DNA of 64,000 nt from a virus: positions 25,020-89,019 of IMG/VR virus record IMGVR_UViG_3300032323_000739. One strand, 5' to 3'. Every line of letters begins with the position of its first letter. Positions within the stretch are counted from its first letter, which is position 1. The notes below the pieces were generated by a model that did not search any database, was not told the DNA's origin, and worked only from the letters and a program-made list of their open reading frames with translations. The position numbers and the translations under genes were made by a program. Below are positions 1 through 64,000 of the stretch, piece by piece.

Positions 1-2150
1 ATGATACTAGTATAGGTGTTAATCAACTTAAAATTTGGGACGGCAGTAACTGGGGTGCCGCAGGTGGTCTTAAAAAAGGATCAAATGAACCTGATGTAAG
101 TTCTAGTGTTGTCGGTGACTTATGGGTTAATACTGATACACAACAATTATATTTGTTCACTGGCTCAGGCTGGATTCTAGTTGGACCAAGATTTAGTTCT
201 GGGTCTAGAACAGGAGCAGAACCAGAAGTTATCATAGACACGTTAAATACTCCGCAAAACGTTGTAAGCCAATATGTAGAAGGCGAACGTGTGATGATTA
301 TTAGCAAAACTGATTTTATACCTAAATCAGTTATACCTGGGTTTACAGAAATTAAAGCAGGTACTAATCTTAATAATCTATACAGCACTTATTACGGAAC
401 AGCAGATAAAACTACTAAGTTAGTGGTTTCGGGATACCCAAATGGATTAGATGCTAATAGTTTTGTAAGAAAAGACATAGAACAAAACACACAAGGTGCA
501 TTAAATGTTCGTAATGCAGGTGGTGTTAGCGTAGGCACTGATGCACAATTTACAATGAATCTGGACGGAGCAACTGGTGTAATTCGCCATAAGACTTCCG
601 GAGCCAGTATTGATATTCGTGTTAACAATAACAACAGTGTATCTACAGTTATTCGAGTTGATGCTAACGAACGTGTTGGTATTAGAAAATTAAATCCTCA
701 AGAAGCATTAGATGTTACTGGTAATATTTTAGCCAGCGGTACAATTAAAACAACTGATACAACAGAATCTACAACTAGCGGCACTGGTAGTGCTGTGTTT
801 GCCGGCGGAGTAGGCATTGCAAAAAATTTAAATGTTGGCGGTAATTTAATTGTAAGCAGTAACTTGCTTCCTGATGAACAAAATGGTGCAGATATAGGCA
901 CTGTAGATTTGCGATTTGAAAACATTTATGCTTCGACAATAGATGTAGCAAATGAATTTGTTGGTGATTTACGAGGAAACGTTATTGGTAATATTACCGG
1001 TAATGCACAAGGATCCGCTAGTAAATTGGCAAGTTCTACAATCTTTGAATTAACCGGTGACGTTACTAGTAGTGCTGTTGAGTTTGACGGACAAGTTGGT
1101 ACACCTACAGTAGCCACATTAACAGCATCTGGCGACGGTACAACAGCCACACTTACTTTTGCAACACAGACTATTCCTCCTTATCCGGTTGGATCTACTA
1201 TTGTTGTTTCTAGTATTGTGCCAACAGGATATCGCGGAACATTTATTGTTACAGGTGCTACAGCAAATAGCGTTAGTTACGCAAACACTACTACAGGTGC
1301 GCAAACTACAGCAGGACAAGTGGCACCATTGGCTCCTGTAGGAAATAGAAAAACATTCTTTACTAGACTTAGTGAAACTTTTATTTCAAGTAAACCCGCT
1401 GTAACTGAAATAGCAGAAAACGATCAATTATTGCTAAGTCGCGGCGCAGAAGGTTTAAAAAGAATTTCAAAATCAGATTTCTTTAATGCTATTCCAGGTA
1501 TGCCAGTTGGCGCAGTTATGCCTTACGCTGGACCAGTTGCTCCGGGTGGTTGGTTAGTGTGTGACGGTAGCGAAGTTAAAACTGCTGACTATGAAACATT
1601 GTTTAGTGTTATAGGCTATACCTACGGTGATCCAGCAACATTATTAGGTCTAGGAACATTTAAATTACCTGACTTACGTGGTCGATTTGCTCTAGGTCTT
1701 GATAACATGACTAGTGGAATCACAGTACCGCAAGGTCCGGGAAGCGGACCGGGCTGGGATCCAAATAACCAAATTACTACGGGCGGTGGACCTGCTAATC
1801 GAGTAACAGATGTACAAGCCGACATTGATTATGCTAATCCGTTCTCAGCAAGAATTGGTGGCGGAGATGAGGACAGAACATTGGCTGTTAATAATCTTCC
1901 AGATCACGAACACGATTTAAGAGGCAATGCAGGCAATCCTTATTATGCTTATAGAAATAATTCCGGAACGCCTCCAGATACAGATGCTATTTCGGGTACG
2001 GGTAATCCACCAGAAGATTCGGGTCTAGGACAATATCTAGGAACCAGTGGCGGCATTTTAACAAGCCCACCGGGCACATTCAGTCAAGCAGCCTTGAATG
2101 TTATGAACCCGTATTTGGCTATGAATTATATTATCTATACCGGAGCATAA
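1..2150 (+). CDS. Tail fibre / tail collar protein, 5' end outside window
   Basis: The frame is open from base 3 to the stop at 2148-2150, so the first in-frame ATG at 153 is internal and the gene starts upstream of the window. The first ~60 visible residues (WDGSNWG, then GDLWVNTDTQQLYLF) match the repeat module in the next two genes, which are clear paralogs. The middle is a long Gly/Thr/Asn-rich beta-type region (ALDVTGNI, AVFAGGVGIAKNL), typical of trimeric fibres. The C-terminus, from about base 1495, carries a phage tail collar domain (GAVMPYAG, GGWLVCDG, LPDLRGRFALG) and ends in NPYLAMNYIIYTG, the usual end of such proteins. It probably acts as a short or long tail fibre in host binding. 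The domain call is firm; the exact fibre type is inferred. Confidence 0.85.
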   Translation, partial: DTSIGVNQLKIWDGSNWGAAGGLKKGSNEPDVSSSVVGDLWVNTDTQQLYLFTGSGWILVGPRFSSGSRTGAEPEVIIDTLNTPQNVVSQYVEGERVMIISKTDFIPKSVIPGFTEIKAGTNLNNLYSTYYGTADKTTKLVVSGYPNGLDANSFVRKDIEQNTQGALNVRNAGGVSVGTDAQFTMNLDGATGVIRHKTSGASIDIRVNNNNSVSTVIRVDANERVGIRKLNPQEALDVTGNILASGTIKTTDTTESTTSGTGSAVFAGGVGIAKNLNVGGNLIVSSNLLPDEQNGADIGTVDLRFENIYASTIDVANEFVGDLRGNVIGNITGNAQGSASKLASSTIFELTGDVTSSAVEFDGQVGTPTVATLTASGDGTTATLTFATQTIPPYPVGSTIVVSSIVPTGYRGTFIVTGATANSVSYANTTTGAQTTAGQVAPLAPVGNRKTFFTRLSETFISSKPAVTEIAENDQLLLSRGAEGLKRISKSDFFNAIPGMPVGAVMPYAGPVAPGGWLVCDGSEVKTADYETLFSVIGYTYGDPATLLGLGTFKLPDLRGRFALGLDNMTSGITVPQGPGSGPGWDPNNQITTGGGPANRVTDVQADIDYANPFSARIGGGDEDRTLAVNNLPDHEHDLRGNAGNPYYAYRNNSGTPPDTDAISGTGNPPEDSGLGQYLGTSGGILTSPPGTFSQAALNVMNPYLAMNYIIYTGA

Positions 2151-2156
2151 ACAGTC

Positions 2157-4010
2157 ATGACGTACACTATTAATAAAACAGATGGTAATGAATTAACTAA
2201 AATACCTGACGGTACGTTTGACACTAACAGCACTAGTATTACGCTGATAGGTAAAAACGTAACCAGTTTTGGTGAAGCACTTAACGAAAATTTTGTTAAG
2301 TTACTGGAAAATTTTTCCAGTGCTACGGCGCCAGAAAATCCAATTAGGGGTCAAATTTGGTTTGACACTACTAACAATAGACTAAACGTATATGACGGCA
2401 CATCATTTCGAGCCAGTGGTGGACCACAAGTTGGTCCACGTGCTCCGACAAATTTAGTTACTGGTGACTTGTGGATTAACAACGATACAAATCAACTTTA
2501 TTTTTATGACGGTACTGATTTAGTATTAGCCGGACCGATATGGGCCAACGCTCAAGGCGAAACTGGGTTTAAAGTAGTTACCGTAATAGATACCTTTGGT
2601 GTTAGTCATACTATTGCACAACTACGTGTTAAGAGTGTAATAATTGGTATCTTTAGTAAAGATGCGTTTGTACCTCGATCAGATTTTTTAAATGATGTAG
2701 CAGGTATAAATCCTGTAGGCATAGGATTTTCTGCAGCCAATATTGCAGGAATTAAATTTGATGTTACTGTTACACGCAGTGAAAATATTTTATTAGACGA
2801 CGGAACACCAAAGTCGGGTAGTGAGTTAGTGTTTACTAACGAAGAAGCAGTATTCACAGAAAAAGTAACAATACAAAATGACATTGGTTTAGTAATTGGC
2901 GGTGCAGAACAAGTACAACAAAAAGTCGTCGATGATGAATTTATAATTGAAAATCAAATTACTAACAAACCAATTAAACTTAAAGTAAAGTCGTTGGCTA
3001 CTACATTTACCGGACTTAGTGTTTTACCTATTGCACCAAATCAAGCATATATAGGTATTTCTAAAGATGTACCTACAGCCGCGTTAGATGTCAACGGTGA
3101 TGTTAAAGTTTCCGGTAATTTAATTATTGAGGGATCCACTACAACAATAAATTCGACAACATTAACAGTTGATGATAAAAATATTGTTTTAGGTGATACC
3201 GCAAGTCCTACAGATGTTGGTGCAGACGGTGGCGGCATTACCTTAAGAGGTACAGTAAATAAGACTATAACCTATAGCAATGCTAGTCAAAGTTGGGACT
3301 TGTCTGAAAATCTTAAATTAGCATCTACAAAAACAATTAGTATTGGTTCTAGCGAAGTGCTATCGGATAATGCATTAGGTACTTCTATAACATCATCAAG
3401 CCTTGAAATTGTTGGTGTACTTGAAAGTTTACAAATAAAAGGTACAGCAACTTCAGGATTAAATTTTTTAGACGGAACTATTAGTTTAGCATCCGGCGAC
3501 ATAGGTATTAATCCAGCAGGAAGTTTAAATCTAAATAGCAAGAAAATTATTAATCTTTCTAACCCACGCTCAGGTGTTGCAGGCCTACAAGATGCCGCAA
3601 CTAGAACGTATGTGGATGATGCTGTGTTTGCCCGCCCACTATCTATGAGTATGGATATTACAGGATTGGCTAATAATGCTGCCATTGCCGCAATATTAGA
3701 TCAAGTGGCTCCGTTTTACGATCCGACTTCGTCACCGGATGGTTCAGCAATCGACGGAACAATCCTATATTTGCACACTACTACTGTTTCTGTATCAAAC
3801 GGTACTACAACAATTACTGGTGCAAATATAACTAAAACTTACGATAACGCACTAAGTATAGACGGATCTAGCACTGTTCCTGTTTTAACAGATGTCAATT
3901 TTAGCCCAATAGCGGGCCCTACAGCAACAGTTACAGTAGCACGTCAAAATAAAAGATTTATCATGGGCAGAAACGTGCCCGGACAGTGGGGTTTTGACGG
4001 TGATATCTAA
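2157..4010 (+). CDS. Tail fibre-like virion structural protein (paralog of neighbours)
   Basis: 617 aa. The N-terminus (MTYTINKTDG, LIGKNVTSFGEALNENF, LLENF, GQIWFDTT, NRLNVYDG) and the following GDLWINNDTNQLYFYDG block are shared with the genes at 4053 and upstream, and are typical of T4-like cyanophage/pelagiphage structural proteins. The middle contains repeated 'ALDVNGDVKVSGNL' and 'TINSTTLTVDDKNIVLG' blocks common to fibres carrying chaperone or beta-helical domains. The C-terminal ~100 residues differ from both paralogs, which fits a variable receptor-binding end. The gene begins 7 bases after the preceding stop. No enzymatic motif seen. Fibre role is inferred from composition, paralogy and position. 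Confidence 0.75.
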   Translation: MTYTINKTDGNELTKIPDGTFDTNSTSITLIGKNVTSFGEALNENFVKLLENFSSATAPENPIRGQIWFDTTNNRLNVYDGTSFRASGGPQVGPRAPTNLVTGDLWINNDTNQLYFYDGTDLVLAGPIWANAQGETGFKVVTVIDTFGVSHTIAQLRVKSVIIGIFSKDAFVPRSDFLNDVAGINPVGIGFSAANIAGIKFDVTVTRSENILLDDGTPKSGSELVFTNEEAVFTEKVTIQNDIGLVIGGAEQVQQKVVDDEFIIENQITNKPIKLKVKSLATTFTGLSVLPIAPNQAYIGISKDVPTAALDVNGDVKVSGNLIIEGSTTTINSTTLTVDDKNIVLGDTASPTDVGADGGGITLRGTVNKTITYSNASQSWDLSENLKLASTKTISIGSSEVLSDNALGTSITSSSLEIVGVLESLQIKGTATSGLNFLDGTISLASGDIGINPAGSLNLNSKKIINLSNPRSGVAGLQDAATRTYVDDAVFARPLSMSMDITGLANNAAIAAILDQVAPFYDPTSSPDGSAIDGTILYLHTTTVSVSNGTTTITGANITKTYDNALSIDGSSTVPVLTDVNFSPIAGPTATVTVARQNKRFIMGRNVPGQWGFDGDI

Positions 4011-4023
4011 AATACAGCAGAGC

Positions 4024-4031
4024 GATAAATA
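4024..4031 (+). promoter_or_regulatory. Candidate T4-type late promoter (GATAAATA)
   Basis: GATAAATA lies 21 bases before the ATG at 4053, in the 42-base gap after the preceding fibre gene. It is one base from the T4 late promoter octamer TATAAATA and fits the looser NATAAATA form reported for T4-like marine phages. No -35 box accompanies it, as expected for late promoters. Position between virion genes supports the call. Confidence 0.5.
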
Positions 4032-4052
4032 CAGCATACTAGGGGTGAACTT

Positions 4053-5564
4053 ATGTCATACGTAATTAATAAATTTAATGGAACAGCGATTACAACCATA
4101 GAAGATGGTACAGTAGATCAAACGCTAGACATTAAACTTATCGGTAAAAACTATGCTGGATACGGTGAAATCCAGAACGAAAATTTCTTGCATATGTTGG
4201 AAAATTTTGCCAACAATGCTCCTCCCCCTAATGCTATTGCAGGGCAGATTTGGTTTGATTCAACCACTAAAAAATTAAAGTTTTTTACAGGTGATACCCC
4301 AGGTGGTGTTAAATTATTTAAAACAGCAGGCGGTGTTGAATATAGCGCCAACGAACCCTCTAGTGCTACAGAAGGCGATTTATGGTTAGATACTTCTGTA
4401 AACCAACTTAAAGTTAGAATTGCCGGAAGTCAGTGGTTATCAGTTGGTCCACAAAGTGCAGGAACAGGTACAACACAGTTAGTATCTCGTCAAGTTAAAG
4501 CCACTGACGATAGTTTAAAATCTATTATTGCTGCCACAGTTAACAATGAAGTTGTTTATGTAATCTCTAAAGATTTTGACTTTACTTTAAAAACAGGTGA
4601 CTTAGCCAACAATGGCTTAGATGGTTCGGGATTTACTTTAATTAAGAAAGGTATTACATTAGCCTACAGCGACTCTAATGGTAAATCTACACAGAGTCAC
4701 AGATTCTGGGGTACAGCATCTGCGGCTACAGGACTTGTTGATAGTTTAGGAAACTTTGTACCGGCCAGTGCCTTTGTGCAAAGCGGTAGTTCAACATTTA
4801 CAGCCATAGTTCGTTTTGCAGATGTAGGTTATACAGTAGGCGACAGCAACGACCTAGCAGTGTTTATTGAATCAGGTGTTGAACCAATAATTCAAAATAC
4901 ATCAGGACCTAAAATTATATTCCGAGTACAAGACGGCGCTACTACTCAAAACGTAGTTTCTATTAATGCTAATCGACTTGAGCCAGGATCAGATAACACG
5001 TATAGTCTGGGTACTTCTAGTAAAAAATGGAGTAACGTCTACGCTACAACTTTTACAGGTACTGCTACTCAAGCAGATACATTGTTAGTAGGAAGCTCAT
5101 ACAGAGTAGCATCAACAGCAGCCACAGCAGACACTATTGCGTGTCGTGATGCCGCAGGTAATATGACAGCCGCGGTATTTAACGGTACTGCAACATCAGC
5201 ACGTTACGCTGACCTAGCAGAAAAATATTTGGCAGATGCTGAATATGAGCCAGGTACAGTTGTTGCTGTTGGCGGCGAAGCAGAAGTTACAGCAGTAAAA
5301 TTTGGTGACCGCGCTATCGGTGTTGTTTCTACTGCACCTGCTTATATGATGAACAGCGAATTAGAAGGTGGCACTTATGTAGCTCTAAAAGGTCGTGTAC
5401 CATGTAAAGTAGTTGGTACAGTTCGTAAAGGTGATCGGTTAGTAGCATCAAACAACGGATGTGCAATAGCAGCCAGTTTCCATCAGCATCCTGATGTTTT
5501 TGGAATTGCTTTAGAAAATAACAGCGAAACTGGTGTCAAAACAGTAGAAGTTTTAGTGTTATAA
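4053..5564 (+). CDS. Tail fibre-like virion structural protein with C-terminal ADLAEKY domain
   Basis: 503 aa. The N-terminus (MSYVINKFNG, LIGKNYAGYGEIQNENFLHMLENF, GQIWFDSTTKKLKFF, GDLWLDTSVNQLK) aligns with the preceding two fibre genes. The C-terminal ~170 residues contain NTYSLGTSSKKWSNVYATTF, then ARYADLAEKYLAD and a valine/glycine-rich end (YEPGTVVAVGG, GRVPCKVVG, VEVLVL). This resembles the ADLAE(K/N)Y endings of many T4-like phage fibres, a region sometimes likened to peptidase G2/intramolecular-chaperone domains. I did not identify catalytic residues, so autoproteolysis is only a possibility. A late-promoter-like octamer and an AGGGG ribosome site precede the start. Confident as a virion fibre-type protein, less so on the domain's activity. 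Confidence 0.75.
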   Translation: MSYVINKFNGTAITTIEDGTVDQTLDIKLIGKNYAGYGEIQNENFLHMLENFANNAPPPNAIAGQIWFDSTTKKLKFFTGDTPGGVKLFKTAGGVEYSANEPSSATEGDLWLDTSVNQLKVRIAGSQWLSVGPQSAGTGTTQLVSRQVKATDDSLKSIIAATVNNEVVYVISKDFDFTLKTGDLANNGLDGSGFTLIKKGITLAYSDSNGKSTQSHRFWGTASAATGLVDSLGNFVPASAFVQSGSSTFTAIVRFADVGYTVGDSNDLAVFIESGVEPIIQNTSGPKIIFRVQDGATTQNVVSINANRLEPGSDNTYSLGTSSKKWSNVYATTFTGTATQADTLLVGSSYRVASTAATADTIACRDAAGNMTAAVFNGTATSARYADLAEKYLADAEYEPGTVVAVGGEAEVTAVKFGDRAIGVVSTAPAYMMNSELEGGTYVALKGRVPCKVVGTVRKGDRLVASNNGCAIAASFHQHPDVFGIALENNSETGVKTVEVLVL

Positions 5565-5597
5565 AGATAAGTAACATACACGGATAAAGGAAAGATT

Positions 5598-6506
5598 ATG
5601 GCAGTCGGTGATTTAATTACAGCAACGAGATATAATAATTTACAAAGTCGTATTAACGTTATTATGGGCGTGGGCTCGGGTAATAGCGGATACGGACAAA
5701 CTTTAGTTAGCGGACAAGTTATTGCAGGTAGTAACGTAGACTTAACTCGCGTATTGAACTTGCGTACAGACATGCTGAAAGCACGCCAACATCAAACCGG
5801 CGGTAACGAAGGACCTAGCCCAGGCACTGGAGCATTTCCGTTGGTTACAACTGCTGATCAAATTACAGATGCTTTTGCCGCAAACCTTGAAAGCCAAATG
5901 ACTACTATTGAAAACAATAAATTAGCATTAGGACTAGTAGCAGGTAACTTTACCGATGTAACAGATGCATTAACTAGCCAACGTACTGCTAGTTGGAATG
6001 GTCTATTAACACACAATCTTACAGTGGCATTTGGCAGCGATAATAATGCTCGTTATTTCTTTAACAGCGGCGGTGATATTCGTTTCCGTGTTACACTAAC
6101 AGGCGGTACTAGCGACACAGGTGCTAACCAAATTTATACAGATTGGTTAAACATGTTTAACACCATGGGTACTATCATTATGAATCATAATACTACTAGT
6201 AGAACTGGTACAGCAGGAACAACACAAAATATTGGTTTTTATGGTTTGACTGGTACTAACCAAGAAATTTTCCGTCGTGTAGGTTCGGGCAACTACGCTT
6301 CAAACACATACATTATTAATGCACGTAAGGATACTTCAGGTAACGTATTTTTTAACATCCAATTCAACGATAACAAAGGCGGTAATCCAAACTTTGACGA
6401 AGCCGTAACAGGTACGTTGACAAGCCGTGTGGATCATCGTCGTGCTACGGGCTCAAACGTATCAGTAGCCGCACCAACTTTGACAACAACTACAGCAATT
6501 ACCTAA
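5598..6506 (+). CDS. Putative virion structural protein
   Basis: 302 aa, last gene of the structural block. The ATG at 5598 follows an AAAGGAAAG ribosome site. The N-terminus (GDLITATRYNNLQSRINVIMG, GYGQTL) resembles a family found beside fibre genes in T4-like marine phages. The sequence is Thr/Asn/Gly-rich and beta-like throughout, without transmembrane segments or enzymatic motifs, and has few Cys residues. It does not share the GQIWFD repeat of the three preceding genes. A promoter and hairpin follow directly, marking the end of the structural transcription unit. Role as a fibre-associated or baseplate-associated protein is inferred from position. Confidence 0.6.
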   Translation: MAVGDLITATRYNNLQSRINVIMGVGSGNSGYGQTLVSGQVIAGSNVDLTRVLNLRTDMLKARQHQTGGNEGPSPGTGAFPLVTTADQITDAFAANLESQMTTIENNKLALGLVAGNFTDVTDALTSQRTASWNGLLTHNLTVAFGSDNNARYFFNSGGDIRFRVTLTGGTSDTGANQIYTDWLNMFNTMGTIIMNHNTTSRTGTAGTTQNIGFYGLTGTNQEIFRRVGSGNYASNTYIINARKDTSGNVFFNIQFNDNKGGNPNFDEAVTGTLTSRVDHRRATGSNVSVAAPTLTTTTAIT

Positions 6507-6514
6507 TAAATTTC

Positions 6515-6543
6515 TTGACACTAGTCTCCTAGTACTATATAAT
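6515..6543 (+). promoter_or_regulatory. Consensus sigma70-type promoter opening the accessory operon
   Basis: TTGACA at 6515-6520 and TATAAT at 6538-6543 are separated by exactly 17 bases: a perfect bacterial housekeeping promoter. It lies just after the structural block and 28 bases before the next ATG (6572), so it probably drives the long plus-strand operon from early infection. It overlaps a strong inverted repeat (6525-6565). Confidence 0.85.
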
Positions 6544-6565
6544 ATACTAATATAGTCCTAGGAGA
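6525..6565 (+). terminator. 16-bp inverted repeat over the -10 box and ribosome site (terminator and/or operator)
   Basis: Arms 6525-6540 and 6550-6565 are complementary at 15 of 16 positions, with a 9-base AT loop. Six T residues follow (6566-6571), so for transcripts arriving from the structural genes this looks like an intrinsic terminator with an AT-rich stem. The left arm overlaps the -10 box and the right arm contains the AGGAGA ribosome site of the gene at 6572. It could therefore also be an operator or a translation-controlling hairpin. Sequence evidence is direct; function is inferred. Confidence 0.6.
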
Positions 6566-6571
6566 TTTTTT

Positions 6572-6919
6572 ATGGATGAACGATTATCCAAAGCATTAGA
6601 ATTTGCCAATTATTCGGTGACGCTGGCCAATCAACGTCGAGCTCTAAAAGAAAAATATCTAGCAGATGTTATCCACTATCATAACGGAGGATGCTTTGCT
6701 ATTACAAAAGAATTAATTAATTTTGTCAAATTACAAATCGATACAGGTAATGACACTGGTGTTGTTCTCATTGACGACAACGATATTCCAGTAGAAATTG
6801 CCAATATGGACGAATTTTTTGATACGATTCTTAACAAATATTTTACAGCCAGTAATGAATATTATACTGAGTATCAAAAACTGCGTAAAAATCGCACAGT
6901 GGAAGGTTTAACACAATGA
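6572..6919 (+). CDS. Hypothetical protein, first gene of accessory operon
   Basis: 115 aa, not recognised. It is mostly alpha-helical by composition, with a charged N-terminus (ERLSKALEFANYSV, RRALKEKYLADVIHYHNGG) and an acidic middle (VVLIDDNDIPVEIANMDEFF). No signal peptide, membrane segment or catalytic motif is visible. It sits directly behind a consensus promoter and an AGGAGA ribosome site within a hairpin. It overlaps the next gene by four bases (ATGA), so the two are probably translationally coupled. Position at the head of the operon could suit a regulatory or accessory role, but nothing in the sequence shows this. Confidence 0.7.
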   Translation: MDERLSKALEFANYSVTLANQRRALKEKYLADVIHYHNGGCFAITKELINFVKLQIDTGNDTGVVLIDDNDIPVEIANMDEFFDTILNKYFTASNEYYTEYQKLRKNRTVEGLTQ

Positions 6920-7797
6920 CCCGTGGCTGTTTAATCTATGCCTTTAACAACGAAGAAATAGATTATATCACTATTGCTCGAGAAGCCGCACGTCGAGTTA
7001 AACTTTACTTAGAGGTGCCCGTTTGCTTGATTACAGATTCTGTGGAACAAGCACAAAAGGTAGATCCCGACAACAAATATTTTGATACAATTATTGATGT
7101 TTGGAAAGACACCCAACTAAAACCTACAGCAGAATTATTAAACACTAGAAATGTTCGTCAATATTCAGACGGCAGTGTTACACAAAAGAAAGCCAATTTT
7201 AAAAATAGTCTCCGAACAAAAACTTATGAATTAACACCTTATGATGAAACATTAGTAATAGACAGTGATTACTTTTTAGCCAATGGTTTGTTAAAAAATT
7301 GTTGGGATCAAGAGAAAGATTTTTTAATTTATAAAGAAGGGTATGACATATCTGGATATAGAATCCACCCGGAGTTTGATCGTGTTAGCGACTATACAGT
7401 AGATTTTTATTGGGCTACAGCGTTCTGGTTTAGAAAATCATCAATGACTAAAACTTTTTTTAATCTAGTAGATCACATCCGTGACAACTGGGATTACTAT
7501 AAGTTAGTTTATCAATTTGCCAGTCATATGTACCGTAATGATCACGCCTTTAGTATTGCAATTCATATTATGAACGGTTATACAGGCTTGCCTTGGGAAG
7601 GAAAAATGCCAGGTCGTATGCTTTATACACTAGACAAAGATGTACTAGTAGATATGGATGATCGAGGATTTAGAGTATTATTAGAAAAACAAAACAGACA
7701 TGGTGAGTATACTTTAACAAAAACTCAGGATGTTAGTATACATCTTATGAATAAGTTTAGCATACACAGAGTTCTCAAGGAGATTGCTGATGTCTAA
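6916..7797 (+). CDS. GT-A-like glycosyltransferase (glycogenin/GT8-like)
   Basis: 293 aa. It opens with a Rossmann-like strand (GCLIYAFNNEEIDYI), has VPVCLITDS near residue 35, and the segment DETLVIDSDYFLANG places a DxD-type metal/nucleotide-sugar motif at D116-S-D118. This layout resembles glycogenin-type GT-A enzymes. The next gene (7790) has the same layout and is probably a distant paralog. No signal peptide or membrane anchor. Starts in ATGA overlap with the preceding gene. The expected role is transfer of a sugar from a nucleotide sugar in the cytoplasm of the infected cell; donor and acceptor are unknown. Fold call moderately secure, activity inferred. Confidence 0.65.
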   Translation: MTRGCLIYAFNNEEIDYITIAREAARRVKLYLEVPVCLITDSVEQAQKVDPDNKYFDTIIDVWKDTQLKPTAELLNTRNVRQYSDGSVTQKKANFKNSLRTKTYELTPYDETLVIDSDYFLANGLLKNCWDQEKDFLIYKEGYDISGYRIHPEFDRVSDYTVDFYWATAFWFRKSSMTKTFFNLVDHIRDNWDYYKLVYQFASHMYRNDHAFSIAIHIMNGYTGLPWEGKMPGRMLYTLDKDVLVDMDDRGFRVLLEKQNRHGEYTLTKTQDVSIHLMNKFSIHRVLKEIADV

Positions 7798-8638
7798 AGG
7801 TTTTATTGTATTAGCACAAAATACAGACACAATAGACTATGTTCGACAGGCTTATGCTCTTGCGTTAAGCATTAAACATAGTCAGCAGACAATAAACAAT
7901 ATATCTATCATTACTAATGATATTATACCCGAACAATATAAATTTGTGTTTGATCAAATTATTAAAATCCCATGGGGTGATTCTAGCGCCAACAGTAGAT
8001 TTAAAGTAGAAAATCGTTGGAAAATATATCATGCTAGTCCATATGATCAGACCATTGTGCTTGATACTGATATGTTAGTGTTGGATGATATTTCTAGTTA
8101 CTGGTCTACCTTTGAAAATTATGAAGTTTATTATACAAGTAAAGTCTTAGATTATCGAAACAAAATTATTTCCAGTAATTATTATAGAAAAGCGTTTACT
8201 GCTAATAACCTACCAAATTTTTACTCTGGGTTACACTATTTTAAAAAATCTGAGTTTGCCAAAGAATTCTATAGTTGGGTAGAGTTAATTACAAACAACT
8301 GGGAATTATTTTATGGCAAATATGTCAGCGAACATTATCCAGAAAGGCCCAGTATGGATATTAGTGCGGCCTTAGCAGGAAAAATTATGCAAGTGACAGA
8401 AAAGATTACTAATTCTAAATACGACCCTGTAACCTTTACACACATGAAAAGTCGAATACAAGGTTGGGCTGACCCAGGGGATAGTTGGATGAATAGTGTT
8501 GCTGTATATTTTGATCACGAGTGCCAGTTAAAAATTGGTAATTTTCAACAGCAGGGAGTGTTCCATTACACTGAAAAAGAGTTTCTTACTGATGTAATAA
8601 TTAACAAATTGGAGTCAGCATGCCTGGCAATGAATTAA
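7790..8638 (+). CDS. GT-A-like glycosyltransferase
   Basis: 282 aa from the ATG at 7790, chosen because AAGGAG lies 7 bases upstream (7777-7782). A TTG six bases earlier is less likely. It overlaps the preceding stop by eight bases. The N-terminus is a Rossmann strand (KGFIVLAQNTDTIDYV) with a helix AYALALSIK. YDQTIVLDTDMLVLDD gives a DxD motif at D92-T-D94, followed by a conserved-looking FYSGLHYFKKSEFAKEFY. It is a likely distant paralog of the gene at 6916 and probably a nucleotide-sugar-dependent transferase in the same pathway. Substrate unknown. Confidence 0.65.
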   Translation: MSKGFIVLAQNTDTIDYVRQAYALALSIKHSQQTINNISIITNDIIPEQYKFVFDQIIKIPWGDSSANSRFKVENRWKIYHASPYDQTIVLDTDMLVLDDISSYWSTFENYEVYYTSKVLDYRNKIISSNYYRKAFTANNLPNFYSGLHYFKKSEFAKEFYSWVELITNNWELFYGKYVSEHYPERPSMDISAALAGKIMQVTEKITNSKYDPVTFTHMKSRIQGWADPGDSWMNSVAVYFDHECQLKIGNFQQQGVFHYTEKEFLTDVIINKLESACLAMN

Positions 8639-9231
8639 CTCAAGAAGAATTAGATGCTATACTAGCACAGTCGGCATGGAAACCAGCAGACCCGCTAGTG
8701 TATTTTAATCCGGATACCGGAGAACTTCGTATGATTACTGGAGAGCAACAGGGCGATGATCCGTATTTTATACGTGTTAATCCTGCTGAGATTGACGATC
8801 TTGTAAAAAACAAAACATCCCCTGCAGACTATCGTGTAGTTATGGATTTTAAAACTAATGAATATATTCTACAAAATATTTTAGATGGAGACATTCGTAG
8901 TTTTAATTGGAATGAAGAAGTATATCAACTACCTAAACACGGAGAGGGTAGTATTACATTAGTTCAAAATATTAAAGATAAAACTTGGACTCTTAAAATA
9001 ACAGACAACGTTAGAGACTCGCTGTCTAAACAGGCAGTACACGCTAAAAGCAGTCTTGCTTTTTACGCTACTAAGCGGGATGATGTTAACGTGTTATATG
9101 GGATATTAAAGTTTAGGATGATAGATATTACTACTACAGGTGAATTTACTATAAAAGATAGTTCTGCAGAACAGGAATGCAGTGTATTTTGCCGTAGAGT
9201 ATTTGATAGTTATAGGCATGTAGAACAATGA
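8620..9231 (+). CDS. Hypothetical protein
   Basis: 203 aa, not recognised. The start at 8620 is preceded by GGAG and overlaps the upstream gene by 19 bases. The protein opens with a helix (ELTQEELDAILAQSAWKP) and continues as mixed beta-type segments (FNPDTGELRMITG, DFKTNEYILQNI, SITLVQNIKDKTWTLKI). It ends with a Cys pair, QECSVFCRRV. No signal peptide, transmembrane helix or enzyme motif is visible. It lies between glycosyltransferase-like genes in the operon, so a role in the same pathway is possible but not shown. Confidence 0.65.
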   Translation: MPGNELTQEELDAILAQSAWKPADPLVYFNPDTGELRMITGEQQGDDPYFIRVNPAEIDDLVKNKTSPADYRVVMDFKTNEYILQNILDGDIRSFNWNEEVYQLPKHGEGSITLVQNIKDKTWTLKITDNVRDSLSKQAVHAKSSLAFYATKRDDVNVLYGILKFRMIDITTTGEFTIKDSSAEQECSVFCRRVFDSYRHVEQ

Positions 9232-10124
9232 AAATAAGAATAGCAGAACAAGATATCATTTATCTCAGTTACGATGAACCCAATGCTGAGAAGAATTATG
9301 CAGATTTATTACACAAAGTACCTTGGGCTAAACGTGTACATGGAGTTAAAGGCAGCGATGCCGCACACAAAGCCTGTGCCGCATTAAGCGACACAGAATA
9401 TTTTGTCACAGTTGACGGTGACAATGTTATTGATTCTGAATTTATTAACGTAGAAATCGATTTAGATGAATTAGGGCTTGATGAAAGTTATGTATTCAGT
9501 TGGTGCGGTAAAGTTAACGTTAACGGATTAATGTATGGCAACGGCGGCCTTAAGTTATGGACTCGTAAATTTGTTAACAACATGCGTACACATGAAAATT
9601 CTGACCCTGCTGATACTAAAGGTCTAGTAGAATTTTGTTTTGATGACAAATATTATCAATTCAATACTAATTATTCTACTAGCGTTATTAATGGCAGTGC
9701 TTTCCAAGCCTTCCGTGCAGGATTTCGAGAAGGCGTAAAGATGAGTTTAAATCAAGGAGCCAAAGTTAGTAACATTAAAGACGTGTGGTGGCAAAATTAT
9801 CAACGTCTTTTAATCTGGTCTACGGTTGGCAGTGATGTGGAATATGGAGATTGGGCTATATATGGTGCTCGAGAAGGTTGCTACTTGACTAATTGTACAG
9901 ACTGGGACTATGCCAATGTTCGTGATTTTGAATACCTTACAGAACAGTGGAAAGAAAAATACAGTAAAATTACTGAGGAAATGTTACCATATGAAATTAC
10001 AGGACTTGGTGTAACACTAAAAGAAGAATTAGGTTTAGAAATAGCAGACCTAGATAAACATGGCAGTAAATTTTTTAGAACAGTATATCAAAATACTCCA
10101 AGAATAATTGGAAGAAAACTATGA
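9228..10124 (+). CDS. Phage GT-A-like glycosyltransferase (VDGDN type)
   Basis: 298 aa, ATGA overlap with the upstream gene. It contains IIYLSYDEPNAEKNYADL near residue 10, VPWAKRVHGVKG near 31, and a DxD motif at D63-G-D65 within FVTVDGDN. The same order (SYGEPNAEANW, PLAKRVTNVAG, WVVDGDA, GYGGVKL, FR-E-VK) occurs in the gene at 20699, so the two are paralogs. YGNGGLKLWTRK and AFRAGFREGVKMS are further shared landmarks. This family is frequent in T4-like marine phages and looks like a nucleotide-sugar transferase. Donor and acceptor cannot be inferred. Confidence 0.65.
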   Translation: MKIRIAEQDIIYLSYDEPNAEKNYADLLHKVPWAKRVHGVKGSDAAHKACAALSDTEYFVTVDGDNVIDSEFINVEIDLDELGLDESYVFSWCGKVNVNGLMYGNGGLKLWTRKFVNNMRTHENSDPADTKGLVEFCFDDKYYQFNTNYSTSVINGSAFQAFRAGFREGVKMSLNQGAKVSNIKDVWWQNYQRLLIWSTVGSDVEYGDWAIYGAREGCYLTNCTDWDYANVRDFEYLTEQWKEKYSKITEEMLPYEITGLGVTLKEELGLEIADLDKHGSKFFRTVYQNTPRIIGRKL

Positions 10125-11536
10125 TCACTAGCAAGTTAGAATATTGGCCTAAGATTAAAGATCAACTAGATCAAGTAGGACCTGGATTTTGTTTGGCAAA
10201 ATGGAATCAAGTAACAATTCATCTAGCCACAGGTCATACACATAGTTGTCATCATCCTAACACACATAAGATTCCTCTGCAAGAAATTGCCGCGGACCCT
10301 AGTGCATTACATAATACTCTATTCAAGAAACAACAACGCCAACGTATGTTAGACGGTGAACGTCCAGAAGAATGTAGTTATTGCTGGAATGTTGAGGATA
10401 ATGTTAAAGAAGCACATATATTCAGTGACCGTGTACAAAAAAGTGCAGAATCTTGGAGTCAGAATTTTGAAGAAGTGCTGGCTGCTGGCGCAGAAAATTT
10501 TAATCCTACCTATGTTGAAGTTAGTTTTAGTAATGTTTGCAATTTTAAATGTTCGTATTGTTCACCAGAAGTATCTAGCAAATGGATGGAGGAGATAGAA
10601 CAATATGGGGCTTATCCAACTAGCAACAAATTTAATAATATCGAATGGTTAAAAAGCATTGACAAAATGCCTATACCTAACAAAGACTATAATCCTTATG
10701 TTAATGCGTTTTGGCACTGGTGGCCCGAGTTATATAAGACTCTAAAAGTGTTCCGTATTACTGGCGGCGAACCTTTATTAAGCAAAGATACGTTTAAAGT
10801 TTTAGATCATATCATAGAAAACCCTCGTCCTGAACTTGAACTAATGATTAACAGTAATCTCTGCATACCGGATGAATTGTTTAATAAGTTTGTAGAAAAG
10901 ATGAAACGTATTCAAGGCGAAGGCATGATCAAAGACTTTACCTTGTTTACTAGTTGCGAAGCACACGGCGAGCGAGCAGAATATATTCGCAACGGTTTAA
11001 ATTATAACAAATGGTTAGATAATTGTTATACGTACTTGGACAAAGTACCAAATGGTCGTTTAGGTATAATGAGCACCTATAATATTTTAAGTGTTACAAG
11101 TTACATGCCATTTATGAAAGACTTGTTAACACTAAACAAAACCTTTAATCATTATAAGGATAGAGTACATCCATTAATTTTTGATATTCCATACTTACGT
11201 TATCCAGAACATCTTAGTATGACTATCCTTACACCTGATTATCTTAAACAAGTCGAAGAACAAGTAACGTTTATGTATCAGAACCGTCAAACAGCAGATT
11301 GGCAACCTCTTGCTGGCAACGGTTTTTATGATTGGGAATGTAAAAAGTTAGAACGTGTTTATCATTTGCTAGAAAGCACTTTCAAAGTTGGCGAGCATCT
11401 ACAACCAAGCACTGTAAATAAACGCAAAGATTTTGTACGTTTTGTTGACGAGCATGACCGTCGTCGTGGTACAAATTTCTTACAAACCTTTCCAGAAATG
11501 GAAGAGTTCTACAACCTATGCAAGTCTTTAACATGA
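10121..11536 (+). CDS. Twitch domain-type radical SAM protein
   Basis: 471 aa. The radical SAM cluster motif is C140-NFK-C144-SY-C147, followed by ITGGEPLL about 90 residues later. The N-terminal ~110 residues carry additional cysteines (C24, C43, C85, C88) in the arrangement seen in 'twitch' domain radical SAM proteins, which bind an auxiliary Fe-S cluster. Three relatives lie in the window (41454, 43752, 51041). These proteins generate a 5'-deoxyadenosyl radical from SAM; the substrate of this family is unknown to me. ATGA overlap with the preceding transferase. The motif call is firm, the pathway role (sugar or peptide modification) is inferred. Confidence 0.8.
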   Translation: MITSKLEYWPKIKDQLDQVGPGFCLAKWNQVTIHLATGHTHSCHHPNTHKIPLQEIAADPSALHNTLFKKQQRQRMLDGERPEECSYCWNVEDNVKEAHIFSDRVQKSAESWSQNFEEVLAAGAENFNPTYVEVSFSNVCNFKCSYCSPEVSSKWMEEIEQYGAYPTSNKFNNIEWLKSIDKMPIPNKDYNPYVNAFWHWWPELYKTLKVFRITGGEPLLSKDTFKVLDHIIENPRPELELMINSNLCIPDELFNKFVEKMKRIQGEGMIKDFTLFTSCEAHGERAEYIRNGLNYNKWLDNCYTYLDKVPNGRLGIMSTYNILSVTSYMPFMKDLLTLNKTFNHYKDRVHPLIFDIPYLRYPEHLSMTILTPDYLKQVEEQVTFMYQNRQTADWQPLAGNGFYDWECKKLERVYHLLESTFKVGEHLQPSTVNKRKDFVRFVDEHDRRRGTNFLQTFPEMEEFYNLCKSLT

Positions 11537-11964
11537 AATATATTAGTCATAGAGGAAATTTAAAAGGTCCTGAACCTGAATTAGAAAATGAGCCAGGGTA
11601 CATTCAGGACGCTTTAGATGCTGGATTTGATGTAGAAGTTGATGTTTGGTATGTAGATGAAAAATTTATGCTAGGGCATGACGCACCTATATATGATGTA
11701 ACCAAAAACTTTTTATTAGATAGTAGACTTTGGTGTCATGCTAAAACTCCCGAAGCATTAACAGCCATGTTAACAGCCGGAATTCATTGCTTTTGGCATG
11801 AAAATGATGAAAGAACTTTAACTAGTCAGGGATTTATATGGACATATCCACACAAAAAATTAGTTGATCGTTCAGTAGTTGTAATTTTAGACAAGGAATT
11901 AAATCATGAGTATGTCTCACGAGCAGTTGCAGTCTGCGGTGACTACGTTCAATCCTGGCGCTAA
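11533..11964 (+). CDS. Short glycerophosphodiester phosphodiesterase-like protein
   Basis: 143 aa from the ATG at 11533, which overlaps the upstream stop as ATGA; an ATG 15 bases earlier is possible. The N-terminus KYISHRGN, then GFDVEVDVWYVD and FMLGHD, reproduce the HRG, E-x-D and GHD signatures of the GDPD TIM-barrel family. Family members are normally ~240 aa. This one ends after ~140, with WCHAKTPEAL, CFWHENDE and FIWTYP, so it is a compact variant rather than a full barrel. It could hydrolyse a phosphodiester in a glycan or lipid, but activity is uncertain. Its end overlaps the next gene by 59 bases. Confidence 0.6.
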   Translation: MKYISHRGNLKGPEPELENEPGYIQDALDAGFDVEVDVWYVDEKFMLGHDAPIYDVTKNFLLDSRLWCHAKTPEALTAMLTAGIHCFWHENDERTLTSQGFIWTYPHKKLVDRSVVVILDKELNHEYVSRAVAVCGDYVQSWR

Positions 11965-12715
11965 TAAAATTGCTATCTGTTTTAGTGGACAAATTCGCAC
12001 ATGGCGTCGATGCATAGACACATGGATTCATCTTTTAGAACATAATGGTTCTAGAGATAACATAGATGTTTTTTGTCATTTTTGGGATTTTAATACGGTA
12101 CCAAACTCTGTGCCAGATCATCCTAAAGTATCTGCCAAGGTGGATACTGAAGAAATAAAAGAACTAATAGACATTTTAAAACCTAAAAAATATATAATTG
12201 ATTTTGCGCGAGAGTTCCCACTGTTTGATAAAAATCAAGCAATTACACACGGACCGTTTGTTAGTCAATTTTACGGAATCATGAAAGCGGCAAATTTAAA
12301 ACGTCAGTATGAGATTGAAAATCGCATGATGTATAAAGGTGTAGTACGTGCAAGGTATGACGCATACTATACTCACAATGTAACTGAGTTTTATAAAAAT
12401 ATTGCTCCTAATACTATGCACGGGTTTCATATGGGATGGAATCCTGATAACTTTAGAGGGCGTATGGGAGATATTTTTTGGATTGCAGACAGTGACACTT
12501 ATGATCTTATAGCAGACTACTATATCAATCTAGGCTACATGAATAAGAAATGGTTCACTGCTGATCAAACAGATGCCACTCCGGAATGGGTATTTTTTCA
12601 TTACATTAAAAAGAATAATATCGATATACAAAATAATCATTGGGATATTAAACTAATGAGAGAAAACGCAGAACTTAGTTTTGCCAAGAAGGAGGGCGGC
12701 TTTGAAGTCTGGTAA
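11906..12715 (+). CDS. Glycosyltransferase-like protein ('CFSGQIRTW' family)
   Basis: 269 aa. The start at 11906 has AAGGA eight bases upstream, despite a 59-base overlap with the preceding gene. After ~20 variable residues it shows KIAICFSGQIRTW, a beta strand and loop found in phage and capsule-locus transferase-like proteins, then IDVFCHFWDF and RQYEIENRMMYKGVVRARYDAYYT. The next gene (12702) has the same order (KIAICISGMLRTG, DIFYHTWK, KQYEIENNFRYDLVIKTRFDLVF), so the two are paralogs. A cytoplasmic sugar transferase role is inferred from the fold-like features and context; no classical DxD motif was identified. Confidence 0.55.
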   Translation: MSMSHEQLQSAVTTFNPGANKIAICFSGQIRTWRRCIDTWIHLLEHNGSRDNIDVFCHFWDFNTVPNSVPDHPKVSAKVDTEEIKELIDILKPKKYIIDFAREFPLFDKNQAITHGPFVSQFYGIMKAANLKRQYEIENRMMYKGVVRARYDAYYTHNVTEFYKNIAPNTMHGFHMGWNPDNFRGRMGDIFWIADSDTYDLIADYYINLGYMNKKWFTADQTDATPEWVFFHYIKKNNIDIQNNHWDIKLMRENAELSFAKKEGGFEVW

Positions 12716-13436
12716 GATTGCTATCTGTATTAGCGGAATGCTACGAACAGGAATTCAAGCGTATCCTGTGTTTCGTAATTTTTTTGATTCTCTTGGCGAG
12801 TATGATATTTTTTATCATACCTGGAAGTTAGACTCATCAATATCTAATTTGTTAAAAACAACTTACAAACCTACAAGATTTTTAGAAGAAGATCCGCTTA
12901 ATAATACTAAAGAAAGTTCGTTTGGTAGTATGTTATACAGTATAATGATGGCCAATGAACTTAAAAAACAATATGAGATTGAAAATAATTTCAGATATGA
13001 TCTTGTAATTAAAACAAGGTTTGATCTTGTTTTTCCTAAGACTATTAAATTTCCTGTTGATGAAAATATATGGCCTAGAACAATTTATAGTGTAAACGGA
13101 AATTGTGGTATAAATCATACTGATTATGAAAATCACGGTATTAGTGATGTAATATTTTGGGGAGATAGCCAAAGTATGGACCTGGCAACTAATATTTACA
13201 GGCATTATAAGTACACTACCTTAGTTAAAGACATGTATTTGAGGGACGGCTGGAAAATGGATGTAAAAGATTACTATCTAAGTCCAGGTACTATGATTTA
13301 TCAACGCACAGTTAAACAAAATATAGCACATGTTAGATTGCCGTCTATTGGAGAAGTTCCGTGGAGGGACGATGTTGCTGAGTTAGATCCAGTTAAAGAT
13401 TACGATAAAATAAGAGAGAGATATGCAAAAGGTTAA
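12702..13436 (+). CDS. Glycosyltransferase-like protein, TTG start
   Basis: Start chosen as TTG at 12702, because a near-perfect AAGGAGG (12689-12695) lies six bases upstream; no ATG is suitably placed. About 244 aa. It shares KIAICISGMLRTG near the N-terminus, DIFYHTWKLDS and YEIENNFRYDLVIKTRFDLVF with the preceding gene. ISDVIFWGDSQSMDLATNIY parallels IFWIADSDTYDLIADYY in that neighbour. Probably the product of tandem duplication. Likely a transferase in the same glycan pathway; donor and acceptor unknown. It overlaps the upstream gene by 14 bases and the downstream SGNH gene by 14 bases. Confidence 0.55.
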   Translation: MKSGKIAICISGMLRTGIQAYPVFRNFFDSLGEYDIFYHTWKLDSSISNLLKTTYKPTRFLEEDPLNNTKESSFGSMLYSIMMANELKKQYEIENNFRYDLVIKTRFDLVFPKTIKFPVDENIWPRTIYSVNGNCGINHTDYENHGISDVIFWGDSQSMDLATNIYRHYKYTTLVKDMYLRDGWKMDVKDYYLSPGTMIYQRTVKQNIAHVRLPSIGEVPWRDDVAELDPVKDYDKIRERYAKG

Positions 13437-14241
13437 GACATTATTAGTAGATGGCGATAGTTGGACATACGGCAGTGAAATACGCGATCCCAAGTTGCCA
13501 GAAGAAGTAAAAGATTGGGACCCACCGAATGATGAATATCGATTACCGCGTATTTGGCCAACAAAGTTGGGAGAAATGTTAGGTGCTGACGAAGTGTTTA
13601 ACATCAGTTATCCTGCATCTAGCAATGATGGAATAGTGCGAAGAACAGTAGGATGGATTACTCAAGAATATCTAAGCAAAGGTCGCGATACTAGCGATCT
13701 ATTTGTAGTCATAGGATTTACTAGTCCAGAACGAAAAGATTTTTATTATCGTGACATTGACGACAAATATAAACACTTTTGGTACACACTTTGGCCAATG
13801 TGGAAACATCGTTATCCACAAGAGGAATTAAACAGATTTGCCGACATTTATGCTTCTTATATGTGGAACCCTGAAGAGTATACACATAGATATCTAAATC
13901 AAGTATTCTATTTGCAAACATTGTTTAATCATTACGGCATAAAACATTTATTTTTCCAAGCCTTTTATCAGCGTAATGATATGCATATACGTCAGTGGAC
14001 AGATGATCCATATAACAAACACTACAACGGACAACCAGATCAAATGGTTTGGGACATGATTGATCCTACACGATTTATGCATAAGGATGACAAGATTCAT
14101 AGTTTTCATAACTATATTTTAGATAAAGATACCAGCGAAGGAAAACGAAATAGTATTCTTAACATGCATCCTAGTGAATTAGGACATACATGGTGGGCCG
14201 AACACATTTATGAATACGGCAAAGGAAAAAAATTATGGTAA
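13423..14241 (+). CDS. SGNH/GDSL-like hydrolase
   Basis: 272 aa. LVDGDSWTYGSE at residues 8-19 is SGNH block I, with S13 the expected nucleophile. NISYPASSNDGIVRRT supplies the Gly/Asn-type blocks, and MHPSELGHTWWAEHI near the C-terminus provides the catalytic His region. No signal peptide, so it should act in the cytoplasm. SGNH enzymes remove or transfer acyl groups on sugars and polysaccharides. Three more family members occur at 14235, 15005 and 22331. Position beside glycosyltransferases and a nucleotidyltransferase suggests acylation or deacylation of a carbohydrate; this is inferred. Confidence 0.65.
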   Translation: MQKVKTLLVDGDSWTYGSEIRDPKLPEEVKDWDPPNDEYRLPRIWPTKLGEMLGADEVFNISYPASSNDGIVRRTVGWITQEYLSKGRDTSDLFVVIGFTSPERKDFYYRDIDDKYKHFWYTLWPMWKHRYPQEELNRFADIYASYMWNPEEYTHRYLNQVFYLQTLFNHYGIKHLFFQAFYQRNDMHIRQWTDDPYNKHYNGQPDQMVWDMIDPTRFMHKDDKIHSFHNYILDKDTSEGKRNSILNMHPSELGHTWWAEHIYEYGKGKKLW

Positions 14242-15008
14242 AAGAAATTGTAGTTTGCGGGGATAGTTTTGGCTGCGGTTCGGGCATCCCCTTAGAATCT
14301 TGTTTTGAAGCATCTTTTGGTGGACAAGTCGCAGATCATTTTAATGTTCCTTTGAATGTGTATGCTAGATCGGGGTGTTGTAATTATGTGATATATCTGC
14401 AAGTTAAACAAGTAATTGAGGATTATCGTGCTAAAGAAAAACCATTTGTGTTAATATCAACAACTAATCACAGTCGATTTACATTTCCTGTTGATACAAC
14501 TTTAGGATATGTTAACTATACATTGGCTGATGTTGACTACGATAGTTATACTCCTTATTCTGAACATACAGGCCCAGGTCGTAGACCCAAGCCTATAGAA
14601 AATTTTAATAAACCTAAATTAATTAGTGAAACTGTTAGTAACATTTTATATTTTTTAGAACAAAATCCTGGAAATTTAGCACCGTTGTTTTACAGTATTA
14701 AAAGAAAAATAAAAACTGTTGAGCTTTATTTTAGAGATTTGTACGATGACGAAATTAAACAAGTTAATGATACTGGTTTAATATTATTAATGCACAACGA
14801 ATTAAAAGAGGCCGGAATTCCGCATTTAATAATGACACCTAGTGAACACAGAGATCGTTTTATAGATAAAGAAAATTTCTTTTATAATAATTGGGGATAC
14901 TATAGTCAAAAATATCCAGACTTGTACGGTAGCGGACATTGCACTGAAGTCGGTCACATGGAAGTAGCCAAAAAAATAATTAAACGAATAGAAGGAACGA
15001 GTTTGTGA
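14235..15008 (+). CDS. SGNH/GDSL-like hydrolase
   Basis: 257 aa, seven-base overlap with the previous gene. IVVCGDSFGCGSGIPLE at the N-terminus contains the GDS block (S11), YARSGCCNYVIYLQ is block II/III-like, and SGHCTEVGHMEVAKK near the end holds the candidate catalytic His. The middle region (ISTTNHSRFTFP) matches the LISTT(N/S)xxR strand seen in phage SGNH proteins. No export signal. Likely an esterase or acyltransferase on a glycan intermediate, working with the neighbouring SGNH proteins; substrate not inferable. Confidence 0.6.
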   Translation: MVKEIVVCGDSFGCGSGIPLESCFEASFGGQVADHFNVPLNVYARSGCCNYVIYLQVKQVIEDYRAKEKPFVLISTTNHSRFTFPVDTTLGYVNYTLADVDYDSYTPYSEHTGPGRRPKPIENFNKPKLISETVSNILYFLEQNPGNLAPLFYSIKRKIKTVELYFRDLYDDEIKQVNDTGLILLMHNELKEAGIPHLIMTPSEHRDRFIDKENFFYNNWGYYSQKYPDLYGSGHCTEVGHMEVAKKIIKRIEGTSL

Positions 15009-15691
15009 AATTAGTGTATGCTAACGGTGATAGTTGGACGCATGGTGACGAATTATCTGCGTTCGATGACATAGATCAAACTTCTGTTCGATATTATAAT
15101 TCTTGGCCGTGGAAATTATCTCAAATTTTAGACATTCCGGTATGTGTTAATGATGCACAAGGTGGCACAGGTAATTTACGTATTTTTCGTAGAACTAACG
15201 AATTTATATATAGATGGATTGGTTCAGGAAAATCTGTCAGTGATTTATTAGTAGTAGTAGGATGGTCTACGCCCGAGCGTACAGAAATTGGTGAAGGAAA
15301 AGGAATATATCCAATACAGATTCAGGGTCCTTTGTATTTTACAGATTTACCACGTGATGATGTTTCTTTAGAAAACTATCATAAAGCATATTACGAAATA
15401 TATTCAGACAGTTACGGAGAAAACTTAACAGCACTATATATGATGAATTTAAGAATGTTGTGCCAGGGATTAGGAATAAAATATTTTGATTTTGTTGCTA
15501 TAGGTAATCAACCTCAGCATTGGCAAGACTATATGAAATCAAAGTGGAATATAGAATTAACAAATATGTATATGAAAAGTACCTGGAGTGCTGAAGTTTA
15601 TAATAATAAATGGAGTAAACATAAGCACGGACATCCTACTAAAGAAACTCATGAACTATGGGCTAACATTTTAGCCAAGGAAATACAATGA
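15005..15691 (+). CDS. SGNH/GDSL-like hydrolase, GTG start
   Basis: 228 aa. The start is GTG at 15005, overlapping the previous stop as GTGA. LVYANGDSWTHGDEL (S10) is block I, AQGGTGNLRIFRRT gives the block II/III Gly-Asn, and VVVGWSTPER closely matches VVIGFTSPER in the gene at 13423, showing common ancestry. KHGHPTKETHELWANILAKEI holds the C-terminal His. The protein is compact and lacks a signal sequence. Third consecutive SGNH gene. Role as for its neighbours; the chemistry is inferred from the family. Confidence 0.65.
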   Translation: MKLVYANGDSWTHGDELSAFDDIDQTSVRYYNSWPWKLSQILDIPVCVNDAQGGTGNLRIFRRTNEFIYRWIGSGKSVSDLLVVVGWSTPERTEIGEGKGIYPIQIQGPLYFTDLPRDDVSLENYHKAYYEIYSDSYGENLTALYMMNLRMLCQGLGIKYFDFVAIGNQPQHWQDYMKSKWNIELTNMYMKSTWSAEVYNNKWSKHKHGHPTKETHELWANILAKEIQ

Positions 15692-16410
15692 ACATAATAA
15701 TTGGACTATGCGGCCAAGGAAACCGATTTAAACAAGTAGGTTACGAATTGCCTAAATATCTTATTACGTATCATGGAGCACCAATGATTTATCATAGTGT
15801 AGAAACTATAGGTATTAGAGGTAGAATACATTTTGTAGTAAGGAAAGAACATTTAGAACAATTTAATTTTTTAGAAAAAATGTTGTTAGGGTTAGGAGAC
15901 GAAATCATAACCATAAATGGTAACACACAAGGTGCCGCAGAAAGTTTATTATATACTAAGCCTTATATCAAAGATTTAAATGCTCCTATGCTTAGTGTAA
16001 ATGGTGACCAATTTATGGATTGGAAATCTTATCAATTTCAAGATGAAATACAACGGAATCCTGAAACAAGTTATATTGTAACTTACAACGAAACTAGCCC
16101 TAAATGCAGTTATGTTCGAGAGGATCAAGATCGTGTTGTTGAAGTAAGAGAGAAACAAGTTATTAGTAACGACGCAACTACGGGGTATTATCATTGGGCT
16201 CACACACATGATTTTTTTCAAGATGCTGAACAAATGATTAAAGAAGGACACAAAGAAAACGGAGAGTTTTATGTTGCTCCAGTTTATAATTATACTATTG
16301 CTAGAGGAAAAACAGTAAAAAAGTTTTCTATAAGTAATAAAGAGTTTTATCCAGTAGGCACTCCCGACGATTTAACAAAATTTCAAAGACTAAGCACAAG
16401 GTTTGATTAA
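15688..16410 (+). CDS. Sugar nucleotidyltransferase
   Basis: 240 aa. The N-terminus GLCGQGNRFKQVGYELPKYLI matches the NTP-transferase signature GxGxRF...PK(x)L, where the Lys contacts phosphate; GAPMIYHSVETI follows. LSVNGDQFMDW supplies the metal-binding Asp region, and FYVAPVYNYTIARG with FYPVGTPDDLTKF matches the C-terminal sugar-binding segments of capsule nucleotidyltransferases. It would activate a sugar-1-phosphate or related phosphate to a nucleotide-linked donor. ATGA overlap with the SGNH gene; the cupin gene follows immediately. The family call is firm, the substrate unknown. Confidence 0.8.
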   Translation: MNIIIGLCGQGNRFKQVGYELPKYLITYHGAPMIYHSVETIGIRGRIHFVVRKEHLEQFNFLEKMLLGLGDEIITINGNTQGAAESLLYTKPYIKDLNAPMLSVNGDQFMDWKSYQFQDEIQRNPETSYIVTYNETSPKCSYVREDQDRVVEVREKQVISNDATTGYYHWAHTHDFFQDAEQMIKEGHKENGEFYVAPVYNYTIARGKTVKKFSISNKEFYPVGTPDDLTKFQRLSTRFD

Positions 16411-16745
16411 TGAAAAAAGCACACATTGATAACTTTATTAAAGGATGGTTCGTTGGAAATTTTGAACCTAGCCTACTTAAAGAAAATTTTGAAGTTGGTT
16501 TCCATCAGCACAAAGCAGGCGATTTTCATCAAGATCATTTTCATAAACACAGTACTGAAATTAACTTAGTAGTAGAGGGCAAAGTCAAAATAAACGGAGA
16601 AGTATTTAGGGCAGGTGACATCTTTGTTTTGGAGCCTTACGAAATTAGCCAATGCGAATATCTTACAGATGTTAAATTAGTTGTAGTACGGAATCTAAGC
16701 GACCCTAATGATAAGTTTGAAGTCCAAATAGTTGACAAAAAATAA
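16410..16745 (+). CDS. Small cupin-domain protein
   Basis: 111 aa single cupin. GDFHQDHFHKHSTEINLVVEG provides the HxH...E metal-binding motif 1, and GDIFVLEPYEISQCEYLTDVKLVVVR is motif 2, in which the usual His appears replaced by Gln/Cys. It overlaps the nucleotidyltransferase stop by one base (TAATG). Small cupins in carbohydrate loci include isomerases, epimerases and phosphate-sugar binding proteins. Which of these applies is not visible. The consensus promoter for the next gene begins inside its 3' end at 16732. Confidence 0.75.
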   Translation: MKKAHIDNFIKGWFVGNFEPSLLKENFEVGFHQHKAGDFHQDHFHKHSTEINLVVEGKVKINGEVFRAGDIFVLEPYEISQCEYLTDVKLVVVRNLSDPNDKFEVQIVDKK

Positions 16746-16760
16746 AAAATACTTTACAAT
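16732..16760 (+). promoter_or_regulatory. Internal sigma70-type promoter upstream of the RuBisCO-like gene
   Basis: TTGACA (16732-16737) and TACAAT (16755-16760) are separated by exactly 17 bases, within and just after the cupin 3' end. The start codon at 16777 and its AAAGGAA ribosome site follow. This gives the RuBisCO-like gene and downstream kinase/cyclase genes a separate promoter inside the long operon. Confidence 0.7.
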
Positions 16761-16776
16761 AACAGAAAGGAAAAGT

Positions 16777-18009
16777 ATGAAATTTTTTCGAGAACTAACT
16801 CAAACAGAAAAAGATCGTTGTGTTATTGCAACATATTATATTGAAACGTATTCTGACATAGGAGATTTACGCGATGCCGCTTGGAATCTTGCTATAGGTC
16901 AAAGTGTTGGAAATCCAAAAATACGAAATCAGTGGGAAACTGATGAATTGTTTGAAAGGTCATCCTGTGTGATTTATCACAATGAATCAGAATTAACAGG
17001 CAAGCATAGTGGCACAATTAAGATTGGATTTCCTAAAATAAACTCCGATTGGCAAGGGGATGGCATCAGTCATCTTATGTGTCAATTAATGGGCGGCCAG
17101 ATGGATATTAATGTGTTTAAAGCCTGCAGATTAAAACACATTGAGTTTCCTAAAGATGTCGAACAGCAATTTTTAGGACCTCGACAAGGTATTACGGGTA
17201 TTAGAAAATTTGTTAATCGCTATGACAAACCTCTGTCAGGAGCCATTGTAAAACCTAAAACTGGCATTAGTCCTGCTACTCTAGCAGACATGGTTAAAGA
17301 ATTAATAGACGGCGGTGTAGATTTTATCAAGGAAGACGAGATATTGTCTAACCCTAGTTTTTGTCGTTTAGAGGATCGTGTTGAATTAATTTCTAACATT
17401 GTTAATAATTGCGGTCGTGGAGTTATCTATTGCTTCTGTATTAATGGCGATCATCATACTATTCTTGACCGTGCTAAGTTTGTAGCCAACAATGGCGGTA
17501 ACGGTATTCACATTAATTTCTGGAGCGGTCTAGGAGTTTATAATTCAATACGCAGATTAGATTTTCCATTGTTTATTCATTACCAGAAGAGTGGTGATAA
17601 GATTCTTACAGACAAACGCAACCCGTTTGGTATTGATTGGTCAGTACTGTGTGACCTTGCTGGACTATGCGGTGTAGATACTATTCATGCGGGCATGTGG
17701 GGAGGCTATTTAAGTGACAACGAAGATGAACTTAAATACACCATGGAAACTCTGCATAAACGAAATGTTCTTCCTGCACTAAGTTGTGGCATGCATCCTG
17801 GGATTGTTAATCCAACAGCAGAAAAATTTGGTACTGATTTTCTTGCTAACTGCGGCGGCGCTATACACGGGCACCCAGACGGTACTCTAGCCGGAGCATT
17901 AGCCATGCGTCAGGCCATTGACAAAACTCCTGGAAAAGAGTTTTTGACAGCAATAGAAAAATGGGGCTATGTAGGCGGTTCCTTACCCGAGTGGGTATTA
18001 GATTTTTAA
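16777..18009 (+). CDS. RuBisCO-like protein (form IV-type large-chain homolog)
   Basis: 410 aa from the ATG at 16777, which has AAAGGAA 4 bases upstream; an in-frame TTG at 16732 is less likely. Large-chain signatures: GAIVKPKTG (K159, K161 = Lys175/177 of plant RuBisCO), DFIKEDE (K185, D187, E188 = the carbamylated Lys201 and the Asp203/Glu204 metal ligands), DTIHAG (H304 = His327), LSCG (S336 = Ser379) and NCGGAIHGHPDG (the Gly403/404 phosphate loop). Residues needed for carboxylation appear changed. Loop 6 Lys334 falls in WGGYLSD with no Lys, Arg295 is absent (FIHYQKSG), Asn123 is replaced (MGGQMD), and the Glu60 region reads AIGQSVGN. So it is a RuBisCO-like protein, probably an enolase/isomerase/decarboxylase on a phosphorylated sugar-like substrate, not a CO2-fixing enzyme. 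It sits between a nucleotidyltransferase/cupin and a kinase/cyclase pair. Confidence 0.85.
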   Translation: MKFFRELTQTEKDRCVIATYYIETYSDIGDLRDAAWNLAIGQSVGNPKIRNQWETDELFERSSCVIYHNESELTGKHSGTIKIGFPKINSDWQGDGISHLMCQLMGGQMDINVFKACRLKHIEFPKDVEQQFLGPRQGITGIRKFVNRYDKPLSGAIVKPKTGISPATLADMVKELIDGGVDFIKEDEILSNPSFCRLEDRVELISNIVNNCGRGVIYCFCINGDHHTILDRAKFVANNGGNGIHINFWSGLGVYNSIRRLDFPLFIHYQKSGDKILTDKRNPFGIDWSVLCDLAGLCGVDTIHAGMWGGYLSDNEDELKYTMETLHKRNVLPALSCGMHPGIVNPTAEKFGTDFLANCGGAIHGHPDGTLAGALAMRQAIDKTPGKEFLTAIEKWGYVGGSLPEWVLDF

Positions 18010-18010
18010 T

Positions 18011-18970
18011 ATGGATATAATTGAACTAAAAGGCGGTAGTTTAAATTCAACTTGTTTATATGTTGACGGTGATCGCAAATTTGTAAGAAAAACTATTTCG
18101 ACTACTGCCGATAGAGAATACGGCTATGTACGTTGGTACAGTCAATTAAAAAAATTACAAAGATTTAATCAGATAATTCCCCAGCACGTTCCTCGAGTTC
18201 TGGATGCTGGTGTGTGTGATAAAGGTGCATATTTTGACATTGAATATATTGATGCTAAAGATATTAAAACACTGTTTAAAGAAAATTTACTAGATGCCCA
18301 CCAGACTGAAAAAATGCATCAACAGTTGTGGCAAGCGTTTGATACTTTACATCAACACACTTATCAACCAAACATTAGTAGTTTAAAACTTTATTTTCAG
18401 GAAGAAGTTTTACAAAAAATTAATGATGCTAGACAGTTTTCAGAGTTTGAAAACTTTTATCAAATGGATGTCTATGTACATTGGGGAGAAACATTTAGTG
18501 GTATTAAACATAAATTAGAACAATTATCTAAGTTGTTTGATCAAGTTATAACTACAGAAAGTTACGTACACGGAAATCCAACGCTAGAAAATATTCTTTA
18601 CAGCGAAGAAACAGGTATAGTGTTTATTGACTTATATGAAGAAGGTATTGTAGACAGCAAGTTTATGGACTATAGTCAGATACTACAATGTAGTAGCAGT
18701 TACTACGGTATTCTTAATGACAGTGTGATACGTGTAAAAGGAAACGTTACAGGATTCGACACTAAGTTTCCAAAAAATTTATTGTACTTCGATAAACTGT
18801 TTAATGAAGAATTAGAGCGTAGATTTACAAATCAGGAATATTTGTTGATAAGATTATTTGAAGCCACACAGTTTTTTCGTATGTTGCCGTTTAAATGTCA
18901 CGCTGGAAACATAGAAGCGGCAAAGTTTTTTTATGCTCATGCTTGCGCTCTCGTAAATAAACTATTATGA
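18011..18970 (+). CDS. APH-like kinase with altered catalytic loop
   Basis: 319 aa. An N-terminal nucleotide-binding lobe (GGSLNSTCLYVDGDRKFVRKTI) is followed by IEYIDAKDI as hinge. The catalytic loop is YVHGNPTLENILY (H187-G-N189 ... N194), and FIDLYEEG (D207) occupies the metal-binding position. In aminoglycoside/choline-type phosphotransferases the loop is HGD; here Asp is replaced by Asn189, so phosphotransfer may be weak, altered or lost. Starts two bases after the RuBisCO-like gene and overlaps the cyclase gene (ATGA). In context it could phosphorylate a sugar or cyclitol; this is inferred. Confidence 0.65.
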   Translation: MDIIELKGGSLNSTCLYVDGDRKFVRKTISTTADREYGYVRWYSQLKKLQRFNQIIPQHVPRVLDAGVCDKGAYFDIEYIDAKDIKTLFKENLLDAHQTEKMHQQLWQAFDTLHQHTYQPNISSLKLYFQEEVLQKINDARQFSEFENFYQMDVYVHWGETFSGIKHKLEQLSKLFDQVITTESYVHGNPTLENILYSEETGIVFIDLYEEGIVDSKFMDYSQILQCSSSYYGILNDSVIRVKGNVTGFDTKFPKNLLYFDKLFNEELERRFTNQEYLLIRLFEATQFFRMLPFKCHAGNIEAAKFFYAHACALVNKLL

Positions 18971-20028
18971 CATGGCGTGTAAAGACTACCCTTCCTGTAG
19001 AGTTTGATATAGTCAAAGTACCTAATGCATTGGATTGGGACATAATTCCCGGTCAGCGTAGAATAGCCGTGGTTGATGAAACAGTCTATGCTTTGTACAA
19101 AGACAAAATTCCCGCTGGCACAGAGATTTTTACAGTACGCAGTACAGAATCTGAAAAAGATTGGAAAAACGCCGAACGTGTTTTACAGTTTTTTCAAGAT
19201 ATAAAATTACTACGGAGAGAAACGGTTATTGCTGTAGGCGGTGGAGTTCTTTTAGACTTAGTAGGATTTTGTTGCAGTATATATCGTAGAGGTGTTCCTT
19301 ATGTTAGAATACCAACTACACTATTGGCTATTGTTGATGCTAGTGTAGGTGCAAAAACAAGCATTAATCATTTTGGGTTTAGAAATAGAATTGGTAGTTT
19401 TTATCCACCGACATTGACATTAATTGATAAGTCTTTTATTAAAACACAAGATCACAGAGAAATATCAAACGGCATGGCAGAAATTTTAAAGTTAGCCATA
19501 GTTCTTGATTATCAATTATTTGAATTAATTGAACTTAATCCGCAGGAATTACTAAGACTTAAATTTCAAAATTATGTGTTAGCAGATAAAATAATTGATC
19601 GTGCAATTTCGGGTATGACTGAAGAACTGAATGATAATCTTTGGGAACGAGACTTACAGCGTCCTGTAGATTTTGGACATACATTTAGTCCTATGGTTGA
19701 AATGAAAAATGTTCCTAATTTGTTACATGGTGAAGCAGTAATGTTAGATTGTCTTTTAAGTGCTTGTATTAGTAATTTAAGAGGATATATCAGCAACGAT
19801 CATTTACACCGTATTTTTAAAACTGTTCGCAGTTGTGACTTGCCTACAGAACACAAAGATTTTTATAATGTTGACCTGCTGTGGGCAGGTTTACAAGATG
19901 TAATGAACCATCGCAATGGTAATCAATATATACCTGTTCCTATAAGTATTGGCCGTTGCGAAATTATCAATGACGTAACACGCAGTGAAATAGAACAGGC
20001 CTGCGACCGAATGAGAAGTATGCAATGA
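18967..20028 (+). CDS. Sugar phosphate cyclase (3-dehydroquinate synthase superfamily)
   Basis: 353 aa, the normal length for the family. AVGGGVLLDLVGF (residues 89-101) is the NAD-binding glycine motif, and RIPTTLLAIVDASVGAKTSIN is the conserved central block. Zn ligands E172 (GMAEILK), H238 (DFGHTF) and H254 (LLHGEAV) are all present. AroB enzymes have an Arg and an Asn just before the GHTF block that bind the substrate carboxylate. Here the segment reads LQRPVDFGHTFSPMVEM, with Asp235 in the Asn position, which is more like 2-epi-5-epi-valiolone synthase-type cyclases acting on sedoheptulose 7-phosphate. It likely makes a cyclitol rather than dehydroquinate. Superfamily call firm; the subfamily is a reading by eye. 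Confidence 0.8.
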   Translation: MTWRVKTTLPVEFDIVKVPNALDWDIIPGQRRIAVVDETVYALYKDKIPAGTEIFTVRSTESEKDWKNAERVLQFFQDIKLLRRETVIAVGGGVLLDLVGFCCSIYRRGVPYVRIPTTLLAIVDASVGAKTSINHFGFRNRIGSFYPPTLTLIDKSFIKTQDHREISNGMAEILKLAIVLDYQLFELIELNPQELLRLKFQNYVLADKIIDRAISGMTEELNDNLWERDLQRPVDFGHTFSPMVEMKNVPNLLHGEAVMLDCLLSACISNLRGYISNDHLHRIFKTVRSCDLPTEHKDFYNVDLLWAGLQDVMNHRNGNQYIPVPISIGRCEIINDVTRSEIEQACDRMRSMQ

Positions 20029-20699
20029 AAACAGTATTAATTACAGGTTCTAGTCGAGGGCTAGGTAAAGCACTGACAGAAACATTTTTACAAAATGGAT
20101 GGAAAGTTGTTGGAGTTAGTAGAACAGATTTAAAGAGTTATGACAACTATACACACATAGTTGCTGATGTGGCTAATATTGGCCAAGTCCATACTGCATT
20201 TGATCTACTTAAAAAAACTAAAACTAAAATTGATGTGTTAATAAACAATACGGCTGCTTTTCATATGGGCGACTTTGCAGATTCAAAATATTTTGATATT
20301 GCGAATGTTATTGATACTAATGTAAAAGGCACAATGTATGTGACTAATCAAGCGTTAACAATAATGGAGCCAGGTTCAAAAGTTGTTTTTGTTAACAGTG
20401 TAGCAGGACTAAGAGAAATTCAACATCAGAGCATTTACTGTGCCAGCAAGGCTGCTTTAAAAAGTTTTGCCGGAGTGTTAGGCCAAGAACTTAGACAGAG
20501 GGGTATAAAAGTATCTAGTATACATCCAGGCGGCATTAACACAACCTTATGGAATGAAAATAATCCATATCCTTGCGGTGATGTTACTAACGCTTTAGAT
20601 CCACACCATCTTTCAGAAATGATCTATCGCATCTCGTCTGATACTAGTAATACTGAATACAAAACTATAACAATGTTTCCTGAAGTGGAGTGGCACTAA
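20025..20699 (+). CDS. Short-chain dehydrogenase/reductase
   Basis: 224 aa classical SDR. TGSSRGLG (residues 7-14) binds NAD(P), INNTA is the NNAG-like motif, and the catalytic residues are S125 (VNSVAG), Y138 and K142 (YCASK). HPGGINTTLW follows, as in family members. The Arg-containing TGSSRGLG and VVGVSRTD suggest NADP preference, which is inferred. ATGA overlap with the cyclase gene immediately upstream points to oxidation or reduction of the cyclase product or a related intermediate. Confidence 0.85.
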   Translation: MKTVLITGSSRGLGKALTETFLQNGWKVVGVSRTDLKSYDNYTHIVADVANIGQVHTAFDLLKKTKTKIDVLINNTAAFHMGDFADSKYFDIANVIDTNVKGTMYVTNQALTIMEPGSKVVFVNSVAGLREIQHQSIYCASKAALKSFAGVLGQELRQRGIKVSSIHPGGINTTLWNENNPYPCGDVTNALDPHHLSEMIYRISSDTSNTEYKTITMFPEVEWH

Positions 20700-21394
20700 T
20701 GTACGACATAGTGTTTATCAGTTACGGTGAGCCTAATGCAGAAGCCAATTGGGAACGATTAAAAAATAGATATCCCTTGGCTAAACGTGTTACCAATGTG
20801 GCAGGAATTCATCAAGCACATATTGCCGCGGCTAAAAAAGCCTTTACTAAAATGGTTTGGGTAGTGGATGGCGATGCAGAGGTATTACCTACATTTAATT
20901 TTGACTACGAAGTTAGCGAATGGGATTTAGATGTAGTACATGTATGGCGCAGTCGTAATCCTATAAATGATTTAGAATACGGGTACGGCGGAGTAAAACT
21001 ATTGCCACGTAAGTTAACGCTGGATATGGATATTTCTAAACCAGACATGACTACCAGTATTAGTACAAAATTTAAAGCAATGGCTGAAGTTAGTAATATT
21101 ACTGCTTTTAACACTGATCCGTTTAATACTTGGAAGAGTGCGTTTCGCGAGTGCGTTAAGTTAGCCAGTAAAGTTATAGATGGACAAGTTGACACTGAAA
21201 CTGAGCATAGGTTATTAGAGTGGTGTACCCCACACGTAGATAGATTGCACGGTAACTGGGCGTTTCTTGGCGCAGAGGATGGCAAAATGTACGGCATGCA
21301 AAAGGCCGGAGATTTAAAAGCACTAGGTAAAATAAATGATTTTGAATGGCTACGACAATTCTTTTCAAGATATCCCGTTCCACCAAATAGTTAA
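20699..21394 (+). CDS. Phage GT-A-like glycosyltransferase (VDGDA type)
   Basis: 231 aa from the ATG at 20699 (TAATG overlap, GGAG eight bases upstream). YDIVFISYGEPNAEANW, YPLAKRVTNVAG and a DxD motif at D57-G-D59 (WVVDGDA), then EYGYGGVKLLPRK and WKSAFRECVKLA, match the gene at 9228 in order and spacing, so these are paralogs. It is shorter than its paralog by ~65 residues at the C-terminus. A nucleotide-sugar-dependent transfer is expected. Being directly after the cyclase and SDR, it may attach their product; this is inferred. Confidence 0.65.
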   Translation: MYDIVFISYGEPNAEANWERLKNRYPLAKRVTNVAGIHQAHIAAAKKAFTKMVWVVDGDAEVLPTFNFDYEVSEWDLDVVHVWRSRNPINDLEYGYGGVKLLPRKLTLDMDISKPDMTTSISTKFKAMAEVSNITAFNTDPFNTWKSAFRECVKLASKVIDGQVDTETEHRLLEWCTPHVDRLHGNWAFLGAEDGKMYGMQKAGDLKALGKINDFEWLRQFFSRYPVPPNS

Positions 21395-22334
21395 ATTTGG
21401 TCAACGCACTATGCTTGAACGACCTTTGTTCAACGTAAGTTGGATACTAGGTCGTTTTTGTAATTATAATTGTAGTTACTGCTGGCCCTATGCTAGAAGT
21501 GATAAATTGGATCATCTAGATTATGAAACTTATACAAACACCGTTGACGAAATAAAACGTCAGGCACGTGAACAAGGCTTCACTGATTTTCATTGGAGTT
21601 TTAGTGGCGGCGAACCTACAGCATATAAACGATTATTAGATTTAGTTAAACATTTAGACGATGGAGTAAAATCTCCTTATCAAAGTATCCACATGACTAC
21701 TAATCTTAGTCCAGGAAGTAAGTGGTGGGGCACCTGGTGTAAAAATACTGAGATGCTACAACGCAGAAGTTTAACAGCCAGTTTCCATACAGAATTTGCA
21801 CGTGAACAAGAATTTGGAGACAAATGTCTACAATTAAATTACGAAGGTGTTCATGTAACAGTAAATCAGGTAATGGTTCCAGAATTGTTCTGGGACACCT
21901 ATGCACGATGCGAACGTCTATACAAACGAGGTATAAATGTAACACTAAAACCTCAAAGCGATCCTACGGCTAGTTTTGTAGTCAGTGGTTACGATGACAA
22001 AATGTTAGAGGTTATGCAAACAGGATTTCCGCAATTATCGAGTGGCGAGCAGTTGTATCAGGTAGCATTATTTGACGAGTTAGGGCACGAATATTTGTTT
22101 GATCAAGCCGAAAGATTTAACGCATTTGGTTTTAACAAATTTCAAAATTGGACTTGCAATGCTGGCTATCAAAGTGTTATAATAAGAAGCAACGAAGTTA
22201 AACGTAGTTATAGTTGTCACGATGAATCATTAGGAACTTTGATAAGCGGATTTAAATTATTTGACAGTCCTAAAAAATGTATAACTCCAACTTGTGTTAG
22301 TTCGGCAGATAGTAAAATACCAAAAATAAAATGA
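21336..22334 (+). CDS. Radical SAM protein (short type)
   Basis: 332 aa if the ATG at 21336 is used, which overlaps the transferase by 59 bases. An ATG at 21411 is an alternative giving 307 aa; neither has a strong ribosome site. Cluster motif C42-NYN-C46-SY-C49, then FSGGEPT. The C-terminus has NWTCNAGYQS, SYSCHDES and CITPTC, a Cys-rich tail in the position of the tails in the genes at 40513 and 45004, which are relatives. Such tails often bind auxiliary Fe-S clusters. It performs radical chemistry on an unknown substrate of the pathway. Confidence 0.75.
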   Translation: MILNGYDNSFQDIPFHQIVKFGQRTMLERPLFNVSWILGRFCNYNCSYCWPYARSDKLDHLDYETYTNTVDEIKRQAREQGFTDFHWSFSGGEPTAYKRLLDLVKHLDDGVKSPYQSIHMTTNLSPGSKWWGTWCKNTEMLQRRSLTASFHTEFAREQEFGDKCLQLNYEGVHVTVNQVMVPELFWDTYARCERLYKRGINVTLKPQSDPTASFVVSGYDDKMLEVMQTGFPQLSSGEQLYQVALFDELGHEYLFDQAERFNAFGFNKFQNWTCNAGYQSVIIRSNEVKRSYSCHDESLGTLISGFKLFDSPKKCITPTCVSSADSKIPKIK

Positions 22335-23002
22335 AAAGATTAATAGCGTTCGGAGATTCCATGACCTATGGTGTAGGATTAGAAGATTGCTGGCCGGATA
22401 CCGAGAAACCTAGTAAGCACTGTTGGCCCGAAATAATTGCGTCGACACTTGGAAGAAAATGCATTAACAAATCAGTGCCAGGGTCTAGTAACAAACGAAT
22501 ATGGTATTCTATATCTAAGTTTAAATTCCGTTCAGACGATTTGGTATTAATTTTATGGACATATCCTGATAGAACTGCGGTTATTCGAACTCCCTTTAAT
22601 ATAACAAATTTATTGCCTAGTCAAGTAGGCAATAGTTATGGAGAAGTAGAAATAATGGCACGTAGTTATTATGAAAATCTTCATGCTTTCTATGATTCTG
22701 ATGTCGCAAGCAAACTTTATATAAGAGATGCTACTAGAAAAATAAAAGATCTGGGACTAGAGTTTTATCAGATGATTGCTGAGCCTCGAGATAAGTTTTT
22801 ATTTGAAAATATAGAACATATTTCGCTATTCATGAGTAACTATGAAAGAAATTATAATAAAGCCCTAGACGACAATCATGCCGGACCCGACGGTCACAAA
22901 GCATTTGCTCGAGATTTTTTAAAATATATAAATGTTGATACAGATTTAGTTGCTCCTAAACCTTTAAGTTTTTTTGAAAAGATTAAAAAAAGATGCAGAT
23001 AG
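22331..23002 (+). CDS. SGNH/GDSL-like hydrolase
   Basis: 223 aa. LIAFGDSMTYGVGLED (S10) is block I, NKSVPGSSNKRIWYSI gives block II/III Gly and Asn, LVLILWTYPDRTA matches the strand seen as VVVGWSTPER in neighbouring SGNH proteins, and NHAGPDGHKAFARDF carries the C-terminal Asp-x2-His dyad. No signal peptide. ATGA overlap with the radical SAM gene. Fourth SGNH gene of the island, separated from the other three by about 6.6 kb. An acyl-ester role on a glycan is inferred. Confidence 0.65.
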   Translation: MKRLIAFGDSMTYGVGLEDCWPDTEKPSKHCWPEIIASTLGRKCINKSVPGSSNKRIWYSISKFKFRSDDLVLILWTYPDRTAVIRTPFNITNLLPSQVGNSYGEVEIMARSYYENLHAFYDSDVASKLYIRDATRKIKDLGLEFYQMIAEPRDKFLFENIEHISLFMSNYERNYNKALDDNHAGPDGHKAFARDFLKYINVDTDLVAPKPLSFFEKIKKRCR

Positions 23003-23583
23003 ATACAGAACATTTACACCACTGGATGAGAGCAATTCGATCTAGCAAAGATCCTATACGTACCATGGATGCTTTTTGGAGAGGCCAAATTCTTAGTAAA
23101 GAATGGTTAATAGACAATATTAAACCGTTTGTCAATCAAGAAGTGTCTATAGACATACATGGCGGGTGGGTAGGAGTGTTATCTAGTATGTTGTTTCAAT
23201 CTGGCTTATCTATTAAACATATTCGTAGTATCGACATAGATCCAGACTGCAAGGATATAGCATCTAATATGAATCAGATAGAACTAGAACAAGGAAGATT
23301 TAGAGCTGTCACAGCAGATATGTGTACTATTCGCAGTGATGCAGATATTATAATTAATACTAGTTGTGAACACATTACACAAGATCAATACGACACTTGG
23401 TCAATAGGACATCCTAACAACAGTCTATTGGTATTACAGAGCAACAACTACAGCATTCCTGAACACGTTAGGCCTGCTCAAGATTTAGAAGAATTTAAAT
23501 CTCAATGTGATGTAAATGTATTATGGGCAGGAGAATTAGAACTACCCCTGTACAAGCGATTTATGATTATAGGAACTAGATGA
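22993..23583 (+). CDS. SAM-dependent methyltransferase-like protein
   Basis: 196 aa. The segment VSIDIHGGWVGVLSSMLF is motif I-like (strand, Gly-rich turn, helix). IRSIDIDPDCKDIA gives the acidic residue that would hold the SAM ribose, AVTADMCTI is motif II-like, and DIIINTSCEHIT is motif IV-like. It ends in a typical C-terminal strand (YKRFMIIGTR). This is a compact class I methyltransferase form common in phage accessory regions. It overlaps the SGNH gene by ten bases and the next radical SAM gene by four. The methyl acceptor is unknown. Confidence 0.6.
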   Translation: MQIDTEHLHHWMRAIRSSKDPIRTMDAFWRGQILSKEWLIDNIKPFVNQEVSIDIHGGWVGVLSSMLFQSGLSIKHIRSIDIDPDCKDIASNMNQIELEQGRFRAVTADMCTIRSDADIIINTSCEHITQDQYDTWSIGHPNNSLLVLQSNNYSIPEHVRPAQDLEEFKSQCDVNVLWAGELELPLYKRFMIIGTR

Positions 23584-24449
23584 TGAACAAACATTTTATT
23601 GAAATAGCACAATTTTACATGACTAATGTTTGTAATCTTACCTGTAATAATTGCTGTACTTTCAATAATAGAAGATTTTCGGGACACTATAAATTTAACG
23701 ATTATCGAGATCATTATATTGAGTGGTCAAAAAAAGTTGATTTAGATTTTATGAGTATCCTAGGTGGAGAACCGTATGCTAATCCAGATTTACCAAATTG
23801 GATAGATGGTCTCAGATCCTGCTGGCCAGATAACAAAAATTTTAGTATTTGTACAAACGGATCTTATCTCTCTACCTTCAAAGAATTGTCAAGAGATGCA
23901 ATAAAAAAGGGATTATGGTTAGAAATAAATGTTCACGATCCTAATCAATATGATGATATTAAAAACAATTTGTTAGAAATTATCAGTGTCTTTAATTATG
24001 AAGAAAAAGTTATACCTGATAAATTTCATGTAGATCATCTTGAATACTATGCTGACGGTATAAAAATAGCTCAAATAGTCAAATATTATAATTTTTTTAA
24101 TTCAGCAACTACAGAGATTAAAAATAGAGTAACGTATTTTCATAATAGTAATCCAGAAATTGCTCACAGTGCTTGTTCAGCATTTGATTGTCATTATTTT
24201 GTAAGAGGCGAACTTTATAAATGTTTTTTAACAGCAGTGGGAAGAGATTTAAATCAGCAATTTTTGATAGAGGATCGTGCTAAAACTCTTCTAGAAAACT
24301 ATCAGGCCTGCTCACCGTGGTCTTCGGACGAACAAATTAAACAATTTATGAACAATATTAAAACCCCAATATCTCAATGTAGTCTTTGTCCAGAAAAATT
24401 AAATTTACAGCCTATATGGCCTTTAGAAAAGACCAAAATTAAATTGTAG
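23580..24449 (+). CDS. Radical SAM protein
   Basis: 289 aa. Cluster motif C18-NLT-C22-NN-C25, an additional Cys directly after it, and SILGGEPYANPDL about 35 residues later, the usual GGEP strand. The C-terminal third has several further cysteines (SACSAFDCHYF, LYKCF, QACSPW, QCSLCPEK) consistent with a SPASM-like auxiliary cluster region. Last gene of the first part of the operon: a hairpin and a 60-base gap follow. Substrate unknown. Confidence 0.75.
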   Translation: MMNKHFIEIAQFYMTNVCNLTCNNCCTFNNRRFSGHYKFNDYRDHYIEWSKKVDLDFMSILGGEPYANPDLPNWIDGLRSCWPDNKNFSICTNGSYLSTFKELSRDAIKKGLWLEINVHDPNQYDDIKNNLLEIISVFNYEEKVIPDKFHVDHLEYYADGIKIAQIVKYYNFFNSATTEIKNRVTYFHNSNPEIAHSACSAFDCHYFVRGELYKCFLTAVGRDLNQQFLIEDRAKTLLENYQACSPWSSDEQIKQFMNNIKTPISQCSLCPEKLNLQPIWPLEKTKIKL

Positions 24450-24456
24450 TCAAAAC

Positions 24457-24484
24457 AACCTATGTAGAATGATAGGTTTGTTTA
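24457..24484 (+). terminator. Probable intrinsic terminator
   Basis: A seven-base-pair stem, AACCTAT (24457-24463) with ATAGGTT (24472-24478), and an eight-base loop are followed by the T-rich stretch TGTTT. It lies eight bases after the radical SAM stop codon, in the only real gap of the 20-kb plus-strand operon. The stem is short and AT-rich, so termination may be partial. Confidence 0.45.
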
Positions 24485-24488
24485 AATA
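24481..24488 (+). promoter_or_regulatory. Candidate late promoter (TTTAAATA)
   Basis: TTTAAATA, followed by TC, lies 21 bases upstream of the ATG at 24510. It differs from the T4 late octamer at two positions. The same spacing is seen for GATAAATA before 4053. Weak on its own; supported only by recurrence at other gaps in the window. Confidence 0.3.
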
Positions 24489-24509
24489 TCATGAACCAAG
24501 GAATATTCT

Positions 24510-25433
24510 ATGAAAATTTTAATGACCGGAACCAGTGGATTTATCGGATCACATCTTAAACCACTGATTGAAAAAAATCATACTTTTTACTCTCTTAAAA
24601 GCGATTTGTTAGATTTTGAAGCAGTAACCAAAGAAGTATTAGATTTTAAACCAGATGTCATAGTACACCTTGGTGCTCGTACAGAAGTTGAAAAAAGTTT
24701 TTATGAGCAAATAACATTTAGTCAAATTAATTATGTTGGTAGCGTCAACTTAATCGAAGCGGCTAGCAAAGTAGAGAATTTTAAAAATTTTGTTTTTGCC
24801 AGTACCATGGAAGTGTATGGCTGGCAACCTATTAGCGACGAAATTAAAGATAACGGTCAACCTTTAAATCATGTTGCGTTTGATGAAAATACCGAACCTC
24901 ACCCTAATGCTCCCTATGCTGTAGCCAAATACGGTGTAGAAAAATATCTTGAATATATGCATCGTAGTTGCGGCTTTCCTTTTAGTGCCATTCGTCAGAC
25001 TAATAGTTATGGTCGTAAAGATAATGATTTCTTTGTTGTAGAACAAATTATTACACAGATGTTAAAAAATCCTAATGAGGTAAATTTTGGTTATGCCGAG
25101 CCTTTTCGCAATTTTATTTTTATTGATGATTTACTTGCCGCTTGGATGACATTAATAGAAGATCCTAACATCGGTAAAACAGGAAAAATTTTTACAGTAG
25201 GACCAGACAATCCTATCAAGATAAAAGATCTAGCCAGCATTATTGCTAAGAAACTAAACTGGAACGGTGCAATTAACTGGAATAAAAAACCTAAGCGTCA
25301 GGGAGAAATTTACTGGTTAAACAGCAACCATAATCTTTTAACTAAACACACTGGGTGGACTCCTAAGGTTAGTTTAAATGACGGCATTGATCGAACTATA
25401 GAAATTTGGAGAAACATTTTACATGTTAAATGA
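24510..25433 (+). CDS. NAD-dependent epimerase/dehydratase (extended SDR)
   Basis: 307 aa. TGTSGFIG (residues 6-13) is the GxxGxxG NAD-binding motif. HLGARTEVEKS is the expected strand after domain II, SST-like residues occur in FASTMEVYG, and Y136-AVA-K140 is the catalytic YxxxK. RQTNSYG and EPFRNFIFIDDL are the substrate-domain landmarks of nucleotide-sugar epimerases/dehydratases. Preceded by AAGGAA. It would act on a nucleotide sugar in the cytoplasm. Overlaps the following gene by 11 bases, so probably one step before or after that oxygenase. Confidence 0.85.
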   Translation: MKILMTGTSGFIGSHLKPLIEKNHTFYSLKSDLLDFEAVTKEVLDFKPDVIVHLGARTEVEKSFYEQITFSQINYVGSVNLIEAASKVENFKNFVFASTMEVYGWQPISDEIKDNGQPLNHVAFDENTEPHPNAPYAVAKYGVEKYLEYMHRSCGFPFSAIRQTNSYGRKDNDFFVVEQIITQMLKNPNEVNFGYAEPFRNFIFIDDLLAAWMTLIEDPNIGKTGKIFTVGPDNPIKIKDLASIIAKKLNWNGAINWNKKPKRQGEIYWLNSNHNLLTKHTGWTPKVSLNDGIDRTIEIWRNILHVK

Positions 25434-26547
25434 ACTGCAAACTCATTGGGACAACAAAGTTGTTAATTACAATTTAGAAAAGTATAACTGGCCTGCGTGG
25501 GCGTTAAGTGTCATACAAGAAGTTGCACCACAAGTAAAAGAACTTGAAACAATGCATGAAGTTCTTACTCCCGTTGAGATTGTGCGGGTAAGTCAGCATG
25601 TGCAAAATTCATGCAGTCGTAAAGATTTTATGGAACGATTTGATGAATTTGCCGCAGGCATAGTTCCACAACGAATTGCTGGTAAACGTTACATGATTCA
25701 ACGTCAAGGCACTCTTCGTGTGGTAATTCCCAATCAAGAAAGCGTAGGACGTAGACTGGCGTTTCATCAAGGTATTTTTGTAGGAAATGGTCGCGGTTGT
25801 CGTACTATCTGGACCCCATTTACAGAAGCCAAAGGTACTAATACTATGTGGATGTTAGACTTAGATATTAGTCGAGAAATTACAAAACGTGTGCTTGCTG
25901 AAAAGTGGAGTCTTGAAAAGTTTGAAGAAGAAAGTCTAAAACATGCCTGGCCTGTTACACTGGAACCCGGCCAAAGCCACTTGTTCTTTCAAGAACATAT
26001 ACATGGCAATAAAAATAACACAGAGGGATATACTCGTGTTAGTATGGACATGCGTATTCTTATTGAAGGCGAAGAGTGGGGTCGTAGACTTCCTGGCGGA
26101 TTTATGCGACTGCCAGGCGACTATGAAGTTGCAGACACAATGGACTATACTGGTAAAAGTTTTATTACCTATGCTGGTTGGAATAGTAAGTTTAGTAAAG
26201 ATATTCCATTACCGATGCAACGTGCAATTATAGAGCCATACTGTCAAAAGAATAAGATTGCTTATACAAGTTACGAGTTTGAAAATGAACACATGGACTG
26301 GCAACCTGGACTAGAATACTACATTAAAGAACGTCCAGACGGTATTGTACTGTGCAGTATGTACTGTCTAACAGACGACGTGCAACGACGTAGCGAATTA
26401 CTGCAACTGGCATTAGATCTAGGTGTAGAACTACACTTTGCCAACGAACTAGTAAGTTTAAAGTCAAAGAAAGATTTAGAAAAAATCGAAACCTATCTAA
26501 ACTTTGCTGTACCTAAAAAAGGTCCGCATGTGTGGGAAGAACAATAA
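25423..26547 (+). CDS. Fusion: 2OG-oxygenase-like domain plus 'sporadic carbohydrate cluster' domain
   Basis: 374 aa. Residues ~1-225 resemble the 2OG-Fe(II) oxygenases of 'sporadic carbohydrate clusters': RLAFHQGIFVGNGRG, IWTPFTEAKGTNTMWMLDL, then HLFFQEHIHGNKNNTEGYTRVSMDMRI (distal His194, Arg205). Residues ~245-360 (FITYAGWNSKFSKDIPLPMQ, DGIVLCSMYCLTDD, LGVELHFANE) resemble the LIC12192-type protein usually encoded separately in those clusters. The expected HxD metal motif reads H115-Q-G, lacking the Asp. An Asp-to-Gly change is characteristic of 2OG-dependent halogenases, but may also be normal for this subfamily or mark lost activity. Family names are from memory of the sequence patterns. 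Confidence 0.65.
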   Translation: MLNELQTHWDNKVVNYNLEKYNWPAWALSVIQEVAPQVKELETMHEVLTPVEIVRVSQHVQNSCSRKDFMERFDEFAAGIVPQRIAGKRYMIQRQGTLRVVIPNQESVGRRLAFHQGIFVGNGRGCRTIWTPFTEAKGTNTMWMLDLDISREITKRVLAEKWSLEKFEEESLKHAWPVTLEPGQSHLFFQEHIHGNKNNTEGYTRVSMDMRILIEGEEWGRRLPGGFMRLPGDYEVADTMDYTGKSFITYAGWNSKFSKDIPLPMQRAIIEPYCQKNKIAYTSYEFENEHMDWQPGLEYYIKERPDGIVLCSMYCLTDDVQRRSELLQLALDLGVELHFANELVSLKSKKDLEKIETYLNFAVPKKGPHVWEEQ

Positions 26548-27053
26548 TGAATAGAGGGCATATTACGCCATTTTGGAGTATGAGTGATATTAAAGCAGTG
26601 TTATTCACTCCACCTGCAAACGTTTACAACGGTTTTAAATTGATGGATTATCAAGAGGATGTTTATAAAAATATTGATATTTCTATCAACATACACAAAA
26701 CTCTTCCAGATTTTATTAGCAAGGAAATTCTTGAACAAGAGTTTAGTTGGCTAAAAGAAAAAATGTATGCTGTACATCGAATGACTCCGGGTACCGGACT
26801 GCCCGAACACTCTGATAGGTATGAATATTATTCTAAAACTAATAACATTGATGACATTAATCAAATAGAGCGGATAATTGTATTTTTAGAAGATAAAAAA
26901 ATAGGTCACGAGTTTGTTTTAGAAAATTACAAATTTGAGGATTGGAAAGCCGGGGACTGGGTAAGTTGGGTCGGTGGAGCGAATCATGCCGCATACAACG
27001 AAGGTGCGGAAGATCGATATACTATGCAGATTACCGGTATTAAAAAAAGTTAG
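26547..27053 (+). CDS. 2OG-Fe(II) oxygenase-like protein
   Basis: 168 aa from the ATG at 26547 (TAATG overlap with the preceding stop; an upstream in-frame GTG at 26532 is less likely). LPEHSDRYEYY supplies the HxD pair, ANHAAYNEG the distal His, and DRYTMQITG the Arg that would bind 2-oxoglutarate. WKAGDWVSWVGGANHA is the strand preceding the distal His in aspartyl/asparaginyl hydroxylase-like folds. It probably hydroxylates a pathway intermediate. The end overlaps the convergent minus-strand gene by 14 bases, leaving no room for a terminator. Confidence 0.65.
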   Translation: MNRGHITPFWSMSDIKAVLFTPPANVYNGFKLMDYQEDVYKNIDISINIHKTLPDFISKEILEQEFSWLKEKMYAVHRMTPGTGLPEHSDRYEYYSKTNNIDDINQIERIIVFLEDKKIGHEFVLENYKFEDWKAGDWVSWVGGANHAAYNEGAEDRYTMQITGIKKS

Positions 27054-28350
27054 AGTTTTTCTTAAGAGATTCTAAATTTTTAAAATTGTGTTCTATAATT
27101 GGTGTCATTTCACTATAGAGTACTTTTAAATCTTCTATTGATTTTGAACTTAGATAGTCAATAACTTTAAATATTTTTATTAATCGCTGTTCGTGATTTT
27201 CTTCTTGGTCATAACTTTCGTCCCAAAAATCACTAAAAGTTTTAAATCCTAGTTTTTTAGCATATTCTAAAGAATAAGGCGGAGCCATTAGTATAAAAGG
27301 TCTAAATGATTTAACTGCATTTAGAGTTTTTTCACTTAACATTCCTGTGGGCTGTGCAAATTTAGTTTCACTGACAACTGCACAAAAACAACTTTGATAT
27401 ACTGATATAGGTAATTCGTTTATGCTAGGACACTCTTGTCTATGAAATACATAATCCATTACTATTGGTCCTTGATTTTGTAACTCCTCGACGCCATTTT
27501 TTATTTTTTTATAAAGTTCTGGGTAGATATTTTGCCAGCGATCGATATCAAACCACAGATTGCTGTTTATTTCTTCAAATGAAACATTGTGTTGCCAAGA
27601 ATATTTTGTTTCTAAATTTTTTATATAACTGATTAATAAATGGCGGTATCCTGTGTATCTCCAGGCACCTGACCAAAATTTGTATTTTATTTTTGAGCAA
27701 TCTGGTATATTAGAATCGGGATTATATGTATAAGTGGTAGTAGAATCAGTACTGTGTTTTAATAATGAGGTTTTAAAAATATCTCGATTTTTAATTTCAA
27801 ACGAATATTTTTCTTTAAAATATTTCTCAACGTTATAGTCAAAGGTATTGACTCTTACCTTTGTTAATCCATTTTTTAACACAAATTTTTTAACACTATC
27901 TAGCTCAAAACAATGTAAATTTTCAATATTTTTTATAGTAGATTCGAAACCATTTATGATATAAACTGAATTTATTATTGGGTTATTATAAGCATCGGTG
28001 TCTTTTAAACTAAACGTATTTTTTTCGCCGATATCAAAAAACAAATTTTCGTAGAAGAAGATGTCCAATCCGTGTTCATTTATATAAGTTACAACATCGT
28101 TAGGTAAAATTAAATTTTCTATTTGAGAAATTTGACCAATGCCTGTATAAACCATAAAAGGCGTTGGATAGTTGTATAGGTAAGTATCTTTGTAGTAGTC
28201 ATCAAAATAATCAAAAAACGAATAATCATTACAAATTTCTTCTTGATTTACAATCTCTCCCGTTTTTAAAATAATAGAAGGCGACTGTATTTTTAAGTCT
28301 TGATATACAACACAAAAATAATAAGGACTTTCAACATCAAAATTTTTCAT
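27040..28350 (-). CDS. Glycosyltransferase-like protein, 440-aa paralog 1
   Basis: 436 aa, one of four paralogs in the window (28347, 49630, 52233). Shared landmarks in order: YFCVVYQDL near the N-terminus, FFDYFDDYY, MVYTGIGQI, FELDSVKKFV, KFWSGAWRYTGYRH, CFCAVVSETKFA, LSEKTLNAVKSFRPFIL, LEYAKKLGFKTFSDFWDESYD and NHEQRLIKI. The SEKT...PFIL block resembles the C-terminal nucleotide-sugar half of GT-B transferases such as fucosyltransferases. That assignment is a reading by eye; the N-terminal half has no match I recognise. No membrane segment. It overlaps the upstream paralog by four bases and the convergent gene by 14. Confidence 0.55.
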   Translation of the reverse strand: MKNFDVESPYYFCVVYQDLKIQSPSIILKTGEIVNQEEICNDYSFFDYFDDYYKDTYLYNYPTPFMVYTGIGQISQIENLILPNDVVTYINEHGLDIFFYENLFFDIGEKNTFSLKDTDAYNNPIINSVYIINGFESTIKNIENLHCFELDSVKKFVLKNGLTKVRVNTFDYNVEKYFKEKYSFEIKNRDIFKTSLLKHSTDSTTTYTYNPDSNIPDCSKIKYKFWSGAWRYTGYRHLLISYIKNLETKYSWQHNVSFEEINSNLWFDIDRWQNIYPELYKKIKNGVEELQNQGPIVMDYVFHRQECPSINELPISVYQSCFCAVVSETKFAQPTGMLSEKTLNAVKSFRPFILMAPPYSLEYAKKLGFKTFSDFWDESYDQEENHEQRLIKIFKVIDYLSSKSIEDLKVLYSEMTPIIEHNFKNLESLKKNSNFF

Positions 28351-29651
28351 AATATAACTGCATTGTTTTTAAACGTAGAAAGATTTTTTAAATTATGTTC
28401 TAAAACTGGTTTAATTTTATCATATAATTCTTTGAGATCCTCGATGCTATAACTATCGATATGGTCAATGAGTTTTAAAATTTTTTCCATGCGGCGTGAG
28501 TGATTAATCTCTGTATCATAACTTTCGTCCCAGACCTCGCCAAAAGTTTTAAAACCCATTAGTTTTAAATATTCTAAAGTGCGTGGAGGAGCAACTAACA
28601 CAAAAGGTCGCATAGCTCTAATTGCGTTTATTGTTTTTTCACTGAACAATCCAGTATCCTGAGTAAACCGAGATTCTGTAACTACTGCACAAAAACATTG
28701 AGCATAAAATTCAATAGGTAATGGATGGGTCCAGTCGGGACTTTTAACACTCGGTTTACTGATTTGTTCAGATGATAAATTTACAATCTCGCCGGGTATA
28801 TCAATGCTAAACGGACCTTTTTGATTTAAATATTTGTTGCCGTTTACTAGTTCATTTTTTTTAAAATCTAACTCAAACCACAATGCTGATAAAAACTCCT
28901 CGGTAGACACGTTATAATTCCAACTAATTAAAGAAGATCGCTGACAAAGATATGCGGCAATTATATTTCTAAATGACGTGTACCTCCAATTTGCAGACCA
29001 AAATTTATACTTGATTTCATCACTGCTAAAATTGGTTCGTATAGGATCAGTATTTTCATTAAACAACGATTGGATAAAAATATCTTTACAAAAAATTTTA
29101 AATTCTTTATATTGATTTGAAAATTTTTCTCTACAATAATAATCGCATGTAAAGACAGAAACATTTGTTAATTTATTTTTAATAACAAACTCTTTAATCG
29201 ATTCAAATTCATAACAGAATAATATTTCACTGTTATCTTTTTCTGAAAAAACTTCTTTAGCAGATTTATTACCTCGATGATAATTGACCGGATCAATGTA
29301 AAATCGGTCATCGGAGTTATTAGTAAATGATAATATTTCGTACAGATATATTTCTAAACCTGTTTGATTAAGTTTTTCAATAACTTTGCTATCTAGTTCT
29401 AACGATTCTAACTGCGGTATATTGCCTATACCTGTGTATATCATGTGTGGCTTTGATATTTTTTCTATAAAGGTACCAGTATATAAATCTTGATAATAAT
29501 CAAAAAAAGTATATTTTTCTGATTGTTGATCGGATCTAAATATCTCTCCGTTTTGAAGAATTAAAATAGGGTCAGAGAACAACTTTTGATACAAAACACA
29601 AAAGTAATGATCGTTTCGAGTATCAAAAGTTTTTCCCGACAATGGTCTCAT
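28347..29651 (-). CDS. Glycosyltransferase-like protein, 440-aa paralog 2
   Basis: 434 aa and collinear with its tandem neighbour at 27040. It has YFCVLYQKLF, FFDYYQDLY, MIYTGIGNI, YEFESIKEFV, KFWSANWRYTSFR, CFCAVVTESRFT, LFSEKTINAIRAMRPFVLVA, LKLMGFKTFGEVWDESYD and NHSRRMEKI. The N-terminal half is the more divergent part of the family while the C-terminal ~130 residues are strongly kept, as expected for a shared donor fold with differing acceptors. ATGA overlap with the amidinotransferase gene upstream. Function as a sugar transferase is inferred. Confidence 0.55.
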   Translation of the reverse strand: MRPLSGKTFDTRNDHYFCVLYQKLFSDPILILQNGEIFRSDQQSEKYTFFDYYQDLYTGTFIEKISKPHMIYTGIGNIPQLESLELDSKVIEKLNQTGLEIYLYEILSFTNNSDDRFYIDPVNYHRGNKSAKEVFSEKDNSEILFCYEFESIKEFVIKNKLTNVSVFTCDYYCREKFSNQYKEFKIFCKDIFIQSLFNENTDPIRTNFSSDEIKYKFWSANWRYTSFRNIIAAYLCQRSSLISWNYNVSTEEFLSALWFELDFKKNELVNGNKYLNQKGPFSIDIPGEIVNLSSEQISKPSVKSPDWTHPLPIEFYAQCFCAVVTESRFTQDTGLFSEKTINAIRAMRPFVLVAPPRTLEYLKLMGFKTFGEVWDESYDTEINHSRRMEKILKLIDHIDSYSIEDLKELYDKIKPVLEHNLKNLSTFKNNAVIL

Positions 29652-30640
29652 TTATGATCCCTAGCAATGTCGAGGGTTACGCAATGAAATCCGCCACCTA
29701 AGGTCCTTTGTTGTCGTCCAGGTAGCATAGCACACTCTATTTTATATTTGGCCAATTCTTTTCTTAGAGGTTCTTGTACATTGGGCAGTGCTACTAGATT
29801 AGGATTAATACTAAACAAATTTACATTCATCCACTTACTAGCATTACAATAACCGGGATAATGACCTACATCGACAGCATCATCGACAAAAATGGCATCC
29901 CAACTTTGTAAAGGTTTAGGCAATTGATCTTTGCTCTTAATTCGACTCCCGTTTAACAGCATTAGTCCTTCTCTTAACAATGCTATAGTACTGTCTATGT
30001 GCATATAACTGTAAACACCTTCAACTAGCCATACTTTTTTTGACGGTCCTACTAATTCTTGTAGATACTCTGCACCTTTCTTATTAGCACTGTTACTGAC
30101 TAGATAATATAAGTTATCGTTATCTTTTAAAACATTTGCCGCATCAAAGCAAGGTTCTATTTCTGTTAGTGCTAAAATGTCTTTGTCTCCTAGACACTTT
30201 TCATTATATAACGCATCGGATTTTTCCGCCGCTGCCTGTATGTAACGTACTCCGTTTTTAGCAAATCTTTGAAAATGTGCGTCCATACTACGCCACTCTC
30301 CTTCTCTCGCTCTTAGGGGTTGTGGAGTTGCTAATATTAAATCGTCGTAGACTATGACATTATCGCGAGGACAATAGTTATAATAGTTTGGTTCAAAATT
30401 AGAATCGGGTCTAAGAACCTCAACACCTTCCCCTTTTAAAAATTTACAAAATTCTTCTAAATCTTCGTTGGCTTCGTCTATAACTTGTTGCGGATATCTA
30501 CCCTGAGGAATTTTACTTTCGTCTGTGTAGTCAGCATAGTTTACGCATCTTAGACTTTTATCTAGAGATGGTATTTTAGCATCGTCGGCAATGCCAACGA
30601 TTACAGTTTTTAAAGGATCCCATTCGTTTTTACTTAACAT
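29648..30640 (-). CDS. Amidinotransferase (glycine/scyllo-inosamine amidinotransferase family)
   Basis: 330 aa. The N-terminus EWDPLKTVIVGIADDA matches the family opening. CPRDNVIVYDDLILA, CFDAANVLK (Asp), YSYMHIDSTIALL (His-Ile-Asp) and, at the C-terminus, LGGGFHCVTLDI place the catalytic Cys at C320. This is the guanidino-transfer family that includes creatine-pathway AGAT and streptomycin StrB. It would move an amidino group from arginine to an amine acceptor. A second, more divergent member is at 38468. Its minus-strand operon also holds a DegT-type aminotransferase that could supply an amine. Family firm, acceptor unknown. Confidence 0.8.
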   Translation of the reverse strand: MLSKNEWDPLKTVIVGIADDAKIPSLDKSLRCVNYADYTDESKIPQGRYPQQVIDEANEDLEEFCKFLKGEGVEVLRPDSNFEPNYYNYCPRDNVIVYDDLILATPQPLRAREGEWRSMDAHFQRFAKNGVRYIQAAAEKSDALYNEKCLGDKDILALTEIEPCFDAANVLKDNDNLYYLVSNSANKKGAEYLQELVGPSKKVWLVEGVYSYMHIDSTIALLREGLMLLNGSRIKSKDQLPKPLQSWDAIFVDDAVDVGHYPGYCNASKWMNVNLFSINPNLVALPNVQEPLRKELAKYKIECAMLPGRQQRTLGGGFHCVTLDIARDHK

Positions 30641-30643
30641 AAT

Positions 30644-31357
30644 TTACTCACTGTGTTTATAAAGTTCAAAATCTTTTTCGTATAATTTAAAAAATTCTTT
30701 TGAATTTTTTACATAATTATCAAATAAAGTTTTACAGAATACACTATAATTTGGTAATTTTTTTTCACTACTATTATAGTGTGGAAGTCTTACATCTATT
30801 CCTAAAAAATTTTGTATTTTTTGTTCAAGGGTATTATCCATTTTAAAAGTTTGAATATTTTTATCTTTACAAGGAATTAAAAAAAGATACTGCGGGGCAG
30901 TGTGTTCTTCAAAAATAAACTTTTTTTGTTTTACTTCTTCTGCTATCTGCTCCAGCGATAATACCATATCTCTAGGTACAGGAATTCCGAACATAGGATT
31001 TTCTTCTGTACATTCAGGACCAATGAATCTATACATATACTCGTTTAAGCCCGCTGACCAGCGAGATAGTGGATCTCTGACTACTGCAAAAATTTTATAA
31101 TCATCCTGTAATTCAAAATTTAAATCGTCTGATATTAATGTAAATCCAGCAGATTTTAAAGCGGCAGTGAGACTTCGACTTGCACACTTATCTATGTGCA
31201 TGAATATAGTCTTTATCTGATGATTTACCATACATCCAGTAAACCCTGGTGCATGAATAAGATCTCGATATTTTTGAAATGTCATGGCAGATGATGCACA
31301 ATAGTTATTGTACAAATCTATAGAATAATCAATGACTGCAGGGGATTGTGTTAACAT
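30644..31357 (-). CDS. Sulfotransferase-like protein
   Basis: 237 aa. TIFMHIDKCASRSLTAAL (residues ~50-66) corresponds to the PAPS 5'-phosphosulfate loop (the HIPKTGTSS-like motif), and IFAVVRDPLSRWSAGLNEYMYR (from residue ~109) to the 3'-phosphate-binding VRDPxxRxxS motif. HTAPQYLFL and a basic C-terminus follow. The gene two upstream (31582) encodes an APS kinase-like protein that could make PAPS, so sulfation of a sugar or other metabolite is plausible. No signal peptide, so a cytoplasmic acceptor is expected. Acceptor unknown. Confidence 0.75.
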   Translation of the reverse strand: MLTQSPAVIDYSIDLYNNYCASSAMTFQKYRDLIHAPGFTGCMVNHQIKTIFMHIDKCASRSLTAALKSAGFTLISDDLNFELQDDYKIFAVVRDPLSRWSAGLNEYMYRFIGPECTEENPMFGIPVPRDMVLSLEQIAEEVKQKKFIFEEHTAPQYLFLIPCKDKNIQTFKMDNTLEQKIQNFLGIDVRLPHYNSSEKKLPNYSVFCKTLFDNYVKNSKEFFKLYEKDFELYKHSE

Positions 31358-31585
31358 TTAATCTTTTTCGGTTACTATAATTGCTACTCGATCGGCGGCC
31401 CATACTAGCCGACCGTAGCAGGCGATGTTCCATTTAGTTTCACCGTGTTCTTGCGTACATTCTGTAAACGTTTCTCCAAAGATTCTAACATCCGACGCAA
31501 AATGCTCTTGGCCGTTTTCAAACACTCGCCACACTAATTTAGAACCGTTGTGTTTGGTATTGAATCGGACGTGATACTTGTTCAT
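31358..31585 (-). CDS. Small conserved phage-type hypothetical protein
   Basis: 75 aa, not recognised. It is beta-rich: YHVRFNTKHNGSKLVWRVFENGQEH, FASDVRIFGETFTECT, ETKWNIACYGRLVWAADRVAIIV. Its length and pattern resemble small proteins seen in T4-like cyanophage genomes next to carbohydrate genes, but I cannot assign a role. It starts in ATGA overlap with the APS kinase-like gene upstream and abuts the sulfotransferase gene with no gap. The tight packing suggests co-translation with both. Confidence 0.65.
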   Translation of the reverse strand: MNKYHVRFNTKHNGSKLVWRVFENGQEHFASDVRIFGETFTECTQEHGETKWNIACYGRLVWAADRVAIIVTEKD

Positions 31586-32418
31586 TTAAGTCCCATCTCT
31601 TTTCTTATCTTAGTGGCACTTATTGAATGTATAGCATCATCAAAAGTTTCTTGTTCAATTCGATAGCCTACATCTCTACCATAGGTAATGTTTACAATGT
31701 TAGGCACAACTTGTATTTCGTATTGTCCCTGATACAGAGGATCTAGATCTCTGCGTATGTAACTTTTGACTTGTTCTATAGCAAACGGGTTTGACCCTTG
31801 CCAACCTTGACAATCACGTATTTGTATCACAACTTGCCCTGTTTTGGCAATGGCACGTTCAAATAACGCACGATGTCCAGCATGCCACGGCTGCCATCGT
31901 CCTAACATTTGTACTGTTTCTTTTTGCCAGTCGAACGTAGGTCTACGACGATTGCTAAGGATATGTTCTCCGATAAATTCAGACCACTTCTCTGCATTCT
32001 GTTCTGTAATGCGGAAGTCGTAGACATCTGGTGCTACAAACATTTTATTTGTATCTTCATATCGACCAGCATCTATAGTGTCTACCCAGATAGTCCAGTC
32101 TGCTTTAAAATTATGTCGCATTTCGGGCAAAGGTGCTACAAAATCAACAATGACAAAATCTGCAGAACTTCGATCTGCTAATTCCCTCATTCTATGACTT
32201 TGACGTATACGTCCTTCTTGACTAAAGTCCCAGTCATTATACTTCTTGCGGACATCATCGGCATTAAACCATTCTACAGTAGCGTAACTCTGGTGAGCCA
32301 TTTCTCGATCACTGTGAAACATACCGCTATGGTTTTCTAACCATTTTTTTAATTCTTGAGCAAGCATGGTTTTGCCTGCGCCGGGTAACCCCATTATTAA
32401 TATACGCTTTGCTGTCAT
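31582..32418 (-). CDS. APS kinase-like domain fused to HxGH nucleotidyltransferase domain
   Basis: 278 aa. Residues 1-155: Walker A GLPGAGKT (10-17), WFNADDVRKKYNDWDFSQEGR and FVIVDFVAP, the layout of adenylylsulfate kinases (CysC), although DGDxxR reads NADDVR. Residues 170-278: LGRWQPWHAGHRALF is an HxGH-type cytidylyl/adenylyltransferase motif, with NITYGRDVGYRIEQ and ISATKIRKEM at the C-terminus. The first half would phosphorylate APS to PAPS for the sulfotransferase two genes downstream. The second half may transfer a nucleotide, conceivably forming APS, though it resembles NMN or glycerol-phosphate nucleotidyltransferases more than ATP sulfurylase. Roles are inferred. Confidence 0.7.
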   Translation of the reverse strand: MTAKRILIMGLPGAGKTMLAQELKKWLENHSGMFHSDREMAHQSYATVEWFNADDVRKKYNDWDFSQEGRIRQSHRMRELADRSSADFVIVDFVAPLPEMRHNFKADWTIWVDTIDAGRYEDTNKMFVAPDVYDFRITEQNAEKWSEFIGEHILSNRRRPTFDWQKETVQMLGRWQPWHAGHRALFERAIAKTGQVVIQIRDCQGWQGSNPFAIEQVKSYIRRDLDPLYQGQYEIQVVPNIVNITYGRDVGYRIEQETFDDAIHSISATKIRKEMGLK

Positions 32419-33008
32419 TGAAACACCTTTTGTAAACTTATGTCTGGATAATCTTTATAACTCCATTTCTGCGGAGGCATATCCTTTACTTCTTTAAACT
32501 TTTTAAGACCTAGTTCTGCAGTTTCAGGAGTCATATAATAATGATAACCTAACTGTTCTATAATTTGTTCTGGCCACGGTCTTTCTCCAAATCTTCCATC
32601 GTAACTCATTTCTTTTAATTTTTTAAAGTCAGATAAATTGTCTAACAGAATCATTCCGCCTCTGCCAAGTTTAAGATGTTTTTTAAATTGAAAACTTAAA
32701 CACATTAAAGTACCTGGAATGTAACTGCCTTGCTTCCATAGCACTGCGGCGTCAATTATATTACTGTTGCCGATGTAATAATAATCTTGCCAGTCTTCGT
32801 TTCTAAATTTCCACTCTAAACCTAATTTCATAAAAGTCATTGGTATAGAAAGATACGTTTGCCTTGGGCAACTAACCTGATTTGTTTCAGTTAATCTTAA
32901 ACTTAGTTCTACTGCATGTGTACAGCAGTCAACACTGACAGCATATTTGCTGCCAAAAAAGTCAGCAATAGTATTTTCAAATTCTGATATAGTATTCCAG
33001 TCAGCCAT
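32415..33008 (-). CDS. Half-length DegT/DnrJ/EryC1/StrS-type aminotransferase
   Basis: 197 aa from the ATG ending at 33008 (TAATG overlap with the upstream stop); an in-frame start 39 bases earlier is less likely. FENTIADFFGSKYAVSVDCCTHAVELSL is the N-terminal PLP-phosphate region of the family. SFQFKKHLKLGRGGMILLD holds the candidate Schiff-base Lys (K109/K110), and MSYDGRFG follows. Full-length sugar aminotransferases are ~370 aa and contain a C-terminal domain that is missing here. Compact versions of this kind occur in phages, so it need not be a broken gene. It would aminate a keto-sugar or ketocyclitol if active. Confidence 0.7.
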   Translation of the reverse strand: MADWNTISEFENTIADFFGSKYAVSVDCCTHAVELSLRLTETNQVSCPRQTYLSIPMTFMKLGLEWKFRNEDWQDYYYIGNSNIIDAAVLWKQGSYIPGTLMCLSFQFKKHLKLGRGGMILLDNLSDFKKLKEMSYDGRFGERPWPEQIIEQLGYHYYMTPETAELGLKKFKEVKDMPPQKWSYKDYPDISLQKVFQ

Positions 33009-33598
33009 TATAATCTCGGATCCCAAGTAGGAAATTCGCACTCCCATTTAGGGAATTTTTTCAGTTGTTCAAAGTATATATCTAAATTTAGGCCCCACAC
33101 TGACTGATTCCATCCCCTGTAAAATACATCTTTGGCTTTGTAAAATGTGCCTTGCTCTACATGTTTAGGAAACCAGATATTATGACTAATTCTACTAGTA
33201 CCTACACTGTTAGCATTACTAGTGCCGTAGAATTTTTTATCTGTTCCGGCCCAGGCAATAGCCGCAGGCATAAAGAATTGACTGGCTACACACTGATGTT
33301 TAAACACAAATCCTCGAACATTGTGCATAGGCTTATGACTGCGATCAGTAAAGCACACAGTCCTTGCTAGTAATCGATAACTGCCGGGACCCATAACATC
33401 ATCAAAACTATGGCAACAAACTCCTCCGATAATTTCTCCGTTGTATTCTAATAACCAGCCGGCCCACTCTCGTTCGTTTTTAAAACAATCAAACATAGTT
33501 TTTTGACTGATATTATTTTCAAAACCTCTGCGAGCACACTCGGCATAAAATTCTGTTAAATCTAAATCTTCAGTAAATGGTATTAATCGATATGTCAT
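33008..33598 (-). CDS. GNAT-like acyltransferase (tentative)
   Basis: 196 aa from the ATG ending at 33598 (ATGA overlap with the upstream gene). LIPFTEDLDLTEFYAECARRG opens like a GNAT N-terminus. NEREWAGWLLEYNGEIIGGVCCHSFDD matches the beta-strand pair before the acetyl-CoA site, and FYGTSNANSVGTSRISHNIWF would be the C-terminal part. No clear Q/RxxGxG/A motif is visible, so the call is weak. It lies directly before the DegT-like gene, and acylation of the amine produced there would make sense, but that is inference. Confidence 0.4.
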   Translation of the reverse strand: MTYRLIPFTEDLDLTEFYAECARRGFENNISQKTMFDCFKNEREWAGWLLEYNGEIIGGVCCHSFDDVMGPGSYRLLARTVCFTDRSHKPMHNVRGFVFKHQCVASQFFMPAAIAWAGTDKKFYGTSNANSVGTSRISHNIWFPKHVEQGTFYKAKDVFYRGWNQSVWGLNLDIYFEQLKKFPKWECEFPTWDPRL

Positions 33599-34899
33599 GT
33601 GCTTTCCTGCCAGTGTGAATTGCGTGACAAACAACGATTTGTAATTTTATTTCTAGCATCTGATATTTCAGTTTTACTATGTAAAAAATTGCTAATCATA
33701 AAATAATTTAAAATAGTGCTAGTGTGTATAAATGCATTATCTAACTTTGAAACTATTAAATCAATTTTTGATAAAAGATCAATATTATGAAACTCTACTT
33801 CTAAATTTTTAAAATGGTCCCAGTTGTTTAATATTTTTTCATTTAATCCTTGATACTTTTGAGACTCGCACTGAGCACTATCTAAGTGCGGTTCAATACC
33901 GATATTTCTTTCTTTTGCCCAGGAGTTAGCGAACTCTTGATAATTTTTTCCGTCCCATGTTTGATATAAAGATTTTTTAAATTCTATATTATTAGGATTT
34001 AAATCATAAAAAATTATTTTCTTAGCATTACTGGTAAGTGCCATGCTTTCACCTAAAAGTCCGTTAGCCGGACTGATTACTACATCTGCTTGTATGTGCG
34101 GAGCATGACAGTCCCAGTGCCACACATTTAAATAATTAAATTCTAAAGCCTTTTTAATAATAGCAATAATCATTATTTGACTTTCATCAAGATCATCTGT
34201 AATTGTTAAAGATTTAAGTGCTGGTTCAAATAATTCTGGACGTATTTTAGGATAAAAATGGCCACGTGCCGGCAAGCGATATCTATCTTTATCAAACCCT
34301 AAGTCGTCAACTAAATCTTCTATAGAAATAAATTTTAAATTATTTTCTGGATATCTCCAGTCTTCGTCAAAGTTAACAACTGTATAGCCTTGGTTTAGTG
34401 CCTCCTCCATAACGGCTGCTCCAAAGTCCATGACTCTTTCTGTTTTTTCTTCTGCCAAATACACACTAAGTGGAGCATGTCCGCAGTTCATGTCGCCGTG
34501 CCCTCGAACAAATCTGGATCCATAATCTTCGTAAGAAGAAAAATTTAATCCTTTAGGAAATGCGCGAGTATTAATAATAAAACATTGATCGTGTAAGTGG
34601 GGAGTGGTGTCCTCGGGGTACCAAATAATATGCCCCATAACTCCGATATTATCAGTTAAACTATGTATTTTATTCCACAAGTGATCTCTGTTAATAATCA
34701 CATCGCCTGCAGTTTCCACAAACAGCCAGTCGGCCTGATCTAAATAATCATTAATTTGTTCATAACTATTCACTGTAACTACTGGATAGTTGCCTTCGCT
34801 AAGTTGATACTGTCCTGCCTCTGTAATCTGTAACATCTTAGCATCTAGCCAAGGATGATTAGTAGAGATCTGTACTGTAATAAAAATAACCCGATTCAT
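33595..34899 (-). CDS. Hypothetical two-domain protein
   Basis: 434 aa, not recognised as a whole. Residues ~1-215 have a Rossmann-like N-terminus (RVIFITVQIS), DWLFVETAGDVIINRDHLW and HIIWYPED, somewhat like phage transferase-type proteins. Residues ~245-400 contain NVWHWDCHAPHIQADVVISPANG and KKIIFYDLNPNNIEFKKSLY, which resembles a class I SAM-methyltransferase fold with an acidic ribose-binding position. Neither domain shows an unambiguous catalytic motif. It overlaps the hydroxylase gene upstream by 41 bases and the GNAT-like gene by four. Confidence 0.5.
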   Translation of the reverse strand: MNRVIFITVQISTNHPWLDAKMLQITEAGQYQLSEGNYPVVTVNSYEQINDYLDQADWLFVETAGDVIINRDHLWNKIHSLTDNIGVMGHIIWYPEDTTPHLHDQCFIINTRAFPKGLNFSSYEDYGSRFVRGHGDMNCGHAPLSVYLAEEKTERVMDFGAAVMEEALNQGYTVVNFDEDWRYPENNLKFISIEDLVDDLGFDKDRYRLPARGHFYPKIRPELFEPALKSLTITDDLDESQIMIIAIIKKALEFNYLNVWHWDCHAPHIQADVVISPANGLLGESMALTSNAKKIIFYDLNPNNIEFKKSLYQTWDGKNYQEFANSWAKERNIGIEPHLDSAQCESQKYQGLNEKILNNWDHFKNLEVEFHNIDLLSKIDLIVSKLDNAFIHTSTILNYFMISNFLHSKTEISDARNKITNRCLSRNSHWQEST

Positions 34900-35539
34900 C
34901 TTGTTTTTCCAATGCTTGTTTCATCATGTCTTTCCATTCTGGCGTACTGTCATGATGATGTACTATTAAATGATAACGATCTTCCGTGCTACGATTTTCT
35001 ATACTATGTTCATAACTGAGATTCATAGCATAGGCATCTCCAGGTTTAAAATCAACCTTAGATCCGTCTGTCCACTGCCAAACACAATTAGGATGATTAG
35101 TGAGGGCAATATTTACAGCATCCGGTATAGAGTAAGGACTGTCCCGATGTTGACTAATAAACCCACCTGCTTTTAACAACATAAATCTTACTCTGCCTAA
35201 TTGTTGACTAGGAAAGACATTTTTTAACCAATTTACTGTTACTGGGCATTGCTCTGCAATTTCAGTCCATGTAAAATCTTTAGCAGCCTCGCGTGGACTA
35301 GCGTATCCGTAGGCATCCCAACTCATAGGACGATCTAACCCTAATCCGTATATAGGTAAACTAAACCAATCGTGGTGGTCGTATCCGTCATCTTTTCTAT
35401 ATCTAATAAATTGATCTTTTAACGACTGTGCTTCGGCAGCCATGGCTTCGTGTGGGATTTCCAAATCTAATTTTAAACATTTGGCAGAAGTGTATAGATA
35501 TTCTCTTGCACCTTCTGTATATTCTTTACTAAAATTCAT
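34859..35539 (-). CDS. Aspartyl/asparaginyl beta-hydroxylase-like 2OG oxygenase
   Basis: 226 aa. RVRFMLLKAGGFISQHRDSPYS gives the HxD pair (HRD), NIALTNHPNCVWQWTDG is the family's central strand pair, FKPGDAYAMNLSYEHSIENRS the distal His, and EDRYHLIVHHHD the 2OG-binding Arg. This order and spacing is that of the aspartyl/asparaginyl beta-hydroxylase family, which in phages may act on small molecules or sugars. First gene of a ten-gene minus-strand operon running to 27040. Family firm, substrate unknown. Confidence 0.75.
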   Translation of the reverse strand: MNFSKEYTEGAREYLYTSAKCLKLDLEIPHEAMAAEAQSLKDQFIRYRKDDGYDHHDWFSLPIYGLGLDRPMSWDAYGYASPREAAKDFTWTEIAEQCPVTVNWLKNVFPSQQLGRVRFMLLKAGGFISQHRDSPYSIPDAVNIALTNHPNCVWQWTDGSKVDFKPGDAYAMNLSYEHSIENRSTEDRYHLIVHHHDSTPEWKDMMKQALEKQDESGYFYYSTDLY

Positions 35540-35576
35540 AATGTACTTATTTTATTTTAGCACCATGGAAATAAAA

Positions 35577-35584
35577 AGTAAATA
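35577..35584 (+). promoter_or_regulatory. Candidate late promoter (AGTAAATA)
   Basis: AGTAAATA followed by C lies 6 bases before the ATG at 35591, in the 51-base divergent gap. It differs from the T4 late octamer at two positions, and the expected start site would be at or inside the start codon. Weak evidence. Confidence 0.2.
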
Positions 35585-35590
35585 CCCAGT

Positions 35591-36676
35591 ATGTTTAAAT
35601 TTGACGAACTTCAAACCATTCATTTAGAAATAACCAATAACTGTCAAGCCAGTTGCCCTATGTGTGCTAGAAACTATCACGGCGGTCAGCCCAATCCATT
35701 GTTAAAAATTAATAATTGGACACTAAAAGATTTCCAAGATATTTTTACAGACGAAGTGATCGCACAAGTTAAAGGCATCTACTTTTGTGGAAACTTTGGA
35801 GATCCGTTATTAAACAACGATTTTTTAGACATGATAAAATGGATAGTACCAAAAAGTCCTAATCTTGTTATTAATGTACATACCAACGGTGGTGCTCGTA
35901 AAACTGAATGGTGGGAAGAATTAGCTCGTAGCCTACCACAGAATCACATGATAAATTTTGGCATCGATGGATTGGAGGATACACATCATTTATATCGAGT
36001 CGGAACAACCTATGAAAATGTTATACGTAATGCTAAAGCATTTATAGATGCAGGCGGTCGTGCTGAGTGGGTTTTCTTAAAATTTAAACATAACGAACAT
36101 CAGGAAGAAGAAGCGCGTCGACGTGCTAAAGATTTAGGCTTTGAAATTTTTACATTAAAAAATTCCAGTAGATTTTTAGGAGAACCTAGATATAGAGTTA
36201 TTGACAAGGAAGGTAATATTACACATTATATTGAACCTCCTAATGATAACAAGATGCATTTTATTAGCAAAGAAATGATAGATAACTATCGAGAAACTAT
36301 CATGCCTCTTGAAATTAGTTGTAAGGTACAACGTGATAGAGAAATTTATATAGATGCTTTTAAGATGGTCATGCCCTGCTGTTGGTTAGCCAGCGCACCT
36401 TATACACAATATGATTATGATAATGTTAATGCGCATATACGATCTGAAATTAAACGACAGTATCACGACTTAGTTGATGCATTAGGCGGACCACAAGCAT
36501 TAGATGCTGTTAACGTTGGTATAAAAGCAGTTATAGATTCTAAACCATGGCAGACAGTGTGGGAAGAATATTGGACAAATAAGAAAATGATCATGTGTGC
36601 TCGTATATGTGGTCAAACACCTACGATTTCAAAACCAACAGATCAATTTTTAGAAAGAAAGAAATTAAACTCTTAA
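35591..36676 (+). CDS. Radical SAM/SPASM-type protein
   Basis: 361 aa. Cluster motif C18-QAS-C22-PM-C25; GIYFCGNFGDPLLN replaces the usual GGEP strand; INFGIDGLEDTHHLYRVGTTYENV and KFKHNEHQEEEARR follow; and EISCKVQ...MPCCWLASA, with later Cys residues, forms a SPASM-like auxiliary cluster region. The gene at 48588 has the same blocks (FCGNIGDP, IDGLEDTNHIYRV, FKHNQHQVEEAR, FPCCFLAAG) and is a clear paralog. Radical chemistry on an unknown peptide or sugar substrate. Confidence 0.8.
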   Translation: MFKFDELQTIHLEITNNCQASCPMCARNYHGGQPNPLLKINNWTLKDFQDIFTDEVIAQVKGIYFCGNFGDPLLNNDFLDMIKWIVPKSPNLVINVHTNGGARKTEWWEELARSLPQNHMINFGIDGLEDTHHLYRVGTTYENVIRNAKAFIDAGGRAEWVFLKFKHNEHQEEEARRRAKDLGFEIFTLKNSSRFLGEPRYRVIDKEGNITHYIEPPNDNKMHFISKEMIDNYRETIMPLEISCKVQRDREIYIDAFKMVMPCCWLASAPYTQYDYDNVNAHIRSEIKRQYHDLVDALGGPQALDAVNVGIKAVIDSKPWQTVWEEYWTNKKMIMCARICGQTPTISKPTDQFLERKKLNS

Positions 36677-37336
36677 AATTTCGTAGTGCATTCCTGTTTG
36701 AGAAATTAAATTTTTAAAATTTTCTAAAACAGTTTCGTCTTTGTAAGAAATCATTATTTCTCTGTCGTTGATCCAACGAAAGCCAGTAATATCGCCTTGC
36801 TTTATAGCATAATTTATAAATGTACTCATGTTCACATTTATAATGTGTTTAAAATCAAAATCTCCACCTAACATTTTTATATGAACTGGGTTTTCTTTAA
36901 TGTCTGGTAAAGGAACACGAATATTTAAATGAATTCTATCTCGACTACCAAAGTTAACTGCTACATGCCTAGGCCCGGTATCCATTAGCCAAACTTCACC
37001 GTTGACAGGAAGATGATACATTTTATTTTCATCTAAGTCGATGAGATAGCAATACGGATTAGTAGTAATCGCTAAGTGTAACCGATCATCCGGGTCGCTG
37101 TGCGCCATGTAACATTCTTCCGGACGAAGTCTCATTAATCTGGCTTCTCCTACGTTATCCAAATTGGCTAATAGATCTCCTAACGGAGTTCCAACGAACT
37201 CGGGCTTTGTGACATACGGACCGTTAAACACAGTTCCTCTGGTTTCGTTAAGGGCTAATCTTTTATCAAATTCCAAAGACAGAACTTGATCAATAATAGA
37301 TTGGATAGGAAATTTTTTGTTAGTCTGGTGTAGCAT
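36665..37336 (-). CDS. Aspartyl/asparaginyl hydroxylase-like 2OG oxygenase
   Basis: 223 aa. ARLMRLRPEECYMAHSDPDDR gives HSD (HxD), LHLAITTNPYCYLIDLDE the central strands, GEVWLMDTGPRHVAVNFGSRDR the distal His, and RIHLNIRVPLP the Arg strand. A C-terminal ~65 residues (FKHIINVNMSTFINYAIKQGD) look like an added small domain. Monocistronic on the minus strand between two plus-strand genes; the end overlaps the convergent radical SAM gene by 12 bases. The family call rests on the motif order; substrate unknown. Confidence 0.65.
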   Translation of the reverse strand: MLHQTNKKFPIQSIIDQVLSLEFDKRLALNETRGTVFNGPYVTKPEFVGTPLGDLLANLDNVGEARLMRLRPEECYMAHSDPDDRLHLAITTNPYCYLIDLDENKMYHLPVNGEVWLMDTGPRHVAVNFGSRDRIHLNIRVPLPDIKENPVHIKMLGGDFDFKHIINVNMSTFINYAIKQGDITGFRWINDREIMISYKDETVLENFKNLISQTGMHYEILRV

Positions 37337-37343
37337 TTAAATA
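37336..37343 (+). promoter_or_regulatory. Candidate late promoter (TTTAAATA) in a divergent gap
   Basis: TTTAAATA followed by C lies immediately before the ATG at 37349. On the opposite strand TATAAGTA (37342-37349, one mismatch to the T4 late octamer) precedes the gene starting at 37336. The 12-base divergent gap leaves little room for conventional promoters. Weak evidence. Confidence 0.25.
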
Positions 37344-37348
37344 CTTAT

Positions 37349-38149
37349 ATGATTAGAGACACTCTAAAGGCACTTTATGAAGCAACGCCTTACACTAGCA
37401 TATTACACGATATTAACGGAGTGGCCGTTCCTTTGGCACCCGATTGGCGTAATATTGGTATTAGCGTAAGTGGTGGTGCCGACAGTGCTCTATTAGCATT
37501 TTTAATTTCTAAATTAATTAGTGAAAATAACTTTGAATCTAAAGTACACATAATTAGTAATGTGCGTATGTGGAAGTTACGCCCGTGGCAAAAATACAAT
37601 AGTTTAGATGTTTTTAGATGGCTACAACAACGCTTTCCAAGCATTGAATATATTAGACATGAAAACTTTATTCCACCAGACTTTGAGTGGGGATCTAAAG
37701 GTCCAACAATTATAGATGAATACGGTGAACTAAAAAGTGGCGACACTATCGAAATTCGAGCTCATGCAGAATATATAGCACACACAGAAAACCTTGATGC
37801 TTATTTTAATGCAGTAACTCACAATCCTCATGAGCCGTTAAATGGCGCAATGCCGACTAGAGACATTGCACCAGTACTAGAAAATTTAACTAAAATGATA
37901 ACAGTACACATGGGTCGAGTTAGTTGTCATCCTTTTCGATTTGTAGAAAAAGATTGGATATATCAACAATACAAACATTTTAATATATTAGATTTGTATT
38001 ATATAACACGCAGTTGTGAAGGTGATACTAATGTGTATCCGGAAGTGTTTAATGGATTAAACTATGAAACTTATACACCAGGGCAATATGTTCCTACTTG
38101 TGAACAATGTTTTTGGTGTCTAGAACGTAGTTGGGCGGAAAAGCAATAA
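37349..38149 (+). CDS. PP-loop ATP pyrophosphatase-like protein with C-terminal Cys motif
   Basis: 266 aa. GISVSGGADSALLAFLI (S41-GGADS-46) is the PP-loop of N-type ATP pyrophosphatases, which adenylate a substrate before amination or sulfuration. VHIISNVRMWK is the following strand. The C-terminus has RSCEGDTN and C251-EQ-C254-FW-C257-LERSWA, resembling the zinc site of QueC (7-cyano-7-deazaguanine synthase). QueE and FolE are encoded at the far end of the window, but this protein is otherwise unlike QueC and lies in the accessory island, so it may instead amidate or thiolate a pathway intermediate. Confidence 0.65.
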   Translation: MIRDTLKALYEATPYTSILHDINGVAVPLAPDWRNIGISVSGGADSALLAFLISKLISENNFESKVHIISNVRMWKLRPWQKYNSLDVFRWLQQRFPSIEYIRHENFIPPDFEWGSKGPTIIDEYGELKSGDTIEIRAHAEYIAHTENLDAYFNAVTHNPHEPLNGAMPTRDIAPVLENLTKMITVHMGRVSCHPFRFVEKDWIYQQYKHFNILDLYYITRSCEGDTNVYPEVFNGLNYETYTPGQYVPTCEQCFWCLERSWAEKQ

Positions 38150-38481
38150 TGGACATATACCACGTTTGGGCTGACAAAGCAGGGGACATTAGTGACCTCG
38201 ATTGGGTTAATAATATGCGTTCTTTTTTAGATCATCTTGTTAGCGAAGGCAAGATGGTAAGTTATAGAATTACTAGATGTAAGATGGGTTTCCGTAGCAT
38301 GGATATTCCTGAGTGGCATATTATGATGGAATTTAATAATATGGCACAGTTAGAAACAGCATTTCAACGTGTGGCTCCCTTAGAAGGGGAGTTAGAAGAT
38401 AAACATAAAAGTTTTAATCAATTTGTGGCAGGAAACATACAGCATGCCTATTACAGAGATTGGCCAGATGGACAAAATTAA
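38149..38481 (+). CDS. DUF6614-like small protein
   Basis: 110 aa from the ATG at 38149 (TAATG overlap). The pattern MDIYHVWADKAG, FLDHLVSEGKMVSYRITRCKMGFR, EWHIMMEFNNMAQLETAF and ending AYYRDWPDG matches a small uncharacterised family I recall as DUF6614, with a dimeric alpha-beta (ferredoxin-like) barrel appearance. No catalytic motif is known to me. It is tightly coupled to the PP-loop gene and to the amidinotransferase-like gene (14-base overlap), suggesting they act together. Confidence 0.65.
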   Translation: MDIYHVWADKAGDISDLDWVNNMRSFLDHLVSEGKMVSYRITRCKMGFRSMDIPEWHIMMEFNNMAQLETAFQRVAPLEGELEDKHKSFNQFVAGNIQHAYYRDWPDGQN

Positions 38482-39637
38482 ATTAAATAGTTGGGACGAA
38501 TTGCAACCACTTGAAGTAGTGGCTGTGGGCAGTGTGTATGATCCTAGTTTTTTTGACGGTGTAAAAAATTCACGCATATCTTCGGTGCTAAAGAAAATTA
38601 TGCACGAAACTATAGAAGATATCGAATACTTCAAAACACAGATGAAAAGTCATGGTATACAAGTACTGCAAGCCACTCCTAAAGAGTTGGGTTACAAAGA
38701 CAGCATACTTGATTATGTTGATGTTAACGGTAAGATGGGATTTGCCAGTGCTCGTCCTAACCTAGTTAAGAAAAACATGATTCCAACTAGTCCTCTGCAG
38801 ATTCGAGATGACAGTATAGTGATGGGCAATAAACTGTTGATTACTGATAGAACATTTGAAGTAGAAGGATATGTTAATAAGTTTATTGAATGGTTTGGCG
38901 AAGATCAAATAGATCTTAGCATATACAATGGTCGTATGGAGTTTCAACGCAGTGAATATAATTTACGTGCCGCCGCCAAGGATCGTGGTTTACCGGAAGA
39001 TTATTTTTTAACAAATCCTGATCCTGATGTTTCTAGTCTTATGGGATTTTGTAGTCCTAATTTAACAAGAATTGGAACCACTTGCCTAGTAGATTTATGG
39101 CAGAGTGCAGACATATTAAAGTTCTTAAATGAAAAGTATCCGGCATTCAACTACAAAGATGTTTGTATAGGGGGACACCTTGACGGAATTTTTACAGTAG
39201 TTAAGGAAGGTGTAGTTATAGCAGGACCTTGGTTTAAAGGTAATGAGCATTTATTTCCTGGCTGGGAAATCATTTATTTTAACGATCCAAATTGGAACCA
39301 TGTTAAAGAGTGGTGGAAGTTACGTGATAAGAACAGAGGAAGTTGGTGGGTGCCAGGTGAGGAAAGTAATGACCAATTTACTGAATTTGTAGAAAGTTTT
39401 TTACCTAATTGGACAGGATACTGTGAAGAAACAATATTTGATCTAAACTGTTTAATAGTTGACGACCGACATGTAGTAGTAAACAGCGACAACCCCGAAT
39501 TATTAAAACTGTTAGAATCAAAAGGTATTACTCCTATAGTATGTCCTTTACGTAATCGATTCTTTTGGGACGGTGGTTGGCATTGTCTAACATTAGACAT
39601 TAAACGACAAGGAGGGCAACGTGACTACGGAGTATGA
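38468..39637 (+). CDS. Second amidinotransferase family protein
   Basis: 389 aa from the ATG at 38468, which precedes the conserved opening NSWDELQPLEVVAVGSVYD. Upstream in-frame starts inside the previous gene are less likely. LQIRDDSIVMGNKLLITD matches the (R)D..I strand, CIGGHLDGIFTVV gives the His-x-Asp, and WDGGWHCLTLDIKRQGG puts the catalytic Cys at C373. Longer and more divergent than the gene at 29648. It would transfer an amidino group or carry out a related guanidine reaction. Two amidinotransferases in one pathway recalls streptidine biosynthesis; this is inference. Confidence 0.75.
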   Translation: MDKIKLNSWDELQPLEVVAVGSVYDPSFFDGVKNSRISSVLKKIMHETIEDIEYFKTQMKSHGIQVLQATPKELGYKDSILDYVDVNGKMGFASARPNLVKKNMIPTSPLQIRDDSIVMGNKLLITDRTFEVEGYVNKFIEWFGEDQIDLSIYNGRMEFQRSEYNLRAAAKDRGLPEDYFLTNPDPDVSSLMGFCSPNLTRIGTTCLVDLWQSADILKFLNEKYPAFNYKDVCIGGHLDGIFTVVKEGVVIAGPWFKGNEHLFPGWEIIYFNDPNWNHVKEWWKLRDKNRGSWWVPGEESNDQFTEFVESFLPNWTGYCEETIFDLNCLIVDDRHVVVNSDNPELLKLLESKGITPIVCPLRNRFFWDGGWHCLTLDIKRQGGQRDYGV

Positions 39638-40118
39638 ACAATATTTAAAAGACTGGGTAGAAACAACTTTATCTGTTCCACACGAATTATTAAACAGTCT
39701 ACCTATATGTCCGTTTGCACGTCAGGCTGTTTTAAATAATCAAGTTGAATTTATAAAAACTAACGATTATAAAACTGATATTGCTAAAAAATTTGAATCT
39801 TGGAATGATAACGTACACGCTGTAGTGTTTGTTTGTGATGACGATACAGATCCTCAAATATTTGTAGAGGATGTAAAAGTTTTAAATCAAAAATTTATGC
39901 TAGAAAATTTTGTATTACTAGAAGATCATACAAAAATTCCAGAACCATTTCACGGTATAAATTTTAACAATGGACGTTACAATATTATAATAGCCCAGAG
40001 ATTAGAAAACATCAATGAAGCCAGCAGATATCTTTGTAGAGAAGGATATTATGTAAATTGGAACGATCAGCAATACAATGATGTTGTACGCTGGAGATTT
40101 GAATCAACCCGGGCCTAG
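39621..40118 (+). CDS. Hypothetical protein, GTG start
   Basis: 165 aa. GTG start at 39621 with AAGGAGGG four bases upstream. It is not recognised beyond the N-terminal WVETTLSVPHELLNSLPICPFARQAV, where CPFA resembles a motif of several small uncharacterised families. VHAVVFVCDDDTDPQIFVEDV is an acidic segment and the C-terminus (SRYLCREGYYVNWNDQQYNDVV) is Tyr/Asn-rich. No membrane or signal segment. It overlaps the amidinotransferase-like gene by 17 bases and the convergent gene by 15. Confidence 0.6.
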   Translation: MTTEYEQYLKDWVETTLSVPHELLNSLPICPFARQAVLNNQVEFIKTNDYKTDIAKKFESWNDNVHAVVFVCDDDTDPQIFVEDVKVLNQKFMLENFVLLEDHTKIPEPFHGINFNNGRYNIIIAQRLENINEASRYLCREGYYVNWNDQQYNDVVRWRFESTRA

Positions 40119-40526
40119 TTCTTCGTAGCCGTCGAACAAAGTTTTATATTCTGCAACTTGTCCAAGATAAAGATATTTATAGCCTAATTTTTTATAGTAG
40201 GCGCATTCGTGTTCTAAACTACGTATACCCAATCTTAATTCTGGCTCGTGATAGTTCCAAGCAAACTGAATACTTTCGGCACTAATGCCATCTTTTAGTC
40301 CACGTGTAAGGCTCCATGCAGATGGAACATTGTTAGCATAAAATGTAAAAACTGTAGCACCTGGTTGTTCAAAGTCCTGCGGAAATAGCGGCATAACACT
40401 TTCAAACTTTCTGTATCTACAATAATCGATATAAATTGTTTGAAAATAATCTCGATAGCCTATACTAATATCACAAGGATACTCTTTATAATTTGTTTGG
40501 TGTAAATTTATTCTACAGAATTTCAT
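40104..40526 (-). CDS. GNAT-fold acyl/aminoacyltransferase-like protein
   Basis: 140 aa from the ATG ending at 40526, which overlaps the upstream stop by 14 bases; a longer start would add 20 residues not expected for the family. FAWNYHEPELRLGIRSLEHECAYYKKLGYKYLYLG resembles the C-terminal core of arginyl-tRNA-protein transferases (the FYDP...GtyaIL...GY.Y.YLG pattern) and, more widely, GNAT folds. TVFTFYANNVPSAWSLTRG would be the preceding strand. It may aminoacylate or acylate a metabolite. Fold call moderate, activity inferred. Confidence 0.5.
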   Translation of the reverse strand: MKFCRINLHQTNYKEYPCDISIGYRDYFQTIYIDYCRYRKFESVMPLFPQDFEQPGATVFTFYANNVPSAWSLTRGLKDGISAESIQFAWNYHEPELRLGIRSLEHECAYYKKLGYKYLYLGQVAEYKTLFDGYEELGPG

Positions 40527-41457
40527 CTTTAAATTTAGTGGCTTTAATATCAGTACCGCAATGACAAGTTTCTTTAGGACACACAACTGGATCTAAAATA
40601 TCATCTATATTTACAGTACTCCAGTGCCCTAACTTAGCAACACCGCAAGTAGCCAACGATAAATTACCTTGGCTATCTAAAACCATAACTTCTCTACCAG
40701 CATAACAGTTCCAGCCTTTAAATTTATTTAGGCTTTGTTTCATTATCATGTCGGCATCTAATGATTGTAAACTGTTATCGTCCCACGTTACAGTAGAACC
40801 TAAATCAGATAGCCAAGTATAACGTTGTTGTACTTCTTTTATTTTATTTTCTGTAAATGTGTATATTGGAGTTGTAGAGTTTAAGAATAAGTTTTCTTCT
40901 TCAGTAAATCGCCCTTGATAGTTAGCACCACTCCAGTTATCCACAGGTTTAAGTATAGTTAATTTAATATTTTCAACAGATCTAAGTTCCTTCCACCAAG
41001 CCATGGCCTTAGGCCAATACTTAGGATCCATCATTACATATACTACAGTAAAACTTTTTTCAGCCAATATTTTAATTTTTTCTAAATCTAACTCATGCTT
41101 ATAAGGGTGTAAAGTTACACACCAATTATCGATCAAATCGGCAACTTCGGTATAAAATCGTGTAGATCTAGAAAGATTACTATCTACTACAGTTTTAATT
41201 CCCTTTGTTTTTAAAAGACGTGCAATTTCTACAAACTGAGGATGTACAGTAGGTTCTCCTCCAGTAATAGTCATTACTATTTTACGATCTTTAAACAAAT
41301 CTAAAAATTTTTCAAAATCTTTTAAATTTAAGGTTTCGTTAGATCCTGTATGTAGTTCCTTAGGGCAATACTCACACGCATAGGTACAGGCAGTAGTAAT
41401 CTGCCAAATAATTTTTAAAGTTGACGGATTGTTGGCTTGTATTTTTATTGGTATCAT
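40513..41457 (-). CDS. Radical SAM protein (short type)
   Basis: 314 aa. Cluster motif C24-TYA-C28-EY-C31, then ITGGEPTVHPQF. The C-terminus GWNCYAGREVMVLDSQGNLSLATCG...VVCPKETCHCGTDIKATKF is a Cys-rich auxiliary cluster region. It matches the gene at 45004 (QCSAGIESLMINWDG, ATC, VVCDRNFCTCAADIPLTK) and, less closely, 21336. Downstream of and ATGA-coupled to the twitch-type radical SAM gene at 41454, giving a two-gene radical SAM module. Confidence 0.8.
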   Translation of the reverse strand: MIPIKIQANNPSTLKIIWQITTACTYACEYCPKELHTGSNETLNLKDFEKFLDLFKDRKIVMTITGGEPTVHPQFVEIARLLKTKGIKTVVDSNLSRSTRFYTEVADLIDNWCVTLHPYKHELDLEKIKILAEKSFTVVYVMMDPKYWPKAMAWWKELRSVENIKLTILKPVDNWSGANYQGRFTEEENLFLNSTTPIYTFTENKIKEVQQRYTWLSDLGSTVTWDDNSLQSLDADMIMKQSLNKFKGWNCYAGREVMVLDSQGNLSLATCGVAKLGHWSTVNIDDILDPVVCPKETCHCGTDIKATKFKDEIL

Positions 41458-42839
41458 AACAAGTGTGCTAGATCAGGAAACACAGATTTACTGTCTGTTC
41501 CTCGAATCTTGTCTAAGTTGCGAATATACTCTTGAAAGTCTGGTAGTAGATGTGTGTGATCCTGCGCTTCTACAAACTTCAAGATAGCCTCGTAGCGTTT
41601 CCAGCCATAGGGATTTACCTGCCAGAAATTGTCGTCTTGTCGATAGTTGTTCCATAACCAATCCTTAAACTCCATGAATTGTTCTCGCACCTGTTGTTTA
41701 TCTTCTTGAGGCAATATCCTAGCACTTAAGAATGTAGGAATGTATAATAGGTGCATATTAATTATACCACCGCCTGATTCAAACTCGTCAAATTTAAATT
41801 TATTAATTTTTTTATAACCTTGCTCTAACTTCCAGCGAGCAAAATTAGTTACATTTTTAATGTTCAATGCCTGCACCGCACAGGCAATACTAGTATGTAT
41901 ATGATCGGGCGTGTTGTCGAGCAATCTTAAACTTCTTTCAATATCGGACCATTCTGCTGGATATCGAATATAGTAGTTGCGTTGATTGTAATCGTCGATA
42001 CTAAATGCATATCGAACCTGTTTAAACTCTGTCCAGATATCAATCATGTGTTGATCAATTAATACTCCATTACTATTGTATCTTAGACTAATTTGTTTGC
42101 TATAACCCCTACGTATGATTTCTTCTAAGAACCGTTTGTGTTCTTTGATCATTAAAGGCTCGCCGCCTGCAAAGTACAACTGACGTATGTTTGGAATTTG
42201 TTCGTATACTTGTTCCCAAAACTCTGGTTTTTCGTACCAGTAGTTATTAAATTCGTTAACACCCCATTCGACTTGTTTTAAGATTATTGGGCTTTTTGTA
42301 ATTTTAACTAATTGTTCATGATCTTGCACCCACCGACTGCTATCGTGTGGACTGCACATTACACATTTAAGATTACAAGTATGTCCTAATCGTAAATCCC
42401 AATAAGGCACTACAGGAGGCACAGTTCCATCTTCGTTAGTTTCTTTTACAAGTTTTTCAAAGTCTAGACCTTCTTCCATCCATTCATAACTTTCCCACAT
42501 ACGCTTACTGAATACACCGTTTGATTCTTCTTCAAAACATTTAGTGCAACTAGCAGGCACATTACCGCTCAGCATAGTTTTTCTTACGTTTTGCATGTAC
42601 TCGTTATTAAATGCATCTAATGGCAAATCTCGACCAAAGTTTGCTGATTCGCCATCGACCTTCTTAACTAACCCTACAGTATGATCACCAGTTTGTGCTC
42701 CGCTGGCATTAGTAACACAACAGAGTCTGGCATCACCGTTTGGACGAGTAGCCAAGTGTATCCACGGTAACGGACAGAAAGTTTTTGATCCAGTTTTGGA
42801 TTCAATTTTATTAACTATTTGAATTATTTTTTCATTCAT
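41454..42839 (-). CDS. Twitch domain-type radical SAM protein
   Basis: 461 aa. The N-terminal cysteines C22, C40/C41, C98 and C101 (FCPLPWIHLATRPNGDARLCC, SCTKCFEEESNG) form the twitch-type auxiliary motif. The radical SAM motif is C155-NLK-C159-VM-C162, followed by LYFAGGEPLM. Close in layout to 43752 and 51041, more distantly to 10121. It is transcribed from a probable promoter at 42867-42895 and coupled to the short radical SAM gene at 40513. Substrate unknown. Confidence 0.8.
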   Translation of the reverse strand: MNEKIIQIVNKIESKTGSKTFCPLPWIHLATRPNGDARLCCVTNASGAQTGDHTVGLVKKVDGESANFGRDLPLDAFNNEYMQNVRKTMLSGNVPASCTKCFEEESNGVFSKRMWESYEWMEEGLDFEKLVKETNEDGTVPPVVPYWDLRLGHTCNLKCVMCSPHDSSRWVQDHEQLVKITKSPIILKQVEWGVNEFNNYWYEKPEFWEQVYEQIPNIRQLYFAGGEPLMIKEHKRFLEEIIRRGYSKQISLRYNSNGVLIDQHMIDIWTEFKQVRYAFSIDDYNQRNYYIRYPAEWSDIERSLRLLDNTPDHIHTSIACAVQALNIKNVTNFARWKLEQGYKKINKFKFDEFESGGGIINMHLLYIPTFLSARILPQEDKQQVREQFMEFKDWLWNNYRQDDNFWQVNPYGWKRYEAILKFVEAQDHTHLLPDFQEYIRNLDKIRGTDSKSVFPDLAHLL

Positions 42840-42840
42840 G

Positions 42841-42869
42841 TTGATTACTTATCAAGTACATGCTATAAT
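42841..42869 (+). promoter_or_regulatory. Probable sigma70-type promoter, rightward
   Basis: TTGATT (42841-42846) and TATAAT (42864-42869) with a 17-base spacer, directed towards the gene at 42908. Its -10 box overlaps the -10 region of the leftward promoter described next, so the two probably compete. Confidence 0.55.
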
Positions 42870-42895
42870 ATACACGAACCTTGACAAAAGGTCAA
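42867..42895 (-). promoter_or_regulatory. Probable sigma70-type promoter, leftward
   Basis: Read on the minus strand, TTGACC (42890-42895) and TATATT (42867-42872) have a 17-base spacer and point at the gene starting at 42839. The -10 elements of the two divergent promoters share bases 42867-42869. Confidence 0.55.
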
Positions 42896-42901
42896 TAAAT
42901 A
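42894..42901 (+). promoter_or_regulatory. Candidate late promoter (AATAAATA)
   Basis: AATAAATA is one mismatch from the T4 late octamer and lies 6 bases before the ATG at 42908, which would give an almost leaderless transcript. It may be coincidental in this AT-rich gap. Confidence 0.25.
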
Positions 42902-42907
42902 TCCAAC

Positions 42908-43762
42908 ATGATAGTTAAAATAGCACCTGAATATTCCGCCGAATACTTACAAGTAGAACGCCCTCGACCCCTTTCGGATAGACGTATAGAATCTTCTATA
43001 CAAACTATTCTTCACGGCGGTTGGGACAAAGATATTACAGATCAAGTATATTTTGATTTTAAACAAGAATGTCAGTCTTGGATTTTTGGATCAAAATTAA
43101 ATAACCTGCAAGGTATAGATTCTTTTGCTAGAACAGATATTATTATGGGCTGTACACAATTTATTGATACAGTTTACATGAAAGGCCCAGTACAAACTTT
43201 ATGGGGTGATTACAGATATCATGAAAGGTTAGGATATTCTTTCTTTAGAGATGTAGGGGCTCTAATACCTGATATTCCTTTAATTATAGCCATGCCATTT
43301 CCTCAAATAGGTGCTCCACATTTAGACATGGAAGAAATATTGAATGAATGTGCTAGTAAAAATATTGACATACATATAGATGGTGCATGGGTAACTTGTT
43401 GCAGAGACATTAATTTTAACTTTGATCATCCACAAATAAAATCTGTAGGTATTAGTTTAAGTAAAGGTTTAGGTCTAGGATGGAACAGAATTGGATTACG
43501 TTGGAGCAAAAGTTTCAAATCAGATGCTATAAACATAATGAATGATTTCAATATGAACTGCAGAGCGTTGGCAAAAATAGGCCTACATTTCTTAAAAGAG
43601 TTTCCTAGCGACTACTTGTGGAATACCCACGGAGAAAGATATTATAAGGTGTGTAATGATTTTAATTTAACACCGACAAAGAGTATCTATCTTGCACAGC
43701 GCAACGGAGAACCTGTAGGTGTAGCACCTTTAATAAGATATTTGGAAGAAAATGATCAGTAA
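42908..43762 (+). CDS. PLP-dependent fold-type I enzyme (aminotransferase-like)
   Basis: 284 aa. IDIHIDGAWVTCCRDI places the PLP-nitrogen-binding Asp at D158, and VGISLSKGLGLGWNRIGLRW the Schiff-base Lys at K186, in the S(L/F)SKGLG...RxG form typical of aminotransferases and decarboxylases of fold-type I. It lacks the usual C-terminal domain length (~400 aa is normal). Family enzymes transfer amino groups or remove carboxyl groups. Between two radical SAM modules and preceded by a probable promoter. Reaction and substrate unknown. Confidence 0.65.
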   Translation: MIVKIAPEYSAEYLQVERPRPLSDRRIESSIQTILHGGWDKDITDQVYFDFKQECQSWIFGSKLNNLQGIDSFARTDIIMGCTQFIDTVYMKGPVQTLWGDYRYHERLGYSFFRDVGALIPDIPLIIAMPFPQIGAPHLDMEEILNECASKNIDIHIDGAWVTCCRDINFNFDHPQIKSVGISLSKGLGLGWNRIGLRWSKSFKSDAINIMNDFNMNCRALAKIGLHFLKEFPSDYLWNTHGERYYKVCNDFNLTPTKSIYLAQRNGEPVGVAPLIRYLEENDQ

Positions 43763-45011
43763 AACATTCTGCCTGCATCCTTTTACAGGACTTGCTACAA
43801 GAGAAGATGGTGCTATACAGGCCTGTTGTCGTAGTCATCCTATTGGGTGGATTCAAGAGCAGACTCTTGAAGAAATATGGAACGGCGATACTATGAGACG
43901 TATTCGTCAGCAAGTGCTAAACAATGAATGGCCTAAAGAGTGTCATGCTTGCCAACTAGCAGAATCTAATGGTGTGGAAAGTCTACGTTTACGTCATATA
44001 GAACCACGCATACCGGAAAGTCGTGTAACATTATATCCTAATGCATTAAGTAAACTAGAAGAAAATTATACAATGCCTTTTGATATTCCTACCATGGAAA
44101 TTAAACTGAATAATCTTTGTAATCTTAAATGTCGTATGTGCCATCCTATGGATAGTACAAGTTGGAATGATTGGCAAGAAGTAGAGGAGTTTTACGTTAA
44201 AGAAAATAATTTTATGGTCAAAGCCATTAAAGATCTTAACCTAGTTAACAAACCATACTTAGACAAGTTTGAAGATAACCCCAATTGGTGGTCTAGTTTT
44301 GAAAAATTATTACCTTATTTCCGTCGTGTAGAGTTTGCTGGGGGAGAACCTTTAATGGACCCACAGCATTATCGTATTTTAGATATGCTCAAACCATACG
44401 GACATCAGATAGAAATCAAATATGCTACTAATGGAACTACGTTAGGTATTAAAGGTGGAAGGACTATTCATGATTATTGGCCTTATTTTAAATCTATAGC
44501 AGTTAACGTCAGCATCGACGGTATTGGTGATGCATATAACTATATTCGAGGCAATGGTAATTATAGTGATGTAATTAGTAACATAAAAGAAATACAAAAA
44601 ATACCCAATGTAAGACGCATCGTAGGAGCCGTAGCCGTACAAGTTAGTAATGTTCTTATACTTGATAAAATGTTAGAAGAATTTTTAGATAGAGTGGGTA
44701 TTATTTTTTACACTAACATGGTTAATTATCCTAACGTATTAAGTGCTCAAGTAATGCCACAGCCTTTAAAAGTTTTAGCCAGTCAGCGTTTAGAAGTAAT
44801 TAAAGATTCTATAAAAGATTTTGCTATGATTAAACAAAATCCTATGCTGTTAGATCTAACTATGGGTCAGATACAAGGAGTACAGAATTATCTACGTGCC
44901 AAAGATCAAACTAAAAAATGGCAGGACTGCATCGAATTTAATCGTCGACTTGATGCTACTAGAAGTCAGAGTTTTTTAGAAGTAACGCCGGAATTTAAAA
45001 ATTATGTATAA
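43752..45011 (+). CDS. Twitch domain-type radical SAM protein
   Basis: 419 aa. N-terminal auxiliary cysteines C7, C25/C26, C64 and C67 (FCLHPFTGLATREDGAIQACC, ECHACQLAESNG); radical SAM motif C123-NLK-C127-RM-C130; then EFAGGEPLMDPQHY. INVSIDGIGDAYNYIRGNGNY resembles VSIDGLG blocks in its relatives. Overlaps the PLP gene by 11 bases and the short radical SAM gene at 45004 by eight, mirroring the 41454/40513 pair on the other strand. Confidence 0.8.
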   Translation: MISKTFCLHPFTGLATREDGAIQACCRSHPIGWIQEQTLEEIWNGDTMRRIRQQVLNNEWPKECHACQLAESNGVESLRLRHIEPRIPESRVTLYPNALSKLEENYTMPFDIPTMEIKLNNLCNLKCRMCHPMDSTSWNDWQEVEEFYVKENNFMVKAIKDLNLVNKPYLDKFEDNPNWWSSFEKLLPYFRRVEFAGGEPLMDPQHYRILDMLKPYGHQIEIKYATNGTTLGIKGGRTIHDYWPYFKSIAVNVSIDGIGDAYNYIRGNGNYSDVISNIKEIQKIPNVRRIVGAVAVQVSNVLILDKMLEEFLDRVGIIFYTNMVNYPNVLSAQVMPQPLKVLASQRLEVIKDSIKDFAMIKQNPMLLDLTMGQIQGVQNYLRAKDQTKKWQDCIEFNRRLDATRSQSFLEVTPEFKNYV

Positions 45012-45894
45012 GATTACCAGTCGTTGGCCGCATCAAAATAAAATTAAAGTTGAGTGGAATCTTGGTAAGCGATGTAATTATGACTGTGCTTATTGTCCTG
45101 CTGAAATACATGATAACCGTAGCTCACACACCGACATAGAAATTTTAAAATCTACAGTAGATAGATTGATTAAACTAGGAGATGTACGTATTAGTTTTAC
45201 AGGTGGCGAACCTACAGTACATCCGCATATAAGCGAACTAATTGACTATTGTAAACACGTTGGAGTCAGTTGGGTAAGCGTGACAACTAACGGTACAAGA
45301 AAGCCCGAATGGTATATTAATCAAAAAACCGATCACTGGGTTTTTAGTTTACATTTCACAGAAGGTGACTGGCATAGAGTAGTACATACAGTTAAAAGTT
45401 TTCATATGTTAAAGCACCTTACCCCGGTGATGGTTAATGTTATGGCACACCACGACTACATGATACAGGCTAAAGCCGCTGTAACAATTTTTAAAGAAGC
45501 AAACGTACCATATGCTGTGCGTAGAATACGCTGGACTGAGGGTGATAGAGATTTGTTTGACGACATGCGTTACCATCCAGATGATTTACAATGGATTAAA
45601 GACAATTCTGCTACAGTAGAATCGAACTGTGTGATTGATAATAACACATTAATACACGCCAACGATGTTATTAAATTACATTTAAATCAATTTAAAGATT
45701 GGCAGTGCAGTGCAGGCATTGAAAGTTTAATGATTAATTGGGATGGTGAAGTACATCGTGCTACTTGTAGGGTAGGAGGAAGCCTTGGAAATATCTATCT
45801 AAATACTTTTACAGTACCAGCAGAGCCTGTTGTATGCGATCGAAATTTTTGTACCTGTGCCGCAGATATACCGTTAACTAAGGTAAAGATATGA
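45004..45894 (+). CDS. Radical SAM protein (short type)
   Basis: 296 aa. Cluster motif C24-NYD-C28-AY-C31, ISFTGGEPTVHPHI, WVSVTTNGTRKPEWY, then a C-terminal Cys-rich region (WQCSAGIESLMINWDG, ATCRVGG, VVCDRNFCTCAADIPLTKVKI) matching the gene at 40513 almost block for block. Probably binds an auxiliary Fe-S cluster there. Works with the twitch-type protein encoded just upstream. Substrate unknown. Confidence 0.8.
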   Translation: MYKITSRWPHQNKIKVEWNLGKRCNYDCAYCPAEIHDNRSSHTDIEILKSTVDRLIKLGDVRISFTGGEPTVHPHISELIDYCKHVGVSWVSVTTNGTRKPEWYINQKTDHWVFSLHFTEGDWHRVVHTVKSFHMLKHLTPVMVNVMAHHDYMIQAKAAVTIFKEANVPYAVRRIRWTEGDRDLFDDMRYHPDDLQWIKDNSATVESNCVIDNNTLIHANDVIKLHLNQFKDWQCSAGIESLMINWDGEVHRATCRVGGSLGNIYLNTFTVPAEPVVCDRNFCTCAADIPLTKVKI

Positions 45895-46388
45895 TATATG
45901 TCGGAAACTTTGCTAGTTGGATTGACCCTAGCATAATTGATAGAATATTAACAACTCCGGGCGAACGTCGACCTAAAACACAGGCAGGAGAGTATGAATT
46001 AGCCACTGCAAAAAAATGGCAGGCTTCTGGTATTGATATGTCTAAGATAGGTTGGGAATTTTACTACAATGAACATATAGGAAGAGATCATATCGATTTA
46101 CCAATGAATATTAATGGTAAAAAATACAAGTGGTGGTTTAGTAAACTCAATCCGGGCGACATGTTGCCCATGCACGTGGATCATTTTGAATCTGCAGAGA
46201 ATGTACAACGATACTGGATGGCTTGCCAGGATCATCAGCCAGGGCATGTGTTCGCATATGAAGGTCAATTTTTAGAAAATTACAAAGCAGGGGACATGTT
46301 TGAACTAGCACCTGCAAATGTAGAACACGGAGCAGCCAATCTAGGAACAGTTCCTAAAATTAGTTTACAAATTTTATTGTTTGATTAA
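45891..46388 (+). CDS. 2OG oxygenase-like protein
   Basis: 165 aa. FSKLNPGDMLPMHVDHFESAE gives HVD (HxD). RYWMACQDHQPGHVFAYEGQFLENYKAGDMFELAPANVEHGAANLG supplies the central strands and the distal His, as in aspartyl/asparaginyl hydroxylase-like folds. The 2OG-binding Arg is not obvious; KISLQILLF is the last strand. A related cupin-type function is the alternative. ATGA-coupled to the radical SAM gene upstream, so probably the next step after it. It ends four bases into the convergent gene. Confidence 0.55.
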   Translation: MIYVGNFASWIDPSIIDRILTTPGERRPKTQAGEYELATAKKWQASGIDMSKIGWEFYYNEHIGRDHIDLPMNINGKKYKWWFSKLNPGDMLPMHVDHFESAENVQRYWMACQDHQPGHVFAYEGQFLENYKAGDMFELAPANVEHGAANLGTVPKISLQILLFD

Positions 46389-47164
46389 TAGTTTTCTAGG
46401 TGTGCAACACCAATGCGTTCTCTAAATTCGTCGGTGAATGCGCCATCAATTCTTATACTATAACTTTGTACATCAGACCGCCCACCAGCATGCCAATCTA
46501 AATCGTTAAAAAACACTGCACGACAGTCTACAGATATACGGTTATCTGCTTCAGGATCGTATATATAAAACGGTTTATCAGCATTTGGACGCAAATGAAT
46601 AAATTCATGTCTATGCGGATAGTAGTCGTGTTCGCCTTCTAGTAAATCTCGATGTATGGGCATTAAGCAGTCGTGTTCTGCTTTAAAAATTATAATGCGA
46701 CCTATGGTTTTGAAAACTTTGTTCTGTATTGACTGCTCAATCCATTCTTTAACTTTAGGAAAATGATTTACGGCATCGGCAGTCCATTCCTTTTCTTCAA
46801 ATCTCGATTCCCAACCGCCCGCTTCTGTTTTAAGGAAAATAAATTGATAAGGGTCGTATGCACCCAACGCAAGTTTTAAAAACAACATAAACTTATCGCG
46901 ATTATTATATTCTCCTATTTCTATACCTAATCGTTTAATTTCGTGATCTGCAGGCAGTGCATGATATTCTTCTAATGCTTGATAAAGTGGCTTGAACTCC
47001 CAACGATATTGTTCAGCAGCCGCAGGCTTAACCATATTACCTTCTTTTTTGTAATCAGCCATAACAATACCCTTACAGATTTCGTAATGCAGTTTGGTAA
47101 ATCCTTCTATATCGATAAAAGAATCTAGGTTAATGTAAGGTTGAGAATTTATTCCGCGGATCAT
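46385..47164 (-). CDS. 2OG oxygenase-like (aspartyl/asparaginyl hydroxylase type)
   Basis: 259 aa. RIIIFKAEHDCLMPIHRDLLEGEH gives HRD (HxD), HRHEFIHLRPNADKPFYIYDPEA the central strands, VFFNDLDWHAGGRSD the distal His, and YSIRIDGAF the Arg. The N-terminal ~110 residues (INSQPYINLDSFIDIEGFTKLHYEI, KPLYQALEEYHAL) form an additional region absent in the shorter members here. Single gene on the minus strand between plus-strand blocks. Substrate unknown; family moderately secure. Confidence 0.65.
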   Translation of the reverse strand: MIRGINSQPYINLDSFIDIEGFTKLHYEICKGIVMADYKKEGNMVKPAAAEQYRWEFKPLYQALEEYHALPADHEIKRLGIEIGEYNNRDKFMLFLKLALGAYDPYQFIFLKTEAGGWESRFEEKEWTADAVNHFPKVKEWIEQSIQNKVFKTIGRIIIFKAEHDCLMPIHRDLLEGEHDYYPHRHEFIHLRPNADKPFYIYDPEADNRISVDCRAVFFNDLDWHAGGRSDVQSYSIRIDGAFTDEFRERIGVAHLENY

Positions 47165-47170
47165 AGGCTC

Positions 47171-47178
47171 AATAAATA
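47171..47178 (+). promoter_or_regulatory. Candidate late promoter (AATAAATA)
   Basis: AATAAATA followed by TAG lies 28 bases upstream of the ATG at 47207, in a 42-base divergent gap. It has one mismatch to the T4 late octamer and a spacing that leaves room for a short leader, so it is one of the better candidates in the window. Confidence 0.4.
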
Positions 47179-47206
47179 TAGCATACTTTAATTTATCAAC
47201 AAAACA

Positions 47207-47902
47207 ATGACAGATATATCAAATTGGAACTTATATTGGAACTTAGAAGGAGACGAATTGGTACGAGCCAATTTAGTCTATAGTGCCTATGTTAGCCCTG
47301 ACAAAAAACACTTTTGTCAGTGGTTTGCTAGAGATATAAGATATCATCGAGACCCCGACGAAAACGCTCTCTGGACAACTGAATTGTTAAAAGACAGATT
47401 TGACAAAGAAATTGAATTTCATGCTAGGGCTCGTCGACATATGACCACCCTACCAATAGTTGATATTGACGAGCAAGAACTTAAAATCATTTATGAATGG
47501 CCAGGTGACGATTTTTTAATGCAAAGTATAAATGCAGGAAGTAGAGAAAAATTATTACCTGACTGGCAGGATCAAATGGCGTTGTTAATTCATAAAATGA
47601 AAAAATCACATATTACTAAATTAAGTTTACATCCAAATAGTTGGACTGTAATTAACAACGATACCTTAGTTCCTTTTAATTGGTTTTTTAGTTATGATTC
47701 TGAAAGAGACACAGATAGTTTTAAAAAGTTATCAATACAAATTAGTCCAGGAAGAATGGAAAAATTAGAACCAATATTTGAAAGATTAAACATAAAAGAG
47801 GATCAGTTTTATCCTGTTGAAACACTTCAACTAGCGGCTCTTGAAAGTTTTCGTGCAAATTATGATGATGCATTTATTAATAGGATTTTAACTTTATTAT
47901 GA
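47207..47902 (+). CDS. Kinase-like (APH-fold) phage protein, probably degenerate
   Basis: 231 aa. LLKDRFDKEIEFHARA resembles the helix-C region of small APH-fold kinases, and IIYEWPGDDFLMQSI the hinge. SLHPNSWTVINNDTLVPFNWFFSYD sits where the HGDxxxxN...D catalytic loop would be, with HPNSW in place of HGD. A Lys-containing ATP-binding strand is not evident. It could therefore be a pseudokinase or a binding protein. It follows a probable late promoter and is ATGA-coupled to an oxygenase gene. Assignment is by pattern only. Confidence 0.45.
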   Translation: MTDISNWNLYWNLEGDELVRANLVYSAYVSPDKKHFCQWFARDIRYHRDPDENALWTTELLKDRFDKEIEFHARARRHMTTLPIVDIDEQELKIIYEWPGDDFLMQSINAGSREKLLPDWQDQMALLIHKMKKSHITKLSLHPNSWTVINNDTLVPFNWFFSYDSERDTDSFKKLSIQISPGRMEKLEPIFERLNIKEDQFYPVETLQLAALESFRANYDDAFINRILTLL

Positions 47903-48591
47903 CTATTGCATATCTTCCTATTGAAATTGATGTTCAATTACCTGACGAACAAAAAATTATTAATTATGTAAAAAAATATCAATTGCCTACTATGACACAT
48001 TTAAATGGTCCTAGATTTGATCCGTGGATTGGCGCCCCAGTGATGGGTCGTGCAAAGACTGAAGACTGGTACAATCCAGATAAATTTAAAGAAGTATTTT
48101 GTAATAGATTAGTGCCAAACACGGCTCCGGTTGAATATGCTAATAATATAGATAAAGAATTTCCAGAATTAATCTATATGATTAATCAATTACCAATGAA
48201 AGAAATATCAGTAGTTATGATGTTAATGCAGACTACTCAAGTAACAGCACACACTGATAATCAACCCGACGATGTTATTTTAGATCCTGCTTGGGTTAGT
48301 AGAGATACTGAACCAAGAAGATATAATATACAGTTAACAAAACACGGAGTTTCGAGTTTCTTTGTATCCGAAACTAAAACTAGTGAAAAAATATATCCGT
48401 CGATAACAAAAGAAATGCCTTGTTTTTTAAGTTGTGAACAGCATCATTATCATGGCGCCGATTTTGTTGTTGAAGAAAAAATAATGATGTGTGTGTTAGG
48501 TATTGTTGACAAAGAAAGACACCTAAACAATATTAAAAAGAACTTGGAAAAACATCGTGAGCGAGCTATAATATTTCCGGACCCACAATGA
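47899..48591 (+). CDS. 2OG oxygenase-like protein
   Basis: 230 aa. VVMMLMQTTQVTAHTDNQPDD gives HTD (HxD), RYNIQLTKHGVSSFFVSE the central strands, MPCFLSCEQHHYHGADFV the distal His, and KIMMCVLGIVD the final strand. The Arg position is unclear. The N-terminal ~90 residues (PTMTHLNGPRFDPWIGAPVMG) are not recognised. Coupled upstream to the kinase-like gene and downstream to the SPASM radical SAM gene by ATGA overlaps. Likely a hydroxylation step; substrate unknown. Confidence 0.55.
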   Translation: MTIAYLPIEIDVQLPDEQKIINYVKKYQLPTMTHLNGPRFDPWIGAPVMGRAKTEDWYNPDKFKEVFCNRLVPNTAPVEYANNIDKEFPELIYMINQLPMKEISVVMMLMQTTQVTAHTDNQPDDVILDPAWVSRDTEPRRYNIQLTKHGVSSFFVSETKTSEKIYPSITKEMPCFLSCEQHHYHGADFVVEEKIMMCVLGIVDKERHLNNIKKNLEKHRERAIIFPDPQ

Positions 48592-49637
48592 CATTTTACA
48601 CAGGTAAATTTTTTGAAGTTCAAATAGAAAATAGCAGTATTTGTAACGCTGCCTGCCCTCAGTGTGTTAGAGAAATAACACCTGATGATAAAAGTTGGCT
48701 TCAAGAAACATATTTAGAAACTGACTTTTTTGATTTAATTCCTGACTATGTTTATCAAGAATCGAAAATAATTTTCTTTTGTGGTAACATAGGCGATCCG
48801 TGTGCGGCACCAAACTTTTTAGATGTGTGTAGATTAATTAGAAAAAAGAATCCAGACATAATAATAAAAATTAGCACCAACGGCGGCCTTCGTAGCCCCA
48901 AGTTTTGGAAAGAACTTGCAGAAATAGTAGGCGATCGTAGCGAAGTTATTTTTGCTATAGACGGGCTGGAAGATACTAATCACATATACCGAGTTAATGT
49001 GCGTTGGTCTAATGTTATATCTAATGTACAGGCCTTTGTAGAGGGCGGTGGAAAACCATACTGGCAGTATATAACTTTTAAACACAACCAGCATCAGGTA
49101 GAAGAAGCAAGGGCGTTATCTGAAAAATTAGGATTTCAAAAATTTATAGTTAAACCAAGTCATAGGTTTGCATTAGACGAAGTGCTAGGACGTTCTCGTT
49201 CGGTAGAACCGCCTAGTAATGAATCATTAACACATAAAGTAATTTTACATCGGACTCCTAAAACTCTTAAAGGTATAATGACCGACTCTAATAACAGTTA
49301 TATCGATTGTTATGTACTAAAGAATCAAAGTGTTTATATTGATCATCTAGGCCGAGTATTTCCTTGCTGTTTTTTAGCAGCCGGAGTATATGCTCGACGC
49401 GGCGCAGATATTCGAGACGGTTGGGAAAAGATTTGGAAAGAACACAAAGATAAAATTGATTTAAGAAAAACAGCGTGGCATTCTATAATAGAAGGTAATT
49501 TTTTTACTGATATTAAATCAACATGGGATAAAAACTATGATCATGGCCGCTTGTTTACATGTGCTACAACTTGTTCTTCGTTTGACGATAGGTTAAACGA
49601 TCCTAACGAATTTAATAAAATGATAGAAAATGTCTAA
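48588..49637 (+). CDS. Radical SAM/SPASM-type protein
   Basis: 349 aa. Cluster motif C19-NAA-C23-PQ-C26; IIFFCGNIGDPCAAPNFL; VIFAIDGLEDTNHIYRVN; ITFKHNQHQVEEARALSEKLGF; then DCYVLKNQSVYIDHLGRVFPCCFLAAG and CATTCSSFDD as the auxiliary cluster region. A clear paralog of the gene at 35591, in the same order and spacing. It is followed by an eight-base overlap with the third 440-aa paralog. Substrate unknown. Confidence 0.8.
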   Translation: MTFYTGKFFEVQIENSSICNAACPQCVREITPDDKSWLQETYLETDFFDLIPDYVYQESKIIFFCGNIGDPCAAPNFLDVCRLIRKKNPDIIIKISTNGGLRSPKFWKELAEIVGDRSEVIFAIDGLEDTNHIYRVNVRWSNVISNVQAFVEGGGKPYWQYITFKHNQHQVEEARALSEKLGFQKFIVKPSHRFALDEVLGRSRSVEPPSNESLTHKVILHRTPKTLKGIMTDSNNSYIDCYVLKNQSVYIDHLGRVFPCCFLAAGVYARRGADIRDGWEKIWKEHKDKIDLRKTAWHSIIEGNFFTDIKSTWDKNYDHGRLFTCATTCSSFDDRLNDPNEFNKMIENV

Positions 49638-50976
49638 TAACTTTGAAAATAACTACGAACCTTCTGCATACGATAATTTTATAGTCTATCAACGATTGAA
49701 ACCAAATCAGGAAGACATTATTACATTAGATGGTAAATCTTATCCCTTAACTAACGAATTTTATTTTAAAGGATACTACGATTGGCTTTTAAAAGATTCA
49801 ATGGTTGATCATGATCAAAAACCAATTATGTTTTATAACGGATACGGAAGAATACATCAATTGGAACATTATAAAATTGATGCTTCAACAGTAGAATTTT
49901 TAAATGAAACTGGACTAAATGTATATCTTAATGAAATTTTAATTTTTACTAAAGATAGAAATAAGTTTATACCTACTCCTAAGTTTAATGAGCCGATGCC
50001 ATCATATATGGAACGTGCCTATCATGACAATGAACAATTTTTTGATTCTTCTACAGTAGAAGAAATATTTTGTTATGAATTTGAATCTTTAGAGCTTTTT
50101 GCAAAAAATAACGGATTAACTAATATTAATGTTTTTACTTGTCATTATAATATACGGAATTTTTTTCAACACAAGTATCCTTCTATAAAATTGTTTTGTA
50201 GAAATAGTTTTATATCAGCAGTGGCAGAGTATTCTGGATCATTTAATATTCAAACTCAAATAACTGAAGACTTATCTCAACAAATTGAAAAAAAATTCTT
50301 TTGTGCTAACTGGAGATATGCACCCTATCGGCATATAGTTGCTGCCTATCTCTCTGAAAAATCTTCAGTTATGAGTTGGTTCTATAAAAATACTCCAGAA
50401 GTATTCTTAAAAAATACTTGGTTTAATATGGATCAATGGCCTGACCATTTAAAAACTTCTCTAATTAGTGGAGCAAACACATTAAGTGAGTTATCTCCTA
50501 TGATGTTAGATAAAAAAGTAAACGGCGCAGTATGGCTTGACGGAGAAAAAGATCATTTAAAATATCCTCAAGGAGTTAACAGTTCCCATATTGAAGATTA
50601 TTTAGAAAACTTTTATAAAAAAACCTTTTGTATGATGATTGGAGAAACTAGATATTCCATAACTAGTCCTACACTAAGCGAAAAAGTATTGATGCCACTT
50701 AATGGATTTAAACCTTTTATTCTTATTAGTGCTCCTAGATCGTTAGAATATTTACAAAATCTTGGATTTAAAACTTTTAATCGTTGGTGGGATGAAAGTT
50801 ATGATCTTATAGACGATCACGAAGAACGAATTAAACGTATATTAGAAGTAATAGATTATATTAATAATTTTACCATAGAAGAACTTCGTTTAATGTATAA
50901 AGAAATGCAGGATGTACTGAACCATAATTATAAAATGGTTCGTCAAATACGTCATGATCAGCCTGTATTAGTTTAA
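49630..50976 (+). CDS. Glycosyltransferase-like protein, 440-aa paralog 3
   Basis: 448 aa. The family blocks are present: NFIVYQRLKPNQ, FYNGYGRIHQLE, YEFESLELFAKNNGLTNINVFTC, KFFCANWRYAPYRH, CMMIGETRYS, LSEKVLMPLNGFKPFILIS, LQNLGFKTFNRWWDESYD and DHEERIKRILEVIDYI. The CFCAVV(S/T)E strand of the other paralogs is changed to FCMMIGETRYS, making this the most divergent of the four. Probably a sugar transferase with GT-B-like C-terminal half; acceptor unknown. Confidence 0.55.
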   Translation: MSNNFENNYEPSAYDNFIVYQRLKPNQEDIITLDGKSYPLTNEFYFKGYYDWLLKDSMVDHDQKPIMFYNGYGRIHQLEHYKIDASTVEFLNETGLNVYLNEILIFTKDRNKFIPTPKFNEPMPSYMERAYHDNEQFFDSSTVEEIFCYEFESLELFAKNNGLTNINVFTCHYNIRNFFQHKYPSIKLFCRNSFISAVAEYSGSFNIQTQITEDLSQQIEKKFFCANWRYAPYRHIVAAYLSEKSSVMSWFYKNTPEVFLKNTWFNMDQWPDHLKTSLISGANTLSELSPMMLDKKVNGAVWLDGEKDHLKYPQGVNSSHIEDYLENFYKKTFCMMIGETRYSITSPTLSEKVLMPLNGFKPFILISAPRSLEYLQNLGFKTFNRWWDESYDLIDDHEERIKRILEVIDYINNFTIEELRLMYKEMQDVLNHNYKMVRQIRHDQPVLV

Positions 50977-51040
50977 TTAAAAACACAATATTTCAAATTG
51001 ATAAGTATAAAAAAGAATTTTAAATTTTACAAAAGAGAAT

Positions 51041-52249
51041 ATGTCTAAATCTTTATGGTGCCCCTTTGCTTTTAGATCAATATCTGCTAAAACAGATGGA
51101 ACACTAACAACCTGCTGTAACGGGTTACCGGTTATTTCTCAAAAGACCGGAAAGCCTATGACTAAACAAACTCATACCTTACAAGAAGCATTTTACAGTG
51201 AGGAGTTTGATAGTATACGTAATAATTTATTAAACAATGTTCGAGACAGTAATTGTGTTCGTTGCTGGGAGATTGAGGACATGGGGGCCGAAAGTCCAAG
51301 ATTGTCAGAAATACGATGGTTTAACGATCAAGTAAAAAGCGGAAATGTTAGAGACTTAGAAGTACTTGATATTGGTCTAGGAAATCAATGTAATCTTAAA
51401 TGTAGAACGTGTGGACCAATTGACAGCAGTCATTGGGTTAGGGAGGCGTATGATTTAGATCTTCCTGATAACACTATTTCTTTTAAAGATTATCAGAAAA
51501 AAACAATCTTCTTAGAACCTACAGATTCTAAATTTTTTAAAAATCTTAAAGAAGATATATTGCCTAAAATTCACGAAGTTCACTTTTTTGGGGGTGAACC
51601 TATGATGATGAAAACAACTTGGGATATAATTCGCGAATGTGTAGATAAAAAATATGCAGAGCGTATGGAACTTAGTTTTAATACAAATTGTACATTTTGG
51701 GATTTAGAAAAAGTTAAACTATTTGATGATTTTAATAGAATAGGTATAGCATTAAGTATTGACGGTCTTGGAAAACGATTTGAATACATGCGGAATCCAG
51801 CCAAATGGGACAACGTCTACACTAATATATTAAAAATAGTAGAGTGGAAAAACCAACGTCCAGACAGTCGAGGATTAATTATGGCATATACTACTAGTGC
51901 GTACAATGTTTGGTATATTCCTGAAGCAATAGAATTTGCAGAAACACATGGCCTTGACTTTTATTTAAATCCAGTTTTTAATCCAAATTTATTTGCTCTT
52001 CAAAATATTCCTAGTGATATAAAAAAAATAATAAAAGAAAAATTGGACAGCAGTGTTCGACCAAACTCTCAAGCATACGATGAAGTTAAAAAACTTACAG
52101 AATATTTGGTTCCTTCAGAACCAAATGAGTTAAGTTGGGAAATGTTTTTAAAAGAAATAAAAATGCGTGACGAATATCGTAATGAAAGTTTTGCAGAAAC
52201 TTTTCCAGAGTATTATCAACTATTAGTAGATCATGGTCAAAGAATTTGA
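51041..52249 (+). CDS. Twitch domain-type radical SAM protein
   Basis: 402 aa. Auxiliary cysteines C7, C25/C26, C72 and C75 (LWCPFAFRSISAKTDGTLTTCC, NCVRCWEIEDMG); radical SAM motif C117-NLK-C121-RT-C124; then HFFGGEPMMMKTTW and LSIDGLGKRFEYMR. Starts after a 64-base AT-rich gap containing TATAAAAA (51006-51013), a weak late-promoter-like octamer. Overlaps the following 440-aa paralog by 17 bases. Substrate unknown. Confidence 0.8.
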   Translation: MSKSLWCPFAFRSISAKTDGTLTTCCNGLPVISQKTGKPMTKQTHTLQEAFYSEEFDSIRNNLLNNVRDSNCVRCWEIEDMGAESPRLSEIRWFNDQVKSGNVRDLEVLDIGLGNQCNLKCRTCGPIDSSHWVREAYDLDLPDNTISFKDYQKKTIFLEPTDSKFFKNLKEDILPKIHEVHFFGGEPMMMKTTWDIIRECVDKKYAERMELSFNTNCTFWDLEKVKLFDDFNRIGIALSIDGLGKRFEYMRNPAKWDNVYTNILKIVEWKNQRPDSRGLIMAYTTSAYNVWYIPEAIEFAETHGLDFYLNPVFNPNLFALQNIPSDIKKIIKEKLDSSVRPNSQAYDEVKKLTEYLVPSEPNELSWEMFLKEIKMRDEYRNESFAETFPEYYQLLVDHGQRI

Positions 52250-53567
52250 AGAAGATCTTTATTTTTTCTGTGTGTTGTATGAAAATTTAAATCCAGATTC
52301 TATAGAATCTCGTCGACTAATTCTTGAAAACAGCAACGTTTTAAACTATAACGATACAAGATCAAGTTATACTTTTTTTGACTATTACAATGATCATTAT
52401 TGTAATTCTTTTTTAGAAAAATTAAAAATACCGCATCTAATTTATACTGGTTTAGGGTCTATTAAACAATTTGAAACTTTAAACTATGATACTGATACAA
52501 TTGAGCGATTAAATTCAATTGGCCTTCAAATATATCTGTATGAAACTTTAATTTTAGACACAGGTACAAAGAAAAAGTTTTATATGACAGAAAATAAAAC
52601 TTACCCAGGGAATTACATTAACTATCAGATTCAAGATGAATCTTATTATTCTTTTGAGTTAGAAAGTATTAACAATTTTGTTCTAAGAAATAATTTAAAA
52701 AATGTTACAGTTTTTACCTGCGAGGATAATACAAGTAACAAATTTAATAATTATAGTTTTAAAGTAGAGTCTAAAGAAATATTTTTTATTGGTTTGCTAA
52801 AAGAAAGCCAGAGTCGGACTAACGGTTATGAAATAGACTTAACTGTTTTACAAGAGTTTCAGCCAGATTCTATAACTCATAAATTTTGGTCTGGTGCTTG
52901 GAGATATGATACTCATAGACATTTTATTTCTTGCTTTTTAGCAAATAAATCTGCAAAAATCTCTTGGGCATATACTACACCTTTAGAAGAAACACAAAAA
53001 AAGTCTTGGTTTGATTTAAGTAAATGGAAACACACTGAACTAGATATTTTTAATAAATTAAAAACAGGCGATAGCCACTTAGTTAAAAATGCTCCAATAT
53101 GTTTAGATATTCCAATGGAAGCCACCTCGGTTGATTTTGATCAACTATGGACCACTCCGCATAGTGAGGAATTATTTTATCCAAACAGTAATCCTCTACC
53201 CTATAACGAATATTTGTCTTGTTTTTGTGCTGTAGTTACAGAAAGTAATTTTGCACATCCTTTTGCAACATTTACAGAAAAAACAATTAACGCTATTAAA
53301 GCCGGTCGTCCTTTTATTCTTGTTAGTAGTCCAGGCACGCTTGCCTATTTAAAAAAATATGGATTTAAAACCTTTGATGAATTCTGGGATGAAAGTTACG
53401 ATAAAGAAAATAACCACGAACAACGGTTAATAAAAATATTAAAATTAATTGACTACATTGATAGTTTTACTGTAGACGAACTTAAATCTGTCTACAGTAA
53501 AATGTTACCTATCTTAAAACATAACTTTAATTTGCTATTGGAAATTAAACAGCCATTTCTGCTTTAA
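52233..53567 (+). CDS. Glycosyltransferase-like protein, 440-aa paralog 4
   Basis: 444 aa. It has LYFFCVLYENL, FFDYYNDHY, LIYTGLGSI, FELESINNFVLRNNLKNVTVFTC, KFWSGAWRYDTHRH, CFCAVVTESNFA, FTEKTINAIKAGRPFILVS, LKKYGFKTFDEFWDESYD and NHEQRLIKILKLIDYI. By shared blocks it is closest to the two minus-strand paralogs at 27040 and 28347. Last gene of the accessory island; its end overlaps the convergent thymidylate synthase gene by 23 bases. A sugar transferase role is inferred. Confidence 0.55.
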   Translation: MVKEFEEDLYFFCVLYENLNPDSIESRRLILENSNVLNYNDTRSSYTFFDYYNDHYCNSFLEKLKIPHLIYTGLGSIKQFETLNYDTDTIERLNSIGLQIYLYETLILDTGTKKKFYMTENKTYPGNYINYQIQDESYYSFELESINNFVLRNNLKNVTVFTCEDNTSNKFNNYSFKVESKEIFFIGLLKESQSRTNGYEIDLTVLQEFQPDSITHKFWSGAWRYDTHRHFISCFLANKSAKISWAYTTPLEETQKKSWFDLSKWKHTELDIFNKLKTGDSHLVKNAPICLDIPMEATSVDFDQLWTTPHSEELFYPNSNPLPYNEYLSCFCAVVTESNFAHPFATFTEKTINAIKAGRPFILVSSPGTLAYLKKYGFKTFDEFWDESYDKENNHEQRLIKILKLIDYIDSFTVDELKSVYSKMLPILKHNFNLLLEIKQPFLL

Positions 53568-54387
53568 TTGTTGGATGAGGATCATATCCTTCTAATACAA
53601 AATCTTCTAGAACATACTCACCTAGTTTTTTATCTACAGTAACAAACAGTGTAGGTAAAGTTCTTTCTTCTCTGCTTAATTGTTCTTTTACAGCGTCTAC
53701 ATGATTTTTGTATATGTGGCAGTCGCCACCAGTCCATATAAATTCACCTACTTTAAGTCCGCACTCGCGAGCAATAATGTGAGTAAGTAAACTATAACTG
53801 GCTATGTTAAAAGGTACACCTAAAAACATATCGCAACTACGCTGATACATCTGACAACTTAGATATCCGTCAGTTACGTCAAATTGGCTTAATACGTGAC
53901 ATGGCGGTAGTGCCATCTGATCTAACTCGCCCGGATTCCATGCTGTCAAGATGTGTCTGCGTCCTGAAGGATCACGCTTAATACCTTCGATCAATCTTTC
54001 AATCTGATCGATATAGTTACCAAGTCTTGGACCCCATTGTCTCCATTGCACTCCGTAAACGCGGCCTAAGTCTCCTTCAAACACTGCATTTGGTTTCCAA
54101 TATTCTGCTTCTGCATTAGCAGTCCAGATAGTTTTCTTTTCTGGATCCCTAGTGCCGTGTAGAATTTCTGCAAGTCTACGTTCGTCGCCACTGCCTTCTA
54201 AAAACCAAAGTAGTTCAGAAACTACTGCCCGCCAGGCAAGTTTTTTAGTAGTAACAGCAGGAAAGCCTTGACGAAGATCAAATCGCATTTGATAACCAAA
54301 TACGGATATTGTACCTACGCCTGTACGATCAGTCTTGTGTTTTCCGTTTTGGAGTATGTGTTCGAGTGCTTGATGATATTGTTTCAT
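53545..54387 (-). CDS. thyA: Thymidylate synthase (ThyA type)
   Basis: 280 aa, typical length. KTDRTGVGTISVFGYQMRFDL is the N-terminal signature, the active-site Cys is C163 in ALPPCHVL, RSCDMFLGVPFNIASY binds dUMP, and GDCHIYKNH and HPTIKAEMAV complete the C-terminus. It methylates dUMP to dTMP with methylene-tetrahydrofolate, supplying dTTP for phage DNA synthesis and releasing dihydrofolate for the overlapping DHFR gene (59-base overlap). The thyA/folA pair is common in T4-like phages. Confidence 0.95.
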   Translation of the reverse strand: MKQYHQALEHILQNGKHKTDRTGVGTISVFGYQMRFDLRQGFPAVTTKKLAWRAVVSELLWFLEGSGDERRLAEILHGTRDPEKKTIWTANAEAEYWKPNAVFEGDLGRVYGVQWRQWGPRLGNYIDQIERLIEGIKRDPSGRRHILTAWNPGELDQMALPPCHVLSQFDVTDGYLSCQMYQRSCDMFLGVPFNIASYSLLTHIIARECGLKVGEFIWTGGDCHIYKNHVDAVKEQLSREERTLPTLFVTVDKKLGEYVLEDFVLEGYDPHPTIKAEMAV

Positions 54388-54862
54388 TTGTATATTCTTC
54401 TACTATGCAGGAACCTAAATTTACTGTGTTGCTTAATTTCATTCCTTGTGTAAATTCTTCAACATTAATGTATGTATCGTGAAGATATTCACCTTTAATT
54501 CTAGTGACATATATTTTGTCTAGTATAGGTCTACTCTGAAGGAGTAAATTTGGACCTCCTATAACAAATATTTTTTTTCTTCGATTATTACTTTTAAGTG
54601 CTTTTAATGCTTCTACTACATCTCCACGCACTTGTTCTACATCATCTCTGTCGAAAAAGTTATTAGTAAAAACTACATTGAATCTTCCAGGTAGAGGTTT
54701 TGGCATATCGGGACTATCCCAAGTACGCTTTCCCATAACAACAATTTGATCCTGAGTCATAGTTTTAAACCATGTCATATCTTCTTTGTTATGAGGCCAC
54801 GACAGTTGTCCTTTAAATCCCATACCCCCTACTTCGTCTACTGCGAATAGTGCCGCTATCAT
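54329..54862 (-). CDS. folA: Dihydrofolate reductase
   Basis: 177 aa. MIAALFAVDEVGGMGFKGQLSWP, the substrate-binding acidic residue in KEDMTWFKTMT, VVMGKRTWDS (NADPH-binding), and KKIFVIGGPNLL with DKIYVTRIKGEY are the DHFR blocks. It regenerates tetrahydrofolate used by ThyA. The C-terminal ~25 residues are polar, Ser/Thr/Lys-rich and encoded within the thyA overlap; they look dispensable. Starts in ATGA overlap with the hypothetical gene upstream. Confidence 0.93.
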   Translation of the reverse strand: MIAALFAVDEVGGMGFKGQLSWPHNKEDMTWFKTMTQDQIVVMGKRTWDSPDMPKPLPGRFNVVFTNNFFDRDDVEQVRGDVVEALKALKSNNRRKKIFVIGGPNLLLQSRPILDKIYVTRIKGEYLHDTYINVEEFTQGMKLSNTVNLGSCIVEEYTNETISSSTRTHTPKRKTQD

Positions 54863-55191
54863 TCTTCTTTCTTTTTACGTTTCTTTTTTAGGAATGAAGC
54901 AGTCTGCTTCATCACGTCTTTTTTAACACGGTCAACGTCTAGTCGGAAATCGATATGCTCAATTTCTTCATCATAGTTTGACAGTAGTTCTTGTAAATGC
55001 TCTTCCAGATTATCAGCACCATGAGCTCTAGCATGAGAAGCAATATTAATATCCCAAACTCTACCACCTTTAAAAATTATCCTCATACTGTGAAGATAAT
55101 TTAATGGCACAGCCTTTACATTAATTTCACCAAACACCTCAGGCCATTGTGCTACCACATCTTTCGGTAGCCCTTTGCCTTTTGGTGTCAC
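54859..55191 (-). CDS. Conserved T4-like phage hypothetical protein, GTG start
   Basis: 110 aa. The start codon is GTG (GTGA overlap with the upstream stop). WPEVFGEINVKAVPLNYLHSMRIIFKGGRVWDINI, then HLQELLSNYDEEIEHIDFRLDVDRVKKDV and a very basic tail (KKKRKKKEE). The pattern resembles a small protein conserved in T4-like marine phages, role unknown to me. The basic tail could contact nucleic acid, but that is inferred. No enzymatic motif. Confidence 0.7.
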   Translation of the reverse strand: MTPKGKGLPKDVVAQWPEVFGEINVKAVPLNYLHSMRIIFKGGRVWDINIASHARAHGADNLEEHLQELLSNYDEEIEHIDFRLDVDRVKKDVMKQTASFLKKKRKKKEE

Positions 55192-55808
55192 TCTGCTTTA
55201 ACCGTTGTTTTCTTTTTAGTTGGTGCTAATTCTTCTGCCTGGGCACGAAGTTTAGCGGCTTCTTTGTATAACGCATCTGCTTGGCTACGTAATTGACGAG
55301 CAATATCTTCATCCTTTAACGGTTGATCAGACTTAGTTTCAAATGCAGGTTGCTCAACTGGTTCGCTCTTAGGAGCGGCTACTTCGTCTACACGACCTAC
55401 TTCTTGAATTTTAGTGCTGTTGCCTAGTGCTAGATCATTAACACTGATACCTTGCTGTTCTGCAATTAATTGATTTAACTGATCTAATTTAATTGTAGCC
55501 TGCATACTCGGTGTCATAATAACATCAGATGTTTTTACTTTTGTCAATTTACCTTGCTGATGCAAGAAAGTTAGCATAACTTCTCCACTAGGAAAACGTT
55601 CACGGGACATTGCTTCGGCAAACTCGTAACTATTTTGCCCCGCATTACTTTCCACTAAACGAATTATTGCATCGTGTTGTTCGTCATTTAATGCTTCTGT
55701 TTGAACTACTAGTGCAGAATCGCTTTCACCGGGCAGTGTTCGATATGCTACTAGAACTTTACGTCCTGTAGTGGACAATCTGCCTACATGTTTTAAATTA
55801 TCAGACAT
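55188..55808 (-). CDS. Conserved phage hypothetical protein with C-terminal coiled coil
   Basis: 206 aa. The N-terminal ~110 residues are a globular region (LSTTGRKVLVAYRTLPGESDSALVVQTEAL, MLTFLHQQGKLTKV). Then comes a Pro/Glu-rich linker, a helical heptad-like stretch (DIARQLRSQADALYKEAAKLRAQAEEL) and a basic tail. Similar architectures occur in T4-like cyanophages beside the small gene that precedes it. Possibly a virion-assembly or scaffold-type protein, but nothing shows this directly. It overlaps the next upstream gene by eight bases. Confidence 0.65.
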   Translation of the reverse strand: MSDNLKHVGRLSTTGRKVLVAYRTLPGESDSALVVQTEALNDEQHDAIIRLVESNAGQNSYEFAEAMSRERFPSGEVMLTFLHQQGKLTKVKTSDVIMTPSMQATIKLDQLNQLIAEQQGISVNDLALGNSTKIQEVGRVDEVAAPKSEPVEQPAFETKSDQPLKDEDIARQLRSQADALYKEAAKLRAQAEELAPTKKKTTVKAE

Positions 55809-56037
55809 TTTCTTTTTGACCTCCCTGTTTACTCACAGCGTCTAAGAAACCTGATAGTTTGTTATATACAGTTCCAATGGCTTGCATTTCAGCAGGTTTA
55901 AATGCACCACGTTGTGCGGCTACATCAATAATTGCCTTTAGTGCGCCAAGGTCTTGTACTGTGAGATCATAATTAGGTGTTTCTTGTGCAGGAGCCTGTG
56001 TTTGCTCTGCTACTGGTTGATTTAGTTCTTCTGCCAT
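55801..56037 (-). CDS. Small conserved phage hypothetical protein
   Basis: 78 aa. A Gln/Pro/Ala-rich N-terminus is followed by a compact helical segment, LGALKAIIDVAAQRGAFKPAEMQAIGTVYNKLSGFLDAV. I recognise this helical segment as conserved in T4-like marine phages without known function. Preceded by AAGGAG (56044-56049), directly abutting an AT-rich inverted repeat. First gene of the segment leading to folA and thyA. Confidence 0.7.
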   Translation of the reverse strand: MAEELNQPVAEQTQAPAQETPNYDLTVQDLGALKAIIDVAAQRGAFKPAEMQAIGTVYNKLSGFLDAVSKQGGQKENV

Positions 56038-56049
56038 GTCTTACTCCTT

Positions 56050-56079
56050 CTGATATAATAAGGCACTATTATATATCAG
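56050..56079 (-). repeat. AT-rich inverted repeat abutting a ribosome site
   Basis: CTGATATA (56050-56057) and TATATCAG (56072-56079) are exact reverse complements; a bulged extension (AATA/TATT) lengthens the stem. On the minus strand it falls between the stop of the gene at 56081 and the AAGGAG of the next gene, ending exactly at the ribosome site. No T-run follows, so an RNA structure affecting translation or mRNA ends fits better than a terminator. Confidence 0.45.
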
Positions 56080-56080
56080 T

Positions 56081-56365
56081 TTAATTTGCAGAGTACTTTA
56101 AATGTGGACAAGCGATTAAAAAGAAACTGGCTTCTTTTGGTTCTTCAAAACCAATTTTAAGTTTGATTTGGTATTGTCCGTTATCCAAAACAAGACTTTC
56201 TCGTACATAAAATCTGTGTCTTAGATTAGTAACGATCCAATCGTGAATAGATTTTATCAAATTATATTTGAGGTCTATATACACATAATGAAAATGGGGA
56301 GGCGGATCTTCAACCTCCCTACAATCCAAAACGTTCAGCGGATTTATTTTATCTACTAGGCTCAC
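56081..56365 (-). CDS. Hypothetical protein, GTG start
   Basis: 94 aa, GTG start overlapping the upstream stop as GTGA. LVDKINPLNVLDCREVEDPPPHFHYVYIDLKYNLIKSIHDWIVTNLRHRFYVRESLVLDNGQYQIKLKIGFEEPKEASFFLIAC reads as a small alpha/beta domain. Not recognised beyond a resemblance to small phage proteins located behind the VWA-type gene. It is translationally coupled to the VWA/metallopeptidase-like gene, so it may belong to the same complex; this is inferred. Confidence 0.65.
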   Translation of the reverse strand: MSLVDKINPLNVLDCREVEDPPPHFHYVYIDLKYNLIKSIHDWIVTNLRHRFYVRESLVLDNGQYQIKLKIGFEEPKEASFFLIACPHLKYSAN

Positions 56366-57534
56366 GACTTTTTAGGTGCTTCGTAGTACGCATACTGTCC
56401 CCAGGGTGGAACAATACTTTCATTTCCGTGAATAACAAAGATTGTATCGCAATAATCTTCGTCACCCCAACTATCCCAAGGATAACCGTCTGTGAACATG
56501 ATGAACTTTTTAGGAACGATGTCATGCTCCTTCATGTATTCCCAATTACACATGAAGTCTGTACCACCACCGCCCATTAGTTCGTATTCGTTGATGGCAT
56601 CTGCACTGTAACCGTCAAAGTCTTGTTCGTTGTAAACACGAGTGTCAAAACACCAAACTTTAAGATTAAAGTCTTTAAACTCGTCCATGATTCCTTTAAT
56701 TTCGCCTAGGAAATCTGAACCCATAACGTCTGTAATAGAACCACTCATGTCAAGACTAACACAGATATCAATGGTAGTATCAAAGTTAGTGCCAGGTAGA
56801 ATAGCACCAGTCATTTGGCCTTTACGGCTAGGACGACTAAAACTAAAATCGTTTTTAATGGTACTTTGGATTTGCTGACGCAATAGTTCACGCCAGTTCA
56901 TCTTAGGCTCAGTCATTTCCTTAATCATACGAGCAATTTCGCCAGGAACATTACCTGCACCTGCGGCCTGTGCGGCCTGAATCATTGCTTCTTTGATTTC
57001 GTCACGAATCTTTTTAAGTTCGTCTTTGCTGTATTTTGGTTGACCATCTTTGCCACCGCCATCGCCGTCCAAATGTTCGTCTAAAAGTTCGCCAAGTTGT
57101 TTTAGTTGTTCTTCGTCGTACTTTGAATAAATTTCGTCATACACTTGTTCAGCACTCCACCCGTAATACTTAGGATCATGGAAAAACTTTACAGGAGGAT
57201 CTTCGCCGATACGCTCACGCTTCAAAAGACCGTTTACGCAGTAATCACAGGCAATGTTAAAAATTTGAGGATCTCGGCTTTCACGACGACTCATGTGATC
57301 ATAAACACAGTGTAAAATTTCGTGTGCTACAACAAACTCTACTTGCCGCGGATTAAGATTTTCAAAGAACTCTCGATTGTAATAAAAATTACGGAAATCG
57401 GTTGCGGCAGTAGGAAGCCAATCGCTGGCATCTACTAATTTCATTCTGGTAGCCATGTTGCCAAAAAACGGATGACGTAGCAACAGCCCTACACGAGCAA
57501 TAACAATTTTATCAACGATTGGATCTTGGTACAT
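56362..57534 (-). CDS. VWA-like/metallopeptidase-like protein, partner of MoxR ATPase
   Basis: 390 aa. N-terminal zincin-like motif HEILH (H71, E72, H75) in VEFVVAHEILHCVYDHMSRR, a helical middle with an acidic Gly-rich stretch, and a C-terminal VWA-like domain with the MIDAS motif DMSGS (in ICVSLDMSGSI), followed by CFDTRVYNE and GGGGTDF. This matches the DUF2201-type pair with MoxR ATPases, in which the ATPase acts as a chaperone for the VWA protein. Such pairs occur in T4-like marine phages; the target is unknown. It has its own promoter (57559-57587) and AAGGAG. Confidence 0.8.
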   Translation of the reverse strand: MYQDPIVDKIVIARVGLLLRHPFFGNMATRMKLVDASDWLPTAATDFRNFYYNREFFENLNPRQVEFVVAHEILHCVYDHMSRRESRDPQIFNIACDYCVNGLLKRERIGEDPPVKFFHDPKYYGWSAEQVYDEIYSKYDEEQLKQLGELLDEHLDGDGGGKDGQPKYSKDELKKIRDEIKEAMIQAAQAAGAGNVPGEIARMIKEMTEPKMNWRELLRQQIQSTIKNDFSFSRPSRKGQMTGAILPGTNFDTTIDICVSLDMSGSITDVMGSDFLGEIKGIMDEFKDFNLKVWCFDTRVYNEQDFDGYSADAINEYELMGGGGTDFMCNWEYMKEHDIVPKKFIMFTDGYPWDSWGDEDYCDTIFVIHGNESIVPPWGQYAYYEAPKKS

Positions 57535-57558
57535 ATCTGCTCCTTAACTTATGTATAT

Positions 57559-57587
57559 ATTATATGCTCTCTCAACGATTTTGTCAA
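57559..57587 (-). promoter_or_regulatory. Consensus sigma70-type promoter for the VWA gene
   Basis: On the minus strand, TTGACA (57582-57587) and TATAAT (57559-57564) are separated by exactly 17 bases, a perfect consensus. It lies 25 bases before the start codon at 57534 and just downstream of a terminator. Confidence 0.85.
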
Positions 57588-57590
57588 GAG

Positions 57591-57612
57591 AAAGGCGCAT
57601 CTCTGCGCCTTT
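57591..57612 (-). terminator. Intrinsic terminator after the moxR-like gene
   Basis: A perfect nine-base-pair stem (57591-57599 with 57604-57612, core GGCGC/GCGCC) and a four-base loop, followed on the minus strand by TCTCTT. It lies six bases after the MoxR-like stop. It also has TTTTG on the plus-strand side. It separates the two transcription units despite their related products. Confidence 0.75.
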
Positions 57613-57618
57613 TGAATC

Positions 57619-58713
57619 TTAGTTCTTGTGCTGAGCAGCCGCAATGTACTTGCCAAATTTGTCGTGAAACTCGTCAAAGCAGTCAATTTCGTCTGGATCC
57701 AACGGAAGTTGATATTGGGTAAGAGCAAGTTTGGTGCCCATAACTACCAATTCAGTTTCAAAATTGTCCATCATAAAACGGAAGAAATGATTAACTTTTT
57801 CGTTAAACTTCTTATCGTTTTTGTCAGATGAGTCTTTAAGCTCGTAGCACAGAGATACAGTTAGTGAGTACATGGCTGAGATCTCTTTGGTATCCATCTT
57901 TTTAACTTTACCTGCTAGGATGTCCTCAGGTTTTGGCATCTTACTGGCAATCTTGCGATGAGCCATAAACTTAACAGCCAATCCTTCGCCGACGGCACCG
58001 GACACTAGATCCATAAGAACTGTTTCGTCAGTATCGTCGTCTTCTAGCAGTTCAGATACAAAACTCCAAGAACGGGGAGTAGCAAAACTACGACTTGCAG
58101 ATTTTGGATCAAAGTCGTACAAATCTTTTTTGGCAAACGTGCAGTAACCAACTACGTCTCTGTGAACACGATTATCGGTAGCCCATTGTGACCAGTCGTC
58201 AAAGTCCACACGCATTTCCAAATGTAGGAAACGATTAGCCAACGGAGCAGGCATACGATATGTTACACCTTTATCTGCTTCTCTGTTACCAGCGGCAACG
58301 ATTAGAACATTATCTGGCAGATGATACTGACCCACACGACGATTCAAAATAAGTTGATAAGCCGCCGCTTGTACACTGGGTGCGGCACTGTTCATTTCGT
58401 CAAGGAACAAAATGACATTTGGAAATTGACTAGCAAATTCGTTGTTGGGCAGTTCGGAAGGAGCACCCCAAACCATAGTACCTGAGTTGCTGTCAAAATA
58501 AGGAATACCCTTAATATCAGTAGGTTCCCAAAGACTCAAACGAATGTCAATTACATGAGCCGACATTTCTGCACCAATTTGGTGAATAATATCAGACTTG
58601 CCAATTCCTGGGGGACCCCAAAGGAAAATTGGACGCTGTTTCTTAAATGCCTTACGGATAGCGTTTTTAGCACCATTAGGACTGACTTGACGATTGATAA
58701 TTTCTGCTGCCAT
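57619..58713 (-). CDS. MoxR-family AAA+ ATPase
   Basis: 364 aa. Walker A GPPGIGKS (residues 33-40) in RPIFLWGPPGIGKSDI, Walker B in NVILFLDEMNSA, sensor 1-like LIVAAGNREAD, and the MoxR-type block YRMPAPLANRFLHLEM. The C-terminal ~120 residues are helical. It probably acts as a chaperone-like remodeller of the VWA protein encoded next. Start supported by AAGGAG, 7 bases upstream, and by a consensus promoter 41 bases upstream. Confidence 0.85.
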   Translation of the reverse strand: MAAEIINRQVSPNGAKNAIRKAFKKQRPIFLWGPPGIGKSDIIHQIGAEMSAHVIDIRLSLWEPTDIKGIPYFDSNSGTMVWGAPSELPNNEFASQFPNVILFLDEMNSAAPSVQAAAYQLILNRRVGQYHLPDNVLIVAAGNREADKGVTYRMPAPLANRFLHLEMRVDFDDWSQWATDNRVHRDVVGYCTFAKKDLYDFDPKSASRSFATPRSWSFVSELLEDDDTDETVLMDLVSGAVGEGLAVKFMAHRKIASKMPKPEDILAGKVKKMDTKEISAMYSLTVSLCYELKDSSDKNDKKFNEKVNHFFRFMMDNFETELVVMGTKLALTQYQLPLDPDEIDCFDEFHDKFGKYIAAAQHKN

Positions 58714-58753
58714 TATTGCTCCTTAAAAGTTGAATCAGTTTCGCAGTATCATT

Positions 58754-58782
58754 AGTATAGTTTCGCTCCTATACTTTGTCAA
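58754..58782 (-). promoter_or_regulatory. Consensus-like sigma70 promoter for the moxR-like gene
   Basis: On the minus strand, TTGACA (58777-58782) and TATACT (58754-58759) are separated by exactly 17 bases. It lies in the 113-base gap 58714-58826, the longest non-coding stretch of the window; nothing else was seen in this gap. Confidence 0.75.
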
Positions 58783-58826
58783 CTTCAGATTGTATGTTTG
58801 GCTAAATGTGGGTTTTTAACAACAGT

Positions 58827-59216
58827 TTATTCTTCGTTTTGAGCTTTTCGTTTCATGGCTTTTATCAAACCATATCTGTGAACATCGCCTGCAAATAAGT
58901 GAAGTTCGAAATTTTTACGTTCGCTGAGAACTGTTATAGATTCTTCACTAAGATGATACGGACAATCGATAAACTTGTCCAAAAACAGTATAACTTCTGG
59001 TTTTAGATCTAAACTTAAAGGAAATGGAACTTCGTAGACTCTTAAGTCCAAATTATTTTTAACAAAGTCTAACCCTTCGTCAGTAAGGCGCAACCCGCCT
59101 TCTTTTTTAAGTCTAGTATTTTTCCACCACTTACGAAGATGTATTTTTACATTTTCTTCAGTAACAGATTGTTCGGCAGATTTTAAGAAAATTCGTGTAT
59201 ATGTTTCTTGGTTCAT
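58827..59216 (-). CDS. Conserved T4-like phage hypothetical protein
   Basis: 129 aa. ETYTRIFLKSAEQSVTEENVKIHLRKWWKNTRLKKEGGLRLTDEGLDFV looks like a winged-helix-type N-terminal region (LRLTDEG is typical of the wing-preceding helix). The C-terminal LDLKPEVILFLDKFIDCPYHLSEESITVLSERKNFELHLFAGD would pack beside it. Similar proteins occur in T4-like marine phages without assigned function. ATGA overlap with the upstream small gene. A DNA-binding role is possible but not shown. Confidence 0.65.
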   Translation of the reverse strand: MNQETYTRIFLKSAEQSVTEENVKIHLRKWWKNTRLKKEGGLRLTDEGLDFVKNNLDLRVYEVPFPLSLDLKPEVILFLDKFIDCPYHLSEESITVLSERKNFELHLFAGDVHRYGLIKAMKRKAQNEE

Positions 59217-59497
59217 TTCACTTCTTCACCTTGCGTCAATTTTACAACCGCAAAGTCTTTAGTATTGAACATGGTGTTTAGTTTTTTTGCCAAGTTGTGT
59301 GCATGGCCAGGATTGGAGAAACTTACTTTTTTATACTTACTGCCAGCATAGCCGCCTAGGCTATTTTGACTTTTTAAGTTAAAAGGACGACCTTTAAAGA
59401 ACACAGCCCAAATGGCCTCTGCTTCTAATATTTGATCGCTTTTAAATGTTTTTTTGTTTATGTTTTCTAGTACTACATTTGGTTTTGGACGGCTCAT
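59213..59497 (-). CDS. Small conserved phage hypothetical protein
   Basis: 94 aa from the ATG ending at 59497, chosen because GGAG lies 10 bases upstream; a GTG six bases earlier is possible. MSRPKPNVVLENINKKTFKSDQILEAEAIWAVFFKGRPFNLKS, then GPGHAHNLAKKL-like residues (NPGHAHNLAKKLNTMF) and FAVVKLTQGEEV. Basic N-terminus, no membrane segment. Recognised only as a type of small protein found near the RNase H gene in T4-like marine phages. Confidence 0.65.
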   Translation of the reverse strand: MSRPKPNVVLENINKKTFKSDQILEAEAIWAVFFKGRPFNLKSQNSLGGYAGSKYKKVSFSNPGHAHNLAKKLNTMFNTKDFAVVKLTQGEEVK

Positions 59498-59540
59498 ATA
59501 CACATATCTCCAATATATGCGTATATTTAGCCCAACTAGG

Positions 59541-59786
59541 TTAGTTTTTGTCCCAACTACCGCCGTCCATTTTTACCTGTACTTCTGGTTCATTACTAGA
59601 GGTTTTTTGTATTAAACCTTCGTAATTACCTGCTAGTCGTGTCATTACTAAGGCTAATGTGTGACTAAGATTTTTAGCAGTAACAATGTCTAGTTTAATC
59701 TCTCGCTGGTTGCTATTTTCGGCACCTTTGACTTGATTAATAAATTGTTGTATAGCAGTGGTATTAATTAAATTATTTTGAGACAT
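59541..59786 (-). CDS. Small hypothetical protein
   Basis: 81 aa, not recognised. It is predicted mostly helical: NNLINTTAIQQFINQVKGAENSNQREIKLDIVTAKNLSHTLALVMTRLAGNYEGLIQK, with an acidic polar end. It begins 14 bases inside the 3' end of the upstream gene and is followed by a 43-base gap in which CTAAATA on the minus strand faintly resembles a late promoter. No function can be inferred. Confidence 0.6.
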   Translation of the reverse strand: MSQNNLINTTAIQQFINQVKGAENSNQREIKLDIVTAKNLSHTLALVMTRLAGNYEGLIQKTSSNEPEVQVKMDGGSWDKN

Positions 59787-60246
59787 TGGATAACCTCTGT
59801 TTCATTTCTAACTCTGTTCTAAATGGTCCTTCATATACATTTCTTTCAATAGTAATTAATTTAGGACAAAAACTTTTTACCCACCCTTTATTAAACTTAA
59901 TAATATAGTATCCTGCACAATAAACTGATTTTGATTTTCCGCTTTTTGTAAATAACGGAAGATTGCGTCTTACATCAAACATTGGATTGTGTGGTTCGCT
60001 ACTTGCTGGATAACTGTGTACTTCTTTTTCGATGTTTTGTTTAACTTCAAACGATTTGGTTACAAAGAAATCTTTTCCAAAAGTTTCAAATAGTTTTTTC
60101 TTATTGTCGAACGTAGTAATTTTATCTTTACTACTAAAGACATATTTTTTTTGTTCAGTGACTTTAAGAATTCCAACTTTATTTCCGTGATCTTCGACGA
60201 TCCAGAATTTACCATCTACAATGGGTTTAGCATGTAATTCATTCAT
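59773..60246 (-). CDS. Conserved phage hypothetical protein
   Basis: 157 aa. NELHAKPIVDGKFWIVEDHGNKVGILKVTEQKKYVFSSKD, KKLFETFGKDFF, PMFDVRRNLPLFTKSGKSKSVYCAGYYIIKFNKGWVKSFCPKLITIERNVYEGPFRTELEMKQRL. The second half (RNLPLFTKS, YCAGYYIIKF, GPFRTELEMK) is a block I associate with small proteins next to RNase H in T4-like cyanophages. Function unknown. ATGA overlap with the exonuclease gene upstream, suggesting a related replication role. Confidence 0.65.
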   Translation of the reverse strand: MNELHAKPIVDGKFWIVEDHGNKVGILKVTEQKKYVFSSKDKITTFDNKKKLFETFGKDFFVTKSFEVKQNIEKEVHSYPASSEPHNPMFDVRRNLPLFTKSGKSKSVYCAGYYIIKFNKGWVKSFCPKLITIERNVYEGPFRTELEMKQRLSNVSK

Positions 60247-61211
60247 TTATGATACCTCGCATTTAATGGTTCGGCATATTGTTGTGCCTGTTCAGAAATT
60301 TTCTTAAGATCATATAGTTGGCAAAATTTAAGTAAACGAATACCAACTTGACTAACACTTTTTTCTTTATCAATATTTTCTTTAATAGTGCCAAATATTT
60401 TTTCTTTAATATCGTCTGGTTGTTGTGTAAGGTCAATCAATCTACGATTACGTTCGTAATCCTCTAGTACACGATGTTCTTCGCCATTATGATCGACCCA
60501 ACGTTGTAGCATGAGATTGTTCCATGCAAATCCTTTATTTTGTCTATCTCGAAACGCTTCTTCTAATTTGTTTTTACGAACTTTTGGATATGCAGAAAAT
60601 ACGTTGTCACTGCTGTCTCCACGAATACATTTTTCAAACAATAGCCACTGCGGATCTGGAATAGCCTTAGGCTCTTTAGTTTTAGTATCTAAAACACGAT
60701 TTCCTTTTTTATCAAAAATACCTTCATGTGTAATGTGATGTTCCATTACACCATTATACTGGCTTACATTAGGTGCAATAAGTTGAACAAAGTCGCTGTC
60801 AGTACTGATAATAACGTGCTTTGAGTCAGGATGACTTTGAATCCAGCCAGCAATTAAGTCATCGGCTTCTAATTGAGGATTCTGTAGTACAGTACAGTTA
60901 GTCTTTTCTGCAATAAAATCTTTGAACATGTCAAAACTTTCCCAGAACAATTGATCCTCTTCTTGTTCTTTAGGCGTCAGAGCCGCACGAGCATCACTGC
61001 GATTTCGTTTATACGGTTCGTAGTAATCCTTACGCCAACTACGACCTTCAAGACAAAATACTACGTGACTACCTTCAAAGTCCTGCCATGCTTTTTTGAT
61101 ACTGTTTAGTGTGATATGAAATGCCATGCCAAGTTTAATATCAGCATCGCCCTTAATTACATGTCTAGCACGGAAAAATGTGTTAGCAGTATCAACTAGA
61201 ATATATGTCAT
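60243..61211 (-). CDS. rnh: 5'-3' exonuclease / RNase H (T4 Rnh type)
   Basis: 322 aa, near the length of T4 RNase H. Conserved acidic residues are seen in ILVDTANTFFRARH, HVVFCLEGRSWRKDYYEPYKRNR, LEADDLIAGWIQ (two Asp and Glu of the metal site), VIISTDSDFVQL and CIRGDSSDNVF (helix-hairpin-helix entry). These are the FEN-1/5'-3' exonuclease blocks in order. It would remove RNA primers and flaps during lagging-strand synthesis. ATGA overlap with the upstream gene. Assignment firm for the superfamily and good for the T4 rnh role. Confidence 0.85.
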   Translation of the reverse strand: MTYILVDTANTFFRARHVIKGDADIKLGMAFHITLNSIKKAWQDFEGSHVVFCLEGRSWRKDYYEPYKRNRSDARAALTPKEQEEDQLFWESFDMFKDFIAEKTNCTVLQNPQLEADDLIAGWIQSHPDSKHVIISTDSDFVQLIAPNVSQYNGVMEHHITHEGIFDKKGNRVLDTKTKEPKAIPDPQWLLFEKCIRGDSSDNVFSAYPKVRKNKLEEAFRDRQNKGFAWNNLMLQRWVDHNGEEHRVLEDYERNRRLIDLTQQPDDIKEKIFGTIKENIDKEKSVSQVGIRLLKFCQLYDLKKISEQAQQYAEPLNARYHK

Positions 61212-61639
61212 GAAACTTCCGATTTACCTTCAGCAATTTTCTTAACATTGATAAAACCGGCACCTCGGTCTGTCATATCAATGCCTTCTTCGCCGGCTAT
61301 GTCTCTACACAAAGTCCTAAACCAACGATCTACTATTTCTTCGTCTGGATCACCGTCAAAACCATAACCTTCTTGCTTTAATTGTAACACAAACTGATCG
61401 TTCCAGTCAAGTTCAAAAAACCCGTTACGTAGATTTTCTTTATTGACGTGAGTTTCTAGCACACCAACATAGGGTTCTCCTCGAGCAGTGGCACGCTCTT
61501 TTGGAGTCATTAATGCTTCTTCTGCCGCACGTTTAGCATCCTCTGCTATTTTTAATGCTTCTTCTGCCGCTTGTTTGGCTTCTTGTTTGGCTTGCTCCAA
61601 CTTATCAATACCAAATACTCGTTTAATAATGTTTTTCAT
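61208..61639 (-). CDS. Hypothetical protein with N-terminal coiled coil
   Basis: 143 aa from the ATG ending at 61639 (TAATG overlap with queE). Residues ~10-45 are an Ala/Lys/Glu-rich coiled coil (KQEAKQAAEEALKIAEDAKR). The rest (GVLETHVNKENLRNGFFELDWNDQFVLQLKQEGYGFDGDPDEEIVDRWFRTLCRDI) resembles a conserved module in T4-like marine phages (FFELDWN...F...L...GY.G..DE.IVD.WF...C..I). Function unknown; coiled coil suggests oligomerisation. Confidence 0.7.
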   Translation of the reverse strand: MKNIIKRVFGIDKLEQAKQEAKQAAEEALKIAEDAKRAAEEALMTPKERATARGEPYVGVLETHVNKENLRNGFFELDWNDQFVLQLKQEGYGFDGDPDEEIVDRWFRTLCRDIAGEEGIDMTDRGAGFINVKKIAEGKSEVS

Positions 61640-62499
61640 TATGTACCCCACTCATTTTTAAATAAAGGTACTTGTAAACGATCTGAATAACGTAAACCGT
61701 TTTTCATTGCGAATTCTGCCACTCGACGATTGTTTAGTGTATATACACTTTCAACACCGCCAACGGGCATCAAATAACAAGGACCTGTAAATCCTTCTGC
61801 ACGATAGATATCTAAAGTTTCTAATGCTTCTTCTGCGTCTTCTTCTGTAGCAATTACAAATTTAAGATATGTATATCCTACTTCCTGATAAGAACATACT
61901 ACGTCTGGCTTAATAGCATCTGCTCGACTTTCACCACTGCAACTAAGTTTAGCACTAACACTAAATGTTACTTCGTGAGTTTTAGGCATACCCAACGGAG
62001 GTTGTTGCCATGCAATTAAAAAGTCTTTAAAACTACAATGTAGTTCTTGAGTACCGTTAGTTTCAAATGTAATTTCTTTTAACCCACGCATGCGAGGGTC
62101 GCTAATTAATGCTTCGTACTCTCGTTGCCAACCTAGCAAAGGTTCGCCGCCTGTAATAACCAAATGTTCATCTTCCCAACGCTTGTTAGGCAGTACTGCT
62201 AATGTTTTGTCTATGATTTCATCAACAGTATAAAACGGACTTAGATGTTTAAAGGAGGGATGCCAACTGGCATAACTATCGCAACCTGTGCTAACTAATG
62301 GCAGCTCTTCGTAACTTTTATAGAGATGAACATTAGCGGCGATCGGTTCTACTTCTGTAGTGTTTGCACCTTTAGGCATACCAAACCCGGCACATTTAAA
62401 ATTACAGCCAAAAGTACGCATAAACACAGATGGGACGCCCATGTAGCGTCCTTCACCTTGAATACTGTAAAATAATTCAGCAAGTTTAATTTGACTCAT
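61639..62499 (-). CDS. queE: 7-carboxy-7-deazaguanine synthase (QueE), phage type
   Basis: 286 aa. LAELFYSIQGEGRYMGVPSVFMRTFGCNFKC is the QueE N-terminus, with VITGGEPLLGWQ and ITFETNGTQEL as further landmarks. The cluster motif is non-canonical: C32 and C36 are followed by a Phe where the third Cys is expected, and the next Cys (C73, in STGCDSYASWHP) comes after a long insert. Insert-bearing motifs are known in some QueE enzymes, and I recall this GCDSYxSW form from T4-like phages. It forms the 7-deazaguanine core for queuosine/preQ0-type nucleotides. FolE, encoded nearby, supplies the first step. Confidence 0.85.
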   Translation of the reverse strand: MSQIKLAELFYSIQGEGRYMGVPSVFMRTFGCNFKCAGFGMPKGANTTEVEPIAANVHLYKSYEELPLVSTGCDSYASWHPSFKHLSPFYTVDEIIDKTLAVLPNKRWEDEHLVITGGEPLLGWQREYEALISDPRMRGLKEITFETNGTQELHCSFKDFLIAWQQPPLGMPKTHEVTFSVSAKLSCSGESRADAIKPDVVCSYQEVGYTYLKFVIATEEDAEEALETLDIYRAEGFTGPCYLMPVGGVESVYTLNNRRVAEFAMKNGLRYSDRLQVPLFKNEWGT

Positions 62500-62774
62500 T
62501 GTTTTAATATTTCCATTGTTGCGATTTTAGCAATACGATCGCCAAAATCTTGATCATTGGTAATGATATAGGTTTGGTTAAAGTTTCTGTCTTTCTGACG
62601 ATCGTAATGTCTAAACTCAACAATTTTTCCACCTACAGCACTATAGACTTTAAAGTTTAACACAGGATCGCTTTCAACACAATCTTCTGAAGCTCGAATT
62701 TTTCCAATAGATACACATTCTAGCGTGTCTTCTTCTTGAAGCCAATTGCGTAATTTTCTTTTAAGCCAACTCAT
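62496..62774 (-). CDS. Small hypothetical protein
   Basis: 92 aa from the ATG ending at 62774 (ATGA overlap). SWLKRKLRNWLQEEDTLECVSIGKIRASEDCVESDPVLNFKVYSAVGGKIVEFRHYDRQKDRNFNQTYIITNDQDFGDRIAKIATMEILKQ. This resembles a small T4-like phage protein (LNFKVY.A.GG.I.E.R.YD...D....YII...D). No function known. It starts with a basic amphipathic segment and overlaps queE by four bases at its 3' end. Confidence 0.65.
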   Translation of the reverse strand: MSWLKRKLRNWLQEEDTLECVSIGKIRASEDCVESDPVLNFKVYSAVGGKIVEFRHYDRQKDRNFNQTYIITNDQDFGDRIAKIATMEILKQ

Positions 62775-62986
62775 ACACGATCCTTTAACCAAGCGTCAAC
62801 TTGTGCCTCTGCTTCTTCTTGAGTAACTGCATAAGCATAAATCCAATAACAGTCATCTTTACCTTTAATGTCAAACGGCACAGTCCCGCCAAACATTATT
62901 CCGTTTTCTAAAAATCTTTTAACTTCGAATTTTTTTAGATTTTTAGCACGATTGATTAAATCGTTAGCCATATCTACAGAGTTCAT
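62771..62986 (-). CDS. Small hypothetical protein
   Basis: 71 aa. NSVDMANDLINRAKNLKKFEVKRFLENGIMFGGTVPFDIKGKDDCYWIYAYAVTQEEAEAQVDAWLKDRV: a helix, a short beta region and a terminal helix. The ending (VTQEEAEAQVDAWL) is typical of small phage proteins that follow a ferredoxin-like fold, but I cannot name a family. An internal ATG five codons in could be the true start. Coupled to both neighbours by ATGA overlaps. Confidence 0.6.
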   Translation of the reverse strand: MNSVDMANDLINRAKNLKKFEVKRFLENGIMFGGTVPFDIKGKDDCYWIYAYAVTQEEAEAQVDAWLKDRV

Positions 62987-63474
62987 TCTTCCTCCTTAAA
63001 CTCTACACAGTTACCATCTTCATCTGCTACAACAATCTTTACTTGATTGCCGTCTTCGTCTTCAATAACAATAGGACCCCATATCCAACATTGATTGTCG
63101 TTTTGCAACCAACCTTGGTCTTCTAATGCATATGCGCCTTCATCTTCAACAAGTGATTCTAGTTCGGCACGTTCATCTTCGTCTAAGTCTTCGGGCCAAT
63201 CAAATTCTTCCCAACAACCGTCAAATGTTTCAATAAGTTCAACATCTTCGATATTTGGGCCAGGAAAGTTATATACATCGATGCTGTCTTTAGCACCATC
63301 GCCGCCCGGAACATAGTCAAATTCAAATTCAGGGGGTTTATCGTCAGAAGTAGTAACATACCAACTTCCTGAACGCCATCCTGTTCTATGAATAATTGTC
63401 AAACCGTCTTTGCTAAAATGCTCGTGTTCTTCAATAGATTTTTTGTAGTAATTTCGAATTTTCCAAGTAGCCAT
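62983..63474 (-). CDS. Acidic hypothetical protein
   Basis: 163 aa, strongly acidic: repeated Asp/Glu runs in EEFDWPEDLDEDERAELESLVEDEGAYALEDQGW and at the C-terminus. TWKIRNYYKKSIEEHEHFSKDGLTIIHRTGWRSGSWYVTTSDDKPPEF is a Trp-rich N-terminal region, and DNQCWIWGPIVIEDEDGN a final beta segment. A domain of this kind is seen in T4-like marine phages. The charge resembles DNA mimics, but that is only a compositional remark. TAATG overlap with the upstream small gene. Confidence 0.65.
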   Translation of the reverse strand: MATWKIRNYYKKSIEEHEHFSKDGLTIIHRTGWRSGSWYVTTSDDKPPEFEFDYVPGGDGAKDSIDVYNFPGPNIEDVELIETFDGCWEEFDWPEDLDEDERAELESLVEDEGAYALEDQGWLQNDNQCWIWGPIVIEDEDGNQVKIVVADEDGNCVEFKEEE

Positions 63475-63659
63475 TATTTTGCCCTTCCACTAGTGCAACT
63501 ATCGTTCCAAAGTTCCTGAGCTTGCATTCTGTATTCGTACAATTCTTTTTCTGCTTTGTACTCTTCTTCTGTAAAACGGTGCCAGCCGATACAATCACCA
63601 GTGGGACTACGTCCGCACCCACAAGTACCTTTTTTCATATTTTCTACTTTCGGTGTCAT
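63474..63659 (-). CDS. Small Cys-rich conserved phage protein
   Basis: 61 aa from the ATG ending at 63659, chosen because AAGGAA lies 6 bases upstream; a longer reading would run into the folE coding end. MTPKVENMKKGTCGCGRSPTGDCIGWHRFTEEEYKAEKELYEYRMQAQELWNDSC. The N-terminal CGCGRSPTGxCxGWH is a CDGSH-like or zinc-binding short motif, followed by a single helix. Possibly a metal-binding protein; function unknown. Located between folE and the acidic gene. Confidence 0.65.
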   Translation of the reverse strand: MTPKVENMKKGTCGCGRSPTGDCIGWHRFTEEEYKAEKELYEYRMQAQELWNDSCTSGRAK

Positions 63660-63669
63660 GTATGTTTCC

Positions 63670-64000
63670 TTATCTTGGAGCAAAGTCTTGCTGTAGTTTA
63701 ATATTATCAAAGAATTCTTTCTTTGTACTTTGATCATCTTTGAACGCACCTTTTAGCACTGTAGTCTGTGTTAAACTAGAATGTGCCATAATACCACGAT
63801 TTTCACAGCAACCGTGTGTGGCCTGGATATAAACACCTACATCTTTAGCACCAGTGGCTTTGGCAATTTCTCTAGCAATATCATTAGCCAGTTCTTCTTG
63901 CAGTGTACCACGTCTAGCACACCACTGAGCAATACGAGTATACTTACTGAGACCGATTAATTTTTCTGCCGCAATAATACCAATATAAGCAACTCCAGCA
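63670..64000 (-). CDS. folE: GTP cyclohydrolase I, 5' end outside window
   Basis: The last 109 codons are visible and the frame is open to the window edge. GIIAAEKLIGLSKYTRIAQWCARRGTLQEEL matches the conserved GLSK...R...Q.QE block, and GVYIQATHGCCENRGIMAHSSLTQTTVLKGAF holds the His and Cys of the zinc/GTP site (EAEHMCMTMRG in bacteria). EFF-type C-terminus as in the family. It converts GTP to dihydroneopterin triphosphate, the first step of folate and of 7-deazaguanine synthesis. With QueE nearby the latter fits, while ThyA/DHFR use would fit folate. Confidence 0.9.
   Translation of the reverse strand, partial: AGVAYIGIIAAEKLIGLSKYTRIAQWCARRGTLQEELANDIAREIAKATGAKDVGVYIQATHGCCENRGIMAHSSLTQTTVLKGAFKDDQSTKKEFFDNIKLQQDFAPR

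Follow-up and report, generated by a model that had tools for sequence, protein, structure and literature searches.

Does a RuBisCO homologue carried by a virus fix carbon, or does it serve some other chemistry? We addressed this question for one gene in a 64,000-nucleotide stretch of DNA (the window, positions 25,020 to 89,019 of the 89,019-bp IMG/VR virus record IMGVR_UViG_3300032323_000739), which an initial annotation of the sequence had described as encoding a RuBisCO-like protein (RLP) within a phage glycan operon. Novel RuBisCO groups and homologues are frequent in marine metagenomes, as seen in the Global Ocean Sampling (GOS) data (PMC1821046), and most RLPs whose function is known take part in catabolism or in methionine salvage (PMC6302742). 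A search of open-licence papers for viral RLPs or for IV-GOS function returned nothing on the clade described here, which may have been described earlier elsewhere.

Identity of the protein and phage origin of the contig

The RLP gene starts at an ATG at position 16,777 with AGAAAGGAAAAG directly upstream (Table 1). Homology to RuBisCO, as proposed in the initial annotation, was far above chance by Pfam, PDB and Foldseek. The protein matched Pfam RuBisCO_large (E = 2.2e-43), cleared the curated cut-off of PF00016 (149 bits vs. 30.1), which places it in the RuBisCO superfamily, and matched 99 PDB chains at E ≤ 1e-3, the best being form III. All motifs listed in that annotation were found again (KPK at residues 159–161, KEDE at 185–188, DTIHAG at 301–306, SCG at 336–338 and CGGAIHGHP at 359–367), and the structure prediction that it had called for, an AlphaFold model with pLDDT 92.8 built with 38 homologues as input, returned a RuBisCO fold with the type III enzyme 3a12 as top Foldseek match (TM 0.85, E = 8e-36). 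Compared with its closest relatives, RLP had a dN/dS of ~0.04–0.06 (0.020/0.48 for L002 and 0.086/1.36 for L006), and because of this low ratio we regard it as a real protein under purifying selection.

The record had phage-family matches to a late sigma factor, baseplate wedge and hub proteins, a virion structural protein, tail fiber proteins, an exonuclease and an ATPase, and on account of these matches we assign it, by gene content, to a T4-like phage. No capsid or terminase match was present in the 89,019-bp record, which is a fragment; a T4 Gp23-type capsid gene was found in 7 of the 15 RLP-bearing virus records tested. The phage glycan-operon setting proposed for the gene was thus borne out: the contig is a genuine phage sequence, and RLP is part of a cluster of glycan genes. 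Among the other records, IMGVR_UViG_3300017917_001342 is a very large viral contig (518,643 bp) with both a Gp23-type capsid gene and the gene cassette described below. Upstream (5') of the window in its own record, a single open frame of ~3,840 amino acids lies between baseplate and tail fiber genes (L199, 58–11571).

Table 1 Genes of the window and active-site segments of RLP, in window coordinates
Feature	Position	Strand	Basis
RuBisCO-like protein (RLP), 410 aa	16777..18009	+	Pfam, PDB and Foldseek matches, AlphaFold model
G: sugar-phosphate nucleotidyltransferase (NTP_transferase), 240 aa	15688..16410	+	PF00483, E = 8.5e-8
H: small cupin, 111 aa	16410..16745	+	homologue L012 weak Cupin_7/Cupin_2, E 5e-4/3e-3
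V: miniature GDPD-like protein, 148 aa	11518..11964	+	GDPD profile and fold matches
Fructosamine-kinase/APH-like kinase	18011..18970	+	window-group neighbor, 8/101 loci
DHQ-synthase family sugar-phosphate cyclase	18967..20028	+	closest 4p53, 5tpr; 8/101 loci
SDR oxidoreductase	20025..20699	+	Pfam; not a conserved partner
RLP GQSVGNP: E60→G, T65→N, W66→P	16897..16917	+	alignment
RLP GG (106–107): N123→G	17092..17097	+	alignment
RLP KPK: K175 and K177 kept	17251..17259	+	alignment
RLP KEDE: carbamate Lys201 and metal ligands D203/E204 kept	17329..17340	+	alignment
RLP QKSGD: H294→Q, R295→K, H298→D	17584..17598	+	alignment
RLP GMWGGY, loop 6: K334→Y, invariant in 101	17692..17709	+	alignment
RLP SCG: S379 and G381 kept, G380→C	17782..17790	+	alignment
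RLP GG, phosphate loop (G403, G404) kept	17854..17859	+	alignment

Active-site residues kept and lost

We aligned 101 clade members with form I, form II, form III, OiaX-type and MtnW references. The carbamate Lys201 and the metal ligands Asp203 and Glu204 were present in 101 of 101 members, in agreement with the carbamylation lysine and both acidic ligands noted initially. K175 and K177 were also kept across the clade, as were S379, G381, G403 and G404 in nearly all members and His327 in 97 of them. E60G, T65N, W66P, N123G, D202E, H294Q, K334Y and G380C were found in every member, including the four positions by which membership of forms I–III was assessed (Lys334, Asn123, Glu60 and His294, replaced by Tyr, Gly, Gly and Gln). 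The reported lack of Lys334 and Asn123 therefore stands, and E60G, T65N, W66P, H294Q and G380C add to the losses; Arg295, listed as missing too, is conservatively replaced by Lys in 100 of 101 members and is Arg in the remaining one. As a RuBisCO homologue without carboxylation-essential residues in the alignment, the protein is a form IV RLP in the broad sense.

Lys334, Glu60 and Asn123 serve CO2 addition in the RuBisCO mechanism, while Lys201-Mg2+ and Lys175 serve enolization. Because the former set is lost and the latter kept, the alignment indicates that carboxylation by RLP is very unlikely and that enolization or enolate chemistry is plausible. Of the two phosphate sites, P1 has changed in part, a backbone NH being lost through W66P, and P2 has undergone the conservative exchange R295K; T65N and W66P may weaken the P1 site and leave the phosphate position uncertain, and we therefore claim no such position for the substrate.

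The protein shares its fold, at the TM score given above, and the carbamate Lys, D203/E204, K175/K177, S379 and G403/G404 with form III RuBisCOs (Pyrococcus horikoshii 2cwx, Thermococcus kodakarensis 3a12/3kdo), but differs from them by E60G, T65N, W66P, N123G, H294Q, R295K and K334Y, shows only ~28–30% identity and has no carboxylase context. MtnW, the form IV DK-MTP-1-P enolase, resembles it in performing enolase chemistry in a RuBisCO fold with E60 replaced by Gly and the loop-6 Lys lost, but MtnW also lacks His327 and the basic residue at 295, and its context is methionine salvage. OiaX and related RLPs found beside four-carbon acid sugar kinases are likewise of form IV type with an intact metal site, and OiaX has Gly at position 123; unlike the clade, they keep the loop-6 Lys and Arg295, have catabolic neighbors and fall on a separate branch.

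Phylogeny and distribution

In a tree with references from forms I–III, OiaX and MtnW, the clade formed a single branch (support 100/99, stem 1.71) outside all of them, so that both its placement and the Tyr in place of the loop-6 Lys agree with the non-form I–III assignment made initially. Some reference branches were long, and the sister group is therefore not fixed. The novel RuBisCO homologues of the GOS data come from marine metagenomes (PMC1821046), as, for the most part, does clade IV-GOS, and the members of the present clade in SAR11 and in aquatic phages resemble them in this respect.

Viral relatives numbered 247 in one scan and 297 in an alignment-based scan, which puts the number of viral contigs with this form of RLP at 297 or more, while none of the isolated phages in INPHARED (50,697 records) gave a match. 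We found 21 cellular loci in GTDB contigs, from SAR11 single cells, Legionella, Azospirillum, Elusimicrobia, Verrucomicrobia, Bacteroidota and small archaea, and occurrence in cells was sporadic (2 of the 297 genomes of one SAR11 family). At least three label changes were needed to account for the viral sequences in the tree. SAR11 sequences formed two separate groups, and because one of these nests among viral sequences, the tree suggests exchange of the gene between phages and cells. A 3.3-kb contig in a Crocinitomicaceae MAG (L082) encodes an RLP identical to that of viral L045 over the tree columns and may be a viral contig binned into this MAG.

A conserved four-gene cassette

Across 101 loci, the genes that recurred with RLP were G, a sugar-phosphate nucleotidyltransferase (95 loci), H, a small cupin (69 loci, directly before RLP in 60 of these), and V, a miniature GDPD-like protein (69 loci), and together with RLP they make up the cassette. 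Among 904 genes lying more than six genes from RLP, there were one match to G, four to V and none to H. When only loci with three genes on both sides of RLP were counted, G was no more than three genes away, on the same strand, at 65 of 66 viral loci and at all 15 cellular loci; the viral exception, L079, has G four genes away. Six-frame searches placed G close to RLP in L091 and L097 and likewise recovered the partner in L096, and four further loci (L028, L032, L087 and L102) are truncated where their contigs end, such that G occurs within four genes of RLP in every locus with enough flank. In the window, G overlaps H by one base and V sits ~5 kb upstream of RLP, to which it is adjacent elsewhere. 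The nearest PDB structure to G, 4evw, is described only as a nucleoside-diphosphate-sugar pyrophosphorylase.

Gene order varied, with V-RLP-H-G intact in Azospirillum (L097) and Elusimicrobia (L096), G-H-RLP-V in many phages and V-G-RLP in others. That the same partners persist from phylum to phylum although their order is shuffled strongly supports, at the level of gene content, a pathway shared by G, H, V and RLP. In phages such as L049, a DnaB-like helicase precedes a compact V-G-RLP-(GT-like)-methyltransferase block; proteins of clusters 17 and 4 appear GT-like from a motif and local annotation. In Legionella, LicD (PF04991, E = 1e-42) lies divergently beside RLP and G, and this arrangement recurs in three species (L098, 8627–9478 on the minus strand, and also L099 and L100). 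Synechococcus phages (Kyanoviridae, L113–L118) carry G, H and V together without RLP, and their G is in many cases a fusion with a HAD phosphatase-like domain. Because these isolated cyanophages lack RLP, G, H and V constitute a wider phage glycan toolkit in which RLP is one option. For two cyanophage proteins near V (522 aa and 370 aa) we dropped a phosphonate interpretation, because by sequence they look like two nucleotidyltransferase-type halves and a protein locally similar to a GT61-type glycosyltransferase in L092.

The assignment of V draws on motifs, profiles and fold. It carries HRG, EN, E-x-D and GHD motifs with invariant H11, R12, E40, D42 and H54, its profile matched the GDPD 7e0v (E = 8e-5), and a profile comparison connected it with the full-length PF03009 protein of a Nanoarchaeia RLP locus (L093). 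The AlphaFold model (pLDDT 96) had the GDPD 3no3 as top Foldseek match (E = 3.7e-3, TM 0.56), and the HRG, E-x-D and His motifs together with a GDPD fold are what we took to define the family. V differs from the family in its modest TM score, in its length of only ~150 amino acids, where GDPD proteins normally have ~250, and in its lack of direct database hits, the window copy having none in NCBIfam and homologue L012 none in Pfam.

Proposed function and alternatives

Because the CO2-fixing residues are lost, the metal site is kept and G is almost always adjacent, the most likely role of RLP is in making an unusual building block of surface sugars and not in carbon fixation. On balance, we favor a non-carboxylating form-IV-type Mg2+/carbamate enolase-isomerase whose phosphorylated product is activated by G for glycan decoration. 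Carbamylated Lys201 with Mg2+ (D203, E204) and Lys175 would deprotonate a phosphorylated keto-sugar-like substrate, and the enediolate would be re-protonated elsewhere to give an isomer or tautomer. RLP, possibly with the cupin H, would thus make a phosphorylated building block that G could turn into an NDP-activated donor, and neighboring glycosyltransferases, or the LicD phosphotransferase in Legionella, might attach this donor to a surface glycan. A phosphodiester linkage of the substituent, weakly hinted at by LicD and by the GDPD-like partner, is in our view doubtful. The proposal is based on the fold, monophyly, the invariant altered active site, purifying selection and phage context, as well as on the near-obligatory linkage to G and the common presence of the small cupin and GDPD-like protein. 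There is precedent in capsule synthesis, where D-fructose-6-P is converted to CDP-6-D-fructose, i.e., a ketose phosphate is activated via its non-anomeric phosphate (PMC10918830); the activating enzyme there belongs to PF01128, whereas G belongs to PF00483. Counting against the proposal, conserved linkage gives no reaction order, GDPD chemistry is unexplained in a biosynthetic cassette, LicD is found in one genus only and is divergently transcribed, and the homologues of G, H and V in cyanophages without RLP mean that these partners are not specific to RLP. We rejected a choline-phosphate route (GDPD, kinase, LicC-like, LicD) because it assigns no function to RLP and includes a kinase that is not conserved.

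The initial annotation had correctly anticipated a non-carboxylating RLP with a metal/carbamate site; its suggestion that the substrate is made by neighboring genes of the window was not supported. The kinase, cyclase and SDR genes accompany RLP in only 8 of 101 loci and are missing beside RLPs 82–88% identical to that of the window, and we rejected them as its conserved pathway; the conserved partners are instead G, the cupin and the mini-GDPD, which had not been tied to RLP. Action on a C7 ketose or cyclitol phosphate from this cyclase, kinase and SDR, as the cyclase gene two genes downstream of RLP (closest to 4p53 and 5tpr) could suggest, is accordingly a poor prospect. A decarboxylase or retro-Claisen activity of RLP toward a phosphorylated 3-oxo acid, such as OiaX has toward 3-oxo-isoapionate-4-phosphate (OiaX-class activities are summarized in PMC6302742), is in our judgment also unlikely. 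N123→G and an intact metal site are common to OiaX and the clade, and decarboxylation proceeds by enolate chemistry of the same kind, but OiaX-type RLPs retain the loop-6 Lys and Arg295 in the alignment, the clade stands apart from OiaX in the tree, and the OiaX equivalog NF042437 scored 151.7 bits against a cut-off of 700. Moreover, four-carbon acid sugar kinases, which accompany several OiaX-related RLPs, were not seen among the subset of neighbors that had been annotated.

Changes at several substrate-contact residues would be expected of a non-catalytic protein with a structural or regulatory role, a reading made scarcely credible by the invariance of the metal/carbamate site and both catalytic lysines in 101 divergent members and by the low dN/dS. 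Capture by phages of a true RuBisCO, or of the MtnW methionine-salvage enolase, is barely tenable: the nearest solved structures are form III RuBisCOs and the best NCBIfam score is to type III, yet this score is 206 against a curated cut-off of 497, the MtnW equivalog TIGR03332 reached 123.7 bits vs. 513.6, Lys334, Asn123, Glu60 and His294 are lost throughout the clade, and annotated neighbors included no RuBP or methionine-salvage genes.

If our favored reading of RLP as an enolase-isomerase is extended to the whole cassette, it is close to an even call whether the mini-GDPD, RLP isomerase, cupin and nucleotidyltransferase form a previously undescribed module, shared by aquatic T4-like phages and bacteria or archaea, that makes an NDP-activated, possibly phosphodiester-linked keto-sugar or polyol. 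We know of no other RuBisCO-family enzyme with a role in glycan biosynthesis, and the RLP of such a module would be the first to our knowledge. A fixed altered active site in a nucleotide-sugar-type cassette indicates a biosynthetic role in surface glycans that is testable with four proteins, and Azospirillum oleiclasticum, a cultured organism with the full cassette, is a place to find the sugar. RuBisCO homologues in viral metagenomes need not mean viral carbon fixation, and gene counts that label the contigs of this clade as RuBisCO would mislead.

Other genes of the window

The cyclase matched 4p53 ('Cyclase') with 262 bits and 5tpr with 220 bits, compared to at most 146 bits for ordinary DHQ synthases. 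As we take 4p53 and 5tpr to be C7 cyclases, the gene probably encodes a phage C7 sugar-phosphate cyclase, beside the kinase and SDR. Radical SAM proteins occur within and beyond the glycan region (window positions 10121, 21336, 23580, 35591 and 43752), one of them of the twitch-domain type (345 bits vs. a 170-bit cut-off). The gene at 25423–26547 is an apparent fusion of a 'sporadic carbohydrate cluster' 2OG-Fe(II) oxygenase and a LIC12192-like protein, both below curated cut-offs.
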